Assembly: GCA_017620235.1 (NCBI GenBank)
Contig: JAFZQT010000043.1
Location: 1 to 54,907, forward strand
Length of the DNA stretch: 54,907 nt
Reading direction: 5' to 3'
Origin: Butyrivibrio sp.
Lineage (GTDB): Bacteria > Bacillota > Clostridia > Lachnospirales > Lachnospiraceae
Position numbers and translations under genes: made by a program. Positions 1-54,907 of this stretch are shown piece by piece. Numbering within the stretch: the first letter of the stretch is position 1; each line of letters opens with the position of its first letter. The notes under the pieces are model-generated. The model was not told the origin of the DNA, ran no database searches, and saw only the letters and a list, made by a program, of their open reading frames with translations.

Positions 1-323
1 AGGATTGTATCCATCATACCCGGCATAGATGCACGTGCACCTGAACGAACTGATACAAGAAGGGGATTCTGAAGATCTCCGAACTTCTTTCCGTTGATCT
101 CTTCCATCTTCTTAACGCCGTCCATAGCCTGTGCCATGATCTCATCATTAATTTTTCTGCCATCCTCATAGTACTGAGTACAAGCTTCTGTTGTGATTGT
201 GAAGCCCTGAGGTACAGGAAGACCAATACTTGTCATCTCAGCAAGGTTAGCACCCTTACCACCGAGAAGGTTACGCATTGTCATGTTACCTTCGTTGAAC
301 ATATAAACCCACTTGTTCGCCAT
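1..323 (-). CDS. ppdK: Pyruvate phosphate dikinase, N-terminal part (runs off the window)
   Basis: Only the first ~107 codons are present; the gene continues beyond base 1. The product interconverts pyruvate, ATP and Pi with phosphoenolpyruvate, AMP and PPi in the cytoplasm, typical of anaerobic glycolysis in Clostridia. The visible part is the start of the N-terminal nucleotide-binding (ATP-grasp) domain: it begins [13 protein letters not shown] and carries the glycine-rich [12 protein letters not shown] motif, the [12 protein letters not shown] segment and the [16 protein letters not shown] segment, all diagnostic of PPDK. Two ACCGGTA direct repeats lie 18-40 bases upstream of the start. 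Identification is secure; completeness cannot be judged from this window. Confidence 0.95.
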
Positions 324-341
324 TTTTGTCATACCTTTCTT

Positions 342-363
342 ACCGGTACTATAAAAACCGGTA
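342..363 (-). repeat. ACCGGTA direct repeat upstream of ppdK
   Basis: ACCGGTA occurs at 342-348 and again at 357-363, a 15-base period, in the ppdK upstream region. It could be a tandem operator, but no regulator is known to me for this sequence. The rest of 324-477 shows nothing else I can support. Confidence 0.35.
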
Positions 364-447
364 CCTTTCATGTATTTCTTTTTTATAACTACCGCGGAAA
401 CCACTGCCGTGAGATAAAACGCGGATAATTACCGATTTAATAAAACG

Positions 448-477
448 TAAAACCTCTAAATATAAAACCTCTAAATA
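448..477. repeat. Perfect 15-bp tandem duplication after the GDPD gene
   Basis: TAAAACCTCTAAATA is present twice, end to end (448-462 and 463-477), directly next to the stop codon of the phosphodiesterase gene. It looks like a simple replication-slippage duplication. Confidence 0.8.
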
Positions 478-1377
478 TTACACTTTTGGTCCGTTTTCTG
501 GAATAAAACTATCAAATATATAAATGTCAAAATTCTGCTCTGCTCTCTTAAGTTCCTCTTCACTCTTGATAGTCCAAGCAGCGGTGACATTCTTGTACAG
601 GTGCCTGCATAGCCATAAAGACAGGTTCCCCGGATATTTGTGATTGTATGATATAAAATCGGGTCTGGTCAAAAAATTAAGCAACAGATTTGTAAGCGCA
701 AAGTAAAGAAAGCTGTTAAATTCCGAAGGCGACTCCTTATGGAACTCATCGGAGAGCTGTCCTCTCATAATCTCAGGTCTGTGCTTTCTATACCACAGCA
801 CGCCCAAAGGATTAAAGGACTCGATGCAATAAACTCCTTTATATGATGAAAGAAGCGCATCCGCTTTCGAACAAACAGAACAATTCTTAAACTCAATCTT
901 AAGTTCCACAATAAGCGGAACCTTACCGTTTACCAGCGCCAAAAAATCTTCGAATTTGGGGATTTTTTCAACAGAATCAAGAATATGAAACCTTTGTAGC
1001 TCTTCATATGTATAGTCAATTACCTTACCCTTAACTCCGAAGCTTCCGTCTTTATTCTTCACTGCGTCAGCGGGAACCTCTCCCTCTGCGTATCTCGCCA
1101 CTCTGGCAAGTGTAAAATCGTGAAAAATAACCGGAATACCATCCTTGGTAAGCTGGACGTCACACTCTATTCCGTATCCGGCATCCACTGCTTTCTTGAA
1201 AGCCGCCATAGTGTTCTCCGGCGCATCGGATGAGTTATCGTGAAGTCCACGGTGTGCATAGCGCACACTTATATGAGGTAATCTTTCAGGTTTATGCACT
1301 ACCCTCGGCATGATCATTAATAAATAAAGACCGACCATTATAGGTGCTAATTCGCACAAAACCTTAATAAAAAGCAT
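478..1377 (-). CDS. Membrane-anchored glycerophosphodiester phosphodiesterase
   Basis: A 299-residue protein of the GDPD family, which cleaves glycerophosphodiesters to sn-glycerol 3-phosphate and an alcohol. An N-terminal hydrophobic helix (about residues 1-22) is followed by the TIM-barrel domain, starting with YAHRGLHDNSSDAPENT. This holds the catalytic HRG and the E-N pair, then ECDVQLTKDGIPVIFHD with the metal-binding Glu/Asp and second catalytic His. I place the start at the ATG preceded by AGGAAGTGG; a TTG at 1452 would add 25 residues but has no good ribosome site. The MFS gene upstream is 110 bases away, so co-transcription is possible. Role in lipid turnover or phosphate scavenging is inferred. 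Confidence 0.88.
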   Translation of the reverse strand: MLFIKVLCELAPIMVGLYLLMIMPRVVHKPERLPHISVRYAHRGLHDNSSDAPENTMAAFKKAVDAGYGIECDVQLTKDGIPVIFHDFTLARVARYAEGEVPADAVKNKDGSFGVKGKVIDYTYEELQRFHILDSVEKIPKFEDFLALVNGKVPLIVELKIEFKNCSVCSKADALLSSYKGVYCIESFNPLGVLWYRKHRPEIMRGQLSDEFHKESPSEFNSFLYFALTNLLLNFLTRPDFISYNHKYPGNLSLWLCRHLYKNVTAAWTIKSEEELKRAEQNFDIYIFDSFIPENGPKV

Positions 1378-1487
1378 TAATCCACTTCCTACTGATAATT
1401 TTTTAACACGTCTGATACATATTTTAATTCCTAATTGTTTAATTCGCAACAATTAAATGACTTAAACGACATTAATTTCATATAATT

Positions 1488-2795
1488 TTAATCATCTACG
1501 TCGAAATTCTCCAATATATTCCCCTTTTTGACCGGTCTTGTATCTCCATGTTTAACCATGAGCATGGTCAAAAAAGCAAGTGCCGAGAAAATAAATGCAT
1601 ATGGGAACAGTGTTTTATATGAGATATGCTCAAGCAGATACCCTGAAAATACAGGTGTAAATACCTGTGCTGCCATGGAGAACGTATAATAAGTTCCCGT
1701 ATACTTGCCTATCTCTCCGGCTTTGCACATCTCAACAACCATAGGATAAGAGTTTACGTTGATCGCTGCCCAACCTATTCCGACAATTGCAAAAAAGATA
1801 TTGATTGAAGCCGAAAAATGCGGATAAAGTCCTGTAATAATATAACTTGCAGCCATAAGAGCTATTCCCGCAAGGATAGTCTTCTTTCTTCCTATCTTGC
1901 CTGATATGTAAGCAATCGGAATATAGCTGAGCGTAGCCGCAACCGTGGCAACAAGAAGACATGTGGCATAGTCGTTGTTGTGAAGATTCCATACAACACC
2001 AACAAAACGCGAAAATGCCGTTGTTACCGCATTATAAGCCGTGAACCAGAAAAATACCGAAATAAGAAGGAAAATGAGACTTCTTTTCACCTCGGGAGGC
2101 ATAGCTACTTTGCTCTCACTCTCTTCTACCTTTTCTTCCAGTTCCTCGCCGTAGGATTGAAGCCCTCCCTGAGCCTCAACTTCTTCTCTTATCTTCTTTT
2201 CATTAATGGTAAAAAACAATATCGCTACGGAAAGTACCATGCAAATAATGATACTTATGACAAAAGGCATGTAATCAGTCTGCGCAGGGTCACTCGCTTC
2301 CTTAAGAAGCACCTTTGTCATCACAAGAACAAAAATACCGCCCACAGTTCCCATAAGATTGATTATCGCATTACCTGAGCTGCGAAGAGGTGCAGGTGTA
2401 AGATCAGGCATAAGTGAAACAGCCGGCGATCTGTAAATTCCCATTGCAAACAGGATAAACAAAAGACCAAACATGAAAAACAGCAGATTTCCGCTCTTTC
2501 TCGCAAAAGCTATAAGCATATACAAAAGAGATACCGACATTACCGTTCCCACAAGAATATACGGCATTCTTTTTCCTATCTTACTATCTGTGTGATCCGA
2601 CAGATTTCCAAACAAGGGCAAAAGAAAAAGTGCAAACACATTATCAAGTGCCATAACAATTCCCGTTGCTGTTTCGCCAAGACCGAAGCTGTACTTTAAT
2701 ATCTTCGGGATCTCGTTGTCGTAGAACTGCCAGAAAGCGCAGATTGAAAGAAATGCAAAACCAATTAGTATCGTTCTCTTGTAGTTAAGTTTCAT
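1488..2795 (-). CDS. MFS transporter, sugar (SLC45/GPH-like) type
   Basis: A 435-residue polytopic membrane protein with about twelve hydrophobic segments and a hydrophilic loop near residues 198-232, the usual 6+6 MFS layout. The segment GNLSDHTDSKIGKRMPYILVG after the second helix matches the loop2-3 motif of the glycoside-pentoside-hexuronide and SLC45 sucrose/maltose carriers, with a second copy (SGKIGRKKT) in the second half. Likely imports an oligosaccharide with H+ or Na+; the substrate cannot be read from sequence. The start has GGAG nine bases upstream. It sits downstream of an alcohol dehydrogenase with a terminator between, so it is probably its own unit, possibly continuing into the GDPD gene. 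Confidence 0.82.
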   Translation of the reverse strand: MKLNYKRTILIGFAFLSICAFWQFYDNEIPKILKYSFGLGETATGIVMALDNVFALFLLPLFGNLSDHTDSKIGKRMPYILVGTVMSVSLLYMLIAFARKSGNLLFFMFGLLFILFAMGIYRSPAVSLMPDLTPAPLRSSGNAIINLMGTVGGIFVLVMTKVLLKEASDPAQTDYMPFVISIIICMVLSVAILFFTINEKKIREEVEAQGGLQSYGEELEEKVEESESKVAMPPEVKRSLIFLLISVFFWFTAYNAVTTAFSRFVGVVWNLHNNDYATCLLVATVAATLSYIPIAYISGKIGRKKTILAGIALMAASYIITGLYPHFSASINIFFAIVGIGWAAINVNSYPMVVEMCKAGEIGKYTGTYYTFSMAAQVFTPVFSGYLLEHISYKTLFPYAFIFSALAFLTMLMVKHGDTRPVKKGNILENFDVDD

Positions 2796-2862
2796 AAATA
2801 TATCTCCATATCCCCATTTTATGTTCTTTATATTATATATGAAGACTACGCATTATAAAACA

Positions 2863-2889
2863 GGAGGCTGAAATAAAACAGCCTCCCGC
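2863..2889 (-). terminator. Intrinsic terminator of the Fe-ADH gene
   Basis: GGAGGCTG (2863-2870) pairs with CAGCCTCC (2879-2886) across an 8-base loop; on the minus strand the hairpin is followed by a TGTTTTAT tract. Confidence 0.7.
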
Positions 2890-2896
2890 AAAATTT

Positions 2897-4075
2897 TTAT
2901 ACCATCATCTTATAGATCTTAGTACAATCATCTTCATTAAGTGTTACAAAACCACTGATAGTTCCGTTTCTTCCATCGCCTCTGCAAAGAACCTCAACGA
3001 GCTTTGGAATATCCTCTTCCTTGGCTCCAAGTTCTGCAAAGTTCTTTGGCATTCCGATAGAAATGAGGAAGTTTCTGAGTGCTTCGATTCCCTCTTTTGC
3101 CGTAACTTCGGGATGATCGAAGTCCATCTGACATCCCCATACTCTTGTAGCGATCTTGGCAAATCTCATAACATCATGGTTCATAACATAGCTAAATACC
3201 GCAGGCATCGTAACGGCAAGACCTGCACCGTGTGCACAGTCATAAACAGCCGAAAGCTCATGCTCTATGTTATGGCTGTTCCAGTCCTGAGTCCTTCCCA
3301 CGCCGCATGAATTGTTGTGAGCCATCATTCCTGCCCACATGATATTTGCTCTGGCCTCGTAGTTATTGGGATCTTCAATTACTCTCGGAGCTTCGTGCTT
3401 CATTGTAAGAAGAAGCGCCTCGATCATTCTGTCCGTAACTTCAACTTCCTTGGTATTTGTGAGGTATCTCTCATAGAGATGAGCCATGATATCCGTAGCC
3501 CCCGCTGCTGTCTGATAAGCCGGAAGTGTCTGTGTGAGAGCGGGATTCAGAATACTGAACTTAGGTCTGAGAGCATCGGAGCCAACACCTCTTTTAAACA
3601 TTCCCTCTTCCTTAGTTATTACGGAATCAGGGCTTCCTTCACTTCCTGCCGCAGCGATCGTAAGGATTGTTCCTACAGGAAGAGCCTGATCGATCATTTT
3701 TTTACCCTGATAAAAATCCCAGAAATCGCCGTCGTAAAGTATTCCTGCAGCGATTGCTTTTGACGAATCAATTGTACTTCCGCCGCCGACAGCGAGAATA
3801 AAGTCGATATTTTCTTCCTTACAGAGCTTTATTCCCTCATATACGAGACCACTTCTCGGATTGGGCTTTACTCCGCCAAGTTCCTTGTATGAAATACCCT
3901 CATTATCAAGAGAAGTTTTTACCCTGTCCAAAAGTCCGGATCTTACAACGCTTCCGCCGCCATAGTGAATGAGAACCTTATTTCCGCCGAATTTTTTTAC
4001 ATACTTTCCCACTCCGTTCTCGGTATCTTTTCCAAAAACAAAATATGTAGGCGAATAAAATGTGAAATTATCCAT
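2897..4075 (-). CDS. Iron-containing alcohol dehydrogenase (butanol dehydrogenase type)
   Basis: A 392-residue group III, NAD(P)H-dependent alcohol dehydrogenase, YqhD/BdhA-like, full length for the family. The N-terminal Rossmann half has AVGGGSTIDSSKAIAAG for the nucleotide pyrophosphate. The C-terminal helical half has the metal ligands: Asp in ATDIMAHLYERY with the following His, and two more His in HELSAVYDCAHGAGLAV. It likely reduces fermentative aldehydes (butyraldehyde, acetaldehyde or furfural-type) to alcohols. It is transcribed divergently from an AraC-type gene 76 bases away, which makes that regulator a plausible controller (inference). Confidence 0.93.
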   Translation of the reverse strand: MDNFTFYSPTYFVFGKDTENGVGKYVKKFGGNKVLIHYGGGSVVRSGLLDRVKTSLDNEGISYKELGGVKPNPRSGLVYEGIKLCKEENIDFILAVGGGSTIDSSKAIAAGILYDGDFWDFYQGKKMIDQALPVGTILTIAAAGSEGSPDSVITKEEGMFKRGVGSDALRPKFSILNPALTQTLPAYQTAAGATDIMAHLYERYLTNTKEVEVTDRMIEALLLTMKHEAPRVIEDPNNYEARANIMWAGMMAHNNSCGVGRTQDWNSHNIEHELSAVYDCAHGAGLAVTMPAVFSYVMNHDVMRFAKIATRVWGCQMDFDHPEVTAKEGIEALRNFLISIGMPKNFAELGAKEEDIPKLVEVLCRGDGRNGTISGFVTLNEDDCTKIYKMMV

Positions 4076-4151
4076 TATTTGTCCATTCCTTTCCTTATGA
4101 AATTCATATAAAATTGTTTTATGATTTATCTATTAAAAACGGAGGTACGAT

Positions 4152-5012
4152 ATGGACCCAAGTCAATATGAGACTTTTCCTTTTCAGGCTACCCACGCAT
4201 TTAATCTTGCGACCGGCTCCGAGGAAAGATCTTTTCCGTCACACTGGCACTCTTTTGGCGAAATAATCCTCGTAGGTCCCGGTGAAAAAAATATATATAA
4301 GATCGGTCAAAAGATATATAACTTGGTAGAAGGTGATGTTGTACTTATATGGCCCATGGAAATGCACGAGATTGTCGATGCCGACAGAGCGTGCTCGATT
4401 ATTCTGCAATTTAGCAACAAAATTGCGGACGCCGTATTTGACTTTAAGAGAATCATCCACTACTACCACAATCTTCACGTAATCTGCATAAACACGCATA
4501 GAGAACTTGCGCTTAAACTTGGCGATATCGCACGCAAAATGCGCGATATCTTCATTTCAAATACAAGTAATAAAGAAATACTGTGTACGACGCTTCTTTT
4601 TGAATTTATGCTCATATTGGACGAACACAGGCAGGAACTCAGCGGTGAACTTACCGACAAATACTTTTCTTCCGTCACCGACGAGCTCTACTTTAAGATG
4701 GTAAAAGTCACAGACTATATAAAAAATAATCTCACAGATGACAATCTTACGCAATCAGAAATGGCAAAAAGAGCCGGAATAAGCAAAGATTATTTTTCAC
4801 GTATTTTTAAGGAGATAACTGGCCTTAATTATAACAAGTGGCTCAATCTTATAAGAGTTGAAAAGGCCGCGGAACTTATGTTAAACGACAACATGTCTCT
4901 GACAGAAATTGCTATGCTGTCAGGATTTCAAAGCATTTCCTCTTTTAACAGGGTTTTTAAGGAGCAAAAGAATATGTCGCCAAGTGAATATCGCGCGGGA
5001 TTTTCTGCTTAA
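4152..5012 (+). CDS. AraC-family transcriptional regulator with cupin sensor
   Basis: A 286-residue regulator. The N-terminal ~100 residues resemble an AraC-type cupin sensor (HWHSFGEIILVGPG, then VEGDVVLIWPMEMHEI). The C-terminal ~100 residues carry two helix-turn-helix motifs, the first in LTQSEMAKRAGISKDYFSRI and the second ending in the family signature around ISSFNRVFKEQKNMSPSEYR. Such proteins usually activate sugar-use genes when bound to a small ligand. A strong GGAGG site precedes the start. The divergent Fe-ADH and the MFS sugar transporter are its natural candidate targets; this is positional inference only. Confidence 0.9.
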   Translation: MDPSQYETFPFQATHAFNLATGSEERSFPSHWHSFGEIILVGPGEKNIYKIGQKIYNLVEGDVVLIWPMEMHEIVDADRACSIILQFSNKIADAVFDFKRIIHYYHNLHVICINTHRELALKLGDIARKMRDIFISNTSNKEILCTTLLFEFMLILDEHRQELSGELTDKYFSSVTDELYFKMVKVTDYIKNNLTDDNLTQSEMAKRAGISKDYFSRIFKEITGLNYNKWLNLIRVEKAAELMLNDNMSLTEIAMLSGFQSISSFNRVFKEQKNMSPSEYRAGFSA

Positions 5013-5041
5013 ACCGGCTTATAAAGGAAAATATACTTCAT

Positions 5042-5092
5042 CAGCCCACAAATCACTTCTTATTTTTTGATATGTGGGCTGCTCATTTTTTG
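5042..5092 (+). terminator. Terminator after the AraC gene
   Basis: CAGCCCACA (5042-5050) pairs with TGTGGGCTG (5073-5081), followed by CTCATTTTTTG. The loop is long (22 bases) but partly self-complementary. Confidence 0.7.
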
Positions 5093-5098
5093 TCCTTG

Positions 5099-5127
5099 TT
5101 GCATTTTACGGGAGTTTCTCCTATAAT
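5099..5127 (+). promoter_or_regulatory. Sigma-A promoter of the ABC-F gene
   Basis: TTGCAT (5099-5104), a 17-base spacer and a perfect TATAAT (5122-5127). The transcript should start near 5134, giving a short leader of about 44 bases. Confidence 0.7.
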
Positions 5128-5177
5128 ACGAAATGTTGCAAAGACTATTTCTATATTAATAAGCGAGGCTATTTTTA

Positions 5178-6818
5178 ATGATAAGTGCTAATAACGTAAC
5201 ACTAAGAGTTGGAAAAAAAGCTCTGTTCGAAGACGTAAATATCAAATTTACCGAGGGCAATTGCTACGGAATCATCGGTGCAAACGGTGCCGGAAAATCT
5301 ACATTTTTGAAGATATTATCAGGTCAGATCGAGACTACAAACGGCGACGTCGTTATCACAGACGGTCAGCGTTTGTCTTTCCTTGAACAGGATCACTTTA
5401 AATATGATGAAAAGGTAGTTCTTGATACGGTTATTTCAGGAAATGCCCGTCTTTTCGAGATCAAGAACGAAAAAGACGCCATCTATGCAAAAGAAGATTT
5501 CACTGACGAGGACGGAATCCGCGCAAGCGAACTTGAGGCAGAATTTGCAGAGATGAACGGATGGGAAGCTGAATCTGACGCAGAGAGCCTTCTCAACGGA
5601 CTTGGAATCGAAACAGAAAATCACTACAAGCTCATGAAAGAACTTGACGGTAATCAGAAGGTCAAGGTACTTCTTGCAAGAGCTCTTTTTGGTAACCCCG
5701 ATATCCTTCTCCTCGACGAGCCTACCAACCACTTGGATCTCGATGCTATCGCATGGCTTGAGGAGTTCCTTATAAACTTTGAGAACACAGTCATCGTAGT
5801 ATCTCACGACCGTTATTTCCTCAACAAGGTCTGCACTTACATTGCTGATATAGACTACGGCAAGATTCAGCTCTATGCCGGTAACTACGACTTCTGGTAC
5901 GAATCATCACAGCTTATGATCCGTCAGATGAAGGAAGCTAACAAGAAAAAAGAGGAACAGATCAAGGAACTTAAAGAGTTCATCGCCCGTTTCTCTGCTA
6001 ACGCAAGTAAGTCTAAGCAGGCTACTTCAAGAAAGAAAGCTCTTGAGAAGATCGAACTCGATACTATCAAGCCTTCAAGCAGAAAGTATCCCTACATCGA
6101 CTTCAGACCTGAGCGTGAGATCGGAAACGAAGTTCTTACCGTTTCAGGAATTTCAAAGACAATCAATGGCGAGAAGATTCTCGACAATATTTCATTCGTT
6201 GTACAGCACGATGACAAGATCGCTTTTGTAGGTGGAAACGAGATCGCAAAGACTACTCTTTTCCAGATCCTTACAGGCGAGATTGAACCCGATGAGGGAA
6301 CATATAAATGGGGCGTAACAACTTCACAGGCTTACTTCCCCAAGGACAACACAAAAGAATTTGATAACGACTACAACATCACCGAATGGCTCACAGGCTA
6401 TTCTGAAATCAAGGACGCAACTTACGTAAGAGGTTTCCTTGGACGTATGCTCTTTGCAGGTGAAGACGGAGTCAAGAAGGTTAAGGTTCTTTCCGGAGGA
6501 GAAAAAGTACGTTGTCTCCTTTCAAAGATGATGATAAGCGGTGCAAACTGCCTTATCTTCGATGAGCCCACTAACCACCTTGATATGGAATCAATCTCCG
6601 CTCTCAACGACGGAATGATCAAATTCCCCGGCGTAGAACTTTTCGCTTGCCGTGACCATCAGGTTGTTCAGACAACAGCAAACAGAATAATGGAAATTCT
6701 CCCCGACGGAACACTTGTCGATAAGCGTTCTACTTATGATGAATATCTCGAGAGCGATGAGATGGCAAGAAAGCGTACAGTTTATAATACTGTTGCCGAG
6801 GAAGAGGAAGACGATTAA
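5178..6818 (+). CDS. ABC-F family ATPase (YkpA/YbiT-like) with one degenerate ATP site
   Basis: A 546-residue soluble protein with two ABC domains joined by a charged helical linker (about residues 250-300). ABC-F proteins act on the ribosome, in translation control or antibiotic protection, not in transport. Site 1 is intact: Walker A GANGAGKST (34-42), Walker B LLLDEPTNHLD, H-loop SHDRYFL and second-domain signature LSGGE (438-442). Parts belonging to site 2 deviate: the first signature reads LDGNQ (156-160), the second Walker A reads GGNEIAKTT (352-360), and the second H-loop reads CRDHQ (491-495), lacking the usual SHD. It has its own promoter and terminator. Whether it is a resistance or a housekeeping factor cannot be told. 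Confidence 0.92.
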   Translation: MISANNVTLRVGKKALFEDVNIKFTEGNCYGIIGANGAGKSTFLKILSGQIETTNGDVVITDGQRLSFLEQDHFKYDEKVVLDTVISGNARLFEIKNEKDAIYAKEDFTDEDGIRASELEAEFAEMNGWEAESDAESLLNGLGIETENHYKLMKELDGNQKVKVLLARALFGNPDILLLDEPTNHLDLDAIAWLEEFLINFENTVIVVSHDRYFLNKVCTYIADIDYGKIQLYAGNYDFWYESSQLMIRQMKEANKKKEEQIKELKEFIARFSANASKSKQATSRKKALEKIELDTIKPSSRKYPYIDFRPEREIGNEVLTVSGISKTINGEKILDNISFVVQHDDKIAFVGGNEIAKTTLFQILTGEIEPDEGTYKWGVTTSQAYFPKDNTKEFDNDYNITEWLTGYSEIKDATYVRGFLGRMLFAGEDGVKKVKVLSGGEKVRCLLSKMMISGANCLIFDEPTNHLDMESISALNDGMIKFPGVELFACRDHQVVQTTANRIMEILPDGTLVDKRSTYDEYLESDEMARKRTVYNTVAEEEEDD

Positions 6819-6833
6819 TTAAGTAAACAATAT

Positions 6834-6871
6834 GGTGTCAAAGTTTTTTCTTTTGGCACCTATATCTTTTT
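6834..6871 (+). terminator. Terminator after the ABC-F gene
   Basis: GGTGTCAAAG and CTTTTGGCACC pair around a T-rich loop, followed by TATATCTTTTT. Confidence 0.65.
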
Positions 6872-6896
6872 ATAACATTTAAGGAGGCGCATTAGC

Positions 6897-7772
6897 ATGC
6901 AGACATTTAGTCCCGTAAAAGAAGGAAAAGTAAGAGAAATCTACGATATCGGAGAGAACCTTATCATGGTTGCAACAGACAGAATCTCCGCTTTTGACGT
7001 AATTCTCAAGAACAAAGTTACTAAGAAGGGTGCTGTGTTGACCCAGATGTCTAAGTTCTGGTTTGATTTTACCAAGGACATCGTAAACAACCACATGGTA
7101 AGCGTTGATACAAACGATATGCCTGAATTTTTCAGAAGCAAGGATTTTACAGGAAACAGCATGCTTTGCAAAAAGCTCAACATGGTTCCCGTTGAGTGCA
7201 TCGTTCGCGGATATATCACAGGAAGTGGCTGGAACAGCTACAAAGAGAACGGAACCGTTTGCGGAATCAAGCTTCCCGAGGGACTTAAGGAGTGCGACAA
7301 GCTTCCTGAACCCATCTACACTCCCAGCACAAAGGCTGAGATCGGCGATCACGACGAGAACATCGACTTCGATCGCAGCGTAGAAGTTCTTGAAAAGGCA
7401 TTCCCCGGAAAAGGACTTGAGTATGCAACAAAGATCAAGGATTACACAATCGCTCTTTACAAGAAATGTGCTGACTACGCTCTCACTCGCGGAATCATCA
7501 TCGCTGATACAAAGTTCGAGTTCGGTATCGATGAGAACGGCGAAGTTGTACTTGCAGATGAGATGCTCACACCTGACAGCTCACGTTTCTGGCCTGTTGA
7601 CGGCTATGAGCCCGGACACGGTCAGCCTTCATTCGACAAGCAGTTCGTTCGTGACTACTTAAAGGCTAATCCTGAGTGCGACTACAACCTTCCTCAGGAC
7701 GTAATCGACAAGACTATTGCAAAGTACCTTGAAGCTTACAAGCTCCTTACAGGTTCAGAACTTAATGTTTGA
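6897..7772 (+). CDS. purC: Phosphoribosylaminoimidazole-succinocarboxamide synthase
   Basis: A 291-residue SAICAR synthetase, joining CAIR and aspartate with ATP in purine synthesis. The N-terminus reads SPVKEGKVREIYD, with the nucleotide-binding lysine loop; ATDRISAFDV, VECIVRGYITGSGW, the DTKFEFG segment and LADEMLTPDSSRFWP are all conserved in the family. The length fits the longer, eukaryote/Clostridia-type enzyme. An AAGGAGG ribosome site lies a few bases before the ATG. The gene stands alone between two terminators, away from other pur genes. Confidence 0.97.
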   Translation: MQTFSPVKEGKVREIYDIGENLIMVATDRISAFDVILKNKVTKKGAVLTQMSKFWFDFTKDIVNNHMVSVDTNDMPEFFRSKDFTGNSMLCKKLNMVPVECIVRGYITGSGWNSYKENGTVCGIKLPEGLKECDKLPEPIYTPSTKAEIGDHDENIDFDRSVEVLEKAFPGKGLEYATKIKDYTIALYKKCADYALTRGIIIADTKFEFGIDENGEVVLADEMLTPDSSRFWPVDGYEPGHGQPSFDKQFVRDYLKANPECDYNLPQDVIDKTIAKYLEAYKLLTGSELNV

Positions 7773-7790
7773 TAGATGATATATTCAAAA

Positions 7791-7821
7791 CGCCGGTCGT
7801 TAATTCGACCGGCGCTTTTTA
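7791..7821 (+). terminator. Terminator of purC
   Basis: CGCCGGTCG (7791-7799) and CGACCGGCG (7806-7814), perfect 9-bp stem with a 6-base loop, then CTTTTTATT. Confidence 0.92.
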
Positions 7822-7824
7822 TTA

Positions 7825-9258
7825 TCAATCAACATTTATAATCTTTCCAAACAATATACAATTGTGATGCTCTTCACCTTGAGATGTGATTGATATTACG
7901 GCTTTTCCTGTGTTGTAACTAAATTTAAGGAAATCGCCCTTTCGTGTCTTTTTTACCAACGTAGCTCCACTCTCCTCGTTAAGAAGATATGTATTGCCGT
8001 TTTCAGTAATGCAATAAATATTATCAGTCAAAGGATCGTTTATTATGCTCTTGTATCCAAAACGATCATCCTCAACAGCAAATACTTCTTTTTCAACTCC
8101 TGCTTCGTATTTTACGATTTTTTTATCAAGAGCGATCCATAAACTACTGTTATCATCACTTACCGTAAAGCTCTTTATGGCTTCATCCGAATGATATATT
8201 TTATCAAGCTGATTCTTTTTATCTTTATACGTCGCGGAAACAATATCATTTTCTTCTTTATAGAACAATTTATTTTCACCATGTGAATACACAGGATCGC
8301 TGACTTCTCCAATATTTAAGATATCCATATCGGCATTTAGCCAAAACATCTTCCCATTATCTTTAATAGCCATTCCCTCAAAAGAATCAACATTCGGATA
8401 ATAAAACGATCCCTCATAACTATGCAGGCATTTTTCCCCTTTTAAATACATAGAAAACTCTCCCGGCGCTATACTCTTACCCCTATCCATAGTTTCGGAA
8501 TCAAAATAATACAACTCACCTTTCGGCTCTTTGTAGACATAAAATACTATTTTCTTACAATCCGAATCAACTGCGGTATATCCTGTAAAATCCGAAGTAT
8601 ATATATACTTTAGTTTATCCGGTGTCCAGCACATTATTCCGCCTGCGTAATTACTAAAGAATGCCACACTTCTATCATTTGAGATTGCCAAAGTTACATA
8701 GTAAAAATCAAGACCGCTATTGATCTTTTGCTCTTCTCCATCAGGTCCCATAATAAACATGCCATCACTTCTTGATACCAACACTGAATTTCCATCAGGT
8801 GACGAAGTAATGGAATTATAATTCCTTATACTGCAGTTTTTGATCAGCCTGTACTGCTTTCTCGTGACATCATATGCGCACAATCCTCTTCCAAATTTCG
8901 AGCTCTCAGTAGAAGCAATATATACGTAATCTCCTGCATAATTCATTGAAATATCTGAGCATCCCCTATCTATAAGCTCTATCTTCAGATCCGAATTTAC
9001 AAAATACACATCTTTTTCGTATCTAAATACAGCTACTTTTCCCTCCGGATCCGTTTCTATTTCATAAATATCCGCACCTTTAAACTTATGGTTGATCGCT
9101 CCCGCATCATTCGAAAAAACTCCGCCTGCCACAGTTATGTTTTTTCCGGCTATATATTCATTATTTGATCTATTAAAAACAAGATTCCAGACAAATACTA
9201 CCATCAAAAGTATTATCGCTCCCCCAATTGCAAGTTCAAAAGTATTATTACTTTTCAT
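7825..9258 (-). CDS. Membrane-anchored beta-propeller-like protein of unknown function
   Basis: A 477-residue protein with one N-terminal membrane helix (residues ~8-28, AIGGAIILLMVVFVWNLVF) and a long extracytoplasmic region. That region consists of repeated units resembling WD40/TolB-type blades, for example SPDGNSVLVSRSDG, NDRSVAFFSNYAGG and SDDNSSLWIALDKKI, each pairing a turn (D-N/D-S/G) with a short hydrophobic strand. I infer a propeller of six to eight blades facing outside. No catalytic motif is visible. The start is set at the ATG preceded by GGAGGGG; an upstream ATG in the same frame overlaps that site. A lone gene; I do not recognise a specific family. Confidence 0.7.
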   Translation of the reverse strand: MKSNNTFELAIGGAIILLMVVFVWNLVFNRSNNEYIAGKNITVAGGVFSNDAGAINHKFKGADIYEIETDPEGKVAVFRYEKDVYFVNSDLKIELIDRGCSDISMNYAGDYVYIASTESSKFGRGLCAYDVTRKQYRLIKNCSIRNYNSITSSPDGNSVLVSRSDGMFIMGPDGEEQKINSGLDFYYVTLAISNDRSVAFFSNYAGGIMCWTPDKLKYIYTSDFTGYTAVDSDCKKIVFYVYKEPKGELYYFDSETMDRGKSIAPGEFSMYLKGEKCLHSYEGSFYYPNVDSFEGMAIKDNGKMFWLNADMDILNIGEVSDPVYSHGENKLFYKEENDIVSATYKDKKNQLDKIYHSDEAIKSFTVSDDNSSLWIALDKKIVKYEAGVEKEVFAVEDDRFGYKSIINDPLTDNIYCITENGNTYLLNEESGATLVKKTRKGDFLKFSYNTGKAVISITSQGEEHHNCILFGKIINVD

Positions 9259-9393
9259 AGTCCCCTCCAATTTTTTTCATCTTCATAAACAATCTATCAA
9301 AAAAATATAAACTGCTAAAGGCCAATCTTTTTTCTCCGATATATCTTACAAAGATAAATAAACCTGCTAAATACCCTCCCTTAAAAAATAAAT

Positions 9394-9436
9394 AAAAGTA
9401 CCATCACTGCGGTATACTCCCGGTGGTGGTACTTTT
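9394..9436 (-). terminator. Terminator of the DUF2974 gene
   Basis: AAAAGTACCATCAC (9394-9407) pairs with GTGGTGGTACTTTT (9423-9436); on the minus strand it is followed by ATTTATTTTTTAA. Confidence 0.8.
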
Positions 9437-9467
9437 CTGTTAGTGTAAAAAAGCCTTCAAAATCAAG

Positions 9468-11102
9468 TCAATCAACATCTTCGTATGAATAACCATTATC
9501 CTTTGAAGAGCGGTTCTTGGACAAAATCTGGATAAGTAGCCTTACGATTCCAATCAAAACCAAATAGCTTCCAACCGTGAGTGATTTCACTGATGTGAGC
9601 CTCTGAGGTGTAGCAAGCGAAATGATACCGATGTTCAGGTTTACAACCGCGATAAGTATCATCCAAAAGCTTCCAGCCCTCTTTATTGTCTTTTTATGCT
9701 TAATTACGTACTGAACACTGGCTGCCGCCATGGTGAAAAAGACAATTGAAATAAACGCATTGGTCCATCTGGGGATGCGCTCTACATTAGATACGATAAA
9801 CACCATAAAGCACATTATAATTATGTGAAAGAGCATTCGGCCTCGTTTTATAAACGCCTTCTCATCTCTGGTTCCGGCTTTGAGTATTCTCGAAGCGCTG
9901 AATAGTGCGCATGTAAGAGCAACGGCGCCTCCGATCATGTTGTAAATAGCCTTGGGAATTGCAAGGAACACGATTCCGAGAAGTATAAGAAACGCATCAA
10001 TAAGTCCCTGCTGGGTTTTGAGCGCCTCCATAACTCTTATTTTCTCAAATTCGCGCCACAAAGAACCGAAGAATTTACCAAGAATAATCTTTGTCTTACT
10101 CTCCGACTGAGCCGCCGAAAGCAGGATCGTTCCAAAATCATGGAATCCGCCCTTAGATATGTCATACAAAGAAACCGCACCGCCGGCCTTCATTGCATCA
10201 AAAATATCTCTCGTAAACGCTTCACGCTGTTCCATCGTGGCGTTTTCTATCCAGTCATCTATAACTCTGTTAAGTGCAGAACTTTCCTCTGTCAGATGCT
10301 TTTTTGTAACAAAATGATCACCTGCAACTTTCCATGTCATTCCGGAATGCTGAAGCATTCTCTCGCCGTCACTTGCAACAATCCTGTGCGGAACATCAAG
10401 TTCAAACAACATTCCCACAATACTGTAAGTCGGCACTATATGAGTAAGTTTCCATTTTACGTTCGCAAATTTTCTCTGATCAAGAAGCTCCGGACAAATT
10501 CCGGGGCCGTCATTACTGTAAACATGTTTGATTCTTGGCTGAACAATATTTGGAAGATGCATAGCGGAATAAACAGCCAGATTTCCGCCCTTTGAATGGC
10601 CACCGACGTACACATCGCCGGCGTACTTGGATAAAATGAACCTAAGATAATTCACAGCCTCTTTTTGCGCCATGATCTCTTCAAAACTTATCTTGAAATC
10701 CATCCTCCAATCATCGATATCCATGGTCGTTCCACGGAATGATACAAAGAGACTTCCATCCGGAAAATGGATCGTCATCGCCGTGATAAGCATGTCTTTA
10801 TCCATATCGTTCACGTCCAGATAATCAGAAAGAGTAAGCTCGCCAAATCTCTCGCTCTTTGCCATGTACATGAGCACCCAGTCGAAATCGACTCGTGAGA
10901 GTCCCTCCGTCGGATGCGTACTAAAATATATGTCGGCAGCTTTTTTGACCGTAATTTCACCGCCTGTTTGTGAATCAGGAACAATCCCGTTTAAGTCATT
11001 GTATATAAGAAGTGAAAATGCGAGGTTGTCCACTTCATTAAAAGGAGCTCTCTCAAAATCAAGATCTCCGCGCCATTTAATATAATTTATAATATTTGCC
11101 AT
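9468..11102 (-). CDS. DUF2974 alpha/beta-hydrolase with C-terminal membrane domain
   Basis: A 544-residue protein. The first ~330 residues match the DUF2974 (Mbeg1-like) hydrolase family: opening MANIINYIKWRGDLDFE, then SFRGTTMDIDDWRMDF (likely oxyanion/cap region) and the nucleophile elbow GGHSKGGN with Ser at about residue 170. The last ~170 residues hold about five membrane helices, which many family members lack. The active site is presumably cytoplasmic and the tail anchors it in the membrane; a lipase or esterase action on lipids is inferred from fold only. I chose the second ATG, which has GGGG at good spacing and fits the usual family N-terminus. Monocistronic, with its own terminator. 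Confidence 0.8.
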   Translation of the reverse strand: MANIINYIKWRGDLDFERAPFNEVDNLAFSLLIYNDLNGIVPDSQTGGEITVKKAADIYFSTHPTEGLSRVDFDWVLMYMAKSERFGELTLSDYLDVNDMDKDMLITAMTIHFPDGSLFVSFRGTTMDIDDWRMDFKISFEEIMAQKEAVNYLRFILSKYAGDVYVGGHSKGGNLAVYSAMHLPNIVQPRIKHVYSNDGPGICPELLDQRKFANVKWKLTHIVPTYSIVGMLFELDVPHRIVASDGERMLQHSGMTWKVAGDHFVTKKHLTEESSALNRVIDDWIENATMEQREAFTRDIFDAMKAGGAVSLYDISKGGFHDFGTILLSAAQSESKTKIILGKFFGSLWREFEKIRVMEALKTQQGLIDAFLILLGIVFLAIPKAIYNMIGGAVALTCALFSASRILKAGTRDEKAFIKRGRMLFHIIIMCFMVFIVSNVERIPRWTNAFISIVFFTMAAASVQYVIKHKKTIKRAGSFWMILIAVVNLNIGIISLATPQRLTSVKSLTVGSYLVLIGIVRLLIQILSKNRSSKDNGYSYEDVD

Positions 11103-11160
11103 AAGCATTTACCCCATATAATTAATATTATTCCTAATATGCGTTTTGTCCAATAAAACA

Positions 11161-11189
11161 TTGTCTGCATTGCTTTAATGTGTTAAAAT
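11161..11189 (+). promoter_or_regulatory. Promoter of thrH
   Basis: TTGTCT (11161-11166), a 17-base spacer and TAAAAT (11184-11189); transcript start expected near 11196, with AGGAG before the 11227 ATG. Confidence 0.6.
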
Positions 11190-11226
11190 CGTCAAAGAAA
11201 AAACACGAAATAGGAGCATAAAAATA

Positions 11227-11826
11227 ATGAATATTGTTTGTTTAGACCTTGAAGGCGTGCTCGTTCCCGAAATCTGGATCGCATTTGCCGAGGCAAGCGG
11301 AATTCCTGAACTTAAGAGAACAACAAGAGACGAGCCCGATTATGATAAGCTTATGAAATGGAGAATCGGAATCCTCAAAGAGCACGGACTTGGACTTAAA
11401 GAGATCCAGGACACAATCGCAAAGATCGATCCCCTTCCCGGAGCAAAAGAGTTCCTTGATGAGCTCAGAAAGATTACTCAGGTAATCATCATCAGTGATA
11501 CATTCACACAGTTCGCAACTCCTCTTATGGAGAAGCTTGGATGGCCCACAATCTTCTGCAATTCTCTTGAAGTTGCAGACAGCGGCGAGATCACAGGCTT
11601 TAAGATGAGAATCGAAAACTCAAAGCTCACAACCGTTAAGGCTCTTCAGTCAATCGGCTATGATACCATCGCAAGCGGCGACAGCTACAACGATCTTGGA
11701 ATGATCCAGGCTTCAAAAGCAGGCTTCCTCTTCCGCTCTACAGATAAGATCAAGGCAGATTATCCTGATCTTCCTGCATTCGAAGAGTACAATGACCTTT
11801 TACAAGCGATCAAAAAAGCTCTATAA
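11227..11826 (+). CDS. thrH: ThrH-type HAD phosphatase (phosphoserine phosphatase / homoserine phosphotransferase)
   Basis: A 199-residue HAD-superfamily enzyme. The nucleophile motif is DLEGVLVPE (Asp7 with Glu9 in place of the usual second Asp), the hallmark of ThrH. Further HAD motifs follow: Ser/Thr in IISDTF (motif II), Lys in ENSKLTTVK (motif III) and the metal acidic pair in SGDSYNDLGM (motif IV). ThrH dephosphorylates phosphoserine and can pass the phosphate to homoserine, linking serine and threonine synthesis. No other ser or thr genes are near. The HIT gene 51 bases downstream has its own ribosome site and probably shares the transcript. Confidence 0.9.
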   Translation: MNIVCLDLEGVLVPEIWIAFAEASGIPELKRTTRDEPDYDKLMKWRIGILKEHGLGLKEIQDTIAKIDPLPGAKEFLDELRKITQVIIISDTFTQFATPLMEKLGWPTIFCNSLEVADSGEITGFKMRIENSKLTTVKALQSIGYDTIASGDSYNDLGMIQASKAGFLFRSTDKIKADYPDLPAFEEYNDLLQAIKKAL

Positions 11827-11877
11827 TATAGGAATGTCGCTCGCGGCATGAAATGACGTTTTGAAAGGAAAAGTAAT

Positions 11878-12297
11878 ATGAAAGACAACAATTGTCCTTA
11901 TTGCGCAGGCGGAGAAGCCCTCGCAAAATTTGGAATCAAAATCTGTGACCTCGGTGTAAGCCAGCTGGTTCTCTTCAAGGAGCAGAGCCATCTCGGAAGA
12001 TGTATCGTGGCATACAAGGATCACGTACATGAAATGGTAGACATTTCAGACGATGAAAGAAATGCGTTCTTTGCAGATGTAAACCGCGCTGCAAAAGCAA
12101 TCCACGCTGCATTTAATCCCGATAAGGTTAACTACGGAGCATACAGTGACACTCTTTGCCACCTTCATATGCACCTTGTTCCAAAGTACAAGGACGGCTA
12201 CGAATGGGGCGGCGTATTCGCAATGAATCCTCAGGAGAAATTCCTCACAGACGCTGAATACGACGAGATCATCGCTAAGATCAAAGCTAATCTTTGA
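11878..12297 (+). CDS. HIT-family nucleotide hydrolase/transferase
   Basis: A 139-residue histidine-triad protein. The catalytic motif HLHMHLV gives His95, His97 and His99; an N-terminal CPYC (residues 6-9) could bind zinc, as in some Hint proteins. Such enzymes hydrolyse AMP-linked compounds such as AMP-lysine or dinucleoside polyphosphates. It follows thrH on the same strand, ahead of a strong bidirectional terminator, so the two form a small operon. The exact substrate is unknown. Confidence 0.9.
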   Translation: MKDNNCPYCAGGEALAKFGIKICDLGVSQLVLFKEQSHLGRCIVAYKDHVHEMVDISDDERNAFFADVNRAAKAIHAAFNPDKVNYGAYSDTLCHLHMHLVPKYKDGYEWGGVFAMNPQEKFLTDAEYDEIIAKIKANL

Positions 12298-12305
12298 TAA
12301 AAATA

Positions 12306-12338
12306 GGGCTAAGCACTTATAGGTGCTTAGCCCTTTAA
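12306..12338. terminator. Bidirectional terminator between HIT gene and lipoprotein gene
   Basis: GGGCTAAGCAC (12306-12316) pairs perfectly with GTGCTTAGCCC (12323-12333), loop of six. The minus strand has TATTTTTATC after it, the plus strand TTTAAATT. Confidence 0.92.
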
Positions 12339-12343
12339 ATTAC

Positions 12344-12934
12344 TTAATCTGTTATTTCACCTTCCGGCTCAGCTAAATCAAAGAATTTAACTACCTTAAA
12401 TTCAGTCTTATCAGGATTCATATCTCTAAACCAGATAATCCCATCTGCGATACATGCACCGCGCCAGTTTCCCCATAAATCAGACATCTTCCATGATGAA
12501 AGTGCTGTGAAGAATTCATCCTCGAAGCCTGTATTCTTGGCATATGCAACAAACTCTTCCTTATTTTTGCATAAGTTGTTTTCTTCTTTTGAACCGATAG
12601 GATACTGAAGCATATCTCCGATTGTATCCCAATCCTTTGCGATAGCGGCATCAATTACCTTCTGGGCATAAGCCTCAACCTCAGCATTGGAAGCATCTGT
12701 AAATACAACATACTTACCTTCCTCATCACTACCCTCAGCAGATGAAGCATCCTCTGCCTCTTCTCCCTCTTCAGATACTTCAGCTTCCGCAGCATCTATC
12801 TGTGTATCAGCATCCGCTACTTCTGATGTTACCTCAGTATCAGGCGTTTCTGCCTCACTAGCTGTATCCCCACAAGCAATAGACATAGCGCTAATAGATA
12901 CGATAGCGCATAATGTTAAAAATTTCTTTTTCAT
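12344..12934 (-). CDS. Acidic lipoprotein with C-terminal DUF4878-like/NTF2-like region
   Basis: A 196-residue secreted lipoprotein. The signal peptide MKKKFLTLCAIVSISAMSIAC ends in a lipobox (S-I-A-C) with the lipidated Cys at residue 21. A strongly acidic, Glu/Ser/Thr/Ala-rich linker (about residues 24-72) follows. The folded C-terminal ~115 residues contain ASNAEVEAYAQKVIDAAIAKDWDTIGDML, which looks like the helical start of an NTF2-like module, but I cannot confirm the family. Anchored on the outer face of the membrane; function unknown. GGAG lies at normal distance from the ATG. Confidence 0.75.
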   Translation of the reverse strand: MKKKFLTLCAIVSISAMSIACGDTASEAETPDTEVTSEVADADTQIDAAEAEVSEEGEEAEDASSAEGSDEEGKYVVFTDASNAEVEAYAQKVIDAAIAKDWDTIGDMLQYPIGSKEENNLCKNKEEFVAYAKNTGFEDEFFTALSSWKMSDLWGNWRGACIADGIIWFRDMNPDKTEFKVVKFFDLAEPEGEITD

Positions 12935-13030
12935 AGCAATTCTCTCCTTAAAAACAAATATACGCTATGTATCATAGCACATCCGTAGAATTATTACTAT
13001 AATAAGTTAATTTTTAGTTTATCAGTACAC

Positions 13031-13333
13031 TCACACCTCATAATCAAGGCAACTTCTGATCTTTGTGTAAGGTCTCACCTTTGAATCAGCTACGGCAACG
13101 TGTTCGGGATGAGTTGCGTAGTTTTTAAGTGCATCCTCATTCTCGAATGTTGAATCAAGCATAAGGTCAGCGTTTGAAGAGGCAAGTCCGTTGATGTTAA
13201 CCTTAATCTCAACAATTCCGGGAACTTTTCCTTTCAAAGATTCAAGTCCTTCCTTGATTTCCTGCTTTACAGATGCCTTCTCCTCAGCAGAAAGCTCATC
13301 TTTAAGTGTCCATAAAATTACATGCTTAACCAT
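13031..13333 (-). CDS. Dabb-family (stress-responsive alpha/beta barrel) protein
   Basis: A 100-residue single-domain protein of the Dabb family: MVKHVILWTLKDELS at the start, the VPGIVEIKVNINGL strand and ATHPEHVAVADSKVRP near the end are typical. These small dimeric ferredoxin-like barrels have unassigned roles, some linked to stress. GGGGAGG precedes the ATG. The promoter region holds an extended -10 and an 18-bp palindrome directly after it (see 13464-13493), which suggests control by a dimeric repressor. Confidence 0.88.
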   Translation of the reverse strand: MVKHVILWTLKDELSAEEKASVKQEIKEGLESLKGKVPGIVEIKVNINGLASSNADLMLDSTFENEDALKNYATHPEHVAVADSKVRPYTKIRSCLDYEV

Positions 13334-13463
13334 TATAATTTCCTCCCCTTATTCCTGTTGTTCGCAAATACAAATTTGTTTAAGAGTGCAAAAAGTGATA
13401 AATACACTTCTTTCCAGTTCATTCCTGAACGTTTTTGAAAGGATTTAATTCATTTTTCTAATT

Positions 13464-13493
13464 ATTGTCACGTGTGACAATGCGATTATATCA
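13464..13493 (-). promoter_or_regulatory. Extended -10 promoter with palindromic operator (Dabb gene)
   Basis: Minus strand reads TGATATAAT (13485-13493), an extended -10 with no good -35, followed at once by the palindrome ATTGTCAC-AC-GTGACAAT (13464-13481). The palindrome covers the expected start of transcription, as a repressor site would. Confidence 0.55.
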
Positions 13494-13512
13494 TATCTGA
13501 ACCATTTTAAAC

Positions 13513-14496
13513 TTACTTAATTACTAACTGGTTATTCAATAGAAGTTCATCAAACATAACATGGTAAAGTGCGCCATCATCAATTCTTGTTATTGTCGTT
13601 ATTTTATTACCTGCATCTTTTGAAGACGCTCCACAATGATATATCTTTTCATCAGCGGTATTGTAATCTATGGCAATATATCTATCGTGGTATTTTCCTC
13701 CGGTAATCTTAAAATCAAGTTTTATACTCGGATAATCACTATTGAAATCCCTTACAAGCGATGCTGTAAGCATATCCTTACTTTTAACATTATCACTGAA
13801 TATCGTTATATCAACATTCTGCTTTACAGCTCTTAACAACTCCAGTGTCTTAAGGCCAATGTAGTTATCCACAATAAAAACGCTCTTATTTGCCGATTTA
13901 TAAATTTTGGTATATGCTACATCAGCTTCAATCCTTTGGCCATCAAGTATCAAAAAATGTTTACATGTATCTGGATCAACAAAAATTGACATGACTTTTT
14001 TCAAGTCATCCTTTGTTGCCATATTCTTTCTTATATCCTCGATATCATCCGTATTCTTTGTAGTCTGGACTGATAAACTAATTATTTCCTTTACACCAAT
14101 AAGATCATTATTCTCAACTATATAGTCTTTCATCGCCTTGAATGTTCTTATGAGTGCCTTGGACTGAGCTGCTGCCACATCTCCATCCAAAACTGTCATC
14201 AGCATATATATCCCTTGTTCAGTGTATACATTAGGTAGTGCACGACTTTTGGGGCTGATATTTGCGGTCAAATATTTTGACCGCAAATCAACCAACTCTT
14301 CCTTTGTCATTTTGAATGTAAAATCTGCATCAAACTTAGCTGTATTATTCTTCACCTGCTGATTCAATGCCTTCGTCGTGTAACCGTAAATCAGCGCCAG
14401 ATCTGTATCCAGCATAACCTTCTGCCCACGTACAATATAAATCTTATCCTTGATAGTTTTCTGATTAACTACCAATAATTCTTTCGTTTCACTCAT
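13513..14496 (-). CDS. ORF6N-domain protein with PLD-like C-terminal domain
   Basis: A 327-residue protein. Residues ~15-105 form an ORF6N (KilA-N-like, phage-type DNA-binding) domain: IYIVRGQKVMLDTDLALIYG, then LPNVYTEQGIYMLMTVL. The C-terminal half (from about residue 170) contains GGKYHDRYIAID and YHCGASSKDAG, which recall the H-x-R/K...D and GAS-KD motifs of PLD-like domains found in defence proteins; this assignment is an inference. Its GTG/ATG start overlaps the stop of the XRE gene by four bases, so the two are translationally coupled. Pairs like this occur in prophage remnants and host-defence or toxin-antitoxin contexts. No phage structural genes are near. Confidence 0.8.
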   Translation of the reverse strand: MSETKELLVVNQKTIKDKIYIVRGQKVMLDTDLALIYGYTTKALNQQVKNNTAKFDADFTFKMTKEELVDLRSKYLTANISPKSRALPNVYTEQGIYMLMTVLDGDVAAAQSKALIRTFKAMKDYIVENNDLIGVKEIISLSVQTTKNTDDIEDIRKNMATKDDLKKVMSIFVDPDTCKHFLILDGQRIEADVAYTKIYKSANKSVFIVDNYIGLKTLELLRAVKQNVDITIFSDNVKSKDMLTASLVRDFNSDYPSIKLDFKITGGKYHDRYIAIDYNTADEKIYHCGASSKDAGNKITTITRIDDGALYHVMFDELLLNNQLVIK

Positions 14497-14699
14497 TTCT
14501 TGTCACCAGTTGACTCCGGCCTTCTTTCCTCAAGCAACATAATGTACGCCATCATTCTTACCAAATATTCAGGAGGGGCACTTATCCCTTGTTCCCACTG
14601 CTGAAGAGTCCTTACAGGAATCCCAAATTTTTCAGAAAATTTGCTTTGAGATAATCCTGTTTTCTTTCGTAATTCTTTTATCCTATCAGAAATATTCAT
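14493..14699 (-). CDS. Small XRE-family helix-turn-helix regulator
   Basis: A 68-residue protein that is almost entirely one lambda-repressor-like HTH: IKELRKKTGLSQSKFSEKFG, VRTLQQWEQG, then a helix up to MLLEERRPES. It probably represses its own two-gene operon with the ORF6N gene, whose start overlaps its stop. GGAG precedes the ATG. Directly upstream are two matching 17-bp palindromes covering the -35 and -10 (14721-14766), the expected binding sites for a dimer of this protein (inference). Confidence 0.85.
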   Translation of the reverse strand: MNISDRIKELRKKTGLSQSKFSEKFGIPVRTLQQWEQGISAPPEYLVRMMAYIMLLEERRPESTGDKK

Positions 14700-14720
14700 A
14701 ACTATATCTCCAAATCCTCT

Positions 14721-14766
14721 ATACTTTAATAAAGTATATTTTATACTTCATACGTTGTCAACGTAT
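14721..14766 (-). promoter_or_regulatory. XRE-ORF6N promoter covered by two 17-bp palindromic operators
   Basis: Minus strand: TTGACA (14756-14761), 17-base spacer, TATACT (14733-14738). Palindrome 1, ATACTTTAATAAAGTAT (14721-14737), covers the -10 and start site. Palindrome 2, ATACGTTGTCAACGTAT (14750-14766), covers the -35. Both are perfect 8-1-8 repeats with the shared ends ATAC/GTAT, centres 29 bp apart. Confidence 0.85.
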
Positions 14767-14832
14767 ATACTTATCTATATCCACCGCCGAATCACATAAA
14801 AAACTGCATATAAAAACAGCAAGAAAAACAAA

Positions 14833-14869
14833 AGCCGCAGCAAATGTACTAAATACATTCACTACGACT
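14833..14869 (-). terminator. Terminator of the 14900 membrane protein gene
   Basis: A 16-bp stem (14833-14848 with 14854-14869, four G-U pairs on the minus strand, five-base loop) followed on the minus strand by TTTGTTTTTCTT. Confidence 0.8.
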
Positions 14870-14899
14870 CATTTTATAAACCGTTATAAACTTTGTATC

Positions 14900-15472
14900 T
14901 TATTCTTCATCGGCTTCCACAGACTCCGTATCCGGCTTAGATAACTTTTCTATGAAACCTCCGACAAAAAAAATTATTCCAAAAACAATAGCCTGTAGTA
15001 CATCGTATATTGTTCCGAACATATGATTATGAATTGTCACATACATAAACAGTAAATACAGCACTACACAAAAAGCAATTAAATATCTCCTGACAACAAG
15101 TCTTTTCTTGATTTCAAGATCATTCCTGTATTTACGTCCCAGCAATCCACCGCCATATATAGTTCCGCCCAAGATACTCGGAAAGATAAAGCTTATTACT
15201 TTCTCAACTAATCCTTTTCCATCAGAAAAAAGCCAAACAGAAAGTGCTCCAAGAAACAAAAGCGCAATCATTGTCACTGCAACTTTCTTTTTCTCGCCAG
15301 CTTTATCAACCAGTTTTTCATACAATACACTTGCTCCCCAACAAACTACACAGAGAATGATTGGGAACAAAAAAGCTCCTATAGTCCTAATTCCAATCAT
15401 GAAAAATATCGCCCATAACGGTATACAACAAAAACCTATTACAAATACAGTCCGTAAATTTATTTTCCCCAT
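14900..15472 (-). CDS. Polytopic membrane protein, unknown
   Basis: A 190-residue integral membrane protein with about six hydrophobic helices (near residues 8-28, 32-50, 64-83, 88-108, 130-148, 153-173) and a short acidic cytoplasmic tail. No motif I recognise. AGGAGG precedes the start. It lies 62 bases after the DUF3298 lipoprotein gene on the same strand and may share its transcript. The GC content and codon use look like the neighbours. No function is offered. Confidence 0.65.
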   Translation of the reverse strand: MGKINLRTVFVIGFCCIPLWAIFFMIGIRTIGAFLFPIILCVVCWGASVLYEKLVDKAGEKKKVAVTMIALLFLGALSVWLFSDGKGLVEKVISFIFPSILGGTIYGGGLLGRKYRNDLEIKKRLVVRRYLIAFCVVLYLLFMYVTIHNHMFGTIYDVLQAIVFGIIFFVGGFIEKLSKPDTESVEADEE

Positions 15473-15534
15473 TAATCCTCCTTTTTTCTATTTTCCATAA
15501 AGAGCTTCTTTCTCACTCTAATATTTCTCCAAAT

Positions 15535-16515
15535 TTAATCACGATACTTCTCAGGGATATCATCAGTAGGCTCAACAATCTCAGCTTCCGTATTTTCAAT
15601 ATATTCAGCCAAATTCTCTTTATTCTGCGCCTTTTCCATGATAAATTCTTTCTTTATAAGATTGGGATACTTGTCATATAAAAGCGTAACTTCAGCTTCG
15701 CCTGTAGCATAACTTGCAAGATCATAGGAATCGAAATGTATGGTAATTCCTTTATCATCTACAAAAAAAGTATAAGAATCTTCATTTAGCATTTCATTCA
15801 ATTCATCAGCAAATGCTTCTTCTCCTTGATAATCCGTTGATTCTTTATAATGTTGTGGAAAATTTTCTTTTAGCTCCTTGATTATTGCAGCAGAAAACCC
15901 TGACGAATCGTCAAGCACCTGATCAAGCCTAATCTTATCCCCGGAAACAGGATCTATATTATATGAGTCTACATAACTATTACAGTGTGCTCCTCCCGAG
16001 TAGTTATAGTTGAATAGAGAATACGAAAAAAGTTTCTCATCAACTCTATAAATATATATTGATAACTCATCCTCGTATTCCGTCGGTGCATCTTTTGCCA
16101 TAGGTCCATACCATGCGATTGTGGCAAGATTCTTATCCTTGAGCTCCTTATTAGTTTTTTTAAAATATTTAGCCATCTTAGGATATTTTTCTTTAAACTC
16201 ATCACTAAGTATTACCTCAGGATAAGCCCCTTCAGCATATTCTTCTCCATCAATAGGGCATGAAACCTTATGCGTTATAACCGTAATTTCTTTTTTTACA
16301 TCTTCAGATGCCTCTTCATTAGATTCTTCTTCAGACGCTGCTTCTATAGATGCTTCCAAAGAAATTTTCGAAGAGGCTTCTGAAACAGAATCCTCTTCAT
16401 CCGCGTTACTCTCTTCCTCTATACTCATGTTATCTGCCACCGTCTTACTTCCTTCAGCACATGAACACAGTATAAATGCAGCAATAATTGTTGTTAAAAA
16501 AAGCTTCTTCCTCAC
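15535..16515 (-). CDS. DUF3298 (RsiV-like) lipoprotein
   Basis: A 326-residue secreted lipoprotein: signal peptide RKKLFLTTIIAAFILCSC with a lipid-attachment Cys near residue 18, then a Glu/Ser-rich linker (to about residue 75). The folded part combines a DUF4163-like region with the DUF3298 domain: YSGGAHCNSYVDSYNIDPVSG and DDKGITIHFDSYDLASYATG. The same domain forms the extracellular part of the anti-sigma factor RsiV, which binds lysozyme, but here there is no cytoplasmic anti-sigma part. I chose the GTG start (spacing ten from AGGAG); a TTG six bases upstream is also possible. Likely a cell-surface sensor or binding protein. Confidence 0.8.
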   Translation of the reverse strand: MRKKLFLTTIIAAFILCSCAEGSKTVADNMSIEEESNADEEDSVSEASSKISLEASIEAASEEESNEEASEDVKKEITVITHKVSCPIDGEEYAEGAYPEVILSDEFKEKYPKMAKYFKKTNKELKDKNLATIAWYGPMAKDAPTEYEDELSIYIYRVDEKLFSYSLFNYNYSGGAHCNSYVDSYNIDPVSGDKIRLDQVLDDSSGFSAAIIKELKENFPQHYKESTDYQGEEAFADELNEMLNEDSYTFFVDDKGITIHFDSYDLASYATGEAEVTLLYDKYPNLIKKEFIMEKAQNKENLAEYIENTEAEIVEPTDDIPEKYRD

Positions 16516-16557
16516 TATCAAATTACTCCTAAACTAACTATATAAATCTAATTCAAC

Positions 16558-17721
16558 TTACCAAATTCTGTATCTTCCGGACAAAGCAAGAAGCGCAAAC
16601 ATATACAGACAGTTGTCGTAATATCTTCTCTTGCCCTGTCTAAGCGGTTGGTTCCAGAACCATTCAACCCACTTTGATGCGATCTCGAAATCACTGCCTG
16701 CTTCCTTGCTGTATGGAACAGAAAGTGCACTCTGCGCCATTGTTGCGATAAGTCCAACGGGATGAAGAACGGGAATCTCAAGATTTGTTCCGTCAATCTC
16801 ATAAACACATCTAACCGCTTCAACATCAGTGCCAAAGAACTTCATCATCTTAAGAGGCACAGCAAGCTGTCCTTCATCGGTTCCAAACCACTCCGCATCA
16901 AGTCCTATATTTGCCGCAGTTCTGTAAGCATCACTAAAGAATCTTCCGTGAATACTTCCATCCCAAGGCATAGGATCGTTTACGGGAGAACCATCAAAAT
17001 GTCCATACTCGGGATTAAGTCCTGTAACAGGATGACAGGTCTTTACCAGATACTTTCTGCTCTCCTTAGCTGCAGTCTCCCAGAACTCCTTATCTTCTTC
17101 ATAAGCCCACTTTGCAAAAAGCTCATAGAAATGAGGCAGATGATACGAAGGATCCGAAAAAGGATGTCCCGGAACAAACAAAACGAGATGATTGTCCCTG
17201 TTCCACATAGGCGCACCGGCTCTTCCGTTCTCTCCCTTGTGAACGCAGGCTCTAAGAATCTCTTTTGCCTCCGCTGAATAATTAAAGATTCCTTCTCCGT
17301 CGCCCCATCTGTGAGATGCAAAGAAAAGAGCCATCGCATAGAACTCTTCTCCGTCAGGCGCAGGTCCGTCCGAATTTCTCGATCCGTCAACGTTACAGCT
17401 CCAAGCAAAATAGCCTTCGTTCTCGCCTTCATTCATCCACATATATGTCTTTGACCACTTCCAGATGCGGTCAAATTCTTCTTTCATATCAAGCTGAACG
17501 CACATCATCATACCGTAGGACATACCTTCCGTCCTCGCATCATGATTGCCCGTATCTTCAAGATACCCCATATCATCCCCAACAGGGTGATATATTCTCT
17601 CATCTTCCGATCCATAGAAAAAGACATCTACCGCGTCCTTTATCTTCTTCTCGATCTCCGCGTCGCTTTTTCCTATTTCACTGAAAACATTTCTGTACTT
17701 TCCTTCTTTATATGCAGCCAT
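16558..17721 (-). CDS. GH8 reducing-end xylose-releasing exo-oligoxylanase
   Basis: A 387-residue glycoside hydrolase of family 8, the length of Rex enzymes. It removes xylose from the reducing end of short xylooligosaccharides by inversion. The general acid is Glu65 in DARTEGMSYGMM; the base is most likely Asp264 in GRFFSDAYRTAANIGL. Aromatic residues spread through the (alpha/alpha)6 barrel (WKWSKTYMW, YFAWSC) fit a sugar-lined groove. No signal peptide, so it works in the cytoplasm on imported xylooligomers. The start follows AAGGAGGGG; an upstream in-frame ATG lacks a site. No xylan transporter is next to it. Confidence 0.93.
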   Translation of the reverse strand: MAAYKEGKYRNVFSEIGKSDAEIEKKIKDAVDVFFYGSEDERIYHPVGDDMGYLEDTGNHDARTEGMSYGMMMCVQLDMKEEFDRIWKWSKTYMWMNEGENEGYFAWSCNVDGSRNSDGPAPDGEEFYAMALFFASHRWGDGEGIFNYSAEAKEILRACVHKGENGRAGAPMWNRDNHLVLFVPGHPFSDPSYHLPHFYELFAKWAYEEDKEFWETAAKESRKYLVKTCHPVTGLNPEYGHFDGSPVNDPMPWDGSIHGRFFSDAYRTAANIGLDAEWFGTDEGQLAVPLKMMKFFGTDVEAVRCVYEIDGTNLEIPVLHPVGLIATMAQSALSVPYSKEAGSDFEIASKWVEWFWNQPLRQGKRRYYDNCLYMFALLALSGRYRIW

Positions 17722-17766
17722 AATACCCCTCCTTAATTTCATACAACTCCTATTATAAACAAAAAA

Positions 17767-17802
17767 GGCAAAAGTGACTTATCATTCTAAATCACTTTTG
17801 CC
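17767..17802 (-). terminator. Terminator of trpB2
   Basis: GGCAAAAGTGA (17767-17777) pairs perfectly with TCACTTTTGCC (17792-17802); minus strand then runs TTTTTTG. Confidence 0.9.
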
Positions 17803-17808
17803 TCAATT

Positions 17809-19191
17809 TTAAGCGTTCACTTTGGGAAGTGTTGCAAAGCTCTTCTCGAGCTCTTCATCAGTAGGAATATAATCTGACATTTCACCGTCGTTAAACTTCT
17901 GATATGCAACCATATCGAAATATCCGGTTCCAGTAAGTCCAAAGAGAATTGTCTTTTCCTCTCCTGTCTCCTTGCACTTAAGAGCTTCATCGATCGCAGC
18001 TCTGATAGCGTGGCTACTCTCAGGAGCGGGAAGGATTCCCTCAACTCTTGCGAACTGCTGTGCAGCCTCAAATACAGCTGTCTGCTCAACAGATCTTGCT
18101 TCCATCAAGCCATCATGGTAAAGCTGTGAAAGAATCGGGCTCATGCCATGATAACGAAGTCCACCCGCATGATTTGCAGAAGGAATGAAGTTACTTCCAA
18201 GAGTGTACATCTTAGCAAGAGGACAAACCATTCCGGTATCGCAGAAATCATAAGCGAATTTACCTCTTGTAAAGCTCGGGCAGCTTGCAGGCTCAATAGC
18301 GATGATCTGATAATCTTTTTCACCGCGGAGCTTCTCACCCATGAACGGAGAAATAAGTCCTCCAAGGTTTGATCCGCCGCCGGCACAGCCGATGATAATA
18401 TCAGGAGTGATGCCGTATTTATCAAGCGCAGCCTTTGCCTCAAGACCGATAACAGTCTGATGAAGAAGTACCTGATTAAGAACGCTTCCAAGAACATATC
18501 TGTATCCCTCTGTCTTGGTAGCAACTTCTACCGCCTCAGAGATAGCGCATCCAAGTGAACCTGTTGTTCCGGGATGCTCAGCGTTGATCTTGCGTCCGAT
18601 CTCTGTATCCATTGAAGGAGAAGGTGTAACGCTTGCTCCATATGTTCTCATTACTTCACGTCTAAAAGGCTTCTGTTCATATGAAACCTTAACCATATAT
18701 ACTTTACAATCAATTCCAAGGTATGCAGATGCCATTGAAAGAGCTGTTCCCCACTGACCTGCACCGGTCTCTGTGGTTACACCCTTAAGCCCCTGCTGCT
18801 TAGCATAATATGCCTGAACAATAGCAGAATTGAGCTTGTGGCTTCCGCTTGTATTGTTACCTTCAAATTTGTAGTAGATCTTAGCGGGAGTTCCGAGAGC
18901 TTTTTCAAGACAATATGCTCTTACTAAAGGAGCAGGTCTGTACATCTTGTAGAAGCTGCGGATCTCATCCGGAATATCTATATAAGCAGTTGTATCATCA
19001 AGTTCCTGCTTAATAAGCTCATCACAAAAAACCGGGCGAAGATCATCAAAACCCATCGGCTGCATTGTAGCCGGATTAAGAAGCGGCGCAGGCTTATTCT
19101 TCATATCAGCCCTAACGTTATACCACTGCTTTGGTATCTCATCCTCGCTCAAATAAATTTTATAAGGAATATTATTCTGGTCCATAATCAT
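17809..19191 (-). CDS. trpB2: TrpB2-type tryptophan synthase beta chain
   Basis: A 460-residue PLP enzyme of the TrpB-like (TrpB2) class, longer than the usual ~400-residue TrpB1. PLP Lys is in NNTSGSHKLNSA (about Lys119), the phosphate loop is GCAGGGSNLGG and the C-terminal Gly-rich FGLTGTGYFDM is conserved. It condenses serine and indole to tryptophan; TrpB2 forms act without TrpA or on free indole, which suits a gut microbe salvaging indole. No other trp gene is in the window. Start uncertain by two codons: the ATG at 19185 has better spacing from AGGGGGC. Confidence 0.92.
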   Translation of the reverse strand: MIMDQNNIPYKIYLSEDEIPKQWYNVRADMKNKPAPLLNPATMQPMGFDDLRPVFCDELIKQELDDTTAYIDIPDEIRSFYKMYRPAPLVRAYCLEKALGTPAKIYYKFEGNNTSGSHKLNSAIVQAYYAKQQGLKGVTTETGAGQWGTALSMASAYLGIDCKVYMVKVSYEQKPFRREVMRTYGASVTPSPSMDTEIGRKINAEHPGTTGSLGCAISEAVEVATKTEGYRYVLGSVLNQVLLHQTVIGLEAKAALDKYGITPDIIIGCAGGGSNLGGLISPFMGEKLRGEKDYQIIAIEPASCPSFTRGKFAYDFCDTGMVCPLAKMYTLGSNFIPSANHAGGLRYHGMSPILSQLYHDGLMEARSVEQTAVFEAAQQFARVEGILPAPESSHAIRAAIDEALKCKETGEEKTILFGLTGTGYFDMVAYQKFNDGEMSDYIPTDEELEKSFATLPKVNA

Positions 19192-19244
19192 AGCCCCCTA
19201 ACTTTCGCAATTTAGTCCATTAAAGCACAAAAAACACTGCAATG

Positions 19245-20096
19245 TCAACCTCTTGCAGCTTTTATGGGAATAAGCAAATCCTCAGGAATAAAGAGCTTTC
19301 CGCAGCCCGTTCCAAGGTCGATATCAGGCTTATTCGCGCCATGAAAATCAGAACCGCCGCTGACCAAAAGATCGTATTTCTTCGCAAGCTCTTTTATCTG
19401 GACTTCGTCTCTTCTTTCGTATGTGGAATATATCGCTTCAATTCCTACAAGTCCGGCGTCCTTAAGTCTGCTTACAAGTGCTTCCAGTCTGTCATCACTT
19501 AATCTGCAAAGAATAGGATGGGCAAAAACGGGAACGCCTTTTGCCTTCAAAATACTTCTCACGGCATCTTCAGGAGTAATCTTCTCTCTTCCAACATAGT
19601 AAGGACAGTGATCTCCTATGTACCTGTCAAAAACTTCGGCTCTGCTGTTCACATATCCCTTTTCCACCATGAACTTGGCAAAGTGTGCTCTTGTAATGAC
19701 CGTATCCGGAAATTCCTTTTCAAGCTCCTCATAAGAGATCGGAATCCCCGCCTCCTCTGTAAGCTTTTTACACATCTTTATATTTCTGGTAGTCCTGGAA
19801 TCAATAAACGCGCTCAGACTGTCTACAAAATCTTTATCATGATTATCAATAAAAAGACCTACAATATGCACTTCTCTTCCATCGCTCTCGGTCGATAACT
19901 CTATTCCCGGAACCACCTCGAGATCAGGGTATTTCTCCGCCGCATATTGGACAGCCTCATCTATTCCCTCAACCGTATCGTGGTCTGTAAGCGCTATCGC
20001 CGCAAGTCCCTTTTCGTGAGCTCTGTCAATCAGTTCCTTTACAGAAAAAGTACCGTCCGAGCAGGTTGAATGTGTATGTAAATCAATGGCTCTCAT
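19245..20096 (-). CDS. PHP-domain phosphoesterase (RNase AM/nucleoside bisphosphatase-like)
   Basis: A 283-residue stand-alone PHP-domain protein. Metal-binding signatures are IDLHTHSTCSDGT (motif I), ITDHDTVEGI (motif II), the VPGIELST segment, the HPIL segment and SGGSDFHGANKP near the end. Relatives are the 3',5'-nucleotide bisphosphate phosphatase and the 5'-3' exonuclease RNase AM (YciV). It probably trims short RNA or recycles pAp. The start ATG follows AGAGGAG. It lies 53 bases upstream of trpB2 on the same strand, with no terminator seen between them. Confidence 0.88.
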   Translation of the reverse strand: MRAIDLHTHSTCSDGTFSVKELIDRAHEKGLAAIALTDHDTVEGIDEAVQYAAEKYPDLEVVPGIELSTESDGREVHIVGLFIDNHDKDFVDSLSAFIDSRTTRNIKMCKKLTEEAGIPISYEELEKEFPDTVITRAHFAKFMVEKGYVNSRAEVFDRYIGDHCPYYVGREKITPEDAVRSILKAKGVPVFAHPILCRLSDDRLEALVSRLKDAGLVGIEAIYSTYERRDEVQIKELAKKYDLLVSGGSDFHGANKPDIDLGTGCGKLFIPEDLLIPIKAARG

Positions 20097-20165
20097 GCAT
20101 CTCTCCTCTGTATCATAGTTTTATATATATTACCATAAATCCCCAAAATCGCTTCACAAAAAATA

Positions 20166-20195
20166 TAGCGTGCCATAGATATCTATAACACGCTA
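20166..20195 (-). terminator. Terminator of the ABC/CPBP operon
   Basis: TAGCGTG (20166-20172) pairs with CACGCTA (20189-20195), with an inner ATAGATATCTAT palindrome; the minus strand continues TATTTTTTGTG. It lies just after the last CPBP gene. Confidence 0.85.
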
Positions 20196-20222
20196 CACTC
20201 TTTTCTAAAACCTATTACATTG

Positions 20223-21047
20223 TCATGCATTGGAAAGCTGTTCTTTATCAACTCCTCTTTTAGCAAATTCACGCTTAAGCTGATAAAATACAACTACTGT
20301 AAGTACCGCACATATTCCCACTTCAATAATATTTCCTAAAAAACTTTCATCATGTACTGTATTATCTAAAACAAAACTTGCTTCCGGATTGACAAAACAT
20401 CCCCAAAAATATGCAGCAAAATCAATTAAACCATGCAAAATTGCGCACACCCAAAAATTATCGGTAATATAATATATGCATGAAAATGAAAAACCAATCA
20501 TAGTAGCATAGCATACCTGCGCAATAGTTGAAATCAATATGTCAGGATTGCCAATCAAATTCATAAAATGCAACAAACCAAACACGAATGATGAAATAAA
20601 TGCCGCCTTTACTATTCCTCTTTGGCTCTCTCCATACTTAAATCTAAATGCATTAAAAAATGCACCTCTGCAAAGCATTTCTTCAAAGAATCCCACTCCC
20701 ATTGTAGCAACAAATACAAAGACTATTCTTGGGATTGCTTGTATAACAGTCATTTCAAGTTTCACATATTTTTCAACCAGATCAAGGATCACATATGCAT
20801 GCATGGTTATACCTGTAACAAAAATCCCTTTTAAAAGATTTTTTGTCTTGAACCTAAAATCAAGTCCACACCACTTAGCCATAAGGACACTTCCCAATAT
20901 AGCAAGAAAATAGCGATTGAACATTTGTAATATATCGCGTGATGACTCAGCTTTAAAAAATACAGATATCAATGTTCCAATAAATATACTCATTATCAGC
21001 ATGATGATTCCAACCAATAAGCCGGATCTAAATTTTTTATTATTCAT
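20223..21047 (-). CDS. CPBP intramembrane metalloprotease (third copy in operon)
   Basis: A 274-residue membrane protein with about eight helices and the three CPBP motifs intact: EEMLCR (EExxxR), FGLLH (FxxxH) and a final ILHGLID. The family includes Rce1-type prenyl-protease relatives, bacteriocin maturation enzymes and bacteriocin self-immunity (PlnI-like) proteins. I start it at MNNKKFRS, which has AGAGGGG seven bases upstream; a longer frame back to 21134 would overlap the previous gene. Last gene of the operon, 19 bases after the second CPBP gene and before a terminator. C-terminus ends ...KRGVDKEQ, near-identical in style to its neighbour, suggesting tandem duplication. Confidence 0.9.
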   Translation of the reverse strand: MNNKKFRSGLLVGIIMLIMSIFIGTLISVFFKAESSRDILQMFNRYFLAILGSVLMAKWCGLDFRFKTKNLLKGIFVTGITMHAYVILDLVEKYVKLEMTVIQAIPRIVFVFVATMGVGFFEEMLCRGAFFNAFRFKYGESQRGIVKAAFISSFVFGLLHFMNLIGNPDILISTIAQVCYATMIGFSFSCIYYITDNFWVCAILHGLIDFAAYFWGCFVNPEASFVLDNTVHDESFLGNIIEVGICAVLTVVVFYQLKREFAKRGVDKEQLSNA

Positions 21048-21066
21048 CCAAGTCCCCTCTCTATGA

Positions 21067-21885
21067 TCAAGCACATAATTTTTCTGTTTTCTTATCAACT
21101 CCTCTTCTATCAAATTCACGGTTAAGCTCGACAACTGCGGCTATTAACACCGGAAGTTGTAACAGCACTACTAAAACACCCGTCATAATAGATATATCTT
21201 CTGCTGCCGGAGTTGCAAAGCATTCCCAAACGAAAGCTGTAAAATCAAAAATACCATGAATCATAATTCCAACCCATAAATTGTCGGTAATATAATATAT
21301 TGCTGCAAAAACACATCCGATCATTGCTGAATAAAAAACCTGTGAAATCGTTGCAACAACAGGTTGCCACAACAGATTTCCCATATGCCATAAACCGAAT
21401 AAAATAGATGAACAAATAATAGCTTTTACAATTCCTTTTTTGCTCTCTCCAAACTTAAATCTAAAAGCATTGAATAATCCGCCTCGCATAAGCATTTCTT
21501 CAAAAAATCCAGTGCCCATTTCATATATAAACATAAATAATACTGTCGGAAGAGCCTGTATAAACGTTCTTTCAAATTCTGAAGGAGCTTTGATAAACAT
21601 ATTAACTATTGCAAGCAGAATAAACATTATAACTGTTCCAATTATCCGTCTTAGATTGCTCTTTTTCTTAAAACTAAAATCGAGCCCACAAAATTTGGTC
21701 AACATGATATATCCAAATATAGCCAACGAATATCTTACTATTGCTATAATAATTTTATCTGCAAATGCATTTTCCATTAGACTTGGAGCTAATGTATAAA
21801 CCAGCCTGGGCACAACACCAAAATCAAACACTAAAAACATAATGATTGTGATTACCAGCGCCGCTATGAATTTTTTATTTTTCAT
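21067..21885 (-). CDS. CPBP intramembrane metalloprotease (second copy)
   Basis: A 272-residue polytopic membrane protein with the CPBP motifs EEMLMR, FGLWH and MIHGIFD. It shares long stretches with the neighbour at 20223 (GTGFFEEM versus GVGFFEEM, NAFRFK-GES, LNREFDRRGVDK versus LKREFAKRGVDK), so the two are recent paralogues. The ATG overlaps the stop of the 36-residue ORF (21882) in an ATGA junction; its own ribosome site is weak, so translation probably depends on that small gene. Role in processing or immunity is inferred from family and context. Confidence 0.9.
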   Translation of the reverse strand: MKNKKFIAALVITIIMFLVFDFGVVPRLVYTLAPSLMENAFADKIIIAIVRYSLAIFGYIMLTKFCGLDFSFKKKSNLRRIIGTVIMFILLAIVNMFIKAPSEFERTFIQALPTVLFMFIYEMGTGFFEEMLMRGGLFNAFRFKFGESKKGIVKAIICSSILFGLWHMGNLLWQPVVATISQVFYSAMIGCVFAAIYYITDNLWVGIMIHGIFDFTAFVWECFATPAAEDISIMTGVLVVLLQLPVLIAAVVELNREFDRRGVDKKTEKLCA

Positions 21886-21992
21886 CTAAGTTTGCCCCAT
21901 TTTCTTTCAGGAAACATCGATCTTTTTGTCACTACCAGCGCAAATATTCCTATTATCGTAAACAAAAATCCTTTTAATATATTTTTTATCAT
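21882..21992 (-). CDS. Small single-pass membrane peptide, 36 residues
   Basis: Not a long ORF, but well supported: ATG at 21992 with AAGGGG nine bases after which the upstream gene stops and at usual distance from the start, a 36-codon frame, and a TGA that overlaps the ATG of the next CPBP gene (ATGA). The peptide starts MIKNILKGFLF, has one hydrophobic helix (about residues 8-22) and a basic tail (KRSMFPERKWGKLR). It may be a substrate, an immunity peptide, a partner subunit of the proteases, or only a coupling ORF. I do not recognise a family. It fills what would otherwise be a 115-base gap between two coupled genes. Confidence 0.7.
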   Translation of the reverse strand: MIKNILKGFLFTIIGIFALVVTKRSMFPERKWGKLR

Positions 21993-22000
21993 TTAAATTT

Positions 22001-22822
22001 TCACCCCTTCTCATATCTCTCTATACATTTTTCAAGCTTTGAATCTCTTATAAGGAAAAGACCTATCGCAAACGTAATAACTGTAATAGCAAATCCCTTA
22101 AGAATAATAGCCTCAGGTCCAAGCCACTCTACTATACAATTATTCAATCCGCCAAGTCCTATATTTCTAAAAATAAGGTAATAATTCATGATTGCAAGAT
22201 CAAAAATCGCATGAAGCACTGCACATAACCAGATATTTCCACAACGAATATAAATTGCATTAATTAAGAAACCTATTCCGATAGCATATAAAACCTGTGC
22301 ATATATAGGGGCTGGATTTACACCTTCATGAAGGTTCGTAAGATGAATCGCTCCAAATGCAAGAGAAGACATGGTCATCGCTGTAATAATTCCAGCCTTT
22401 GTGTTTCCAATTGCAGATCTGAAAAAGTTAAAAAGAACTCCTCTTGTTAAAAACTCCTCTCCACATCCTGCTCCGATAAAAATTGCAATCACAAAAAGTA
22501 TGATTTCTTTAGTCTCCATAAGTGGCGTTCCAAAATCCATTATTGCTTTGATCATGTAGTATATTAAATAAAAAGCTGTTATTGCAACGAAAGCTCCGCC
22601 TGCAACAATACCTTCTCCACAACTCTTTAAGCTGAAACGCAATGAATCTTTCAACCCAAATGCAAGCGAAAATGCTATACAAGTCACTACTGTCAACGTT
22701 GAATGAAGCATGTAATCAACCACATCATTGCCTGTTATTATATGAGGATCAATAAAAAGTACCTCTGCAAAATAAACAACTATAAACAATACAATTCCTA
22801 TCCAATACTTTGCTTTCTTCAT
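22001..22822 (-). CDS. CPBP intramembrane metalloprotease (first copy)
   Basis: A 273-residue membrane protein with about eight helices and the catalytic motifs EEFLTR, FGAIH and VLHAIFD. It is more distant from the other two copies than they are from each other. TAAGGAGG precedes the ATG. Its last codons (GAG AAG GGG TGA) double as the ribosome site for the 36-residue peptide downstream. Twelve bases separate it from the DUF4097 gene upstream, so it is in the same operon as the ABC transporter. Confidence 0.9.
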   Translation of the reverse strand: MKKAKYWIGIVLFIVVYFAEVLFIDPHIITGNDVVDYMLHSTLTVVTCIAFSLAFGLKDSLRFSLKSCGEGIVAGGAFVAITAFYLIYYMIKAIMDFGTPLMETKEIILFVIAIFIGAGCGEEFLTRGVLFNFFRSAIGNTKAGIITAMTMSSLAFGAIHLTNLHEGVNPAPIYAQVLYAIGIGFLINAIYIRCGNIWLCAVLHAIFDLAIMNYYLIFRNIGLGGLNNCIVEWLGPEAIILKGFAITVITFAIGLFLIRDSKLEKCIERYEKG

Positions 22823-22834
22823 TTGTCTTCCTCC

Positions 22835-23470
22835 TTATAGTTTTTGTCCATTCACGGTAACATCTCCATCATTGGTATTCACAGTAATTTTATTTTGATC
22901 AACTTCTTCGGGCGTATTGATGGTCACATCTCCATAATTTGAAATATCCGCCCTAAAGCTTGTAAACGTTGCTCCATTCATATTTATGTCACCCTCTTTA
23001 AGGGTAAAGATCATATTCTCACCTTGAACGTCTGTCACTTTAACGTCGCCATCATCTAAAATAATGTCCATATTGCTAAGCACCGTTCCCTTAGGTACTA
23101 TCACTTTCGATGTAAAAGAATCCTCTTTAGTATTTATCCTTACAGAAAATGTCTTCTTCGGAATTAATTGAGTGATATTAAGGACTCCATTTTCAAGTGT
23201 TACACTTGGCATCTCCTCGTCAGAAAATCTTGAAATAACTTCCAGCTTATCTCCATATTCAAATTCCAGACGTCCGTACTCCATATTGACCTTAACTTCT
23301 TTTATCTCAGCATCGCCAAACTTCTTTTCATCTGTTCTAAATTTGCCATTACTGGAATTGACATATTCAACTTCCGGAATATGTTTCATACCAACAGAAA
23401 TTCCCACAGCAATCCCCACAAAGATCAAAGCCGAAATAACAGCAATAATTGGCATTGAATAATTTTTCAT
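22835..23470 (-). CDS. DUF4097-family beta-strand repeat protein
   Basis: A 211-residue protein with an N-terminal membrane helix (about residues 6-26) and a regular beta-solenoid-like region. In it, strands repeat with a D-G-D-V/D-G-x-I pattern: MDIILDDGDVKVTDVQGENM, LKEGDINMNGA, ISNYGDVTINT and NTNDGDVTVNG. DUF4097 proteins are often encoded with ABC transporters or PspC/LiaF-like envelope-stress proteins, and probably sense or scaffold at the outer face of the membrane. AGAGGAGAG precedes the start. Twenty-two bases after the permease gene, so in the same operon. Confidence 0.85.
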   Translation of the reverse strand: MKNYSMPIIAVISALIFVGIAVGISVGMKHIPEVEYVNSSNGKFRTDEKKFGDAEIKEVKVNMEYGRLEFEYGDKLEVISRFSDEEMPSVTLENGVLNITQLIPKKTFSVRINTKEDSFTSKVIVPKGTVLSNMDIILDDGDVKVTDVQGENMIFTLKEGDINMNGATFTSFRADISNYGDVTINTPEEVDQNKITVNTNDGDVTVNGQKL

Positions 23471-23492
23471 AACTACTCTCCTCTCTTTCTAT

Positions 23493-24236
23493 TTAGAACG
23501 TATCTCTCTTTCTGAAAATGTTTGCACCGATCAATGAATATACAGCAAACAAAATAATTCCTACACATAACACTTCAATATACGGACAGTCGCCTCCACT
23601 CATTGCTATTCCTTTTGTCAGAGCTACAACCTGAAATGTATTGGGAGACACTGCCTCAAATACAGGTCTCAATGCAGGAATAGCTTCGGCAGCACGCCCT
23701 GCAAGCGCATTTATGATCATGCAATGCATTCCTCCGGAAAACATGATTGCTGTAACAATGGGTGCAACCATTCCTCTTGCCAGCTCATAGATAGCCATGA
23801 ATCCGACTCCAAAACCTGTGAGTAAAAGAACCTGAATCATAAAAAATAGAATCGCGTTAAATACGTTAAACCCTGCAAAAGCAGCGGGATCATTTATTAG
23901 TCCGATAGCAATGGAAAAAACTGCAATAAAGAGAATGATAACTGAATAAAGCGCAATAGCGGGAATCTTGGCAAAAAACACATTTCTTTTTTTCTCTTTG
24001 GAAGTCTCAAGATTCTTAAGAAATCCGCTCTTTCTCTCTTCATCGCTATACACTGCCGAAAAGATTCCGACCATTGAAAGTGAAAAACTTACTGCTATTT
24101 CATCAACCAATCCTACGAAGTCTCCTCCGACAAAGAATCCAATCATAAAGAGCATTGCAAATGTAATGACTGATGTGATATACAATGCCTTAGTTTTAAA
24201 TAGTCTGGTTATATTCATATCTATAAGATTTAACAT
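23493..24236 (-). CDS. ABC-2 type transporter permease
   Basis: A 247-residue membrane protein with six hydrophobic helices (near residues 18-36, 45-60, 95-115, 128-150, 155-175 and 222-240). It resembles the permease subunits of lantibiotic-immunity (LanEFG) and BcrB-type systems, which push peptides or drugs off the membrane. Its start overlaps the stop of the ATPase gene by seven bases (ATGTTAA), a sign of tight coupling. Only one permease gene is present, so the working transporter is probably a homodimer. Confidence 0.87.
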   Translation of the reverse strand: MLNLIDMNITRLFKTKALYITSVITFAMLFMIGFFVGGDFVGLVDEIAVSFSLSMVGIFSAVYSDEERKSGFLKNLETSKEKKRNVFFAKIPAIALYSVIILFIAVFSIAIGLINDPAAFAGFNVFNAILFFMIQVLLLTGFGVGFMAIYELARGMVAPIVTAIMFSGGMHCMIINALAGRAAEAIPALRPVFEAVSPNTFQVVALTKGIAMSGGDCPYIEVLCVGIILFAVYSLIGANIFRKRDTF

Positions 24237-24949
24237 GCTTTTCTTCCTTTCCTTACAACATCAAGATAAAACTCTTCAAGTGAATCCGAATCTCCCGAGC
24301 ATCTTTCTCTGAGCTCCTCATTTGTTATCTCCATAATGAGTTCGCCGCCTGAGATTATGCCAAATACATTTGCGACCTTCTGAAGCTCACCAAGAATATG
24401 GCTTGATATCATAATGGTCATATTTCTCTCTTCTTTAAGTCTTAAGATAAGCTCTCTTACTTCGATGATTCCCTGTGGATCAAGACCGTTTATCGGCTCG
24501 TCCAGGATAAGGATCTCAGGATCTCCGAGGAGCGCTAAGGCAATTCCAAGCCTCTGCTTCATACCAAGTGAAAACTTACCGGCTTTCTTATTACCTGCTC
24601 CCGAAAGTCCTACAAAATCGAGTAGCTCAAGTATTTCCTTTTTGTCGTATACGCCAAGCGCCTTAGCCTTTAGCATCATATTGTCGAAGGCATCCAGATG
24701 CCCGTAGATTCCGGGGCTCTCGATGAGATTTCCAATTTTCTTCGTGCCCTGCGTTTCATCTATCAAAATCTCGCCGCTCGTAGGATTGGCAAAACCGATT
24801 ATCATCTTCATAAGTGTTGTCTTTCCGGCACCGTTTGGACCGATAAGACCATAAATATCACCTTTTTCCAAATGTACATTCATATTTTTTACAGCTTCAA
24901 AAGATCTGTAGCGTTTGTTCAAATTCTTTGTTTCCAAGTAATAAGCCAT
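24230..24949 (-). CDS. ABC transporter ATP-binding protein (BcrA/LanF type)
   Basis: A 239-residue nucleotide-binding subunit with all motifs intact: Walker A GPNGAGKTTL, signature in FSLGMKQRLGIALAL, Walker B ILILDEPINGLDP and H-loop SSHIL. The FSLGMKQRL form of the signature and the GLDPQGI segment are typical of the bacitracin (BcrA) and lantibiotic-immunity (LanF) branch. It is the first gene of a seven-gene operon. The promoter 95-125 bases upstream is overlaid with TAGTA-type inverted repeats (24995-25072), a pattern seen with GntR/YtrA-type control of such transporters, though no such regulator gene lies nearby. Confidence 0.92.
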   Translation of the reverse strand: MAYYLETKNLNKRYRSFEAVKNMNVHLEKGDIYGLIGPNGAGKTTLMKMIIGFANPTSGEILIDETQGTKKIGNLIESPGIYGHLDAFDNMMLKAKALGVYDKKEILELLDFVGLSGAGNKKAGKFSLGMKQRLGIALALLGDPEILILDEPINGLDPQGIIEVRELILRLKEERNMTIMISSHILGELQKVANVFGIISGGELIMEITNEELRERCSGDSDSLEEFYLDVVRKGRKAC

Positions 24950-24994
24950 TTCATCCCTCTTTTCTATTTAATACTTCTTCTATACTCCATTTAT

Positions 24995-25072
24995 AATAGT
25001 ACTACTGATATAGTACTATTGTCGTACTACTACTGTCATAGTATTTATACTACGTCAGACAAAGTATGTCAA
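24995..25072 (-). promoter_or_regulatory. Strong promoter of the ABC/CPBP operon with TAGTA inverted repeats
   Basis: Minus strand: TTGACA (25067-25072), exactly 17 bases, TATAAA (25044-25049); start expected near 25037. One inverted repeat, TAGTAT-TT-ATACTA (25039-25052), covers the -10. A second, AATAGTAC-10-GTACTATT (24995-25020), lies in the transcribed leader. Further GTACTAC half-sites sit between (25024-25033). The density of TAGTA half-sites points to a dimeric repressor. Confidence 0.8.
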
Positions 25073-25100
25073 CCCAATTTGGAAAAAAAGTAAAAAAAAA

Positions 25101-25126
25101 GAAAGCAGCTCACTAATTCTGCTTTC
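25101..25126 (-). terminator. Terminator of the maf/HAD gene group
   Basis: GAAAGCAG (25101-25108) pairs with CTGCTTTC (25119-25126); the minus strand continues with nine T. Confidence 0.9.
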
Positions 25127-25155
25127 TTAAACATCATTTATTTACGCATAATATG

Positions 25156-25974
25156 TCAGATTGCTCCGATGATTATATCGGCAAGTCCGTCGTGATCGTT
25201 GTCATCTACGGTGATCATATTGCTCACTTTTTTCACTTCATCCGTGGCGTTAAGCATAGCCACACTGATACCTGCTGCCTTCAGCATCGAAATATCATTT
25301 TCCTGATCTCCTGCAGCATAGGTATTCTCTATCGGCACGCTGAGAATATCCGCAAGCCTCTTTACCGCGCTTCCTTTTCCCGCATCCTTCGGGAATATCT
25401 CAAGGTAATAAGGGTTGGAATACAAAAGCGTAAGCCTGTCGCCCACTACCTCTTTAAGCGCTTTTCGGAAATTCTCCTGTTTCTCCTTATCGTGGAGTTC
25501 AATCGCGATCATCTTAGGTGGTGGTGCTGTCAGCTCTTTTGCCACATCATCCGTAATAAGGACGGGCGTCTTTATCACCCTTCTGTAGTAATCCAAGCAC
25601 TCGCTGTTCATTGAGCTTACTATGTGCGTGTCATTGTAAGTATGGCAGTGAATATCATACTCTTTTGCCATATCCATGATAACAGAAACAAGCTCAAGCG
25701 GAACTCCGGTCTTAAATACGTACTTCTCCTCATCAACACTGTAAATTTCCGCGCCGTTACATCCACATAAAAAACTGCCCCGGAAGTTTAGTCCCAGTCC
25801 GCGATAGACAGCTTTCGCACTGTCTATCGCCCTGCCGGTATTTATACAAAAGTAGTTGCCGGCATCTGTAAACTTCTTCAGGGCATTCATAGTCCTTGGT
25901 GAAATTTCTTTTTCAGTTGTAAGAAGAGTGCCATCTAGGTCAAAGAAAAAAATCTTTCTGTCCGTTCTCTCCAC
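25156..25974 (-). CDS. Cof-type HAD-superfamily hydrolase
   Basis: A 272-residue HAD hydrolase of the Cof/YwpJ (IIB cap) class. Motif I is FFFDLDGTLLTTEK, motif II is CINTGRA, motif III Lys lies in FPKDAGKGSAVKRL, and motif IV is AAGDQENDISML. Such enzymes dephosphorylate sugar phosphates or cofactors; the substrate is not predictable. The start is GTG with AAGGAG six bases before it. It follows the acidic small protein gene by 17 bases and shares a terminator with it at 25101. Confidence 0.9.
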   Translation of the reverse strand: MERTDRKIFFFDLDGTLLTTEKEISPRTMNALKKFTDAGNYFCINTGRAIDSAKAVYRGLGLNFRGSFLCGCNGAEIYSVDEEKYVFKTGVPLELVSVIMDMAKEYDIHCHTYNDTHIVSSMNSECLDYYRRVIKTPVLITDDVAKELTAPPPKMIAIELHDKEKQENFRKALKEVVGDRLTLLYSNPYYLEIFPKDAGKGSAVKRLADILSVPIENTYAAGDQENDISMLKAAGISVAMLNATDEVKKVSNMITVDDNDHDGLADIIIGAI

Positions 25975-25991
25975 TAAAAACTCCTTACTTC

Positions 25992-26246
25992 TTATGCTTC
26001 AACGATCAAATATCTTCCGTCGCCTATATCAAAGACTTCATTAGCCTCAAGTACATTGCTTCCTTCAGTGTCGACACCCGACTCTTCAAAATACTCTTCA
26101 ACTTCGTCAGGGCTGTCAACAACAACTGCCATCGAATCCTCAAGAAAAGCCTCAGCTTCTTCCATGTTCTCAGCTACATCTTCAGGAAAAAGCTGCCCCT
26201 GGTTCTCCAAAAAACATCTCAATACTGCTTCATCATACTCATGCAT
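25992..26246 (-). CDS. Small acidic protein, unknown
   Basis: An 84-residue, very acidic protein: HEYDEAVLRCFLENQGQLF, a Glu-rich middle (EDVAENMEEAEAFLED) and a C-terminal strand pair (NEVFDIGDGRYLIVEA). It lacks a signal peptide and membrane helix and is likely cytoplasmic. GGAGG lies seven bases before the ATG. It sits 14 bases after maf and 17 before the HAD gene, so it is part of that operon. I know no function; the conserved packing between two phosphatase-type genes is the only clue. Confidence 0.75.
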   Translation of the reverse strand: MHEYDEAVLRCFLENQGQLFPEDVAENMEEAEAFLEDSMAVVVDSPDEVEEYFEESGVDTEGSNVLEANEVFDIGDGRYLIVEA

Positions 26247-26260
26247 ACAAAAACCTCCAA

Positions 26261-26836
26261 TTACAACAAATCTTTCCTTTTCATTTCTTTGTAGAGCCTT
26301 GCCACAGGCAAACCTACGACATTGTAATAATCACCCTTAATTCCGCTGATATAGCGTGCAAATAAGCCTTGTACCCCATAGGCTCCCGCTTTGTCGTCAG
26401 GTTCGTTTGTTGCAACATAAGCGTCAATTTCTTCGTCGGTCATATTCACGACATCCACATTAGTCTCTTCGCAAAACGTGACGTGATCTTCTTTTCCGTC
26501 TTTCCTGTAAAACAAAGTTACCCCTGTGTATACCTGATGTGTATTACCTTGAAGCTGCCCTATCATATTTCTCGCATCTTTTTTATCGAAAGGCTTTCCA
26601 AGCACTTTCTGATTATATGATACGACTGTGTCAGCGCCTATTACAACCACGTCTTCCGTTAAAATTTTATGAAAAATCTCTGAAGCTTTTTGGAATGATA
26701 GCTCCATTACAATTTTATCGGGTTCCTTTGAGCCGGTGACCTCCTCACCTTCGGGAATAAGGATATCGTAATTACTTATAACCTTTCCCAACAGCTCCTT
26801 GCGTCTGGGTGACCCCGATGCCAGTACATATCTCAT
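26261..26836 (-). CDS. maf: Maf-like nucleoside triphosphate pyrophosphatase
   Basis: A 191-residue Maf/YhdE-family enzyme that hydrolyses non-canonical or excess NTPs (dTTP, UTP and modified forms) to monophosphates. Signatures: the opening YVLASGSPRRKELL, VVIGADTVV with the catalytic Asp, the GKPFDKKDA loop, and DKAGAYGVQG near the C-terminus. I set the start at the ATG with GAGGT six bases before it; 12 extra codons upstream have no ribosome site. It lies 47 bases after ppk1, within a run of leftward genes. Confidence 0.93.
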   Translation of the reverse strand: MRYVLASGSPRRKELLGKVISNYDILIPEGEEVTGSKEPDKIVMELSFQKASEIFHKILTEDVVVIGADTVVSYNQKVLGKPFDKKDARNMIGQLQGNTHQVYTGVTLFYRKDGKEDHVTFCEETNVDVVNMTDEEIDAYVATNEPDDKAGAYGVQGLFARYISGIKGDYYNVVGLPVARLYKEMKRKDLL

Positions 26837-26883
26837 CTTATTACCTCGTGTTGCTCCTTTACAATAGTACATTTTTCACTTTT

Positions 26884-29046
26884 TTATGCCTTGATATTCG
26901 GATTTGTCTCAGGAATAAAGATCCTTGTGTTCCGATCATTAAATGTTCTCGCCTCTTCATATGCCTCATCGCACAGGATTTTCTGCGAGTTTATCTTCTC
27001 CTCATCCTCTGAAATAACAGGTTTTACGTACTCTCCCTTGTCATTCATGATGTGAGCTTTTTCTGTATCGCGAAGCTCAAGGTCAAGTATGTGCCATACT
27101 TTCTTTTTAAGCTCATCATTCTCAATGGGGAAAAGAATCTCCACACGCCTCTCAAGGTTTCTCGGCATCCAGTCCGCACTACTTGCGTAGATTTCCCTGT
27201 TACCTCCGTTCTCAAAACAGAATATCCTGCTGTGCTCAAGGAAATTACCGACAATAGACCTCACTGTGATATTCTCGGAAACATCCTTTATTCCTGTCTT
27301 TAAGCAGCATATACCTCTTACTATGAGGTCGATCTTAACTCCCGCACAGCTTGCAAGATAAAGCTCCGTAATAACCTCTTTGTGGCATATCGCATTCATC
27401 TTTGCAACGATCCTTGCAGGTTCATTCTTAAGAGCATGCTCTTTTTCCCTTCTGATAAGGTCAATGATCCTGTCCTTGAGCCACAAAGGCGCAAGAGAGA
27501 GTTTATTCCAGCCAAGCGGCTCGGAATATCCCGAAAGCATATTGAACACGGCTGTCGCATCCTCACCAAATGCAGGTGCACAGGTGAAAATACCTATATC
27601 GGTATATTGCTTCGCCGTCGAATCGTTATAGTTTCCTGTCGCAAGATGAACGTATCTCTTTATGCCGTCCTCTTCTTTTCGAACGACGAGAGTTATCTTA
27701 CAGTGCGTCTTAAGACCTACTAGACCGTATATAACATGGCAGCCCGCTTTCTCAAGCATCTTTGCCCATACGATGTTGTTCTCTTCGTCAAACCTGGCCT
27801 TAAGCTCAACAAGAACCGTTACCTGTTTGCCGTTATCTGCTGCCTTTGCGAGTGCTGCGATAATGGGCGAATTACCACTTACTCTGTAAAGAGTCTGCTT
27901 TATCGCAAGTACTCCCGGATCGACTGCTGCCTCCTCGACAAACTTAACGACGTTCTCAAAAGTCTGGTAGGGATGATGCATCAGCACATCACCTTTGCTT
28001 ATAACATGGAAAATATTTTTTTCACCGATAAAAGCAGGTACTGCGCTCGGCGGCTTATATCCATGCTCTTTGAGATGATCGAATCCCTCAATCTTATAAA
28101 GCTTCATAAGGAAAGTAAGATCGAGCGGTCCGTTTACACTAAATATCTCATTGTCTTCAACATCAAGCTTTTCTGCTATCAGCTTAAGGAGCTTCTCATC
28201 CATGCCGGTGGAAACTTCAAGTCTGATCGCCTGTCCCCACTGACGCTTTTTGATCTGCTTCTCAATCTCTTTAAGAAGATCCTCCGCCTCATCCTCATCG
28301 ATTGAAAGGTCGGCGTTTCTCTCTACTCTGTACGGTGCACTTGCAATTACGTCGTAGTTAAGATAAAGCTTATCGACGTTATGCATTATGAGATTTTCAA
28401 GGAATATATACTTCCCGTATTTGTTCTCTTCGCTTCCCGGAATATGAAGGAGTCTCGGAAGGACGTCGGGAACCTGAACGGTCGCAAAATCAACGTCATC
28501 ATTTCCCTCCTTCTTCTTAAGGAGCGCACCGATATTAAGTGTCTTATTTCTTATAAGCGGAAACGGTCTGGACGTATCAACCGCCATTGGTGTGAGAACA
28601 GGAAAGACAACTTCATCGAAGTATCTCTCCGCAAAATCAAGCTCTTTTCCCCCGAGCTCAGCTATATCACAGATATTGATCCCGTTCTCTTCCAGAAGCG
28701 GCAACAGTCTGTCGTTGTAAACCGCATATTGATTCTCTGTAAAATCGTGGAGCTTTTTAAGAACAGCCTGAAGTTGTTTAGATGCCGTCATTCCCGCGAT
28801 ATCAGGCTTTTTATACCCCGCATTTATCATGTCCTTAAGAGACGCAACGCGGACCATAAAAAACTCATCAAGATTGCTCGCAGAAATGCTCAGAAACTTA
28901 ACTCTCTCCAAAAGAGGATTTGCCTCATCCTCAGCTTCGGAAAGCACTCTTTCGTTAAACTGAATCCAGCTAAGTTCCCTGTTTGTATAATATTTGGAGC
29001 TCTCTACATTTACGCCCGTTTTAACTGAAGTTTTGTCCTTTGTCAT
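26884..29046 (-). CDS. ppk1: Polyphosphate kinase 1
   Basis: A 720-residue PPK1, full length. It makes inorganic polyphosphate from ATP reversibly at the membrane face. The N domain opens YYTNRELSWIQFNERVLSEA, the family signature. The two PLD-like catalytic domains carry the phosphoacceptor His (about His448) in GLKTHCKITL, with YVHLATGNYNDSTA after it, and ELKARFDEENNIVWAK binding the nucleotide. The stop and start of ppk1 and ppx are 16 bases apart, so the two form a polyphosphate cycle operon. maf follows immediately. Confidence 0.97.
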   Translation of the reverse strand: MTKDKTSVKTGVNVESSKYYTNRELSWIQFNERVLSEAEDEANPLLERVKFLSISASNLDEFFMVRVASLKDMINAGYKKPDIAGMTASKQLQAVLKKLHDFTENQYAVYNDRLLPLLEENGINICDIAELGGKELDFAERYFDEVVFPVLTPMAVDTSRPFPLIRNKTLNIGALLKKKEGNDDVDFATVQVPDVLPRLLHIPGSEENKYGKYIFLENLIMHNVDKLYLNYDVIASAPYRVERNADLSIDEDEAEDLLKEIEKQIKKRQWGQAIRLEVSTGMDEKLLKLIAEKLDVEDNEIFSVNGPLDLTFLMKLYKIEGFDHLKEHGYKPPSAVPAFIGEKNIFHVISKGDVLMHHPYQTFENVVKFVEEAAVDPGVLAIKQTLYRVSGNSPIIAALAKAADNGKQVTVLVELKARFDEENNIVWAKMLEKAGCHVIYGLVGLKTHCKITLVVRKEEDGIKRYVHLATGNYNDSTAKQYTDIGIFTCAPAFGEDATAVFNMLSGYSEPLGWNKLSLAPLWLKDRIIDLIRREKEHALKNEPARIVAKMNAICHKEVITELYLASCAGVKIDLIVRGICCLKTGIKDVSENITVRSIVGNFLEHSRIFCFENGGNREIYASSADWMPRNLERRVEILFPIENDELKKKVWHILDLELRDTEKAHIMNDKGEYVKPVISEDEEKINSQKILCDEAYEEARTFNDRNTRIFIPETNPNIKA

Positions 29047-29062
29047 AATACCCCTCTCATAT

Positions 29063-30613
29063 CTATAACAACATCTTCTTCTGCCTTATAACAGGTTTTA
29101 CGCCGAACACTTCTTCAAAAAATTCCGCTCTGTTTGTAAAAAGACCTTTTTCAAGCGTTATATCAGCCGTCGTATCGACATTTATTACAAGTTCACGCTC
29201 TTGGAGCTGGGCGGTTACGTCCTTAAACTTCTGCTTATGCGTTCTGTCAAGTCCGTTTGCAGCTCTGATTATCGCTGTAAGCTTGGCTATTGTAAGGTAA
29301 TCTTCCCTCGAGAGTCCGTCAAAGAATCTGCAATCACTGCTGTAGTACTCAAACTTCTCGTGATTAAACCTTACAACGTTTGCAACGATAGCTCTCTCTA
29401 CGTGAGAAAGACCGATGATCTCCGTCGACATTATTATGTTGTACGAGCAGTCCCCCAGATATACAAGGCTTATATATTTGCCGCAGTCATGAAGTATCGT
29501 CGCGATCTGTAAAAGAAGTCTCTCCCTGTCTTTTAGACCGTGCAATTTCTTTGTGCTGTCAAATATAGTAAGAGCGATCTTCTGAAGAGTCTCTCTTCTT
29601 GATCTGCTGCCCATGTATCTCTTTGAGATATTCTGTGCGCACGCGATAATATCCTGCTCAAAATCGTGCGGCGATTTTATATAATTCTTTTTCTCAGCAT
29701 ATTCATATGCTATTCCGTCGCAAAGAGTAATTCCGGGTGCCCAGAGGTTCTCTGCCTTTGTAACATCAAGGATGCACTTAACAAGTACTCCCGCAACATG
29801 GAAAAGAGGAACGTTCTCCTCCGGGATATTCAGCTTTTTTGCCACCTCGAGATCACTCTTTTTATAAGCCTTCTTAAAGAACTTTCTATACTCTTCAGAT
29901 GTGGCGTATCCCTCTCTCTCCGTTCCAAGCCCCACCTTCTGAAGCACGGGAGAAACGTAGTCATCGATAATGATCAGGTTCTCGACTTTTTTGTCCTTGA
30001 GATGCATCTTACTAAATACTGAGAGCCTTGAATTTATAAGCTCAGTAACAAGCTCCGCGTATTTAAGTCTTGAAGCATGCACCTGCTCCATCGTTGTGTG
30101 AAGACGAAGAACACCCGTCATTAGATTCTGAGTGACTACAAGTGTATCTTTTTCAAAAAGAGATATCTGTATACTTCCGCCTCCGATATCCGCTATCGCA
30201 GTCGGCTTGGAGATAATCTCTTCAAACTGGTCGTATTTAAGAGCAATAGACTTATAGTCTATAAAACGCTGCTCCGAGTTACTAAGGACATCAATATGTA
30301 TACCCGTTCTGTTCTCTATAAGATCACGAACGATAGCAATATCCTTGGTCTCTCTGATAGCACTCGTACCATAAGCCTGATAATGAGTTACACCGTACTC
30401 CTTCATTATCTTCTTGTACTCGGACAGAATACGTATCATCTCATCTACGTGATAACTCGATATTCTTCCGGTCGCATAGGTTTCGCTTCCTATGTCCATT
30501 CGATGCCTGACGTGATCAAGTTCTCTTACGCCGTTCTTCATTGACAGCTCAAAGATCTTTAGCGACATTTCATATGATCCGACATCGATTGCAGCAAATA
30601 CTTCACTCGTCAT
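29063..30613 (-). CDS. ppx: Exopolyphosphatase/pppGpp phosphohydrolase (Ppx/GppA)
   Basis: A 516-residue protein: an actin/ASKHA-fold Ppx/GppA part (AAIDVGSYEMSLKIFE at the start, YGTSAIRET, and the Gly-rich AIADIGGGSIQISLF loop) plus a C-terminal HD-type domain (LLQIATILHDCGKYIS, VERAIVANVVRFNH). It degrades polyphosphate from the ends, and in some species trims pppGpp. The pairing with ppk1 directly downstream favours polyphosphate as the substrate. GAGGGG precedes the start. The gene is the first of the polyphosphate pair; pheA lies 36 bases upstream. Confidence 0.93.
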   Translation of the reverse strand: MTSEVFAAIDVGSYEMSLKIFELSMKNGVRELDHVRHRMDIGSETYATGRISSYHVDEMIRILSEYKKIMKEYGVTHYQAYGTSAIRETKDIAIVRDLIENRTGIHIDVLSNSEQRFIDYKSIALKYDQFEEIISKPTAIADIGGGSIQISLFEKDTLVVTQNLMTGVLRLHTTMEQVHASRLKYAELVTELINSRLSVFSKMHLKDKKVENLIIIDDYVSPVLQKVGLGTEREGYATSEEYRKFFKKAYKKSDLEVAKKLNIPEENVPLFHVAGVLVKCILDVTKAENLWAPGITLCDGIAYEYAEKKNYIKSPHDFEQDIIACAQNISKRYMGSRSRRETLQKIALTIFDSTKKLHGLKDRERLLLQIATILHDCGKYISLVYLGDCSYNIIMSTEIIGLSHVERAIVANVVRFNHEKFEYYSSDCRFFDGLSREDYLTIAKLTAIIRAANGLDRTHKQKFKDVTAQLQERELVINVDTTADITLEKGLFTNRAEFFEEVFGVKPVIRQKKMLL

Positions 30614-30649
30614 AAGTTAAACCCCTCATAGTTTAATTCTGCCAAATAA

Positions 30650-31777
30650 TCAGTAATTACCGAGTATTCTAAGCATTTTCGCTTCCTCGCGAAGTCCGCG
30701 AAGCGCGTTCTTAACTGCACTGTCTCCAAGATTTCCATCGAAATCTATAAAGAATCTGTATTCCCAATTTCTGTCCTCGATAGGTCTTGATTCTATCTTG
30801 GTCATATTGAGATTGTTATATATAAAATGTGACATGATGTGATAAAGAGAGCCTGCCTCATGTGGAATTTCCATGCATAAGCTGATCTTTTTCGCATCTT
30901 TCAAAAATACTTTCTGATTTGTTACTATGATAAATCTGGTCGAATTTGAATCCGCCTGATTTATTCCCTCTTTTATTATCTCAAGTCCGTAAACCTCAGC
31001 TGCCCCCGCACCTGCTATCGCAGCCTGAGACTTATCTTTTTCCTTAGAAACTTTCTCTGCCGCAAACGCATTGTTCTTCATACCGATCTGCTGAATACCG
31101 CTGTTCTCTGATAAGAACTTTGCACTCTGCATAAGCGCCTGCGGATGAGCATATACCGTTTTTATATCTTCAAGCTTCGCTCCGGGCACGCCCAAAAGAC
31201 AATGCTTAATTTCAATTATCTGTTCTCCGACAATATAGTGTTCGTACTCTGCAAGAAGATCGTATATCTCGCTCACGATTCCCGCCGTCGAATTTTCTAT
31301 AGGAAGAACCGCATAGTCAACGCTTCCCTCTTCCAAAAGAGCCATCGCATCCCTGAATGTCTCAACCGCCGTGCTGTTTACGTCGTTCCCAAAAAACTTC
31401 TTCATTGCCTCTTCGGAATAAGAGCCGGCAGCTCCCTGAAAACACACTCTTGAGTTCTTTTTATCTATACTGTCTTTTTGAATAAAAGGAAGATTACCCG
31501 AAGCACCTTTCTCTGCAAGTTTCTGATACTGAAGTTTCCTACTCATAGACATGAGCTGTGAAAAAAGCTCTTCTATACCCGTCCTGTTAAAATCAGAATG
31601 AGCAAGTGCCTTAACTGCCTTAAGCTTCTCATCTTCTCTCTCTTTGTCGAAAACTTTTTTTCCAACAGATATTTTATAATCAGCAACCTTTGATGCTACG
31701 TCCATTCTCTTTTCATAAAGTTCAACTATCTGCCTGTCTATAACATCAATCTCGCTTCGTAAATCTTTCAGATCCAT
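30650..31777 (-). CDS. pheA: Chorismate mutase/prephenate dehydratase
   Basis: A 375-residue bifunctional P-protein for phenylalanine synthesis. Residues 1-90 form an AroQ chorismate mutase (MDLKDLRSEIDVIDRQIVEL, then KRMDVASKVADYK). The middle holds prephenate dehydratase (VCFQGAAGSYSEEA, VLPIENSTAGIVSEIYDLL with the catalytic Thr in NSTAG, and NSTRFIIV). The C-terminal ACT domain has HEAGSLYH and KIESRPIEDRNWEYRFFID, the phenylalanine-binding loop for feedback inhibition. GGGAGGAAT precedes the chosen ATG; a longer frame lacks a site. No T-box or attenuator was visible before it. Confidence 0.96.
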   Translation of the reverse strand: MDLKDLRSEIDVIDRQIVELYEKRMDVASKVADYKISVGKKVFDKEREDEKLKAVKALAHSDFNRTGIEELFSQLMSMSRKLQYQKLAEKGASGNLPFIQKDSIDKKNSRVCFQGAAGSYSEEAMKKFFGNDVNSTAVETFRDAMALLEEGSVDYAVLPIENSTAGIVSEIYDLLAEYEHYIVGEQIIEIKHCLLGVPGAKLEDIKTVYAHPQALMQSAKFLSENSGIQQIGMKNNAFAAEKVSKEKDKSQAAIAGAGAAEVYGLEIIKEGINQADSNSTRFIIVTNQKVFLKDAKKISLCMEIPHEAGSLYHIMSHFIYNNLNMTKIESRPIEDRNWEYRFFIDFDGNLGDSAVKNALRGLREEAKMLRILGNY

Positions 31778-31833
31778 AAATTCGCGTATTCCTCCCGATA
31801 TTAAATCTAATTGAATTTTAGACCAAATGCTTC

Positions 31834-31862
31834 TTGATAGCAAGAAATAACACGCCTATAAT
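31834..31862 (+). promoter_or_regulatory. Promoter of the DUF5050-pyrBI group
   Basis: TTGATA (31834-31839), 17-base spacer, perfect TATAAT (31857-31862); start near 31869, then AAAGAGG before the 31896 ATG. Confidence 0.8.
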
Positions 31863-31895
31863 AATTATAACGGAAACATTGAAAGAGGTAGACAG

Positions 31896-32903
31896 ATGAC
31901 TAAACGAACTGCGGTTACATTCGCAATCATCACTCTTATCATAGCTTTTATCGTTGCTGCCCACATCAAGGAACAGCAAATAACTATGTTCCCTTCAGAT
32001 CATGGCAACACGGCAGGCAATCTTCACAATTCAGGTCTTGTCTTTGAAATGGATGGCAAGGTCTATTTTGCCAATCCCGCCGACAGCAATTGTCTTTATT
32101 CCATGGATCCCAACGAAACCAATCAAAAAAGAATAACCAGTATGGGCGTTAAATATATAAACGGCGCAAACGGTCTTTTGTATTTCTACATGGACTCAAC
32201 AAAAAAATCTGACAAGATCTCAGGTCTTGGTACCGTCACAAATCAGTACGGCATCTACAGATGCAAGGCAAACGGCAGAAACCAGACCTGCCTTTTAAGA
32301 GACCTGTGCGGTGAGGTCCAGCTCTGCGGAGAATACCTTTATTATCAGGTTAATACGGGTAACGGCTCACTTGAAAAGATAAGAGTCGACCAGACAAACC
32401 GCTCCAAGGTTGCGGATGAAAAGATATCTCCTGTTTGCTACAGTAACGGCACCATCTACTTTACCGGTGTAACTGCAGACCACAATATTCACACTTTGCA
32501 GCCGTCAGCCGGTGATGCTATCTCTACTATTCTTGAAGGCAACTACTTCTATCCCGTTGTTCAGGGAGATTATATATACTATATGAACGGTGATGACAAT
32601 TACAGTCTCTGGCGCGCGAATCTTGCAAGCGGCGATAAGCAGCTTGTAGTCGGCGAAAGAATTGATTGCTTTACCATGAACGACAACTATATTTATTACG
32701 CATTTTCCGATCCGAATGTTCCTGCTCTCAAGAGATGTAACCTTGACGGAACAGACACGATGACCTTATATGACGGAGTTGTAAACAGCATAAATCTTTC
32801 ATCAAAATATGTATATTTTAAGGTTTACGGATTGGATGATGTGATGTATCATATGCCATTGAATGGAATGTCACCTGCTTCGATCTTCGTAAGCAATTAT
32901 TGA
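31896..32903 (+). CDS. DUF5050 secreted beta-propeller-like protein
   Basis: A 335-residue protein with an N-terminal membrane helix or uncleaved signal (AVTFAIITLIIAFIVAAHI, about residues 5-23). Repeats of ~40 residues follow, each with a Y-F/Y-x-N or G-T-I-Y-F-T core (DGKVYFANPADSNCLYSMDPNE, GTIYFTGV, DYIYYMNGDDNYSLWRANL, DNYIYYAFSD), the DUF5050 pattern. These units occur in surface proteins of Clostridia, often in arrays with cell-wall-binding modules, which are missing here. It faces outside the cell. Pyrimidine genes pyrBI follow 48 bases downstream on the same strand and may share the promoter, though any functional link is unclear. Confidence 0.82.
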   Translation: MTKRTAVTFAIITLIIAFIVAAHIKEQQITMFPSDHGNTAGNLHNSGLVFEMDGKVYFANPADSNCLYSMDPNETNQKRITSMGVKYINGANGLLYFYMDSTKKSDKISGLGTVTNQYGIYRCKANGRNQTCLLRDLCGEVQLCGEYLYYQVNTGNGSLEKIRVDQTNRSKVADEKISPVCYSNGTIYFTGVTADHNIHTLQPSAGDAISTILEGNYFYPVVQGDYIYYMNGDDNYSLWRANLASGDKQLVVGERIDCFTMNDNYIYYAFSDPNVPALKRCNLDGTDTMTLYDGVVNSINLSSKYVYFKVYGLDDVMYHMPLNGMSPASIFVSNY

Positions 32904-32951
32904 TCCATTCACGGTGATTTTTAGTGATTTAGTTATTTTTGAGGAGACGGT

Positions 32952-33902
32952 ATGAATAATATGCGACACATGATGAACCCCCTCGATTTCAGTGTTTCTG
33001 AATTGGAGGACCTTTTCGATGTAGCCAATGACATTGAGAACAATATGGAAGCCTACGCTCACAAGTGCGACGGAAAGCTTCTGGCTACATGTTTCTATGA
33101 ACCAAGTACAAGAACAAGATTAAGTTTTGAGACAGCGATGTTAAGACTCGGAGGCAAGTGCCTTGGCTTTGCCGATGCAAGTAATTCTTCCGCAGCAAAA
33201 GGCGAAAGTGTTGCCGATACAATTCGTGTTATTTCTTGTTTTGCAGATATATGTGCCATGCGTCACCCAAAGGAAGGCGCTCCCATGGTAGCAGCTGCCA
33301 ATTCTTCTATCCCTGTCATCAACGCCGGTGACGGAGGACATCAGCATCCTACTCAGACACTTACCGATCTTCTTACTATCAGATCTTTACATGGTAAATT
33401 AGGTGATTTCACTATTGGTCTTTGCGGCGACCTTAAATTCGGTCGAACAGTCCACTCTTTGATAAATGCTCTGACAAGATATGAAGGAATCAATTTCATC
33501 TTCGTTTCTCCCAAGGAACTTCGTGTTCCTGATTACATAACAGAAATGCTCAACGCAAAGGGCATCGCATATGAAGAAGTTATAAAGCTTGAAGAAGTTA
33601 TGCCAAAGCTTGATTTCCTCTACATGACACGTGTTCAGAAAGAACGTTTCTTCAACGAGGAAGACTACATAAGACTCCGTAACTTCTACATTCTCGATGA
33701 AGCTAAGATGACTCTTGCAAAAGAGAAAATGCATATTCTCCATCCACTTCCGAGAGTAAACGAGATTGCAGTCGAAATCGACAAAGATCCAAGAGCCGCA
33801 TATTTCAAGCAGGTTCAGTACGGACTTTATGTAAGAATGGCTCTTATCCTGACGCTTCTTAATATGACAGACGCTCACATGAACGAAGGTCTGCTCAAGT
33901 AA
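32952..33902 (+). CDS. pyrB: Aspartate carbamoyltransferase catalytic subunit
   Basis: A 316-residue ATCase catalytic chain, joining carbamoyl phosphate and aspartate in pyrimidine synthesis. Motifs: carbamoyl-phosphate loop [10 protein letters not shown], the [12 protein letters not shown] segment, [15 protein letters not shown], the aspartate-binding MTRVQKERF and the final [15 protein letters not shown] precedes the ATG. The regulatory chain pyrI follows 28 bases later, so the enzyme should be the CTP-inhibited c6r6 type. No pyrimidine attenuator was recognised upstream. Confidence 0.97.
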
Positions 33903-33930
33903 TTTTTTGTAAAAAAGAAAGAGGTCATAT

Positions 33931-34374
33931 ATGTTAAATATCGGAAAAATTGAAGAAGGTTTTGTTCTTGATCATATCCAGGCCGGAAAAGGCATGCAGA
34001 TATATAATCATTTAGGGCTCAATAAGCTCGATTCTACCGTTGCTATAATAAAGAATGCCAAGAGTAAAGTTATGGGCAAAAAAGACATCTTAAAGGTCGA
34101 ATGTGACATAGATACGCTCAACCTGGACATCCTTGCATTTATCGATCACAACATCACGGTAAATGTAATTAAGGCAGGCGAGATCATCGAAAAGCGTGCT
34201 CTCGTTCTTCCCAAGGAGATCACAAACGTTATCCGCTGTCACAACCCAAGATGTATCTCATCTATCGAGCAGGGACTTCCTCAGGTCTTCTATCTCGCAG
34301 ATGAAAAGAACGAAGTATACCGCTGCAAATACTGTGATGAGAAGTACACAGAGGGCGACGCTTCAAAGAACTGA
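33931..34374 (+). CDS. pyrI: Aspartate carbamoyltransferase regulatory subunit
   Basis: A 147-residue PyrI. Residues 1-95 form the allosteric, CTP/ATP-binding domain (begins LNIGKIEEGFVLDHIQAGKG). The C-terminal zinc domain has four Cys in the canonical arrangement, C103-x4-C108 and C132-x2-C135, which bind the catalytic chain. AAAGAGG precedes the ATG. It forms the c6r6 holoenzyme with PyrB just upstream and makes the pathway sensitive to CTP. Confidence 0.96.
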   Translation: MLNIGKIEEGFVLDHIQAGKGMQIYNHLGLNKLDSTVAIIKNAKSKVMGKKDILKVECDIDTLNLDILAFIDHNITVNVIKAGEIIEKRALVLPKEITNVIRCHNPRCISSIEQGLPQVFYLADEKNEVYRCKYCDEKYTEGDASKN

Positions 34375-34392
34375 TTCTTTTGCTTAAAAATA

Positions 34393-34427
34393 ATAAATGC
34401 TCCTCAGCTATGCCGGGGAGCATTTAT
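34393..34427 (+). terminator. Hairpin terminating pyrBI
   Basis: ATAAATGCTCC (34393-34403) and GGAGCATTTAT (34417-34427), perfect 11-bp stem. The T run is inside the stem end, so efficiency is uncertain. Confidence 0.6.
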
Positions 34428-34435
34428 CTATGTAT

Positions 34436-34471
34436 GAAAAGAGCCTTGAGAAATTATTCATTTCTCAAGGC
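34436..34471 (-). terminator. Terminator of the CAP lipoprotein gene
   Basis: GCCTTGAGAAAT (34443-34454) and ATTTCTCAAGGC (34460-34471), 12-bp perfect stem, 5-base loop; minus strand then reads TCTTTTCAT. Confidence 0.75.
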
Positions 34472-34522
34472 CACCTCTTCATTTGGGGTTTGTCTGTTGT
34501 ATTTGTTTATAATTTCAATTTA

Positions 34523-35080
34523 TCAATATCCGAATTCCTGTGCCCAGTACCAGTTTCCATCGGGAGTCTGATAAACTGCGATACCTACAGTCTTATATCC
34601 ACCATCCATAATGTTTGCTGCGTGTGTAGGTGAATTCATCCAAGCATCGTAAACGCTATCAGCTGATGCATACAACTTGGCAAGATTCTCACCATACTGA
34701 ACATTAGCATCAACAGTATAGAACGGTGATCCGTTCGGTCTTGTGTGTGAAAATGAAGTTGTAATCTCATTTGCTCTAACCTGAGCTGCTGTTGTAAGAG
34801 CATCACTCCAAACAAGTGCAGCAAGTCCCTGAGCTGTTCTCTGCTGATTTATGAGGTTAAATACACCGGCGCAAGCATCGATAGCTGCCTGGCTTGATGA
34901 AGCTGATCCTGCAAGAGCAATTGCTCCATCATCAATGTAAGTTTCTCCGACGCCCTCATCAGCACCTCTTGTAGCAGCCTGACCATCAAGTGCCCCCTCT
35001 TTGGTCGATCCACATGCTACAAAAGTGAAAGCAAGTACACATGAAAACATAACAGCGAAAAGTTTTTTTAAATTTCTCAT
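34523..35080 (-). CDS. CAP-domain (SCP/PR1) lipoprotein
   Basis: A 185-residue exported lipoprotein: signal peptide RNLKKLFAVMFSCVLAFTFVAC with lipidated Cys near residue 23, a short linker, then a CAP domain (INQQRTAQGLAALVWSDAL, the His in FSHTRPNGSPFY, YGENLA and TPDGNWYWAQEFGY). CAP proteins of bacteria are widespread, often at the cell surface, and poorly understood; some are proteases or sterol/lipid binders. I take the second ATG, eight bases from AGGAG. Monocistronic with a clear terminator. Confidence 0.88.
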   Translation of the reverse strand: MRNLKKLFAVMFSCVLAFTFVACGSTKEGALDGQAATRGADEGVGETYIDDGAIALAGSASSSQAAIDACAGVFNLINQQRTAQGLAALVWSDALTTAAQVRANEITTSFSHTRPNGSPFYTVDANVQYGENLAKLYASADSVYDAWMNSPTHAANIMDGGYKTVGIAVYQTPDGNWYWAQEFGY

Positions 35081-35315
35081 ATCCATCTCTCCTGCATAAG
35101 CAAAATATTAGGTACAACATAACCCTCTCATTACCTTAAATATACTTTAAAGCAATTCTATTTATCGTTCAATATAGTTAATCACATTTTTTGGGTTAAA
35201 AATATCTATTATTTCACTTAAATAAGTTGTCCGTTGAAATTTTTTTACCTAAATTTCGATACAATTCTCCAAACACTCATACTTACTGGATTTATAAAAA
35301 TCACTTTTTGCCCTG

Positions 35316-35344
35316 TTGATTCGAATGTATGTTCGGTGTATAGT
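35316..35344 (+). promoter_or_regulatory. dinB promoter with LexA-like SOS box in the spacer
   Basis: TTGATT (35316-35321), 17-base spacer, TATAGT (35339-35344). The spacer contains CGAATGTATGTTCG (35322-35335), one base away from the Gram-positive GAAC-N4-GTTC LexA box. The rest of 35087-35401 shows no other feature. Confidence 0.75.
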
Positions 35345-35401
35345 ATTGTTGTAATAAAAAAATCAGGATTTATCTCCACTATATCGTTTAAGAGGTTATC
35401 T

Positions 35402-36673
35402 TTGAACAATATATCGTTAAATTATGAAAATTACATATTCCATATAGATGTAAACTCAGCTTTTCTCTCATGGTCAGCGCTCAAGCAGCTGCAGGAAGCC
35501 CCCGGATCCGTGGATCTTAGGACTATTCCTTCTGCTGTAGGCGGCGATGTAAAAACACGTCACGGAATAATTACCGCCAAATCAATCCCTGCAAAGAAAT
35601 ACGGGATTGTCACAGGAGAGCCTGTTGTCAAGGCATTGCAGAAATGTCCCAAGCTTGTTCTGGTTCGATCGGATTTTGCCACGTACAGAAAATACTCTCA
35701 CGCTTTTATCGAAATATTGAACAAGTATTCTCCGTGCGTACAGCAGGTCTCTATAGATGAAGCTTACCTTGATATGACAGGTACCGAAGCTCTATATGGT
35801 GATCTTGCAACGCCGGAACTTCCTTTTCCTATATGTGTAGCGGAAAAGATAAAAAACGAGATCCGCGATACTCTTGGTTTTACCGTCAATGTGGGGATAT
35901 CCGACAACAAACTTCTTGCTAAGATGGCAAGCGACTTTACCAAACCTGACAGAATACATACTCTTTTCCCCGATGAAATAGAAAAGAAAATGTGGTGTCT
36001 TCCTATCGGTGACTTATACGGATGTGGCAAGGCGACAGCCGAAAGGCTTATGAACATCGGAATCAGGACTATCGGAGATGCGGCAAATGCCGATTCTGTA
36101 ATGCTGGCTCATATACTTGGCGAAAATATCGGAAGCTATATCTATTACAGTGCAAACGGCTACGGAAGTACGACTGTTTCGGGTGAATACGAGGAAGCAA
36201 AGAGCTATTCCAACGAGACCACGCTTTCATCTGATCTTACATCAGATAATTATGATAAGGATATTATCCCTGTTTTAAAACATTTGTCAGAAAGTGTATC
36301 AAGGCGTCTTCGCCGCGACGGCGTATTTGGTCGAACCGTTACTGTTTCCGTAAAGACAACAGACTTTAAGCGCCATTCATGCCAGATGCAGCTTGAGAAC
36401 TCCATCGACGATGCAGACAAACTGTTTGCCTATTCCAAGGAACTCGCAGATAAGATGCTTCTTGGAGCAGAGGGGTTATTTGTAAAAGGTGAAAGTGTCA
36501 GACTTGTCGGCGTTGGATTAAGTAAGCTCGACGACGGCTCCTACAGACAGCTTTCGCTATTCGATGATTCATTTAAACAAAGCGACGAGCGAAGTAAACG
36601 GCTCAACAAAATGGCTGACGAGATCAATCTCAAATTCGGAAATGATGCAATAAAAAAGGGCTGCAATAAGTAG
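35402..36673 (+). CDS. dinB: Y-family DNA polymerase IV (DinB-like)
   Basis: A 423-residue translesion polymerase. Palm acidic residues lie in FHIDVNSAFLSW and SIDEAYLDMTG; the helix-hairpin-helix region (CGKATAERLMNIGIRTIGD) and little-finger domain (YSNETTLSSDL, SVRLVGVGLSKL) follow. I start it at TTG 35402, with AGAGG six bases upstream; an ATG in the same frame at 35234 would lie upstream of the promoter and adds unrelated residues. Expected to be induced through the LexA-like box. It converges on the RluA-family gene with only three bases between stops, sharing a hairpin. Confidence 0.92.
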   Translation: MNNISLNYENYIFHIDVNSAFLSWSALKQLQEAPGSVDLRTIPSAVGGDVKTRHGIITAKSIPAKKYGIVTGEPVVKALQKCPKLVLVRSDFATYRKYSHAFIEILNKYSPCVQQVSIDEAYLDMTGTEALYGDLATPELPFPICVAEKIKNEIRDTLGFTVNVGISDNKLLAKMASDFTKPDRIHTLFPDEIEKKMWCLPIGDLYGCGKATAERLMNIGIRTIGDAANADSVMLAHILGENIGSYIYYSANGYGSTTVSGEYEEAKSYSNETTLSSDLTSDNYDKDIIPVLKHLSESVSRRLRRDGVFGRTVTVSVKTTDFKRHSCQMQLENSIDDADKLFAYSKELADKMLLGAEGLFVKGESVRLVGVGLSKLDDGSYRQLSLFDDSFKQSDERSKRLNKMADEINLKFGNDAIKKGCNK

Positions 36674-36694
36674 GATTCATCTACTCATTGCAGC
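36660..36694. terminator. Convergent terminator embedded in two gene ends
   Basis: GCTGCAATAAGTAG (36660-36673) pairs with CTACTCATTGCAGC (36681-36694), 13 of 14. It contains the stop codons of both dinB and the RluA-family gene; the minus strand continues CCTTTTTTATTG. Confidence 0.82.
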
Positions 36695-37588
36695 TTTCAT
36701 ATCTTCGGGAAGCTCTGCATCAAAAGAGAGTTTCTCACCTGTTATGGGCTGTTCAAATTCAAGGTGGCAGGCATGAAGCGCCGCTCTTGTGAGCCCTTTA
36801 TTGTCTTCTATTTCTTTTCCGTAAAGATTATCTCCAAGAAGCGGATGTCCAAGATATGACATGTGAACTCTGATCTGGTGAGTTCTGCCTGTATCAAGCT
36901 TTAATCTGACTAAAGAAAAGTCTTTGAATTCTTTTTCTACTATATAATGGGTAACGGCTTTTTTTCCGTCGCTCCTTACTTCTCTTATCATCCTCTGCCC
37001 CGGAATTCTCTCTATTGGCGCATCAACCGTTCCCTTTTTATCTTTGAAGATCCCGCTACACAACGCAAGATACTCTTTTCTCCGCGACATGTTCTCATTC
37101 TTATGAGAAAGAATCGACGCGCTGTGTCTGTTCTTTGCAAAGATGATAAGTCCCGACGTCTCCCTGTCGAGCCTTCCGATAACGCGCATAACATGTTCCT
37201 GCCCTGTTTTGGCGAAATATCCCGCAAGAGCATTACTAAGCGAATCCTTATAATGAGCATATGAAGGATGTACGACCTGATCTCCCTTCTTATTAAGAAG
37301 AATAAGGTCTTCATCCTCATAAACTATATCTATGGGCTCATCGCTTGGAACAATAAGCGAGCTATTCTCTATATCTTCATATAATCTGACCTTCAGCACA
37401 TCACCGGGCTCAAGCTCTGAGATTATCCTGACGGGAAGCCCTTTACACATTACACCGTCATCAAAGAGCTTACATCTGCTCACTTCCCTGCTCGACAGCA
37501 TAAGCCTCTCTCGCATGACTTCACCAGCAGTGATAACGCCGTCAGCTTCCGTCACTCTATATTCAATTTCTCTATACGCTTTACTCAT
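36677..37588 (-). CDS. RluA-family 23S rRNA/tRNA pseudouridine synthase
   Basis: A 303-residue pseudouridine synthase of the RluA branch: an N-terminal S4-like RNA-binding part (SSREVSRCKLFDDGVMCKGLPV), then the catalytic core with the Asp in GRLDRETSGLIIFAKN and the late LDTGRTHQIRVHMSYLGHPLLGD signature. The site it modifies cannot be told from sequence. Start at 37588: the -10 box ends only seven bases before this ATG and no ribosome site precedes it, so the mRNA is likely leaderless. Converges with dinB. Confidence 0.92.
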   Translation of the reverse strand: MSKAYREIEYRVTEADGVITAGEVMRERLMLSSREVSRCKLFDDGVMCKGLPVRIISELEPGDVLKVRLYEDIENSSLIVPSDEPIDIVYEDEDLILLNKKGDQVVHPSYAHYKDSLSNALAGYFAKTGQEHVMRVIGRLDRETSGLIIFAKNRHSASILSHKNENMSRRKEYLALCSGIFKDKKGTVDAPIERIPGQRMIREVRSDGKKAVTHYIVEKEFKDFSLVRLKLDTGRTHQIRVHMSYLGHPLLGDNLYGKEIEDNKGLTRAALHACHLEFEQPITGEKLSFDAELPEDMKAAMSR

Positions 37589-37595
37589 AGTGGGT

Positions 37596-37624
37596 ATTCT
37601 ATTAGAAAAATGCATGACTGTCAA
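37596..37624 (-). promoter_or_regulatory. Promoter giving a leaderless RluA-family mRNA
   Basis: Minus strand: TTGACA (37619-37624), 17 bases, TAGAAT (37596-37601). Seven bases (ACCCACT) separate it from the ATG at 37588, the spot where RNA polymerase should start. The T run of the PhoH terminator merges into the TTGACA. Confidence 0.75.
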
Positions 37625-37651
37625 AAAACGGCGGCAAATAAAATGCCGCCG
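37623..37651 (-). terminator. Terminator of the PIN-PhoH gene
   Basis: CGGCGGCA (37629-37636) pairs with TGCCGCCG (37644-37651); minus strand continues TTTTTTG, directly overlapping the next promoter. Confidence 0.9.
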
Positions 37652-37660
37652 CTTTCATTA

Positions 37661-39046
37661 TTATTTTTTGTCTTGTAATCGCTCAATGGCATCCATGGCA
37701 AGGCTGCTTCGCTCACATTCTGAAGCAGACAGAGAAATCTGCCAGCAGTAAGGACTGCCCTTCATGTGCTCACTTGCATAAGATAAGCCGTTTGTCCGCT
37801 CATCGAGGAATGGTCTGTCTATCTGGTTTGGATCGCCGAGAAGGATAATCTTGGTGTCCTTGCCGGCCCTCGTTATAATTCCTTTTGCCTGAGTGGGCGT
37901 CATGTTCTGAGCTTCATCTATTATAAGGTATGTCTTCAGGATTGACCGTCCTCTAATAAAGTTCAAAGCTTCGCACTGAATGATGCCGCGCTCAAATACT
38001 TCGTCTGTTTTATCAGTAAGTTCTTTCTCATCCTTATATCGCTCTTCCTCGTTGGAATCTATAAGCTGCTCAAGATTGTCGATTATGGGACGCATAAGAG
38101 GTGAGATCTTTTCCTGCTCGTCTCCGGGCAAAAATCCTATATCATCATCAAACTGTGAATTGGGTCTGCACACCAGAATCCTTCTGTACTCGCCCGTAGG
38201 TCTGTTGAGCATCTTCTCAAGGCCAACAGCAAGTGAATAGAAAGTCTTTGCGGTTCCCGCCATTCCTTTGACAATAACAAGAGGTGCAACATCAGCAGGC
38301 TGCATAAGTGCCTCCTGAAGGAAATACTGACCTGCGTTTCTTGGCTTAACGCCATAGGGCTGACTCTTTTCATATTCAAGCTTTTTGATATAGCCTTTTG
38401 AGACTCTGCCCATCTGAGTTTTGTTGTTGGACTGATCTGCCCTTACAACAACAAACTCGTTTTCGTAGAGTTCAGGCGAATACTGCTTTCCATCTGCGTC
38501 ACAGCAATACACCTTATCTACAGGAATTCCTTTTTTCTTGAACTCCTTAAAAGCATCCTCGGGAGCGTACACATCTACTCGTCCGCTGTACTGCTCACCA
38601 CCTCCCGCAACCTGCTCAGTGGTAAAGTCCTCAGATTTCATATCCAGTATCTGAGCCTTTATCCTTAAGAGAATGTCCTTGGTTACAAGAATTACCTGCT
38701 CTTTCCTAGTATCCGAAAGTCCTTTGCATACTTTCAGGATTCGGTTGTCGGATTTGTGCTCCGACAGATCCTTGGGAAGCTCTACATCCTTGAAGTTCTT
38801 TTCAACCCTTAGAACTCCACCGTTGTCAAGCTTAACCCCTGCAACAAGATCGCCTTTACCCCGAATCTGCTCGAGGATCTTGATTGCCTCACGTACATTA
38901 GCTCCTCTCTCGCCCTCATCACGCTTGTGGGCGTCAAGTTCTTCTAAGACTACCAGCGGAAGAACGACCTCGTTATCCTCAAAGCACGTCAAGGCGTGTG
39001 GTGCCTGAATCAAAACATTGGTGTCCAGTACGTAGATCTTCTTCAT
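37661..39046 (-). CDS. PIN-PhoH fusion (PhoH2-type RNA helicase/nuclease)
   Basis: A 461-residue PhoH2-type protein: residues 1-130 form a PIN RNase domain (YVLDTNVLIQAPHAL with the first Asp, LEELDAHK, and later acidic DNRIL). The C-terminal part is the PhoH ATPase (VVIVKGMAGTAKTFYSLAVG as Walker A, YLIIDEAQNMTPTQ as Walker B, ILLGDPNQID as sensor). Together these unwind and cut RNA. The Walker A reads GMAGTAKT instead of GxAGTGKT. GGGGAGG precedes the start. It ends 37 bases before the RluA-family promoter. Confidence 0.93.
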   Translation of the reverse strand: MKKIYVLDTNVLIQAPHALTCFEDNEVVLPLVVLEELDAHKRDEGERGANVREAIKILEQIRGKGDLVAGVKLDNGGVLRVEKNFKDVELPKDLSEHKSDNRILKVCKGLSDTRKEQVILVTKDILLRIKAQILDMKSEDFTTEQVAGGGEQYSGRVDVYAPEDAFKEFKKKGIPVDKVYCCDADGKQYSPELYENEFVVVRADQSNNKTQMGRVSKGYIKKLEYEKSQPYGVKPRNAGQYFLQEALMQPADVAPLVIVKGMAGTAKTFYSLAVGLEKMLNRPTGEYRRILVCRPNSQFDDDIGFLPGDEQEKISPLMRPIIDNLEQLIDSNEEERYKDEKELTDKTDEVFERGIIQCEALNFIRGRSILKTYLIIDEAQNMTPTQAKGIITRAGKDTKIILLGDPNQIDRPFLDERTNGLSYASEHMKGSPYCWQISLSASECERSSLAMDAIERLQDKK

Positions 39047-39153
39047 ACGGAGCCCTCCCCATATTTTATTTTTAATACAGACATATTATCTACAATCTGT
39101 ATCATGTATTAATTATACCACATATAGTGTTCTTGTCGTTAATAACAATAAAA

Positions 39154-39211
39154 ATACACAATATCTTGTCAAATTAATGTCAATCATTCAATAAGACAAA
39201 ATATTGTGTAT
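39154..39211 (-). terminator. Large hairpin terminating the SulP gene
   Basis: ATACACAATATCTTGTC (39154-39170) pairs with GACAAAATATTGTGTAT (39195-39211), 16 of 17, around a 24-base loop; minus strand then has TTTTTATTG. Confidence 0.8.
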
Positions 39212-39247
39212 CTTTTTATGTGAACTCTGTTCTATGTTTAGATATAA

Positions 39248-40891
39248 TCAAAGCTCGGCAGCTCTTGCAAGTGCATCATCAATGTGAGGTCTGAAGTTCT
39301 CACGTCCGACAAGATCAACGAAGCCATCTTTTTCCATTGTACTCATAGGCTGCTCATTTACATGTGAGAATACAAGAGTTACGTTGTTCTTCTTGCATCT
39401 GTTGTAGAGTTCCTCAAATGAGTGCATAGCTGTCGCATCGATAGCCGGAACACCTCTCATACGGATGACAAGAACTCTCGTGAACTCCTTGAATCCGATT
39501 GCTGCGATCTGCTCAGCATCACCAAAGAACATTGGTCCGCTTATCTCGTATACGCGAACATGCTTGGGAATATCTCTAAGACCTGTTCCATCCGGATCAT
39601 CTTCGGGATCATAGTACTTCCATCCCTTTACTCTTGACTCTTCGCTCATTCTCTTCATAAATAGAACGCATGCAGCAACCATTCCGATCTCAATAGCAAC
39701 AACAAGATCGAACACGATTGTAAGAACAAAAGTCATTACAAGAACAAGAATATCGCTCTTAGGTGCTGTCTTACAAAGATGTACAAAAGTTCTCCACTGG
39801 CACATGTTATATGCGACCATAAACAAGATTGCAGCAATTGTAGGCATAGGAATAAGCGCTGCAAAAGGCATGAGCACAACAAGTACAAGAACAAGGCATA
39901 CAGAATGGATCATACCTGCAATAGGAGTTCTTCCACCATTCTTGATGTTTGCTGCTGTACGTGCGATAGCGCCTGTAGCAGGAATTCCGCCAAAAAGAGC
40001 TGAACCGATGTTACCAACACCCTGTGCTACAAGTTCCATGTTTGATCTGTGCTTGGAATCAATCATGCTGTCTGCGACAACACATGACAAAAGAGATTCT
40101 ATAGCTGCAAGAATCGCGATGGTAAAGCCATCTCCCGCAACTTCTCTAAGTGTCTTATAGCTGAAAGCCGGAAATCTGAGTGCAGGGAGCTGTCCCTTTA
40201 TCTCATAGAGATCGCCGATTGTATTAACATTCATATTAAGGAGCTTAACCATAAGGATACCAACGATAACAGCAATAAGCGATCCGGGTATCTTCTTATT
40301 GATCTTTGGCCAGATAATCTGAATAGCAAGACATATAACTCCGACAATTAAAGCTCCGTAATTGATCGTTGCTATATTTTTTCCGATTGCCTCAATCTTT
40401 TCTACCGTCTCTACAGTCACAGTTCCTGCAGGATAAGTAAGTCCGAGGAAATCTTTGATTTGACCGACAAAAATAGTTACAGCAATACCTGCCGTAAATC
40501 CTGTAGTAATTGTATACGGAATAAATTTGATAAGTGATCCGAGCTTGAAAACGCCCATTAAGACAAGAATAATACCTGCAAATATTGTAGCAAGAGCAAG
40601 CCCTTCCATTCCTTTATTTGCAACTATTCCTGCAACTATAGTTGCAAAAGCTGCAGTCGGACCTGCAATCTGTACTCTGCTTCCACCAAGGAAAGAGATG
40701 ATAAATCCCGCTACTATCGCGGTATAAAGTCCTTCTTCAGGTCCTACGCCGGATGCAAGTGCAAGCGCAATCGAGAGCGGAAGTGCAATAATCGCAACAA
40801 TAATTCCCGATATCAGGTCCTGTGAGAACTGCTTGCCGTTATACCCTTTCATAACAGTAAACAGCATGGGTTTCAATCTTTCATTTTCCAT
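39248..40891 (-). CDS. SulP-family anion transporter with STAS domain
   Basis: A 547-residue SulP/SLC26 transporter: about 10-14 membrane helices in the first ~400 residues (signature segment PTAAFATIVAGIVANKG near residue 80 and GIPATGAIARTAANIKNGGRTP), then a C-terminal STAS domain (ISGPMFFGDAEQIA, LVIRMRGVPAIDATAMHSFEEL). Moves sulfate, bicarbonate or another anion; the substrate is not predictable. The start is the ATG with GGGAG at good spacing. It follows oppA by 80 bases with a terminator hairpin between, so it probably depends on read-through or a weak promoter of its own. Confidence 0.93.
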   Translation of the reverse strand: MENERLKPMLFTVMKGYNGKQFSQDLISGIIVAIIALPLSIALALASGVGPEEGLYTAIVAGFIISFLGGSRVQIAGPTAAFATIVAGIVANKGMEGLALATIFAGIILVLMGVFKLGSLIKFIPYTITTGFTAGIAVTIFVGQIKDFLGLTYPAGTVTVETVEKIEAIGKNIATINYGALIVGVICLAIQIIWPKINKKIPGSLIAVIVGILMVKLLNMNVNTIGDLYEIKGQLPALRFPAFSYKTLREVAGDGFTIAILAAIESLLSCVVADSMIDSKHRSNMELVAQGVGNIGSALFGGIPATGAIARTAANIKNGGRTPIAGMIHSVCLVLVLVVLMPFAALIPMPTIAAILFMVAYNMCQWRTFVHLCKTAPKSDILVLVMTFVLTIVFDLVVAIEIGMVAACVLFMKRMSEESRVKGWKYYDPEDDPDGTGLRDIPKHVRVYEISGPMFFGDAEQIAAIGFKEFTRVLVIRMRGVPAIDATAMHSFEELYNRCKKNNVTLVFSHVNEQPMSTMEKDGFVDLVGRENFRPHIDDALARAAEL

Positions 40892-40915
40892 AATAAGTCT
40901 CCCTTTCATAACATA

Positions 40916-40949
40916 AAACGTCGCCCCGGACGTTACCGAGGCGGCGTTT
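40916..40949 (-). terminator. Terminator at the end of the opp operon
   Basis: AAACGTCGCC (40916-40925) pairs with GGCGGCGTTT (40940-40949), one G-U, inner loop 14; minus strand continues TTTTATG. Confidence 0.75.
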
Positions 40950-40970
40950 CATATTATAACACGTATTCAA

Positions 40971-42857
40971 TTACTTGTTAACTTTTGCGTGTAAGAAGAA
41001 CTTAAATCCAAGAGGACTTGAGTAGAATCCTGATACGCTTTCGTCAATCATGTAGATATCTGTGTAGAAGTAGATAGGGCAGATACATCCTGTTGACATA
41101 AGGAGATCTTCTGCTCTGTGCATAAGCTCATAACGTGTCTTAGAATCTGTGCACTCTTTGATGTCCTTTACGATAACATCATAAGTCTCAGCCCATGTTC
41201 CGTTCTCAACCTTTGTATCATAACCAAGGTCTGTGATATCAAGGCTGTATGCCTTCTGATCTTTATTTGCACCCTTACCGAACTGAACATCGTTGTTACC
41301 TGATCCTGTGATCCACATATCAAGGAATGAAATAGGATCGTTGTAATCTGCGAGCCATCCGTTACGTGCTACTGAGAAATCACCCTTCTTACGAGTTTCA
41401 AGGAATGTAGCCCACTCCTGGTTCTCAAGGCTCATTGTGATTCCAAGTGTTGAAAGTGAAGCCTGAACAGCCTCAGCAATTGCCTTATGGTTGTCGTTTG
41501 TATTGTAGAGATATGTAAGCTTAGGAACATCTGTGAACTGCTGCTTAGTCTCGTCATATGTGTAGTACTTCTTAAGAGTCTCTACAGCTTTTCCCCAGTT
41601 TGCTTCATATCCAGTTTCTGTAACATCATAATATCCAACATAGCTGGGATCAGGACCTGCATTCTCATAGAACTGTGATCCATCAGCATCTGTAAGTCCC
41701 ATAGCTACGAAAGAAGAAGCAGGGATTTCACCCTTCTTTGAAACATCGTTAACGATGTAGTTTCTATCGATAAGAAGAGCAATTGCATTACGGATCTCAG
41801 CCTCTGCCTTTGCCTTCTCAGTTCCTGTGAGCTTGCTTGACTTAGGAAGAAGACTCTCATTGTTGTTCCAGCAGATGTAATATGTTCCGAGCTGACCTTC
41901 GATCTTAAGCTCTGTAGGATACTTCTCTTTGAGGTTTGAAATCTCGTTGTTAGGAACTTCATCGATGAACTCCCATGATCCGTTCTCAAAGTTTGCAAGC
42001 ATATTGTTATTATCATCTGAAAGATAGAAATTGATCTCATTCATTGTTACGTCAGCTGCATCGACAAAATCATCTCTCTTTGCAAGCTTGATAACAGAGT
42101 TGTGCTGCCAATCAGAAATTGTGTAAGCACCGTTACAAATATATGTCTTAGGATCTGTTGACCAGCTCTCATCTGCTACAACATCCTCACGAACAGGCAT
42201 GTATGCAGGGAAAGCAAGAAGCTCGTTCCAGTAAGGAACATCGTTCTTCAATGTAACAACGATAGTCTTATCATCAGGCGCTTCTACTTTGAGCTTTTCA
42301 TCGCCCTTTGCACCATCAGCATACATCTCATCATAACCTAAGATTACATCGAACATGTAGCAATAGTCAGCTGCAAGAGCAGGACCAGCTGCACGATTCC
42401 ATGCATAAACGAAATCACCGGCTGTAACGTCCTTACCATCTGACCACTTAAGACCATCCTTAAGCTTATATGTATAAGTTACTGTTCCGTCGTCGTTCTT
42501 TACACCTTCTGTAAATTCCTCTGCGCAATCAGGCTGAAGCTCAACCTTTCCCTTTGAATCAAGGCCCCACTTAGCAAGACCTGAGAAAAGGTGGCTGATA
42601 ACAGATGCTCCGTCAACTGATGAGTTAACAGCAGGATCAAGAGATGCAGGCTCTGAAGCGAGACATACATTGATAACACCTGTATTGTTTCCGCCCTCTT
42701 CGGCCTTTGCATTTTCATTTCCCTGTCCAGCCATCTGTACAGATGTAGATGTCTGTGTGCTTGCCTTTTCTTCTGCGGTTTCTGTTTTATTTCCGCAAGC
42801 GGCGAGGCTCAGTAACATGCTTGACGCAAGAAGTACTGAGAGTAGTTTCTTTTTCAT
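40971..42857 (-). CDS. oppA: Oligopeptide-binding lipoprotein OppA
   Basis: A 628-residue solute-binding lipoprotein of family 5. The signal peptide ends LLSLAACGNKTE with the lipidated Cys at about residue 22, followed by a Glu/Thr linker. The folded part begins VINVCLASEPASLDPAVNSSVDG, the SBP_bac_5 start; later YTYKLKDGLKWSDGKDVTAGDFVYAWNR is the family signature. It binds peptides outside the cell and delivers them to OppBC. Last of five opp genes, 40 bases after oppF; often the most abundant product. GGAGG precedes the ATG. Confidence 0.96.
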   Translation of the reverse strand: MKKKLLSVLLASSMLLSLAACGNKTETAEEKASTQTSTSVQMAGQGNENAKAEEGGNNTGVINVCLASEPASLDPAVNSSVDGASVISHLFSGLAKWGLDSKGKVELQPDCAEEFTEGVKNDDGTVTYTYKLKDGLKWSDGKDVTAGDFVYAWNRAAGPALAADYCYMFDVILGYDEMYADGAKGDEKLKVEAPDDKTIVVTLKNDVPYWNELLAFPAYMPVREDVVADESWSTDPKTYICNGAYTISDWQHNSVIKLAKRDDFVDAADVTMNEINFYLSDDNNNMLANFENGSWEFIDEVPNNEISNLKEKYPTELKIEGQLGTYYICWNNNESLLPKSSKLTGTEKAKAEAEIRNAIALLIDRNYIVNDVSKKGEIPASSFVAMGLTDADGSQFYENAGPDPSYVGYYDVTETGYEANWGKAVETLKKYYTYDETKQQFTDVPKLTYLYNTNDNHKAIAEAVQASLSTLGITMSLENQEWATFLETRKKGDFSVARNGWLADYNDPISFLDMWITGSGNNDVQFGKGANKDQKAYSLDITDLGYDTKVENGTWAETYDVIVKDIKECTDSKTRYELMHRAEDLLMSTGCICPIYFYTDIYMIDESVSGFYSSPLGFKFFLHAKVNK

Positions 42858-42896
42858 AATTTTCCTCCTTCTGAATTATGAATGTTAATATATCAT

Positions 42897-43889
42897 TTAG
42901 TTGGCATCTTCTACATGATGACACGCAACAAAGTGACCTTTGCTAACTTCCTTAAATTCAGGCATACTCTCTGCACAATCTGCTTTTGCATAAGGGCATC
43001 TGGTACGGAAAGGACATCCTGAAGGAGCATTAAGCGGGCTCGGAATATCACCCGAAAGTGCAATTCGCTTGTTTGCTCTCGCGATCTTAGGATCAGGAAT
43101 AGGAACCGCGGAAAGAAGTGATTTACTGTATGGATGAAGCGGATGCTTGTAAATCTCATCAGCATCTGCAAGCTCAACCATCTTACCGAGGTACATAACT
43201 GCTATCCTGTCACTGATATGTCTTACAACCAAGAGGTCATGGGCAATAAACAAATATGTAAGCCCAAGCTTGTCCTGAAGTTCATCAAACATATTTATTA
43301 CCTGTGCCTGGATTGAAACGTCCAATGCAGATACAGGCTCATCGCACACTATGAATTCCGGATTTACGGAAAGAGATCTTGCGATACCGATACGCTGTCT
43401 CTGTCCGCCTGAGAACTCATGCGCATATCTTGAAGCATGCTCACTGTTAAGACCCACATAGCTCATGAGCTCAAGGATACGCTCTCTTCTCTCTTCCTGT
43501 GTTTTATAAAGCTTGTGTATATCAAGAGGCTCTCCGATAATATCAGAAACAGTCATTCTGGGATTCAATGATGAATATGGATCCTGGAATACCATTGTTG
43601 CCTTTTTTCTAAATTCCTTAATATCACTCTTAGTCTTTATAAGTTTGCCGTCGTACCAGATTTCTCCTGCTGTCGGCTTATATAGATTTAATATTGTTCT
43701 ACCAACTGTAGTCTTACCGCATCCTGACTCACCAACAAGTCCAAGTGTTTCACCCTTTTTAATAGAAAAAGAAACATCATCAACGGCTTTTAAATACTTT
43801 GATTTAAAAAATCCTACATTAATATTAAAGTACTCTTTTAAATGTTTTATTTCAACGAGATTTTTTTCGTTATTGATATTTTCGCTCAC
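42897..43889 (-). CDS. oppF: Oligopeptide transporter ATPase OppF
   Basis: A 330-residue ABC ATPase of the Opp/Dpp type: Walker [13 protein letters not shown]-loop in [13 protein letters not shown], signature [14 protein letters not shown], Walker [15 protein letters not shown], and the C-terminal oligo_HPY region with Cys-rich [14 protein letters not shown], which binds an Fe-S cluster in some relatives. It starts at GTG within a GTGA overlap with the stop of oppD, so the two are coupled. Powers peptide uptake with OppD at the inner face of the membrane. Confidence 0.95.
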
Positions 43890-44875
43890 TTTGACTCACC
43901 GCCTTCCATCTGCTTCTTTACATTCATCCAGCAACCAGCCGCATGATCAGCATTGATCTGCATACGCTCTGCTCTCTCACGAAGACAGATTTTCATAGCA
44001 GCGTCACATCTAGGTGCAAAAGGACATCCCTTTGGCATATTGAGAAGGTCGATAGGTGTACCTGAGATAGGCTCAAGCTTCTTACCTTCTTTTCCCTCTG
44101 TGGGGATTGAGCGAAGTAATCCTTTTGTATATTCATGGCAGGGATTGTAGAAAATCTCATCTGCTGTACCCTGCTCACATATTGATCCTGCATACATTAC
44201 AATAACTTCATCACACATCTGGGCAACAACACCAAGATCGTGAGTGATCATGATAATTGCCATTCCAAGTTCTTTCTGAAGAGACTTCATAAGATCAAGG
44301 ATCTGAGCCTGAATTGTTACATCGAGAGCTGTTGTAGGCTCATCGGCAATAAGAATATCAGGTTCGCACGCAAGTGCCATAGCGATCATAACACGCTGTC
44401 TCATTCCGCCTGAAAACTCATACGGATACTGATTCATTCTCTTTTCAGGTTCATTTACATTAACAAGCTTGAGCATCTCTATTGCACGCTCTTTAGCCTG
44501 CTCTTTATTTCTGTTTGTATGGAGAAGAATTGCCTCCATAAGCTGATGTCCGATTGTATATGTAGGATTAAGTGATGTCATCGGATCCTGGAAAATAATA
44601 GAAACCTTATTTCCACGAACGGTCTTCATAACCTTCTCGCCTGCACCAACAAGCTCCTGTCCGTCAAGCTTTATTGAGCCTGAAACTATTTTTCCGGCTC
44701 CGGCAAGTATCTGCATAATTGAATATGCTGTTACAGACTTACCTGAACCTGACTCTCCTACTATTCCGAGTACTTTTCCTCTATCTAAATAAAATGATAC
44801 GCCATTAACTGCCTTAACCTCTCCGGCGTCGGTAAAAAATGAGGTATGCAGATCTTTAACTTCTAATAAACTCAT
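43886..44875 (-). CDS. oppD: Oligopeptide transporter ATPase OppD
   Basis: A 329-residue ABC ATPase: Walker [14 protein letters not shown], signature [14 protein letters not shown], Walker [16 protein letters not shown]-loop ITHDLG, then the C-terminal domain with [14 protein letters not shown]. It pairs with OppF (start overlaps its stop) to form the ATPase heterodimer of the peptide importer. A GGAG site lies before the ATG. The gene follows oppC by 49 bases. Confidence 0.95.
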
Positions 44876-44924
44876 CTTTTAAAATCTCCAAATTATATTG
44901 TTCTACTGTAAAACATCAGTCACA

Positions 44925-45983
44925 TCAAGTATCAAGCTTAGGATCGAACGCATCGCGAAGTCCGTCACCGAAAAGATTGAGAGACAAAACGATGAGTGAA
45001 ATAACAAGCGCAGGGAAAAGCAATCTGTAAGGATATGAGCTGATTCCGTTAAGCGCATCACATGCAAGTGATCCCAATGAAGGCATGGGAGCATTTACAC
45101 CGAGTCCCAGGAATGAAAGATAACTTTCAGTAAATATAGCACTGGGAATCTGAAGTGCTGTTGATATAATTATAACCGAAAAACAGTTAGGAATGAGATG
45201 TTTTAATATAATCCACTTACCTTTTGCTCCGGCTGCCTGTGAAGCCAGTACGTATTCCTGTTCTCTAAGAGACAAGATCTGTCCTCTTATAAGTCTTGCC
45301 ATTGATACCCAGTAAAGTACACCAAAGACAATGAACAAACTAATAATGTTTGAACCGATCTTTGAAAGCACTGTTCCTTCAAGAGCTCCCTCAAGAACAA
45401 CCTTAAGTACCGATGAAAGCAAGATAACCATCAGCATATCAGGAAGTGAATATATAATATCTACAATTCTCATGATGACAAGGTCGACTTTACCGCCGGC
45501 ATAACCTGCTACAGCTCCGATAGTCAAACCTATGATAAGAACGATAATACTTGCAAAGAAACCTACAGCGAGTGAGATACGTGTTCCGTAAACTACTCTT
45601 ATGAAATAGTCACGGCCCTGTGAATCTGTACCAAAGATGTGAGGTACAACGCTCTCGCCGTTATCCATTTTTCTAAGTTCTGATCTTCCATACTCAAAAG
45701 GAGCAAGATCGTTGAATGTGTTGTCAACCGGCTTACCGGGAACCATTCCAAGAGCCTGATCATATGAATATGGCCAAAACATCGGAATAAAAATTGCTGC
45801 CAATGTGATAAATACTATTATAAAGAAACAAACAGTTGCGACCTTGTTTTTAAGAAGTCTCTTAACACTATCCTTAAAAAATGTTGATGAAGGGCGCATC
45901 TGCACCATATATTCTTTTTCTTCTTCGGTTGCAGGAATGAAATCATCCATATTAACCTGTGCACTTAATATCTTATTATCCAT
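44925..45983 (-). CDS. oppC: Oligopeptide transporter permease OppC
   Basis: A 352-residue permease with an N-terminal cytoplasmic extension and helix (OppC_N type: KDSVKRLLKNKVATVCFFIIVFITLAAIF) and five further helices carrying the EAA-type loop (YVLASQAAGAKGKWIILKHLIPNC). HIFGTDSQGRDYF is the conserved outer segment of this subunit. Start set at MDNKILS, preceded by GGAG; a longer frame would begin with TTG. Seventeen bases after oppB. Confidence 0.94.
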   Translation of the reverse strand: MDNKILSAQVNMDDFIPATEEEKEYMVQMRPSSTFFKDSVKRLLKNKVATVCFFIIVFITLAAIFIPMFWPYSYDQALGMVPGKPVDNTFNDLAPFEYGRSELRKMDNGESVVPHIFGTDSQGRDYFIRVVYGTRISLAVGFFASIIVLIIGLTIGAVAGYAGGKVDLVIMRIVDIIYSLPDMLMVILLSSVLKVVLEGALEGTVLSKIGSNIISLFIVFGVLYWVSMARLIRGQILSLREQEYVLASQAAGAKGKWIILKHLIPNCFSVIIISTALQIPSAIFTESYLSFLGLGVNAPMPSLGSLACDALNGISSYPYRLLFPALVISLIVLSLNLFGDGLRDAFDPKLDT

Positions 45984-46000
45984 GTCTGAAAATTCTCCAA

Positions 46001-46927
46001 TCAATCTAATGTAATACGAGGATCAACAATCTTGTACATAACGTCACCGACAAGGTTCATTATTACGATAAGTGTGGCAAGTACGATAGTTGTTCCCATA
46101 ACAAGCGGATAGTCACGGCCCGTAATACTGTTTACGAAAGCTCTTCCTATACCGGGAACAGCGAATATCTGCTCTACCACAAGTGAACCTGTTACGATGT
46201 ATGCAAGCATCGGTCCAAAATATGTAATTACCGGAATGAGTGAATTTTTCAAAGCATGTCCGAAGATTATCTTGACGCCAGAAACGCCTTTAGCCTTGGC
46301 TGTTCTGATATAATCCTGACCAAGAACCTCTAGCATTGAAGATCTTGTAAGTCTTGTTATATAAGCCATTGGATAAAGTGATAATGTGATCACGGGAAGT
46401 ACAAGTCCGTTCTTCTCTGCTCCGTTTGCCGGGAAAATACCAAGCTTGGAAGAAAAAACGAGAAGTAATAATGTTCCCATGATGAATGATGGCATAGATA
46501 CAAACGCCGTTGTGATTATCATGATGATCCTGTCTACAAGCTTATTTCTTCTAAGAGCCGCAATAGCACCAAACACTACTCCAAAAGCAAGTGCGATCAA
46601 TGCTGCAAGCACACCAAGTTTGACAGATGTCTTCATGCCGTCAAATATGATGTTGTTTACTGTACGGCCTCTTTGCTTCAATGAAGGACCAAAATCAAAT
46701 TTTGTGATGTCCTTAAGATAAGTTAAATACTGTGCGCTAAGAGGTTTATCCAAACCGTACTTAGCTTCCATAGCCTTCATAACCGCTTCGGTTACGGCTT
46801 TCTCGCCCACAAAAGGGCCACCGGGAACTGCATGCATTACAAAAAATGTAACTGTTATAACCACCCAAACTGTAACAACTGCAAGCAAAATCCTCTTTAG
46901 AATGTACATCAGTGTCTTTGTGTTCAT
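46001..46927 (-). CDS. oppB: Oligopeptide transporter permease OppB
   Basis: A 308-residue permease, first gene of the opp operon: six helices (start YILKRILLAVVTVWVVITVTFFVMH) and the EAA loop YIRTAKAKGVSGVKIIFGHALKNSLIPV, both canonical for OppB. VPGGPF and RGRTVNNIIFDG are typical outer-loop parts. Forms the pore with OppC. Start placed at MNTKTL with GGAG ten bases upstream. A long leader with a strong intrinsic terminator lies before it (46976-47118). Confidence 0.95.
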   Translation of the reverse strand: MNTKTLMYILKRILLAVVTVWVVITVTFFVMHAVPGGPFVGEKAVTEAVMKAMEAKYGLDKPLSAQYLTYLKDITKFDFGPSLKQRGRTVNNIIFDGMKTSVKLGVLAALIALAFGVVFGAIAALRRNKLVDRIIMIITTAFVSMPSFIMGTLLLLVFSSKLGIFPANGAEKNGLVLPVITLSLYPMAYITRLTRSSMLEVLGQDYIRTAKAKGVSGVKIIFGHALKNSLIPVITYFGPMLAYIVTGSLVVEQIFAVPGIGRAFVNSITGRDYPLVMGTTIVLATLIVIMNLVGDVMYKIVDPRITLD

Positions 46928-46975
46928 AAATATCTCCAACCTGTCTCTCTATATAAATATAAAATGTAAAATGGT

Positions 46976-47118
46976 TATCAAGATGACTCTGTTCATAACA
47001 TTAGCACTGCACTACGTTAAATCACAAAAAAAAATACAATGACATACTTGCCCGTACGCCATTGTATCGTTCTATCATCTTGATATACACGTATTTATGT
47101 AAATAATACGTGCAAGCA
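46976..47118 (-). promoter_or_regulatory. Structured opp leader with internal terminator (candidate attenuator)
   Basis: In minus-strand order: a hairpin (arms 47105-47112 and 47088-47095), the 11-mer TATCAAGATGA (47085-47075), an intrinsic terminator with an 8-bp stem ATACAATG/CATTGTAT (47060-47067 and 47034-47041) and nine T, then TCATCTTGATA (46986-46976), which is the exact complement of the 11-mer. Transcripts from the 47148 promoter must cross this to reach oppB. I do not recognise a known riboswitch class. Confidence 0.6.
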
Positions 47119-47124
47119 AAAATT

Positions 47125-47153
47125 ATGATAAATAAATACCAATCTTATGTCAA
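47125..47153 (-). promoter_or_regulatory. Promoter of the opp leader
   Basis: Minus strand: TTGACA (47148-47153), 17-base spacer, TATCAT (47125-47130); start near 47118, about 190 bases before oppB. Confidence 0.75.
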
Positions 47154-47216
47154 GTAGATTGATTAAATTCGCTCAAAAGAAAATAAAAGTGATTAATATA
47201 TATCAACTTTCCCTCA

Positions 47217-47251
47217 CAAAAAAACATCTGTCCGTGTGCAGCGGACAGATG
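47217..47251 (-). terminator. Terminator of the flagellin-like gene
   Basis: CATCTGTCCG (47225-47234) and CGGACAGATG (47242-47251), perfect 10-bp stem, 7-base loop; minus strand continues TTTTTTTG. Confidence 0.93.
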
Positions 47252-47281
47252 CATCGATTTTGTATTTATGTAAACTTGAAA

Positions 47282-48049
47282 TTATGCGAAAAGCATCATA
47301 GATTTGCGCTCTTCGTCATCCTGCCTCTTCTTCTGAAGAGTGGTCTGATAAACATCCAAAGCCTGCTTAGTCTTAAGTTTCTGATAAGCATCTACGGTGT
47401 TTCTCTCCTCTTTGTCCATCTGAAAACCATCAAGTTCAAGAGCCGCGTGAGAATTGTACGAAAGTGAATACTCAACTCCGTTTGTCTTAGCTCCTGCGTC
47501 TGTTCTTGAGCTTGTAAGCTTCTCAAGAGCTTTATCAACATCATTAAGGTCGAAATTCTTGGTAACATCATAGTCCTTGATACCAAGTGATTCCAATGTC
47601 ATATTATAGCCTGATATAGTCTCTGATGAACCGTTTGCATCGGATGCAACCGTCATATCCTTTGTTTTTCCGTCTAAAAGTTTTTTCTCATTGTACGTAG
47701 TATTGTTTGCGATATCCTCAATACCCTTTTTGTACTGGTCAATCTGATCCTGAATTGATTTCTTGTCGCTGTCCGACATCGTTCCGTTCATTGCCTTAAT
47801 AGACAATTCCCTGATCGACTGTAAATACCCGGTAACCTCTTCCATCGCGCCGTCCTCAACCTTAAGTGCGGATCTGGCTGATGTAAGATTTTCAGAACCT
47901 GCTTCGAGTCCACCCACCTGCTGTTTGGTTCTCTCCTGCATTGCAAGTTCTGACGCCCCTTGAGCAGCACTGACATAGGTTCCGCCATTTGCAATCACAG
48001 AGTATGACGAATAACCTGAATTCCCGCTGACAGATGATACGCTACTCAT
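47282..48049 (-). CDS. Flagellin-like protein lacking the canonical ends
   Basis: A 255-residue protein whose central part matches the flagellin D1 helices: GLEAGSENLTSARSALKVED, MEEVTGYLQSIRELSIKAMNG, SDKKSIQDQIDQYKKGIEDIANNTTYNEKKLLDG. The first ~40 residues (MSSVSSVSGNSGYSSYSVIA, then VSAAQGASELAMQER) do not match the usual MRINTN-SAL flagellin start. The C-terminal region has SRTDAGAKTNGVEYSL in place of the ARADLGA-x-NRLE helix and then a charged tail (KRQDDEERKSMM). It may be a minor or decoy flagellin, or an adaptor. GGAGG precedes the start. A sigma-28-like promoter lies upstream (48102-48129). No other flagellar genes here. Confidence 0.75.
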   Translation of the reverse strand: MSSVSSVSGNSGYSSYSVIANGGTYVSAAQGASELAMQERTKQQVGGLEAGSENLTSARSALKVEDGAMEEVTGYLQSIRELSIKAMNGTMSDSDKKSIQDQIDQYKKGIEDIANNTTYNEKKLLDGKTKDMTVASDANGSSETISGYNMTLESLGIKDYDVTKNFDLNDVDKALEKLTSSRTDAGAKTNGVEYSLSYNSHAALELDGFQMDKEERNTVDAYQKLKTKQALDVYQTTLQKKRQDDEERKSMMLFA

Positions 48050-48101
48050 ATAAACCTCCTTTTATAAGTGCAAAAAACAATTTCTTGAACTTATAGTAGC
48101 A

Positions 48102-48129
48102 TTATCGTAAAAAAAATCTATACAATTTC
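48102..48129 (-). promoter_or_regulatory. Possible sigma-28-type promoter of the flagellin-like gene
   Basis: Minus strand: GAAA (48126-48129), 16 bases, TACGATAA (48102-48109), compared with the motility consensus TAAA-N15-GCCGATAA. Six of eight in the -10. Leader of about 45 bases. Confidence 0.4.
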
Positions 48130-48266
48130 GATGACAAATTCGTAAAAATGAAACAGAATTACCGAAATTTTCCATTTAAAATGAAATAATGATTTTGAAA
48201 AAACTGCAAATCCCGATGGTTACTGGGCTGCAAATTTTTTCAAAAAAAGTCGGATTTTTTCACTTT

Positions 48267-48296
48267 TTGAACACAATTTTAGTATATAGTTATTAT
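48267..48296 (+). promoter_or_regulatory. Promoter of the candidate small RNA
   Basis: TTGAAC (48267-48272), 18-base spacer, TATTAT (48291-48296), reading right into the hairpin-plus-terminator unit at 48302. Confidence 0.5.
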
Positions 48297-48301
48297 TAAG
48301 T

Positions 48302-48396
48302 TAGTGATGTAAGTTTGCTCTAATCTGTAGAGCTAATCACTATCTCCCCCTCATAAGAAAATCGCAGGCACTCACGTCCCCCCGTGGGTGTTTTTG
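48302..48396 (+). ncRNA. Candidate small RNA with two C-rich seed motifs
   Basis: About 95 bases, no coding frame with a ribosome site. It has a 5' hairpin (TAGTGAT/ATCACTA at 48302-48308 and 48336-48342, inner GCTCTA/TAGAGC), a single-stranded CTCCCCCTC (48344-48352), and an intrinsic terminator (CACTCACG/CGTGGGTG, 48369-48376 and 48383-48390) whose loop is exactly TCCCCC, then five T. Firmicute sRNAs such as RsaE/RoxS use UCCC-rich loops to cover Shine-Dalgarno sites; that comparison is by design, not sequence identity. A promoter-like pair is directly upstream. The rest of 48130-48266 shows only a repeated CTGCAAAT pair. Confidence 0.55.
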
Positions 48397-48428
48397 CGTG
48401 TTAGGAATATTTTTTACAATTTGATTAA

Positions 48429-48473
48429 AAAAGAGCTTGTAAGCGGTTAAACTAAACCGCCACAAGCTCTTTT
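48429..48473. terminator. Bidirectional terminator of the DYRD-repeat gene
   Basis: AAAAGAGCTTGT (48429-48440) pairs with ACAAGCTCTTTT (48462-48473), inner GCGGTT/AACCGC; minus strand continues into T. Confidence 0.9.
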
Positions 48474-48479
48474 GTTTAC

Positions 48480-49340
48480 TTATTTATCTCCGTATTTTTC
48501 ATATAGGTCCTTGAACTCGTTCATCTCCTCCGGAGAAAAGTTCTTCGCAGCATATTCGACGAGTCCCGCCTGATCATTCTTATTCACGTATTCCATGACA
48601 TCTGTCATAGTCTCTGCATCCATATGTTCAGCAACAATCTCGCTTACCTTCTCTTTATCTTCCTCAGACATTGATTCCAGCGCTTCTTTTACCTTAGGAT
48701 TCTTTCCTGCAATTTTCTCGACATTGTCATACATGATCTCAACTGCTTTATCTGCAGCTGCTTTCTTTGCTTTCTTAACAATCTTCGGAAGTGCAACCTT
48801 GATAAACATCATCAGAACAAGGCACACAACCATCAATGAAAAAATAAATCTACCAAAGGCAAATCTGTTTCTGTCTCTAGGAATATACGTATTCTTTTTG
48901 CCTCTTCCCATATCTGTTTCTCTTTCTGTTTCCCTGTCTATATCTCTGTAACGATCGATGTCTCCGACTTCTTTTCTGTAGCTTCCGCGATTTCTGTACA
49001 TTTCGGGATCTTCATCCTCATATCTGTCTCTGTCATCGATATCATCTCTGTATCGATCTCTGTCGTCGTAGTCGCCTCTATAGTCATCGCGATAATCGTC
49101 TCGATACTCGTCTCTATATCCATCCCTATAGTCGTCCCGGTAATCATCTCTATAATCATCCCTGTAGTCGTCTCTATAGTCGTCACGATATTCGTCTCTG
49201 TATCTGTCATCATAATCATCGTCGTATTCGTCAAACTCTCTTTCGTAACGCTCTATTTCTCTGTATTCATCGCCTCCTACATATCCGTCACGGTCTCTGG
49301 GAATGTGCGCATCTCTTCTGTTTAGATTATTTCCTGACAT
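48480..49340 (-). CDS. Membrane protein with DYRD tetrapeptide repeats
   Basis: A 286-residue protein in three parts. The N-terminal ~155 residues are extremely polar and built from about a dozen RDDY/RDEY tetrapeptides (around residues 45-92) followed by looser R/D/Y-rich sequence, likely disordered. One membrane helix follows (FAFGRFIFSLMVVCLVLMMFI, near residue 180). The C-terminal ~100 residues are acidic and helical (EALESMSEEDKEKVSEIVAEHM, NKNDQAGLVEYAAKNFSPEEMNEF). With the positive-inside rule (KIVKKAKKAA after the helix) topology is ambiguous. Function unknown. Promoter candidate TTGTGT-17-TATAAC at 49374-49402. Confidence 0.75.
   Translation of the reverse strand: MSGNNLNRRDAHIPRDRDGYVGGDEYREIERYEREFDEYDDDYDDRYRDEYRDDYRDDYRDDYRDDYRDDYRDGYRDEYRDDYRDDYRGDYDDRDRYRDDIDDRDRYEDEDPEMYRNRGSYRKEVGDIDRYRDIDRETERETDMGRGKKNTYIPRDRNRFAFGRFIFSLMVVCLVLMMFIKVALPKIVKKAKKAAADKAVEIMYDNVEKIAGKNPKVKEALESMSEEDKEKVSEIVAEHMDAETMTDVMEYVNKNDQAGLVEYAAKNFSPEEMNEFKDLYEKYGDK
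49060..49215. repeat. 12-bp coding repeats (RDDY units)
   Basis: About a dozen consecutive 12-base units encode Arg-Asp-Asp/Glu-Tyr. The units differ mainly at third codon positions, so the protein repeat is kept while the DNA drifts. Confidence 0.85.
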
Positions 49341-49373
49341 TTTTATTTTACTCCAATACTTATTTAATAATAC

Positions 49374-49402
49374 GTTATATTTCTTTTAGAGTTCTGACAC
49401 AA
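49374..49402 (-). promoter_or_regulatory. Possible promoter of the DYRD-repeat gene
   Basis: Minus strand: TTGTGT (49397-49402), 17 bases, TATAAC (49374-49379). The -35 lies inside the left arm of the 189-bp inverted-repeat element. Confidence 0.4.
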
Positions 49403-49574
49403 TTTAGCAACAGTTGGGCTGTATCATAAAAACTGTCAGAAGAACATACCTTCTGAACCCCCAACAATACTTTTTTTCATACACGGGTTGCCGGGTTTCC
49501 CCACCGGGCAACCCCTCCTCCCAAAATATACGGTGCCTTTCAAAGGCGCCTTTTTTATTGTGTCAGTCCTCTAA
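49386..49574. other. 189-bp element with 18-bp inverted ends and internal hairpins
   Basis: The ends TTAGAG-TT-CTGACACAAT (49386-49403) and ATTGTGTCAG-TC-CTCTAA (49557-49574) are inverted copies, 16 of 18. Inside are CAGAAG/CTTCTG, GGGTTGCC/GGCAACCC (49484-49513) and, with six T after it on the plus strand, GGTGCC/GGCGCC near 49532-49550. It may be a structured RNA (closing stem and three arms) or a MITE; no flanking target duplication was found. No coding frame. Confidence 0.6.
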
Positions 49575-49580
49575 TAATAT

Positions 49581-51158
49581 TTAAGATTTAAAAAGTGTTG
49601 AAAGAATCCCTCTTCCGAGACTTGCGCCAAGATTTCCGCCGAGAGTCTTTCCGAATTTTCCGAACTTTCCTCCGACAGTCTTGCCAACTTCTCTTCCGAC
49701 CGTTCCAACTACTGAATTTCCTATTGTCTTAGCCGTCTGTTTTCTCTTTCTTTCTGCGGCAGCTTCCTCTTTTTCCTTCTTCTTTGCTGTTGCGGCATCC
49801 TCTTTCTCTTTTGCCTTCGCTGCTTCCGCTTCAGCCTTTAGCTTAGCGGCTTCTTCCGCATCCGCGATTCCCTTGCGCTCAAGGAACTCATAAGCAGAAT
49901 CTGGATCTTCGGGCTCGTAGTACTTGCTGTACAAGAGGCTTCCCTTGATCTCTTTTTCCCTGACATAATCATCTATTCCGCCAAACTTACTCTGCGGCGG
50001 AAGGATCTTAACCCTCTCGCACACAGTGGGCGTTCCGTCCTCGGAAAGGAATGAACACACAGCCTCTCCTGTTCCAAGCTCCTGGATCACATCCTCAGTC
50101 TTAAACGCGGGATTCTCCCTGAATGAATCGGCTGCTGCCTTGACCGCCTTCATATCAGCGGGCGTGTATGCGTGAAGCGCGTGCTGAATCTTATTTCCAA
50201 GCTGTGCAAGAACACCGTCGGGAATATCCCTTGGGTTCTGCGTTACAAAATAGATTCCGACTCCCTTTGAACGAATGAGCTTAACCACCTGCTCAATCTT
50301 GTCCATCAGAAGCTTTGGCGTATCCGCAAACAAAAGGTGCGCCTCGTCAAAAAAGAACACCATCTTGGGCTTATCGAGGTCTCCCACTTCGGGAAGCGTC
50401 TCAAATAACTCCGAAAGCATCCACAGAAGGAATGTTGCGTACAAAGTGCCGTTGTTGATAAGGCTTGTACTGTCAAGAATATTGATCATACCCTTGCCGT
50501 CAGTTCCTGTCGTGAACCAATCTCTGATATTGAGTGCGGGTTCAAAAAAGAACTTGTCAGCCCCGGCAATTTCAAGCGATACCACTGCTCTTACGATAGC
50601 TGATACGGAAACCTTACTGATATTGCCGTAGGCAGCCGCAAACTCCTTGTTGTTTTCGGAGATGTAGTTGAGCATCGCCTTCAAATCCTTCGTGTCGATC
50701 AGCAGAAGATTGTTGTCATCCGCGATTTTGAATGCAATTGAGAGAATATCTCTCTGGAGGTCATTCAGCCCCAAAATCCTAGCCAAAAGAAGCGGCCCCA
50801 TCTCAGAAATCGTTGTTCTGAGCGGTATTCCCTTCTCGCCAAAAACATCCCAGAAAGTTGCAGGGTACTTCTGATATTTAAAGCCGGCTTCAGAAAGTCC
50901 GAATTTCTGGATTCTCTTTTGCATATCTTCAGAATCCGTGCCCTCGCACACCATTCCGGAAAGGTCACCCTTTACATCTGCAAGAAATACGGGAACTCCC
51001 ATGTCACTGAATGATTCCGCCAAAACCTTAAGCGTAACTGTTTTTCCGGTTCCAGTAGCACCTGCTACAAGCCCGTGCCTGTTAGCCATCTTGGGCAAAA
51101 GAAATACATTTTTACCGTCTTCCGTATTGGCGATCCAAATCTTTCCATCCTTTAACAT
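49581..51158 (-). CDS. HerA/DUF853-family ATPase
   Basis: A 525-residue ATPase of the HerA-like, DUF853 (YjgR) class. Walker A is GATGTGKTVTLKV near residue 35, Walker B with acidic residues is KMVFFFDEAHLLF (near residue 270), and a downstream GIYFVTQNPRDIPD segment is typical. The last ~100 residues are a charged, Ala/Lys/Glu-rich coiled coil followed by a Gly-rich segment (GREVGKTVGGKFGKFGKTLGG). HerA family members translocate DNA; DUF853 forms stand alone and are uncharacterised. GGAGGGG precedes the start. Its stop is 6 bases from the inverted-repeat element. Confidence 0.88.
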   Translation of the reverse strand: MLKDGKIWIANTEDGKNVFLLPKMANRHGLVAGATGTGKTVTLKVLAESFSDMGVPVFLADVKGDLSGMVCEGTDSEDMQKRIQKFGLSEAGFKYQKYPATFWDVFGEKGIPLRTTISEMGPLLLARILGLNDLQRDILSIAFKIADDNNLLLIDTKDLKAMLNYISENNKEFAAAYGNISKVSVSAIVRAVVSLEIAGADKFFFEPALNIRDWFTTGTDGKGMINILDSTSLINNGTLYATFLLWMLSELFETLPEVGDLDKPKMVFFFDEAHLLFADTPKLLMDKIEQVVKLIRSKGVGIYFVTQNPRDIPDGVLAQLGNKIQHALHAYTPADMKAVKAAADSFRENPAFKTEDVIQELGTGEAVCSFLSEDGTPTVCERVKILPPQSKFGGIDDYVREKEIKGSLLYSKYYEPEDPDSAYEFLERKGIADAEEAAKLKAEAEAAKAKEKEDAATAKKKEKEEAAAERKRKQTAKTIGNSVVGTVGREVGKTVGGKFGKFGKTLGGNLGASLGRGILSTLFKS

Positions 51159-51306
51159 AGTCCCCTCCTCTTACATATTAAATTTTTAGCAATTGGCCAT
51201 TTTGGTTATTATAACACGATGACACCTCAATTCAAAATCCTCATTCCTCAGCTACGGCTTCATGTTAACACATTAAGTGGTATATCGTTTTTAATCTGAT
51301 ACGCAT

Positions 51307-51335
51307 TTGACAAAAGAACGTCTGTTCGATATGAT
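51307..51335 (+). promoter_or_regulatory. SOS promoter with perfect LexA-type box
   Basis: TTGACA (51307-51312), 17 bases, TATGAT (51330-51335). The spacer holds GAACGTCTGTTC (51316-51327), an exact GAAC-N4-GTTC box. The start codon is seven bases after the -10, with no ribosome site. Confidence 0.85.
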
Positions 51336-51341
51336 TTTATC

Positions 51342-52607
51342 ATGGTAGGAAAAGAAAGAACATACATCTGCATAGACTTAAAATCGTTCTATGCGTCGGT
51401 TGAATGTGCGGAAAGAAACCTTAATGTCATGACGACAAGACTCGTCGTGGCAGATCCCGAGCGCTCCGACAAAACGATATGCCTTGCTGTTTCACCGGCA
51501 ATGAAAGCCCTCGGCGTCCACAACAGATGCCGTGTTTTTGAGATACCCAAAAATATCGACTACATCATGGCAGTTCCCAGAATGCAGCTGTATCTCGACT
51601 ACTCCGCCAAAGTATACGAAATCTACCTCAAATACATTTCAAAAGATGATATCCATGTCTACTCCGTCGATGAGGCATTCATGGATGTAACGGAATACCT
51701 TAATCTGTACCATATGACCGCCAGACAGCTCGGTCAGCAGATAATGGATGACATAGATAAAACTCTTAAAATACGCGCCACATGCGGCATCGGCAGCAAT
51801 CTCTTTTTGGCAAAGATAGCCCTTGATATTACTGCCAAACACGCTCCCGATTTTATAGGAGAACTTGATGAAAAGAGCTATCGCGAGACCTTATGGGATC
51901 ACAGACCGCTCACCGATTTCTGGCGCATAGGAAAAGGAATCGCAAACCGCCTCGCCACATATGGAATGCTCACCATGAGAGATATTGCAAACGGCGACGA
52001 GAATCTGCTATATAAGCTTTTTGGCGTAAATGCAGAGCTTCTTATCGACCACGCCTGGGGACGTGAGCCCGTCACGATAAGTGACATCAGAGCCTACCAC
52101 TCTTCTTCCCACTCATTAAGTCAGGGACAGGTTCTTATGAGCGATTACAGCTTTGATAAGGGGCTTGTTATCGCTAAAGAGATGATGGATGTAATGTGCC
52201 TTGATATGGTTGATAAAGGGCTCGTAAGCAGTTCTTTTACCCTCGTTGTAGGTTATGCCAAAGGCACACCGATTCCTTCCACCAAGGGCACATTTTCGCT
52301 TGATACGCAAACCAATGCATCGATGCTGCTGATCCCCGGAATCGCAGATCTCTACACCCAGATAGTCAATCCGTTGTATCTGGTCCGCAGAATGTATGTG
52401 ATTGCAAATAACGTCGTCCCCGAAGAATATACCCAGTACTCCTTCTTCGTATCTCCCTCAGATCTTGAGCGCGACAGGAAGATGCAGAAGGCAGTCCTCG
52501 AGATCAAGAACAGATTTGGTAAAAATGCGATCCTAAAGGGACTCAACTTCGAAGACGGTGCGACAACCAGAGACAGAAACAATCAGATCGGAGGTCACAA
52601 GGCGTGA
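51342..52607 (+). CDS. Y-family DNA polymerase (UvrX/YqjW-like), SOS controlled
   Basis: A 421-residue translesion polymerase, of the UmuC/UvrX branch: palm acids in YICIDLKSFYASVECAER and YSVDEAFMDVT, the thumb HhH (FWRIGKGIANRLATYGMLTMRDIA) and a little-finger domain. The 'D-L-K-S-F-Y-A-S-V-E' form with Lys is typical of this branch. The ATG coincides with the predicted start of transcription, so the message should be leaderless. The YolD-like gene overlaps its stop by four bases. The pair copies the B. subtilis uvrX-yolD and yqjW-yqjX arrangement. Confidence 0.93.
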   Translation: MVGKERTYICIDLKSFYASVECAERNLNVMTTRLVVADPERSDKTICLAVSPAMKALGVHNRCRVFEIPKNIDYIMAVPRMQLYLDYSAKVYEIYLKYISKDDIHVYSVDEAFMDVTEYLNLYHMTARQLGQQIMDDIDKTLKIRATCGIGSNLFLAKIALDITAKHAPDFIGELDEKSYRETLWDHRPLTDFWRIGKGIANRLATYGMLTMRDIANGDENLLYKLFGVNAELLIDHAWGREPVTISDIRAYHSSSHSLSQGQVLMSDYSFDKGLVIAKEMMDVMCLDMVDKGLVSSSFTLVVGYAKGTPIPSTKGTFSLDTQTNASMLLIPGIADLYTQIVNPLYLVRRMYVIANNVVPEEYTQYSFFVSPSDLERDRKMQKAVLEIKNRFGKNAILKGLNFEDGATTRDRNNQIGGHKA

Positions 52608-52927
52608 GACAAAAGATGTCGATGGACAAAAGAGCTGCTCAGTTTCTCCCGTTCCAGGCAGTTAAGGGGCTTGATGAAGCTCTTTTGGCAAAAGAAAAGA
52701 TCAAAGTACCAAAAATCGAGCTCTCCGACGAAAGTGCCGAAGAACTCGATAAAAAAATGCACAGTATTAAAAAAGGTTCGATCATCACCTGCATTTACTT
52801 TCACAAAGGCGAATACCTGCAAGTAACGGGAATGGTTGCCCGCTTTGATGAAGTTGCAAGGGTCCTTCAGATTGTAAATACCAAGATTGGCTTTGATGAT
52901 ATTCTCGATGTAGATTTTCCTGAATAA
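52604..52927 (+). CDS. YolD-like protein
   Basis: A 107-residue YolD-like protein: MDKRAAQFLPFQAVKGLDEAL near the start and a C-terminal beta part (GSIITCIYFHKGEYLQVTGMV, IVNTKIGFDDILDVDF). The family accompanies Y-family polymerases in Firmicutes and is thought to act like a UmuD partner, but the mechanism is not settled. It starts at GTG, overlapping the polymerase stop (GTGA), so translation is coupled and both should respond to DNA damage. Confidence 0.9.
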   Translation: MRQKMSMDKRAAQFLPFQAVKGLDEALLAKEKIKVPKIELSDESAEELDKKMHSIKKGSIITCIYFHKGEYLQVTGMVARFDEVARVLQIVNTKIGFDDILDVDFPE

Positions 52928-52941
52928 GTTTAATGCTAAAT

Positions 52942-53439
52942 TTATCTCATCCCTTCGCGATTAATTTTATCAAGGAATCCCATACATCCTTCATAAACGT
53001 CTCGCCATGTCGCATCAAATCGTCCCGTATACCACGGATCTGCCACATCGCCGGTACGCTCCGTAAAGTCCAGCATCTTGTAAATCTTATTCTCAGGATC
53101 GCCGCCGTATATCATCTGCATATTTCTGATATTCGCGCTATCCATCCCGATAATATAATCAAACTTATCATAGTCGCTCTTCACGGTCTGTCTGGCCCGC
53201 TTCTCACTAACGCCCAGCTCGTTGTCATCCGTTCCGATGCCGTGCTCCCTAAGTTTTGCCCTCGCCGGCGGATACACTGGATTTCCAACACCGTGCCAGA
53301 TTTCCTCCGTGCTCGTCGCAGCCGATTCAATATAGAATGAATCTTCCAGACCACGTCTTTTCACTATATCTTTTAGTACAAATTCTGCCATAGGTGAACG
53401 ACATATGTTGCCGTGGCAGACGAAAAGTATTCTAATCAT
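52942..53439 (-). CDS. Low-molecular-weight protein-tyrosine phosphatase
   Basis: A 165-residue LMW-PTP. The P-loop FVCHGNICRSPMAE gives the nucleophile Cys8 and Arg14; the general-acid Asp is in VADPWYTGRFD near the C-terminus. Such enzymes dephosphorylate tyrosine kinases of capsule systems or arginine-phosphate (YwlE). The start is the ATG at 53439; the frame runs 35 codons further upstream without a ribosome site. Convergent with the YolD gene. It borders the integrase element, so it may mark the chromosome side of the attachment site. Confidence 0.93.
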   Translation of the reverse strand: MIRILFVCHGNICRSPMAEFVLKDIVKRRGLEDSFYIESAATSTEEIWHGVGNPVYPPARAKLREHGIGTDDNELGVSEKRARQTVKSDYDKFDYIIGMDSANIRNMQMIYGGDPENKIYKMLDFTERTGDVADPWYTGRFDATWRDVYEGCMGFLDKINREGMR

Positions 53440-53547
53440 TTCTCTAAATCCCTCTATTTCTGCGGTTTCTGGTGTTTTTCCATTTCCCGCCTTGTGGTTA
53501 TAACTGGCATTTCTTGGCATATTTTGGTGTATTTTTGTTGGCAAAAA

Positions 53548-53582
53548 GGGTAAAAATCGGGGTAAAACTCAACAATTTACCC
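53548..53582. repeat. GGGTAAA repeats next to the integrase
   Basis: GGGTAAAAA (53548-53556), GGGTAAA (53560-53566) and the inverted TTTACCC (53576-53582) lie just beyond the integrase stop. They could be part of an attachment or integrase-arm site, or a weak hairpin; the far end of the element is outside the window. Confidence 0.4.
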
Positions 53583-53600
53583 TTCAGTGTTTATGCGGGG

Positions 53601-54773
53601 TTAGACGATTTTAATATTCTTGAGTTCTTTCTTAGCATCGTCAAAATTGACATGTGTATAAGTATTTAATGTAACACTTATGTCCGAGTGTCCCATAAGA
53701 TATTGAAGTGTTTTAGGATTCATCCCTGCCTTAGCCATATTAGAGCAATACGTATGCCTACATACATGTGGTGTAATCTTAGGAATTTGAACTTTATAAA
53801 TCTTATTGTACTTCTGAACAATATGTTTAAAGTAGTGTTCCCAATGCAAAGAGTATACCACGCTTCCGTCCTTATCAAAATAGAGGAATCCTGTTCGACC
53901 ATCTATCATAGGTTCTGTCTTTGGTGGTTTTCTATTACAAACAATTCTTTTAAAACACTCCTCTACATCTGGCGTCATTGGTAAAACTCTTTTTCCGCTC
54001 TCTGTCTTAGTTTCTTCTATATAATAACCAACTGCTGCTCTTTTCTGTAATTGATGATCCACATTTATACTATGATTCTTGAAATCCAAATCTGATAATG
54101 TGAGGCCACAAAACTCAGAAATTCTCATTCCGGTTTTGAATAAAATGTATATTCCCTCATAATATCTTGAAAAATGAGAATCCTCTTGCACAAACTTTAG
54201 GAATTTCCGTTCAACATCTCTAGTAACTGCTTCTCTACGAACGCTATCATTAACTAAGACAGTTACCAGTTCAAATTCAAAAGGATTTTTCCTAATCAAA
54301 TCGTCATCAAATGCCAATTGAAAAGCAGGTCTTAGTATTCCTCTGATGTTATGTATCTGGCTATAACTTTTGCCTTGTTCCTGTTGCAATTTAATTAACC
54401 ATAACTTAGCATCAGATTTTCTAACAGTATCAATCCTTTTCTTACCAAACGAGTCATTTTTTAGAAAATTAAGTACTGTCTGATAATTCATTCGAGTATT
54501 TACTCTTACCCCTATCTTGGTAGCAACATATTTTTCAGCCAAATCATAGACACTCATATTTCCACCATTTGTAGCTACTTTGTCAAATTGATCTGCCTGA
54601 ATTCGCTTCTTCATTTCACGTATTGATTCAGTATGTTTCTTTCCAGGCGGAGTAAGATCATGATTATCTAGTCTCCAACTGTATATTTCCTTGGTTTTAC
54701 CATCCCATGATACATATCTATACCTATACCTCCCATCTCGCCTTTGGCTCTCTCCTTCGTGTAGGATAGTGTT
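53601..54773 (-). pseudogene. Tn916-type tyrosine recombinase, start removed by an IS
   Basis: The readable frame covers an arm-binding domain (GESQRRDGRYRYRYVSWDGK, about 54738-54679), a core-binding domain and the catalytic domain with R in TGMRISEF, HVCRHTY, GHSDI and the nucleophile in LNTYTH. It follows the Tn916 integrase closely over its length. Upstream of ...TILHEGESQ the sequence turns into the left end of an IS3-like element and meets an in-frame TAA. The native first ~10 codons are absent, and the first ATG (54614) lies after the arm-binding domain. Such a 337-residue product would lack DR-site binding, so excision is probably lost. Confidence 0.85.
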
Positions 54774-54907
54774 AGCATCTAATTAGTACATTTTAAAATG
54801 AGTTAATCCTTTAAATAGCATATAATACAAGAGGAGGAACTCATTATGCCAAGAAAAAACAAACAACACACAAAGCAGTTCAAGTTGGATGCTGTCAACT
54901 ATCGCAA
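54770..54907 (+). mobile_element. Left end of an IS3-like insertion sequence (partial)
   Basis: The sequence from TGTTAGCATC (54770) is unrelated to the integrase and leads to a transposase start. The junction interrupts the integrase coding frame. The right end and target duplication are outside the window. Confidence 0.7.
54846..54907 (+). CDS. IS3-family OrfA transposase, first 20 codons
   Basis: MPRKNKQHTKQFKLDAVNYR, with GAGGAGG seven bases upstream, is the typical opening of the HTH (transposase_8) OrfA of IS3/IS2-type elements. The gene runs off the right edge, so the programmed -1 frameshift to OrfB cannot be checked. Confidence 0.75.
   Translation, partial: MPRKNKQHTKQFKLDAVNYR

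Follow-up and report, generated by a model that had tools for sequence, protein, structure and literature searches.

The closest described systems include those of Listeria, where the LltR operon (lltR-lmo0600-lmo0601) encodes a PadR repressor, a DUF1700 protein and a DUF4097 protein, and where an ABC transporter, LiaI/LiaH and a second DUF4097 protein were raised 2.4 to 3.8-fold in an lltR mutant (PMC6624303). The same paper reports, in the portions on which we draw, that the LieAB pump controlled by a further Listeria regulator, LftR, is induced by the depsipeptide aurantimycin (PMC6624303). A survey of PSP systems describes, likewise in the portions used here, operons that pair the Toastrack (DUF4097) protein with an ABC ATPase and a permease beside a GntR regulator (PMC11237479).

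Here we analysed a stretch of 54,907 nucleotides (the window) of a rumen Butyrivibrio sp. (GCA_017620235.1, contig JAFZQT010000043.1; 86%-complete assembly), in which seven minus-strand genes lie between a promoter and an intrinsic terminator in the order ABC ATPase, permease, DUF4097, CPBP1, a 36-codon ORF (ORF36), CPBP2 and CPBP3 (Table 1). From their spacing we infer that the seven genes form one transcript. The first-pass annotation of this DNA had proposed such an operon, with a 7-base overlap of ATPase and permease genes and intact CPBP catalytic motifs, and all of this was confirmed: the seven reading frames and the overlap are present, and the EExxxR, FxxxH and HxxxD motifs (E129 E130 R134, F163..H167, H210..D214) are invariant in an alignment of the three CPBPs with one relative. 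The scores of the DUF4097 protein, which starts with a hydrophobic stretch as judged by eye, and of the three Rce1-like/CPBP proteins exceed the cut-offs of their families (22.9, the gathering cut-off, and 22.4 bits, respectively), while a sequence search of the PDB with the CPBPs gave no match at E up to 1. CPBP proteases of bacteria and DUF4097/HAAS proteins occur widely, and for most of them we know of no defined trigger.

Table 1 Features of the operon and its promoter region (positions in the window).
Feature	Position	Strand	Basis
Hairpin and T run 3' of upstream HAD gene	25099..25128	-	-11.7 kcal/mol, z -1.7
Sigma-70-type promoter TTGACA-N17-TATAAA	25044..25072	-	sequence; TTGACA 25072-25067, TATAAA 25049-25044
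Operator dyad 1, 24.0 bits	25048..25066	.	padR-trained motif; fills promoter spacer
Operator dyad 2, 24.3 bits	25025..25043	.	padR-trained motif
Operator dyad 3, 20.1 bits	25011..25029	.	padR-trained motif
Operator dyad 4, 18.8 bits	24997..25015	.	padR-trained motif
ABC transporter ATPase, BcrA/LanF-like	24230..24949	-	PF00005 102 bits
ABC-2 permease	23493..24236	-	PF12730 (ABC2_membrane_4) 27.1 bits, cut-off 27.0
DUF4097 (Toastrack) protein	22835..23470	-	PF13349 38.5 bits
CPBP1 intramembrane protease (predicted)	22001..22822	-	PF02517 64.7 bits
36-codon ORF (ORF36)	21882..21992	-	reading-frame call
CPBP2 intramembrane protease (predicted)	21067..21885	-	PF02517 68.6 bits
CPBP3 intramembrane protease (predicted)	20223..21047	-	PF02517 64.5 bits
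Intrinsic terminator of the operon	20158..20203	-	-26.6 kcal/mol, z -7.7

The promoter is covered by four tandem 19-bp dyads, TACTACGACWGTCGTAGTA, the informative feature of the locus, which the first-pass annotation did not mention. A motif derived solely from the DNA 5' of padR, the repressor gene, in other genomes of Butyrivibrio places these dyads first to fourth in the 54.9 kb, the next match scoring 10.2 bits, and a matrix built from homology-fetched padR loci alone returned the same four. The operator at this promoter is the one found at padR, which would place the operon in the regulon of this repressor. A generic promoter and terminator scan, whose counts were not above chance (24 vs 25.3; 7 vs 5.3), included neither the promoter nor the terminator of the operon among its matches. 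The hairpin behind the HAD gene is weaker than the operon terminator, 10 of 200 shuffles folding equally well.

Orthologs of padR (at least 69% identity) occur in 55 of the 79 genus genomes. Thirty padR loci were fetched by homology and 28 were placed by script (L122 and L126 were excluded); the site was found in all 28 upstream regions, with two or more copies in 27. A count that does not rely on the matrix gives the 7-mer CGTAGTA in 27 of these 28, and TTGAC[AT]-N16-18-TATATT precedes padR in all 33 distinct upstream regions. A HAAS-like gene follows padR in each of the 16 large loci that were read, nine of which also hold a DUF4097 gene; all eight HAAS-like proteins tested against NF038403 pass its cut-off of 30 (36.4-50.3 bits), and the one of G016 matched no Pfam family at 0.01. 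In the 86%-complete assembly of the host itself, padR was not found, only a paralog of 34% identity; contig C115 of this assembly corresponds to the surroundings of padR in G016 and stops at base 25149, some 2.3 kb short of where padR would be expected.

The same sites precede further genes. They stand before CPBP genes in five relatives (G016, G024, G058, G075, G090) and on contig C106 of the host, before PAP2 genes in the host, G016 and G058, before M13 peptidase genes in the host, G016, G044, G058, G075 and G089, and before MacAB-like sets in G016, G044, G058 and G089. ATPase operons follow them in G024 and G090, as does an operon of membrane protein, ATPase and permease in G075, and alpha/beta hydrolases are the cargo of sister operons where CPBPs are the cargo here. 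In ten genomes, a CPBP gene lies within 5 kb of 11 of the 43 site clusters, with 1.54 expected, and 16 of 114 CPBPs are near sites, so that most CPBPs of these genomes lie elsewhere. The underlying pattern census is noisy, with 63 sites in the ten genomes vs 40 when the pattern was reversed as a control, and the control even commoner than the pattern in G024, G090, G001 and G043 (21 vs 8); it placed no CPBP near a pattern site in G089, G044, G024, G001 or G043, and the site of the CPBP array in G024 was found by the motif scan only. In the genome search at two mismatches, G028 and G037, which belong to other families, also matched. A GntR/YtrA-type gene beside a site on contig C24 of the host was considered and dropped: since in G016 the equivalent site is flanked on its opposite side by a CPBP gene, we read the C24 site as serving the other direction, where an MBL-fold-like gene lies about 250 bases away.

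The sequence comparisons make it likely that a PadR/HAAS-Toastrack envelope-stress regulon, run by an autoregulated PadR repressor, counts the operon among its outputs. The switch sites are shared with padR of relatives, so that the operon probably belongs, as one branch, to a broader defence against membrane-damaging molecules. In other Butyrivibrio, the gene of this PadR is the first of an operon that also holds a HAAS-like (DUF1700-type) gene and, frequently, DUF4097 (Toastrack); judging from the position of the sites and their recurrence at padR, PadR would repress the present operon from the tandem dyads in the promoter spacer and just downstream. The envelope would be disturbed by a membrane-active molecule, with a peptide antibiotic of rumen competitors as the likeliest candidate, and PadR would be released, either by direct ligand binding or via HAAS/Toastrack. 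The ABC exporter would then remove the molecule from the membrane, the CPBP proteases would cut the peptide or damaged membrane proteins, and the Toastrack protein, co-expressed with both, would provide feedback; PAP2, M13 peptidase and Mac-type exporters would be made alongside from other site-bearing loci. The regulon cargo would be modular, with CPBPs in this operon and alpha/beta hydrolases in its sisters. The peptide- or envelope-defence role suggested by the first-pass annotation becomes likelier, because the switch is common to PadR-HAAS-DUF4097, LanF/BcrA-like ABC, MacAB-like, PAP2, M13 and CPBP genes; the gene order, however, is not conserved, and the function that it offered for ORF36 is unsupported.

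We regard the regulon as probably directed against membrane-active peptides. It could instead answer a non-peptide membrane stress of the rumen, such as long-chain fatty acids or phenolic acids, with CPBPs, PAP2 and hydrolases remodelling the proteins and lipids of the membrane and the ABC pair moving a lipid, which we consider rather unlikely. PadR repressors respond to phenolic acids or to drugs, daunorubicin among them, according to the cited portion of one report (PMC6624303), and the toxicity of unsaturated fatty acids to Butyrivibrio has been studied (PMC2836310, in the part cited). A PAP2 phosphatase and alpha/beta hydrolases are indeed among the regulon members, and the best PDB matches of the ATPase are lipid-moving ABCA proteins. 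However, the best of 201 families for the ATPase is the lantibiotic-protection subfamily TIGR03740, at 247.3 bits and thus below its cut-off of 309.75, and MacAB-like and BceRSAB-like genes (the latter assigned by eye) point to peptides or drugs. Moreover, apparent sensor kinase and response regulator genes come after the ABC pair in other Lachnospiraceae, a layout known from peptide-immunity transporters. The pair is not generally tied to the operator, since it was found at none of 20 permease loci that are more distant (best score 10.8 bits; at least 200 bases before the ATPase in only 15).

The gene order itself is not conserved in relatives, which the first-pass annotation had named as its own refutation test. 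Searches by DUF4097, by permease and by DNA synteny did not find it. The permease is present in 16 of the 79 genus genomes; besides the host these are 15, each read wholly or partly and some with contigs ending nearby, and none has permease, DUF4097 and CPBPs in succession. Relatives leave the slot of the operon empty or fill it with different DNA: in 17 of them compared for the flanking HAD and PHP genes, the gap is 4-182 bases in nine (G014, G024, G045, G050, G064, G066, G067, G073, G090) and 2.2-3.6 kb with other DNA inside in six (G016, G089, G058, G044, G001, G043), while in G075 the two genes fall on different contigs and in G055 they are rearranged.

The operon had also been read as a peptide-processing or self-immunity module with ORF36 as substrate, bacteriocin, immunity factor or subunit, which now appears very improbable. 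The start of ORF36 is preceded by AAGGGG as its apparent ribosome site, its TGA overlaps the CPBP2 ATG by 4 bases and it encodes one hydrophobic stretch (by eye), all of which would suit such a role, and bacteriocin clusters often hold CAAX/CPBP proteases, as stated in the cited part of PMC9298176. Yet ORF36 matched no Pfam family, and the fetched loci, which are the scope of this search, contained no credible relative of it (the best of the remaining matches, at E 0.037, falls within a permease); it is absent from the CPBP arrays of G024, G090 and G075, so that its proposed role is unsupported; related CPBPs under the same switch do without it. Within the operon, ORF36 is the only peptide, no modification enzyme was found, as had been stated before, and Pfam revealed no leader-peptidase gene. 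ORF36 is probably incidental. The interval between CPBP-A and CPBP-B holds a proline-iminopeptidase-like hydrolase gene in G090 and 51 bases in G024, and such a hydrolase gene also follows a CPBP-A in G075. ORF36 may, tentatively, be a remnant of this gene: among 285 membrane-start proteins, the G090 and G075 hydrolases rank 2nd and 4th in similarity to it (block-shuffle fractions 0.006 and 0.0135), with an unrelated protein tying for first rank.

A BlaI/MecI-type repressor with a beta-lactam-type regulon, our first idea from the dyad shape given the core TACTAC-N4-GTAGTA, which we take to resemble bla/mec operators, and two BlaI genes in the genome, was abandoned as hardly conceivable once every placed padR upstream region showed the site and neither BlaI locus (L030, L031) had one of 13 bits or more.

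Within the proposed PadR regulon, CPBP genes under near-identical tandem operators are arranged singly, in duplicated arrays or together with transporter genes. CPBP arrays occupy other loci under operators of their own, and those of G024 and G090, whose CPBPs are closest to CPBP1 (up to 67% identity), adjoin a response regulator, a kinase and an ABC pair that look BceRSAB-like by eye. Because a tree of 22 CPBPs has weak support at its deep forks, we make no claim on the origin of CPBP2 and CPBP3. It is conceivable, though we would not yet favour it, that PadR commands a dispersed and expanding CPBP set, an inducible repertoire for breaking down or disarming peptides inserted in the membrane. 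Judging from literature listings, no description of an intramembrane-protease defence layer under PadR and no link of PadR with CPBP/CAAX proteases was apparent, and none of the Butyrivibrio PadR matches listed was on point by title. The shared, specific operator would join a PadR switch, Toastrack/HAAS proteins, CPBPs and antimicrobial-type exporters in one predicted circuit, which is testable for its inducer, repressor binding and protease targets in rumen bacteria with named isolates.

Compared with LanFEG/BcrAB transporters, the ATPase is nearest to TIGR03740, has a glutamate at the Q-loop position (LIESPGIY, by eye), an E-loop being typical of this class, and overlaps a permease gene, whereas it stays under the curated cut-off, its permease reaches 17.1 bits against TIGR03733 (cut-off 117.2), the second permease is absent and the operon has no lantibiotic or bacitracin genes. 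The PSP survey proposes a PadR-HAAS dyad with Toastrack as membrane-stress signalling and thus resembles our reading; it is a survey of neighbourhoods and, in the portions used here, does not describe a trans-acting operator or CPBP outputs (PMC11237479). LftR-LieAB likewise sets a PadR repressor over a pump for antibiotic efflux, whose expression is triggered when the cell meets a depsipeptide antibiotic, whereas DUF4097, CPBP or hydrolase cargo is not mentioned in the cited sections (PMC6624303). LltR, finally, is likewise a PadR repressor that regulates its own gene and has DUF1700 and DUF4097 proteins as partners; according to the same sections it controls mainly its own operon, with no mention of CPBP proteases (PMC6624303), whereas in Butyrivibrio several scattered operons have tandem dyads in common.

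The seven-gene minus-strand operon that the first-pass annotation had described on contig C59 of the source Butyrivibrio assembly (144 contigs, 2.70 Mb, 86.4% complete) was confirmed in its frames, overlaps, protein families and CPBP motifs, and it is real and well delimited. The ATPase and permease genes overlap by 7 bases, and a 36-codon ORF (ORF36) is coupled to the second of three CPBP protease genes through a 4-base overlap. Six of the seven proteins exceed their Pfam cut-offs, the permease by 0.1 bit, and ORF36 has no Pfam match. When the three CPBPs were aligned with one relative, EExxxR, FxxxH and HxxxD were all invariant.

Coordinates of the operon, its borders and its candidate PadR sites in the window.
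Feature	Position	Strand	Remarks
Seven-frame operon	between hairpin 25128-25099 and terminator 20203-20158	minus	ABC ATPase, permease, DUF4097 protein, CPBP1, ORF36, CPBP2, CPBP3
Hairpin and T run 3' of HAD gene	25128-25099	minus	upstream border of operon
Operon promoter TTGACA-N17-TATAAA			overlaid by four tandem dyads, spacings 14, 14, 23
Matrix site, rank 1	25025		24.3 bits
Matrix site, rank 2	25048		24.0 bits
Matrix site, rank 3	25011		20.1 bits
Matrix site, rank 4	24997		18.8 bits
Operon terminator	20203-20158	minus	strong; -26.6 kcal/mol, z -7.7
HAD-PHP slot	20107-25148		fetched loci L175-L180, L136-L142, L150-L152

A DNA search revealed similar promoter DNA at three further places in the same genome. 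A pattern derived from the operon promoter, run on 40 relatives with two mismatches allowed, matched 12 of them (10 of the genus, two of other families), and all 10 genus genomes have a match immediately 5' of a PadR gene. Since a reversed control pattern matches nearly as often (23 vs 27 for the true pattern in 41 genomes), the evidence lies in the position of the sites and not in their number. Independently of this pattern, PadR orthologs were gathered via protein homology alone; of the 79 genus genomes, 55 encode one with at least 69% identity, and two of these orthologs are interrupted by an in-frame TAG. The gene could be placed in 28 of 30 homology-fetched loci, with a site upstream in all 28 and two or more in 27; a matrix-free count of the 7-mer CGTAGTA likewise located it in 27 of these 28 upstream regions. 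A palindromic 19-bp matrix was built from these 28 regions and five found via the pattern search, i.e. 33 distinct padR upstream regions, to which the source genome contributed none. All 33 show the layout TTGAC[AT]-N16-18-TATATT, the spacer of which holds a dyad as a rule. On the window, the four sites over the operon promoter rank first, the next-best score being 10.2 bits, and the best scores of 30 first-order resamples were 9.2 on average and 17.5 at most. A second matrix, trained on just the 28 regions fetched by homology, returned the same four sites (24.5, 24.2, 19.6, 19.0; next 9.1).

Sites precede padR in 16 large loci (10 obtained via the pattern, six via homology), where padR is followed by a HAAS-like (DUF1700-type) gene in every case and DUF4097 comes after padR in nine. 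A PadR ortholog was not found in the source assembly, the sole match being a 34% paralog at C1:3543. The padR surroundings of the related genome G016 align at 93% with contig C115 of the source assembly until base 25149, its final base, about 2.3 kb before the expected padR position, and the remaining matches of the source assembly to this stretch span at most 130 bases each. Most simply, the absence would reflect an assembly gap.

Fetched loci were scanned with the matrix at 13 bits or more; the resulting gene list is not a census, since some loci had been fetched for having a site. Sites precede ATPase operons in G024 and G090, and in G075 an operon of a 543-residue membrane protein, ATPase and permease. 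They also accompany CPBP arrays (G024, G090 and G075, the last with three internal operators) and single CPBPs (G016, G058, C106 of the source genome, and two in G090, one followed by a 540-residue membrane protein). Site-bearing PAP2 phosphatases occur in the source genome, G016 and G058, with a CPBP next in the latter two, and M13 peptidases in the source genome, G016, G044, G058, G075 and G089 (first frame in G089 just 158 codons), accompanied by MacB-type genes (by eye) in the source genome and G016. MacAB-like sets carry sites in G016, G044, G058 and G089; the G016 adaptor scores 131.9 bits against TIGR01730 (cut-off 94.9), and its ATPase fits MacB best, below cut-off. A 545-residue membrane protein bears a site in the source genome, G058, G089, G075 and G090, followed by an alpha/beta hydrolase in the source genome and G089, and lone alpha/beta hydrolases do so in C105 of the source genome and in G044 (Pfam) and G090 (by eye).

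At C106:25600, PadR-type sites lie between a 544-residue membrane protein gene and a divergent lysozyme-like gene, GH25-type by eye (L029 5599-5863). This pair recurs around sites in G058 and G089 (L196 6296-6550; L201 5380-5631), and in G016 (L195) another gene, of 581 residues, faces the lysozyme-like gene. The CPBP array on G075 contig C21 contains two very similar M13-type peptidase genes of 713 codons each (L169 3069-7602) and three near-identical operators (L169 1128-1160, 7662-7694, 12310-12342), which suggests a recent tandem duplication. At least seven pilin-like genes in a row (GFTLAELLIVVAIIAVLVAVAIPVFTAQL) lie about 5 kb from the G024 CPBP array (L166 1-3168, minus strand). On contig C110 of the source genome (L031 1039-9786), four M56/BlaR1-like genes (by eye) alternate with small lipoprotein-like genes, together with one BlaI gene; a PadR site was not found at this locus.

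A fairer count is the pattern census of ten genomes, which gave 63 sites in 43 clusters. A CPBP gene lies within 5 kb of 11 of the 43 clusters vs 1.54 expected if the 114 CPBP genes were placed at random; the nominal binomial value of 2e-7 overstates the enrichment, because these ten are relatives of one another and contig boundaries were left out of account. The reversed control gave 40 sites: 19 vs 55 true sites in G000, G016, G089, G058, G044 and G075 together, but 21 vs 8 in G024, G090, G001 and G043, where the control is thus commoner.

The first-pass annotation had also asked for a search for this gene order in other Lachnospiraceae: none of the loci read elsewhere shows the full order, and the permease is present in 16 of 79 genus genomes. 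G024 and G090 have ATPase-permease followed by hydrolases, with DUF4097 closing the operon in G024 and none in G090. In G075, ATPase-permease-hydrolase reaches a contig end and DUF4097 follows a hydrolase piece on another contig; the pieces presumably form one operon. In all three, the CPBPs stand away from ATPase-permease, in arrays with their own operators. The operator was not found at any of 20 more distant permease loci (best 10.8 bits; 15 include at least 200 bases before the ATPase), and in several other Lachnospiraceae the pair lies upstream of a likely sensor kinase and regulator. The operon occupies the slot between HAD and PHP genes, which is an insertion hotspot, since nine of 17 relatives have little or nothing there (4-182 bases) and six have 2.2-3.6 kb of different DNA; in the other two the flanking genes are on separate contigs (G075) or rearranged (G055). 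By eye, the cargo of the six comprises small ORFs, sigma factor-ABC, a solute-binding protein with a chemoreceptor-like protein, and UbiA-like genes.

ORF36 is preceded by a good ribosome site, contains a single hydrophobic stretch and may be expressed. Its proposed role as substrate, immunity factor or subunit found no support: the fetched loci contain no credible relative of it, and between CPBP-A and CPBP-B the sister array of G090 has a gene for a proline-iminopeptidase-like hydrolase, that of G024 just 51 bases. The N-terminus of ORF36 resembles that of this hydrolase (G090: block-shuffle fraction 0.0135, rank 4 of 285; G075: 0.006, rank 2; an unrelated protein ties). It may be a deletion remnant of the hydrolase gene.

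Gene content, the operator shared with padR, the sites at other operons and the CPBP enrichment near sites are established directly, and the operon most likely belongs, as one branch, to an envelope-defence regulon that PadR runs and in which CPBP proteases are recurring outputs. PadR would repress the operon, as suggested by the site over the promoter and by Listeria PadRs, which are autoregulated repressors (PMC6624303); a membrane-active compound would release repression, the ABC pair would export and the CPBPs would cleave. CPBPs are linked to bacteriocin immunity, processing or reception, with catalysis dispensable in some cases (PMC9298176). That non-peptide membrane stress is the trigger is a serious rival. 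A survey proposes HAAS-PadR with Toastrack (DUF4097) as a membrane-stress relay (PMC11237479). For the PadR-run regulon, PMC6624303 offers two Listeria precedents: LftR-LieAB, in which PadR-type control answers a depsipeptide, and LltR, the first gene of a PadR-DUF1700-DUF4097 operon.
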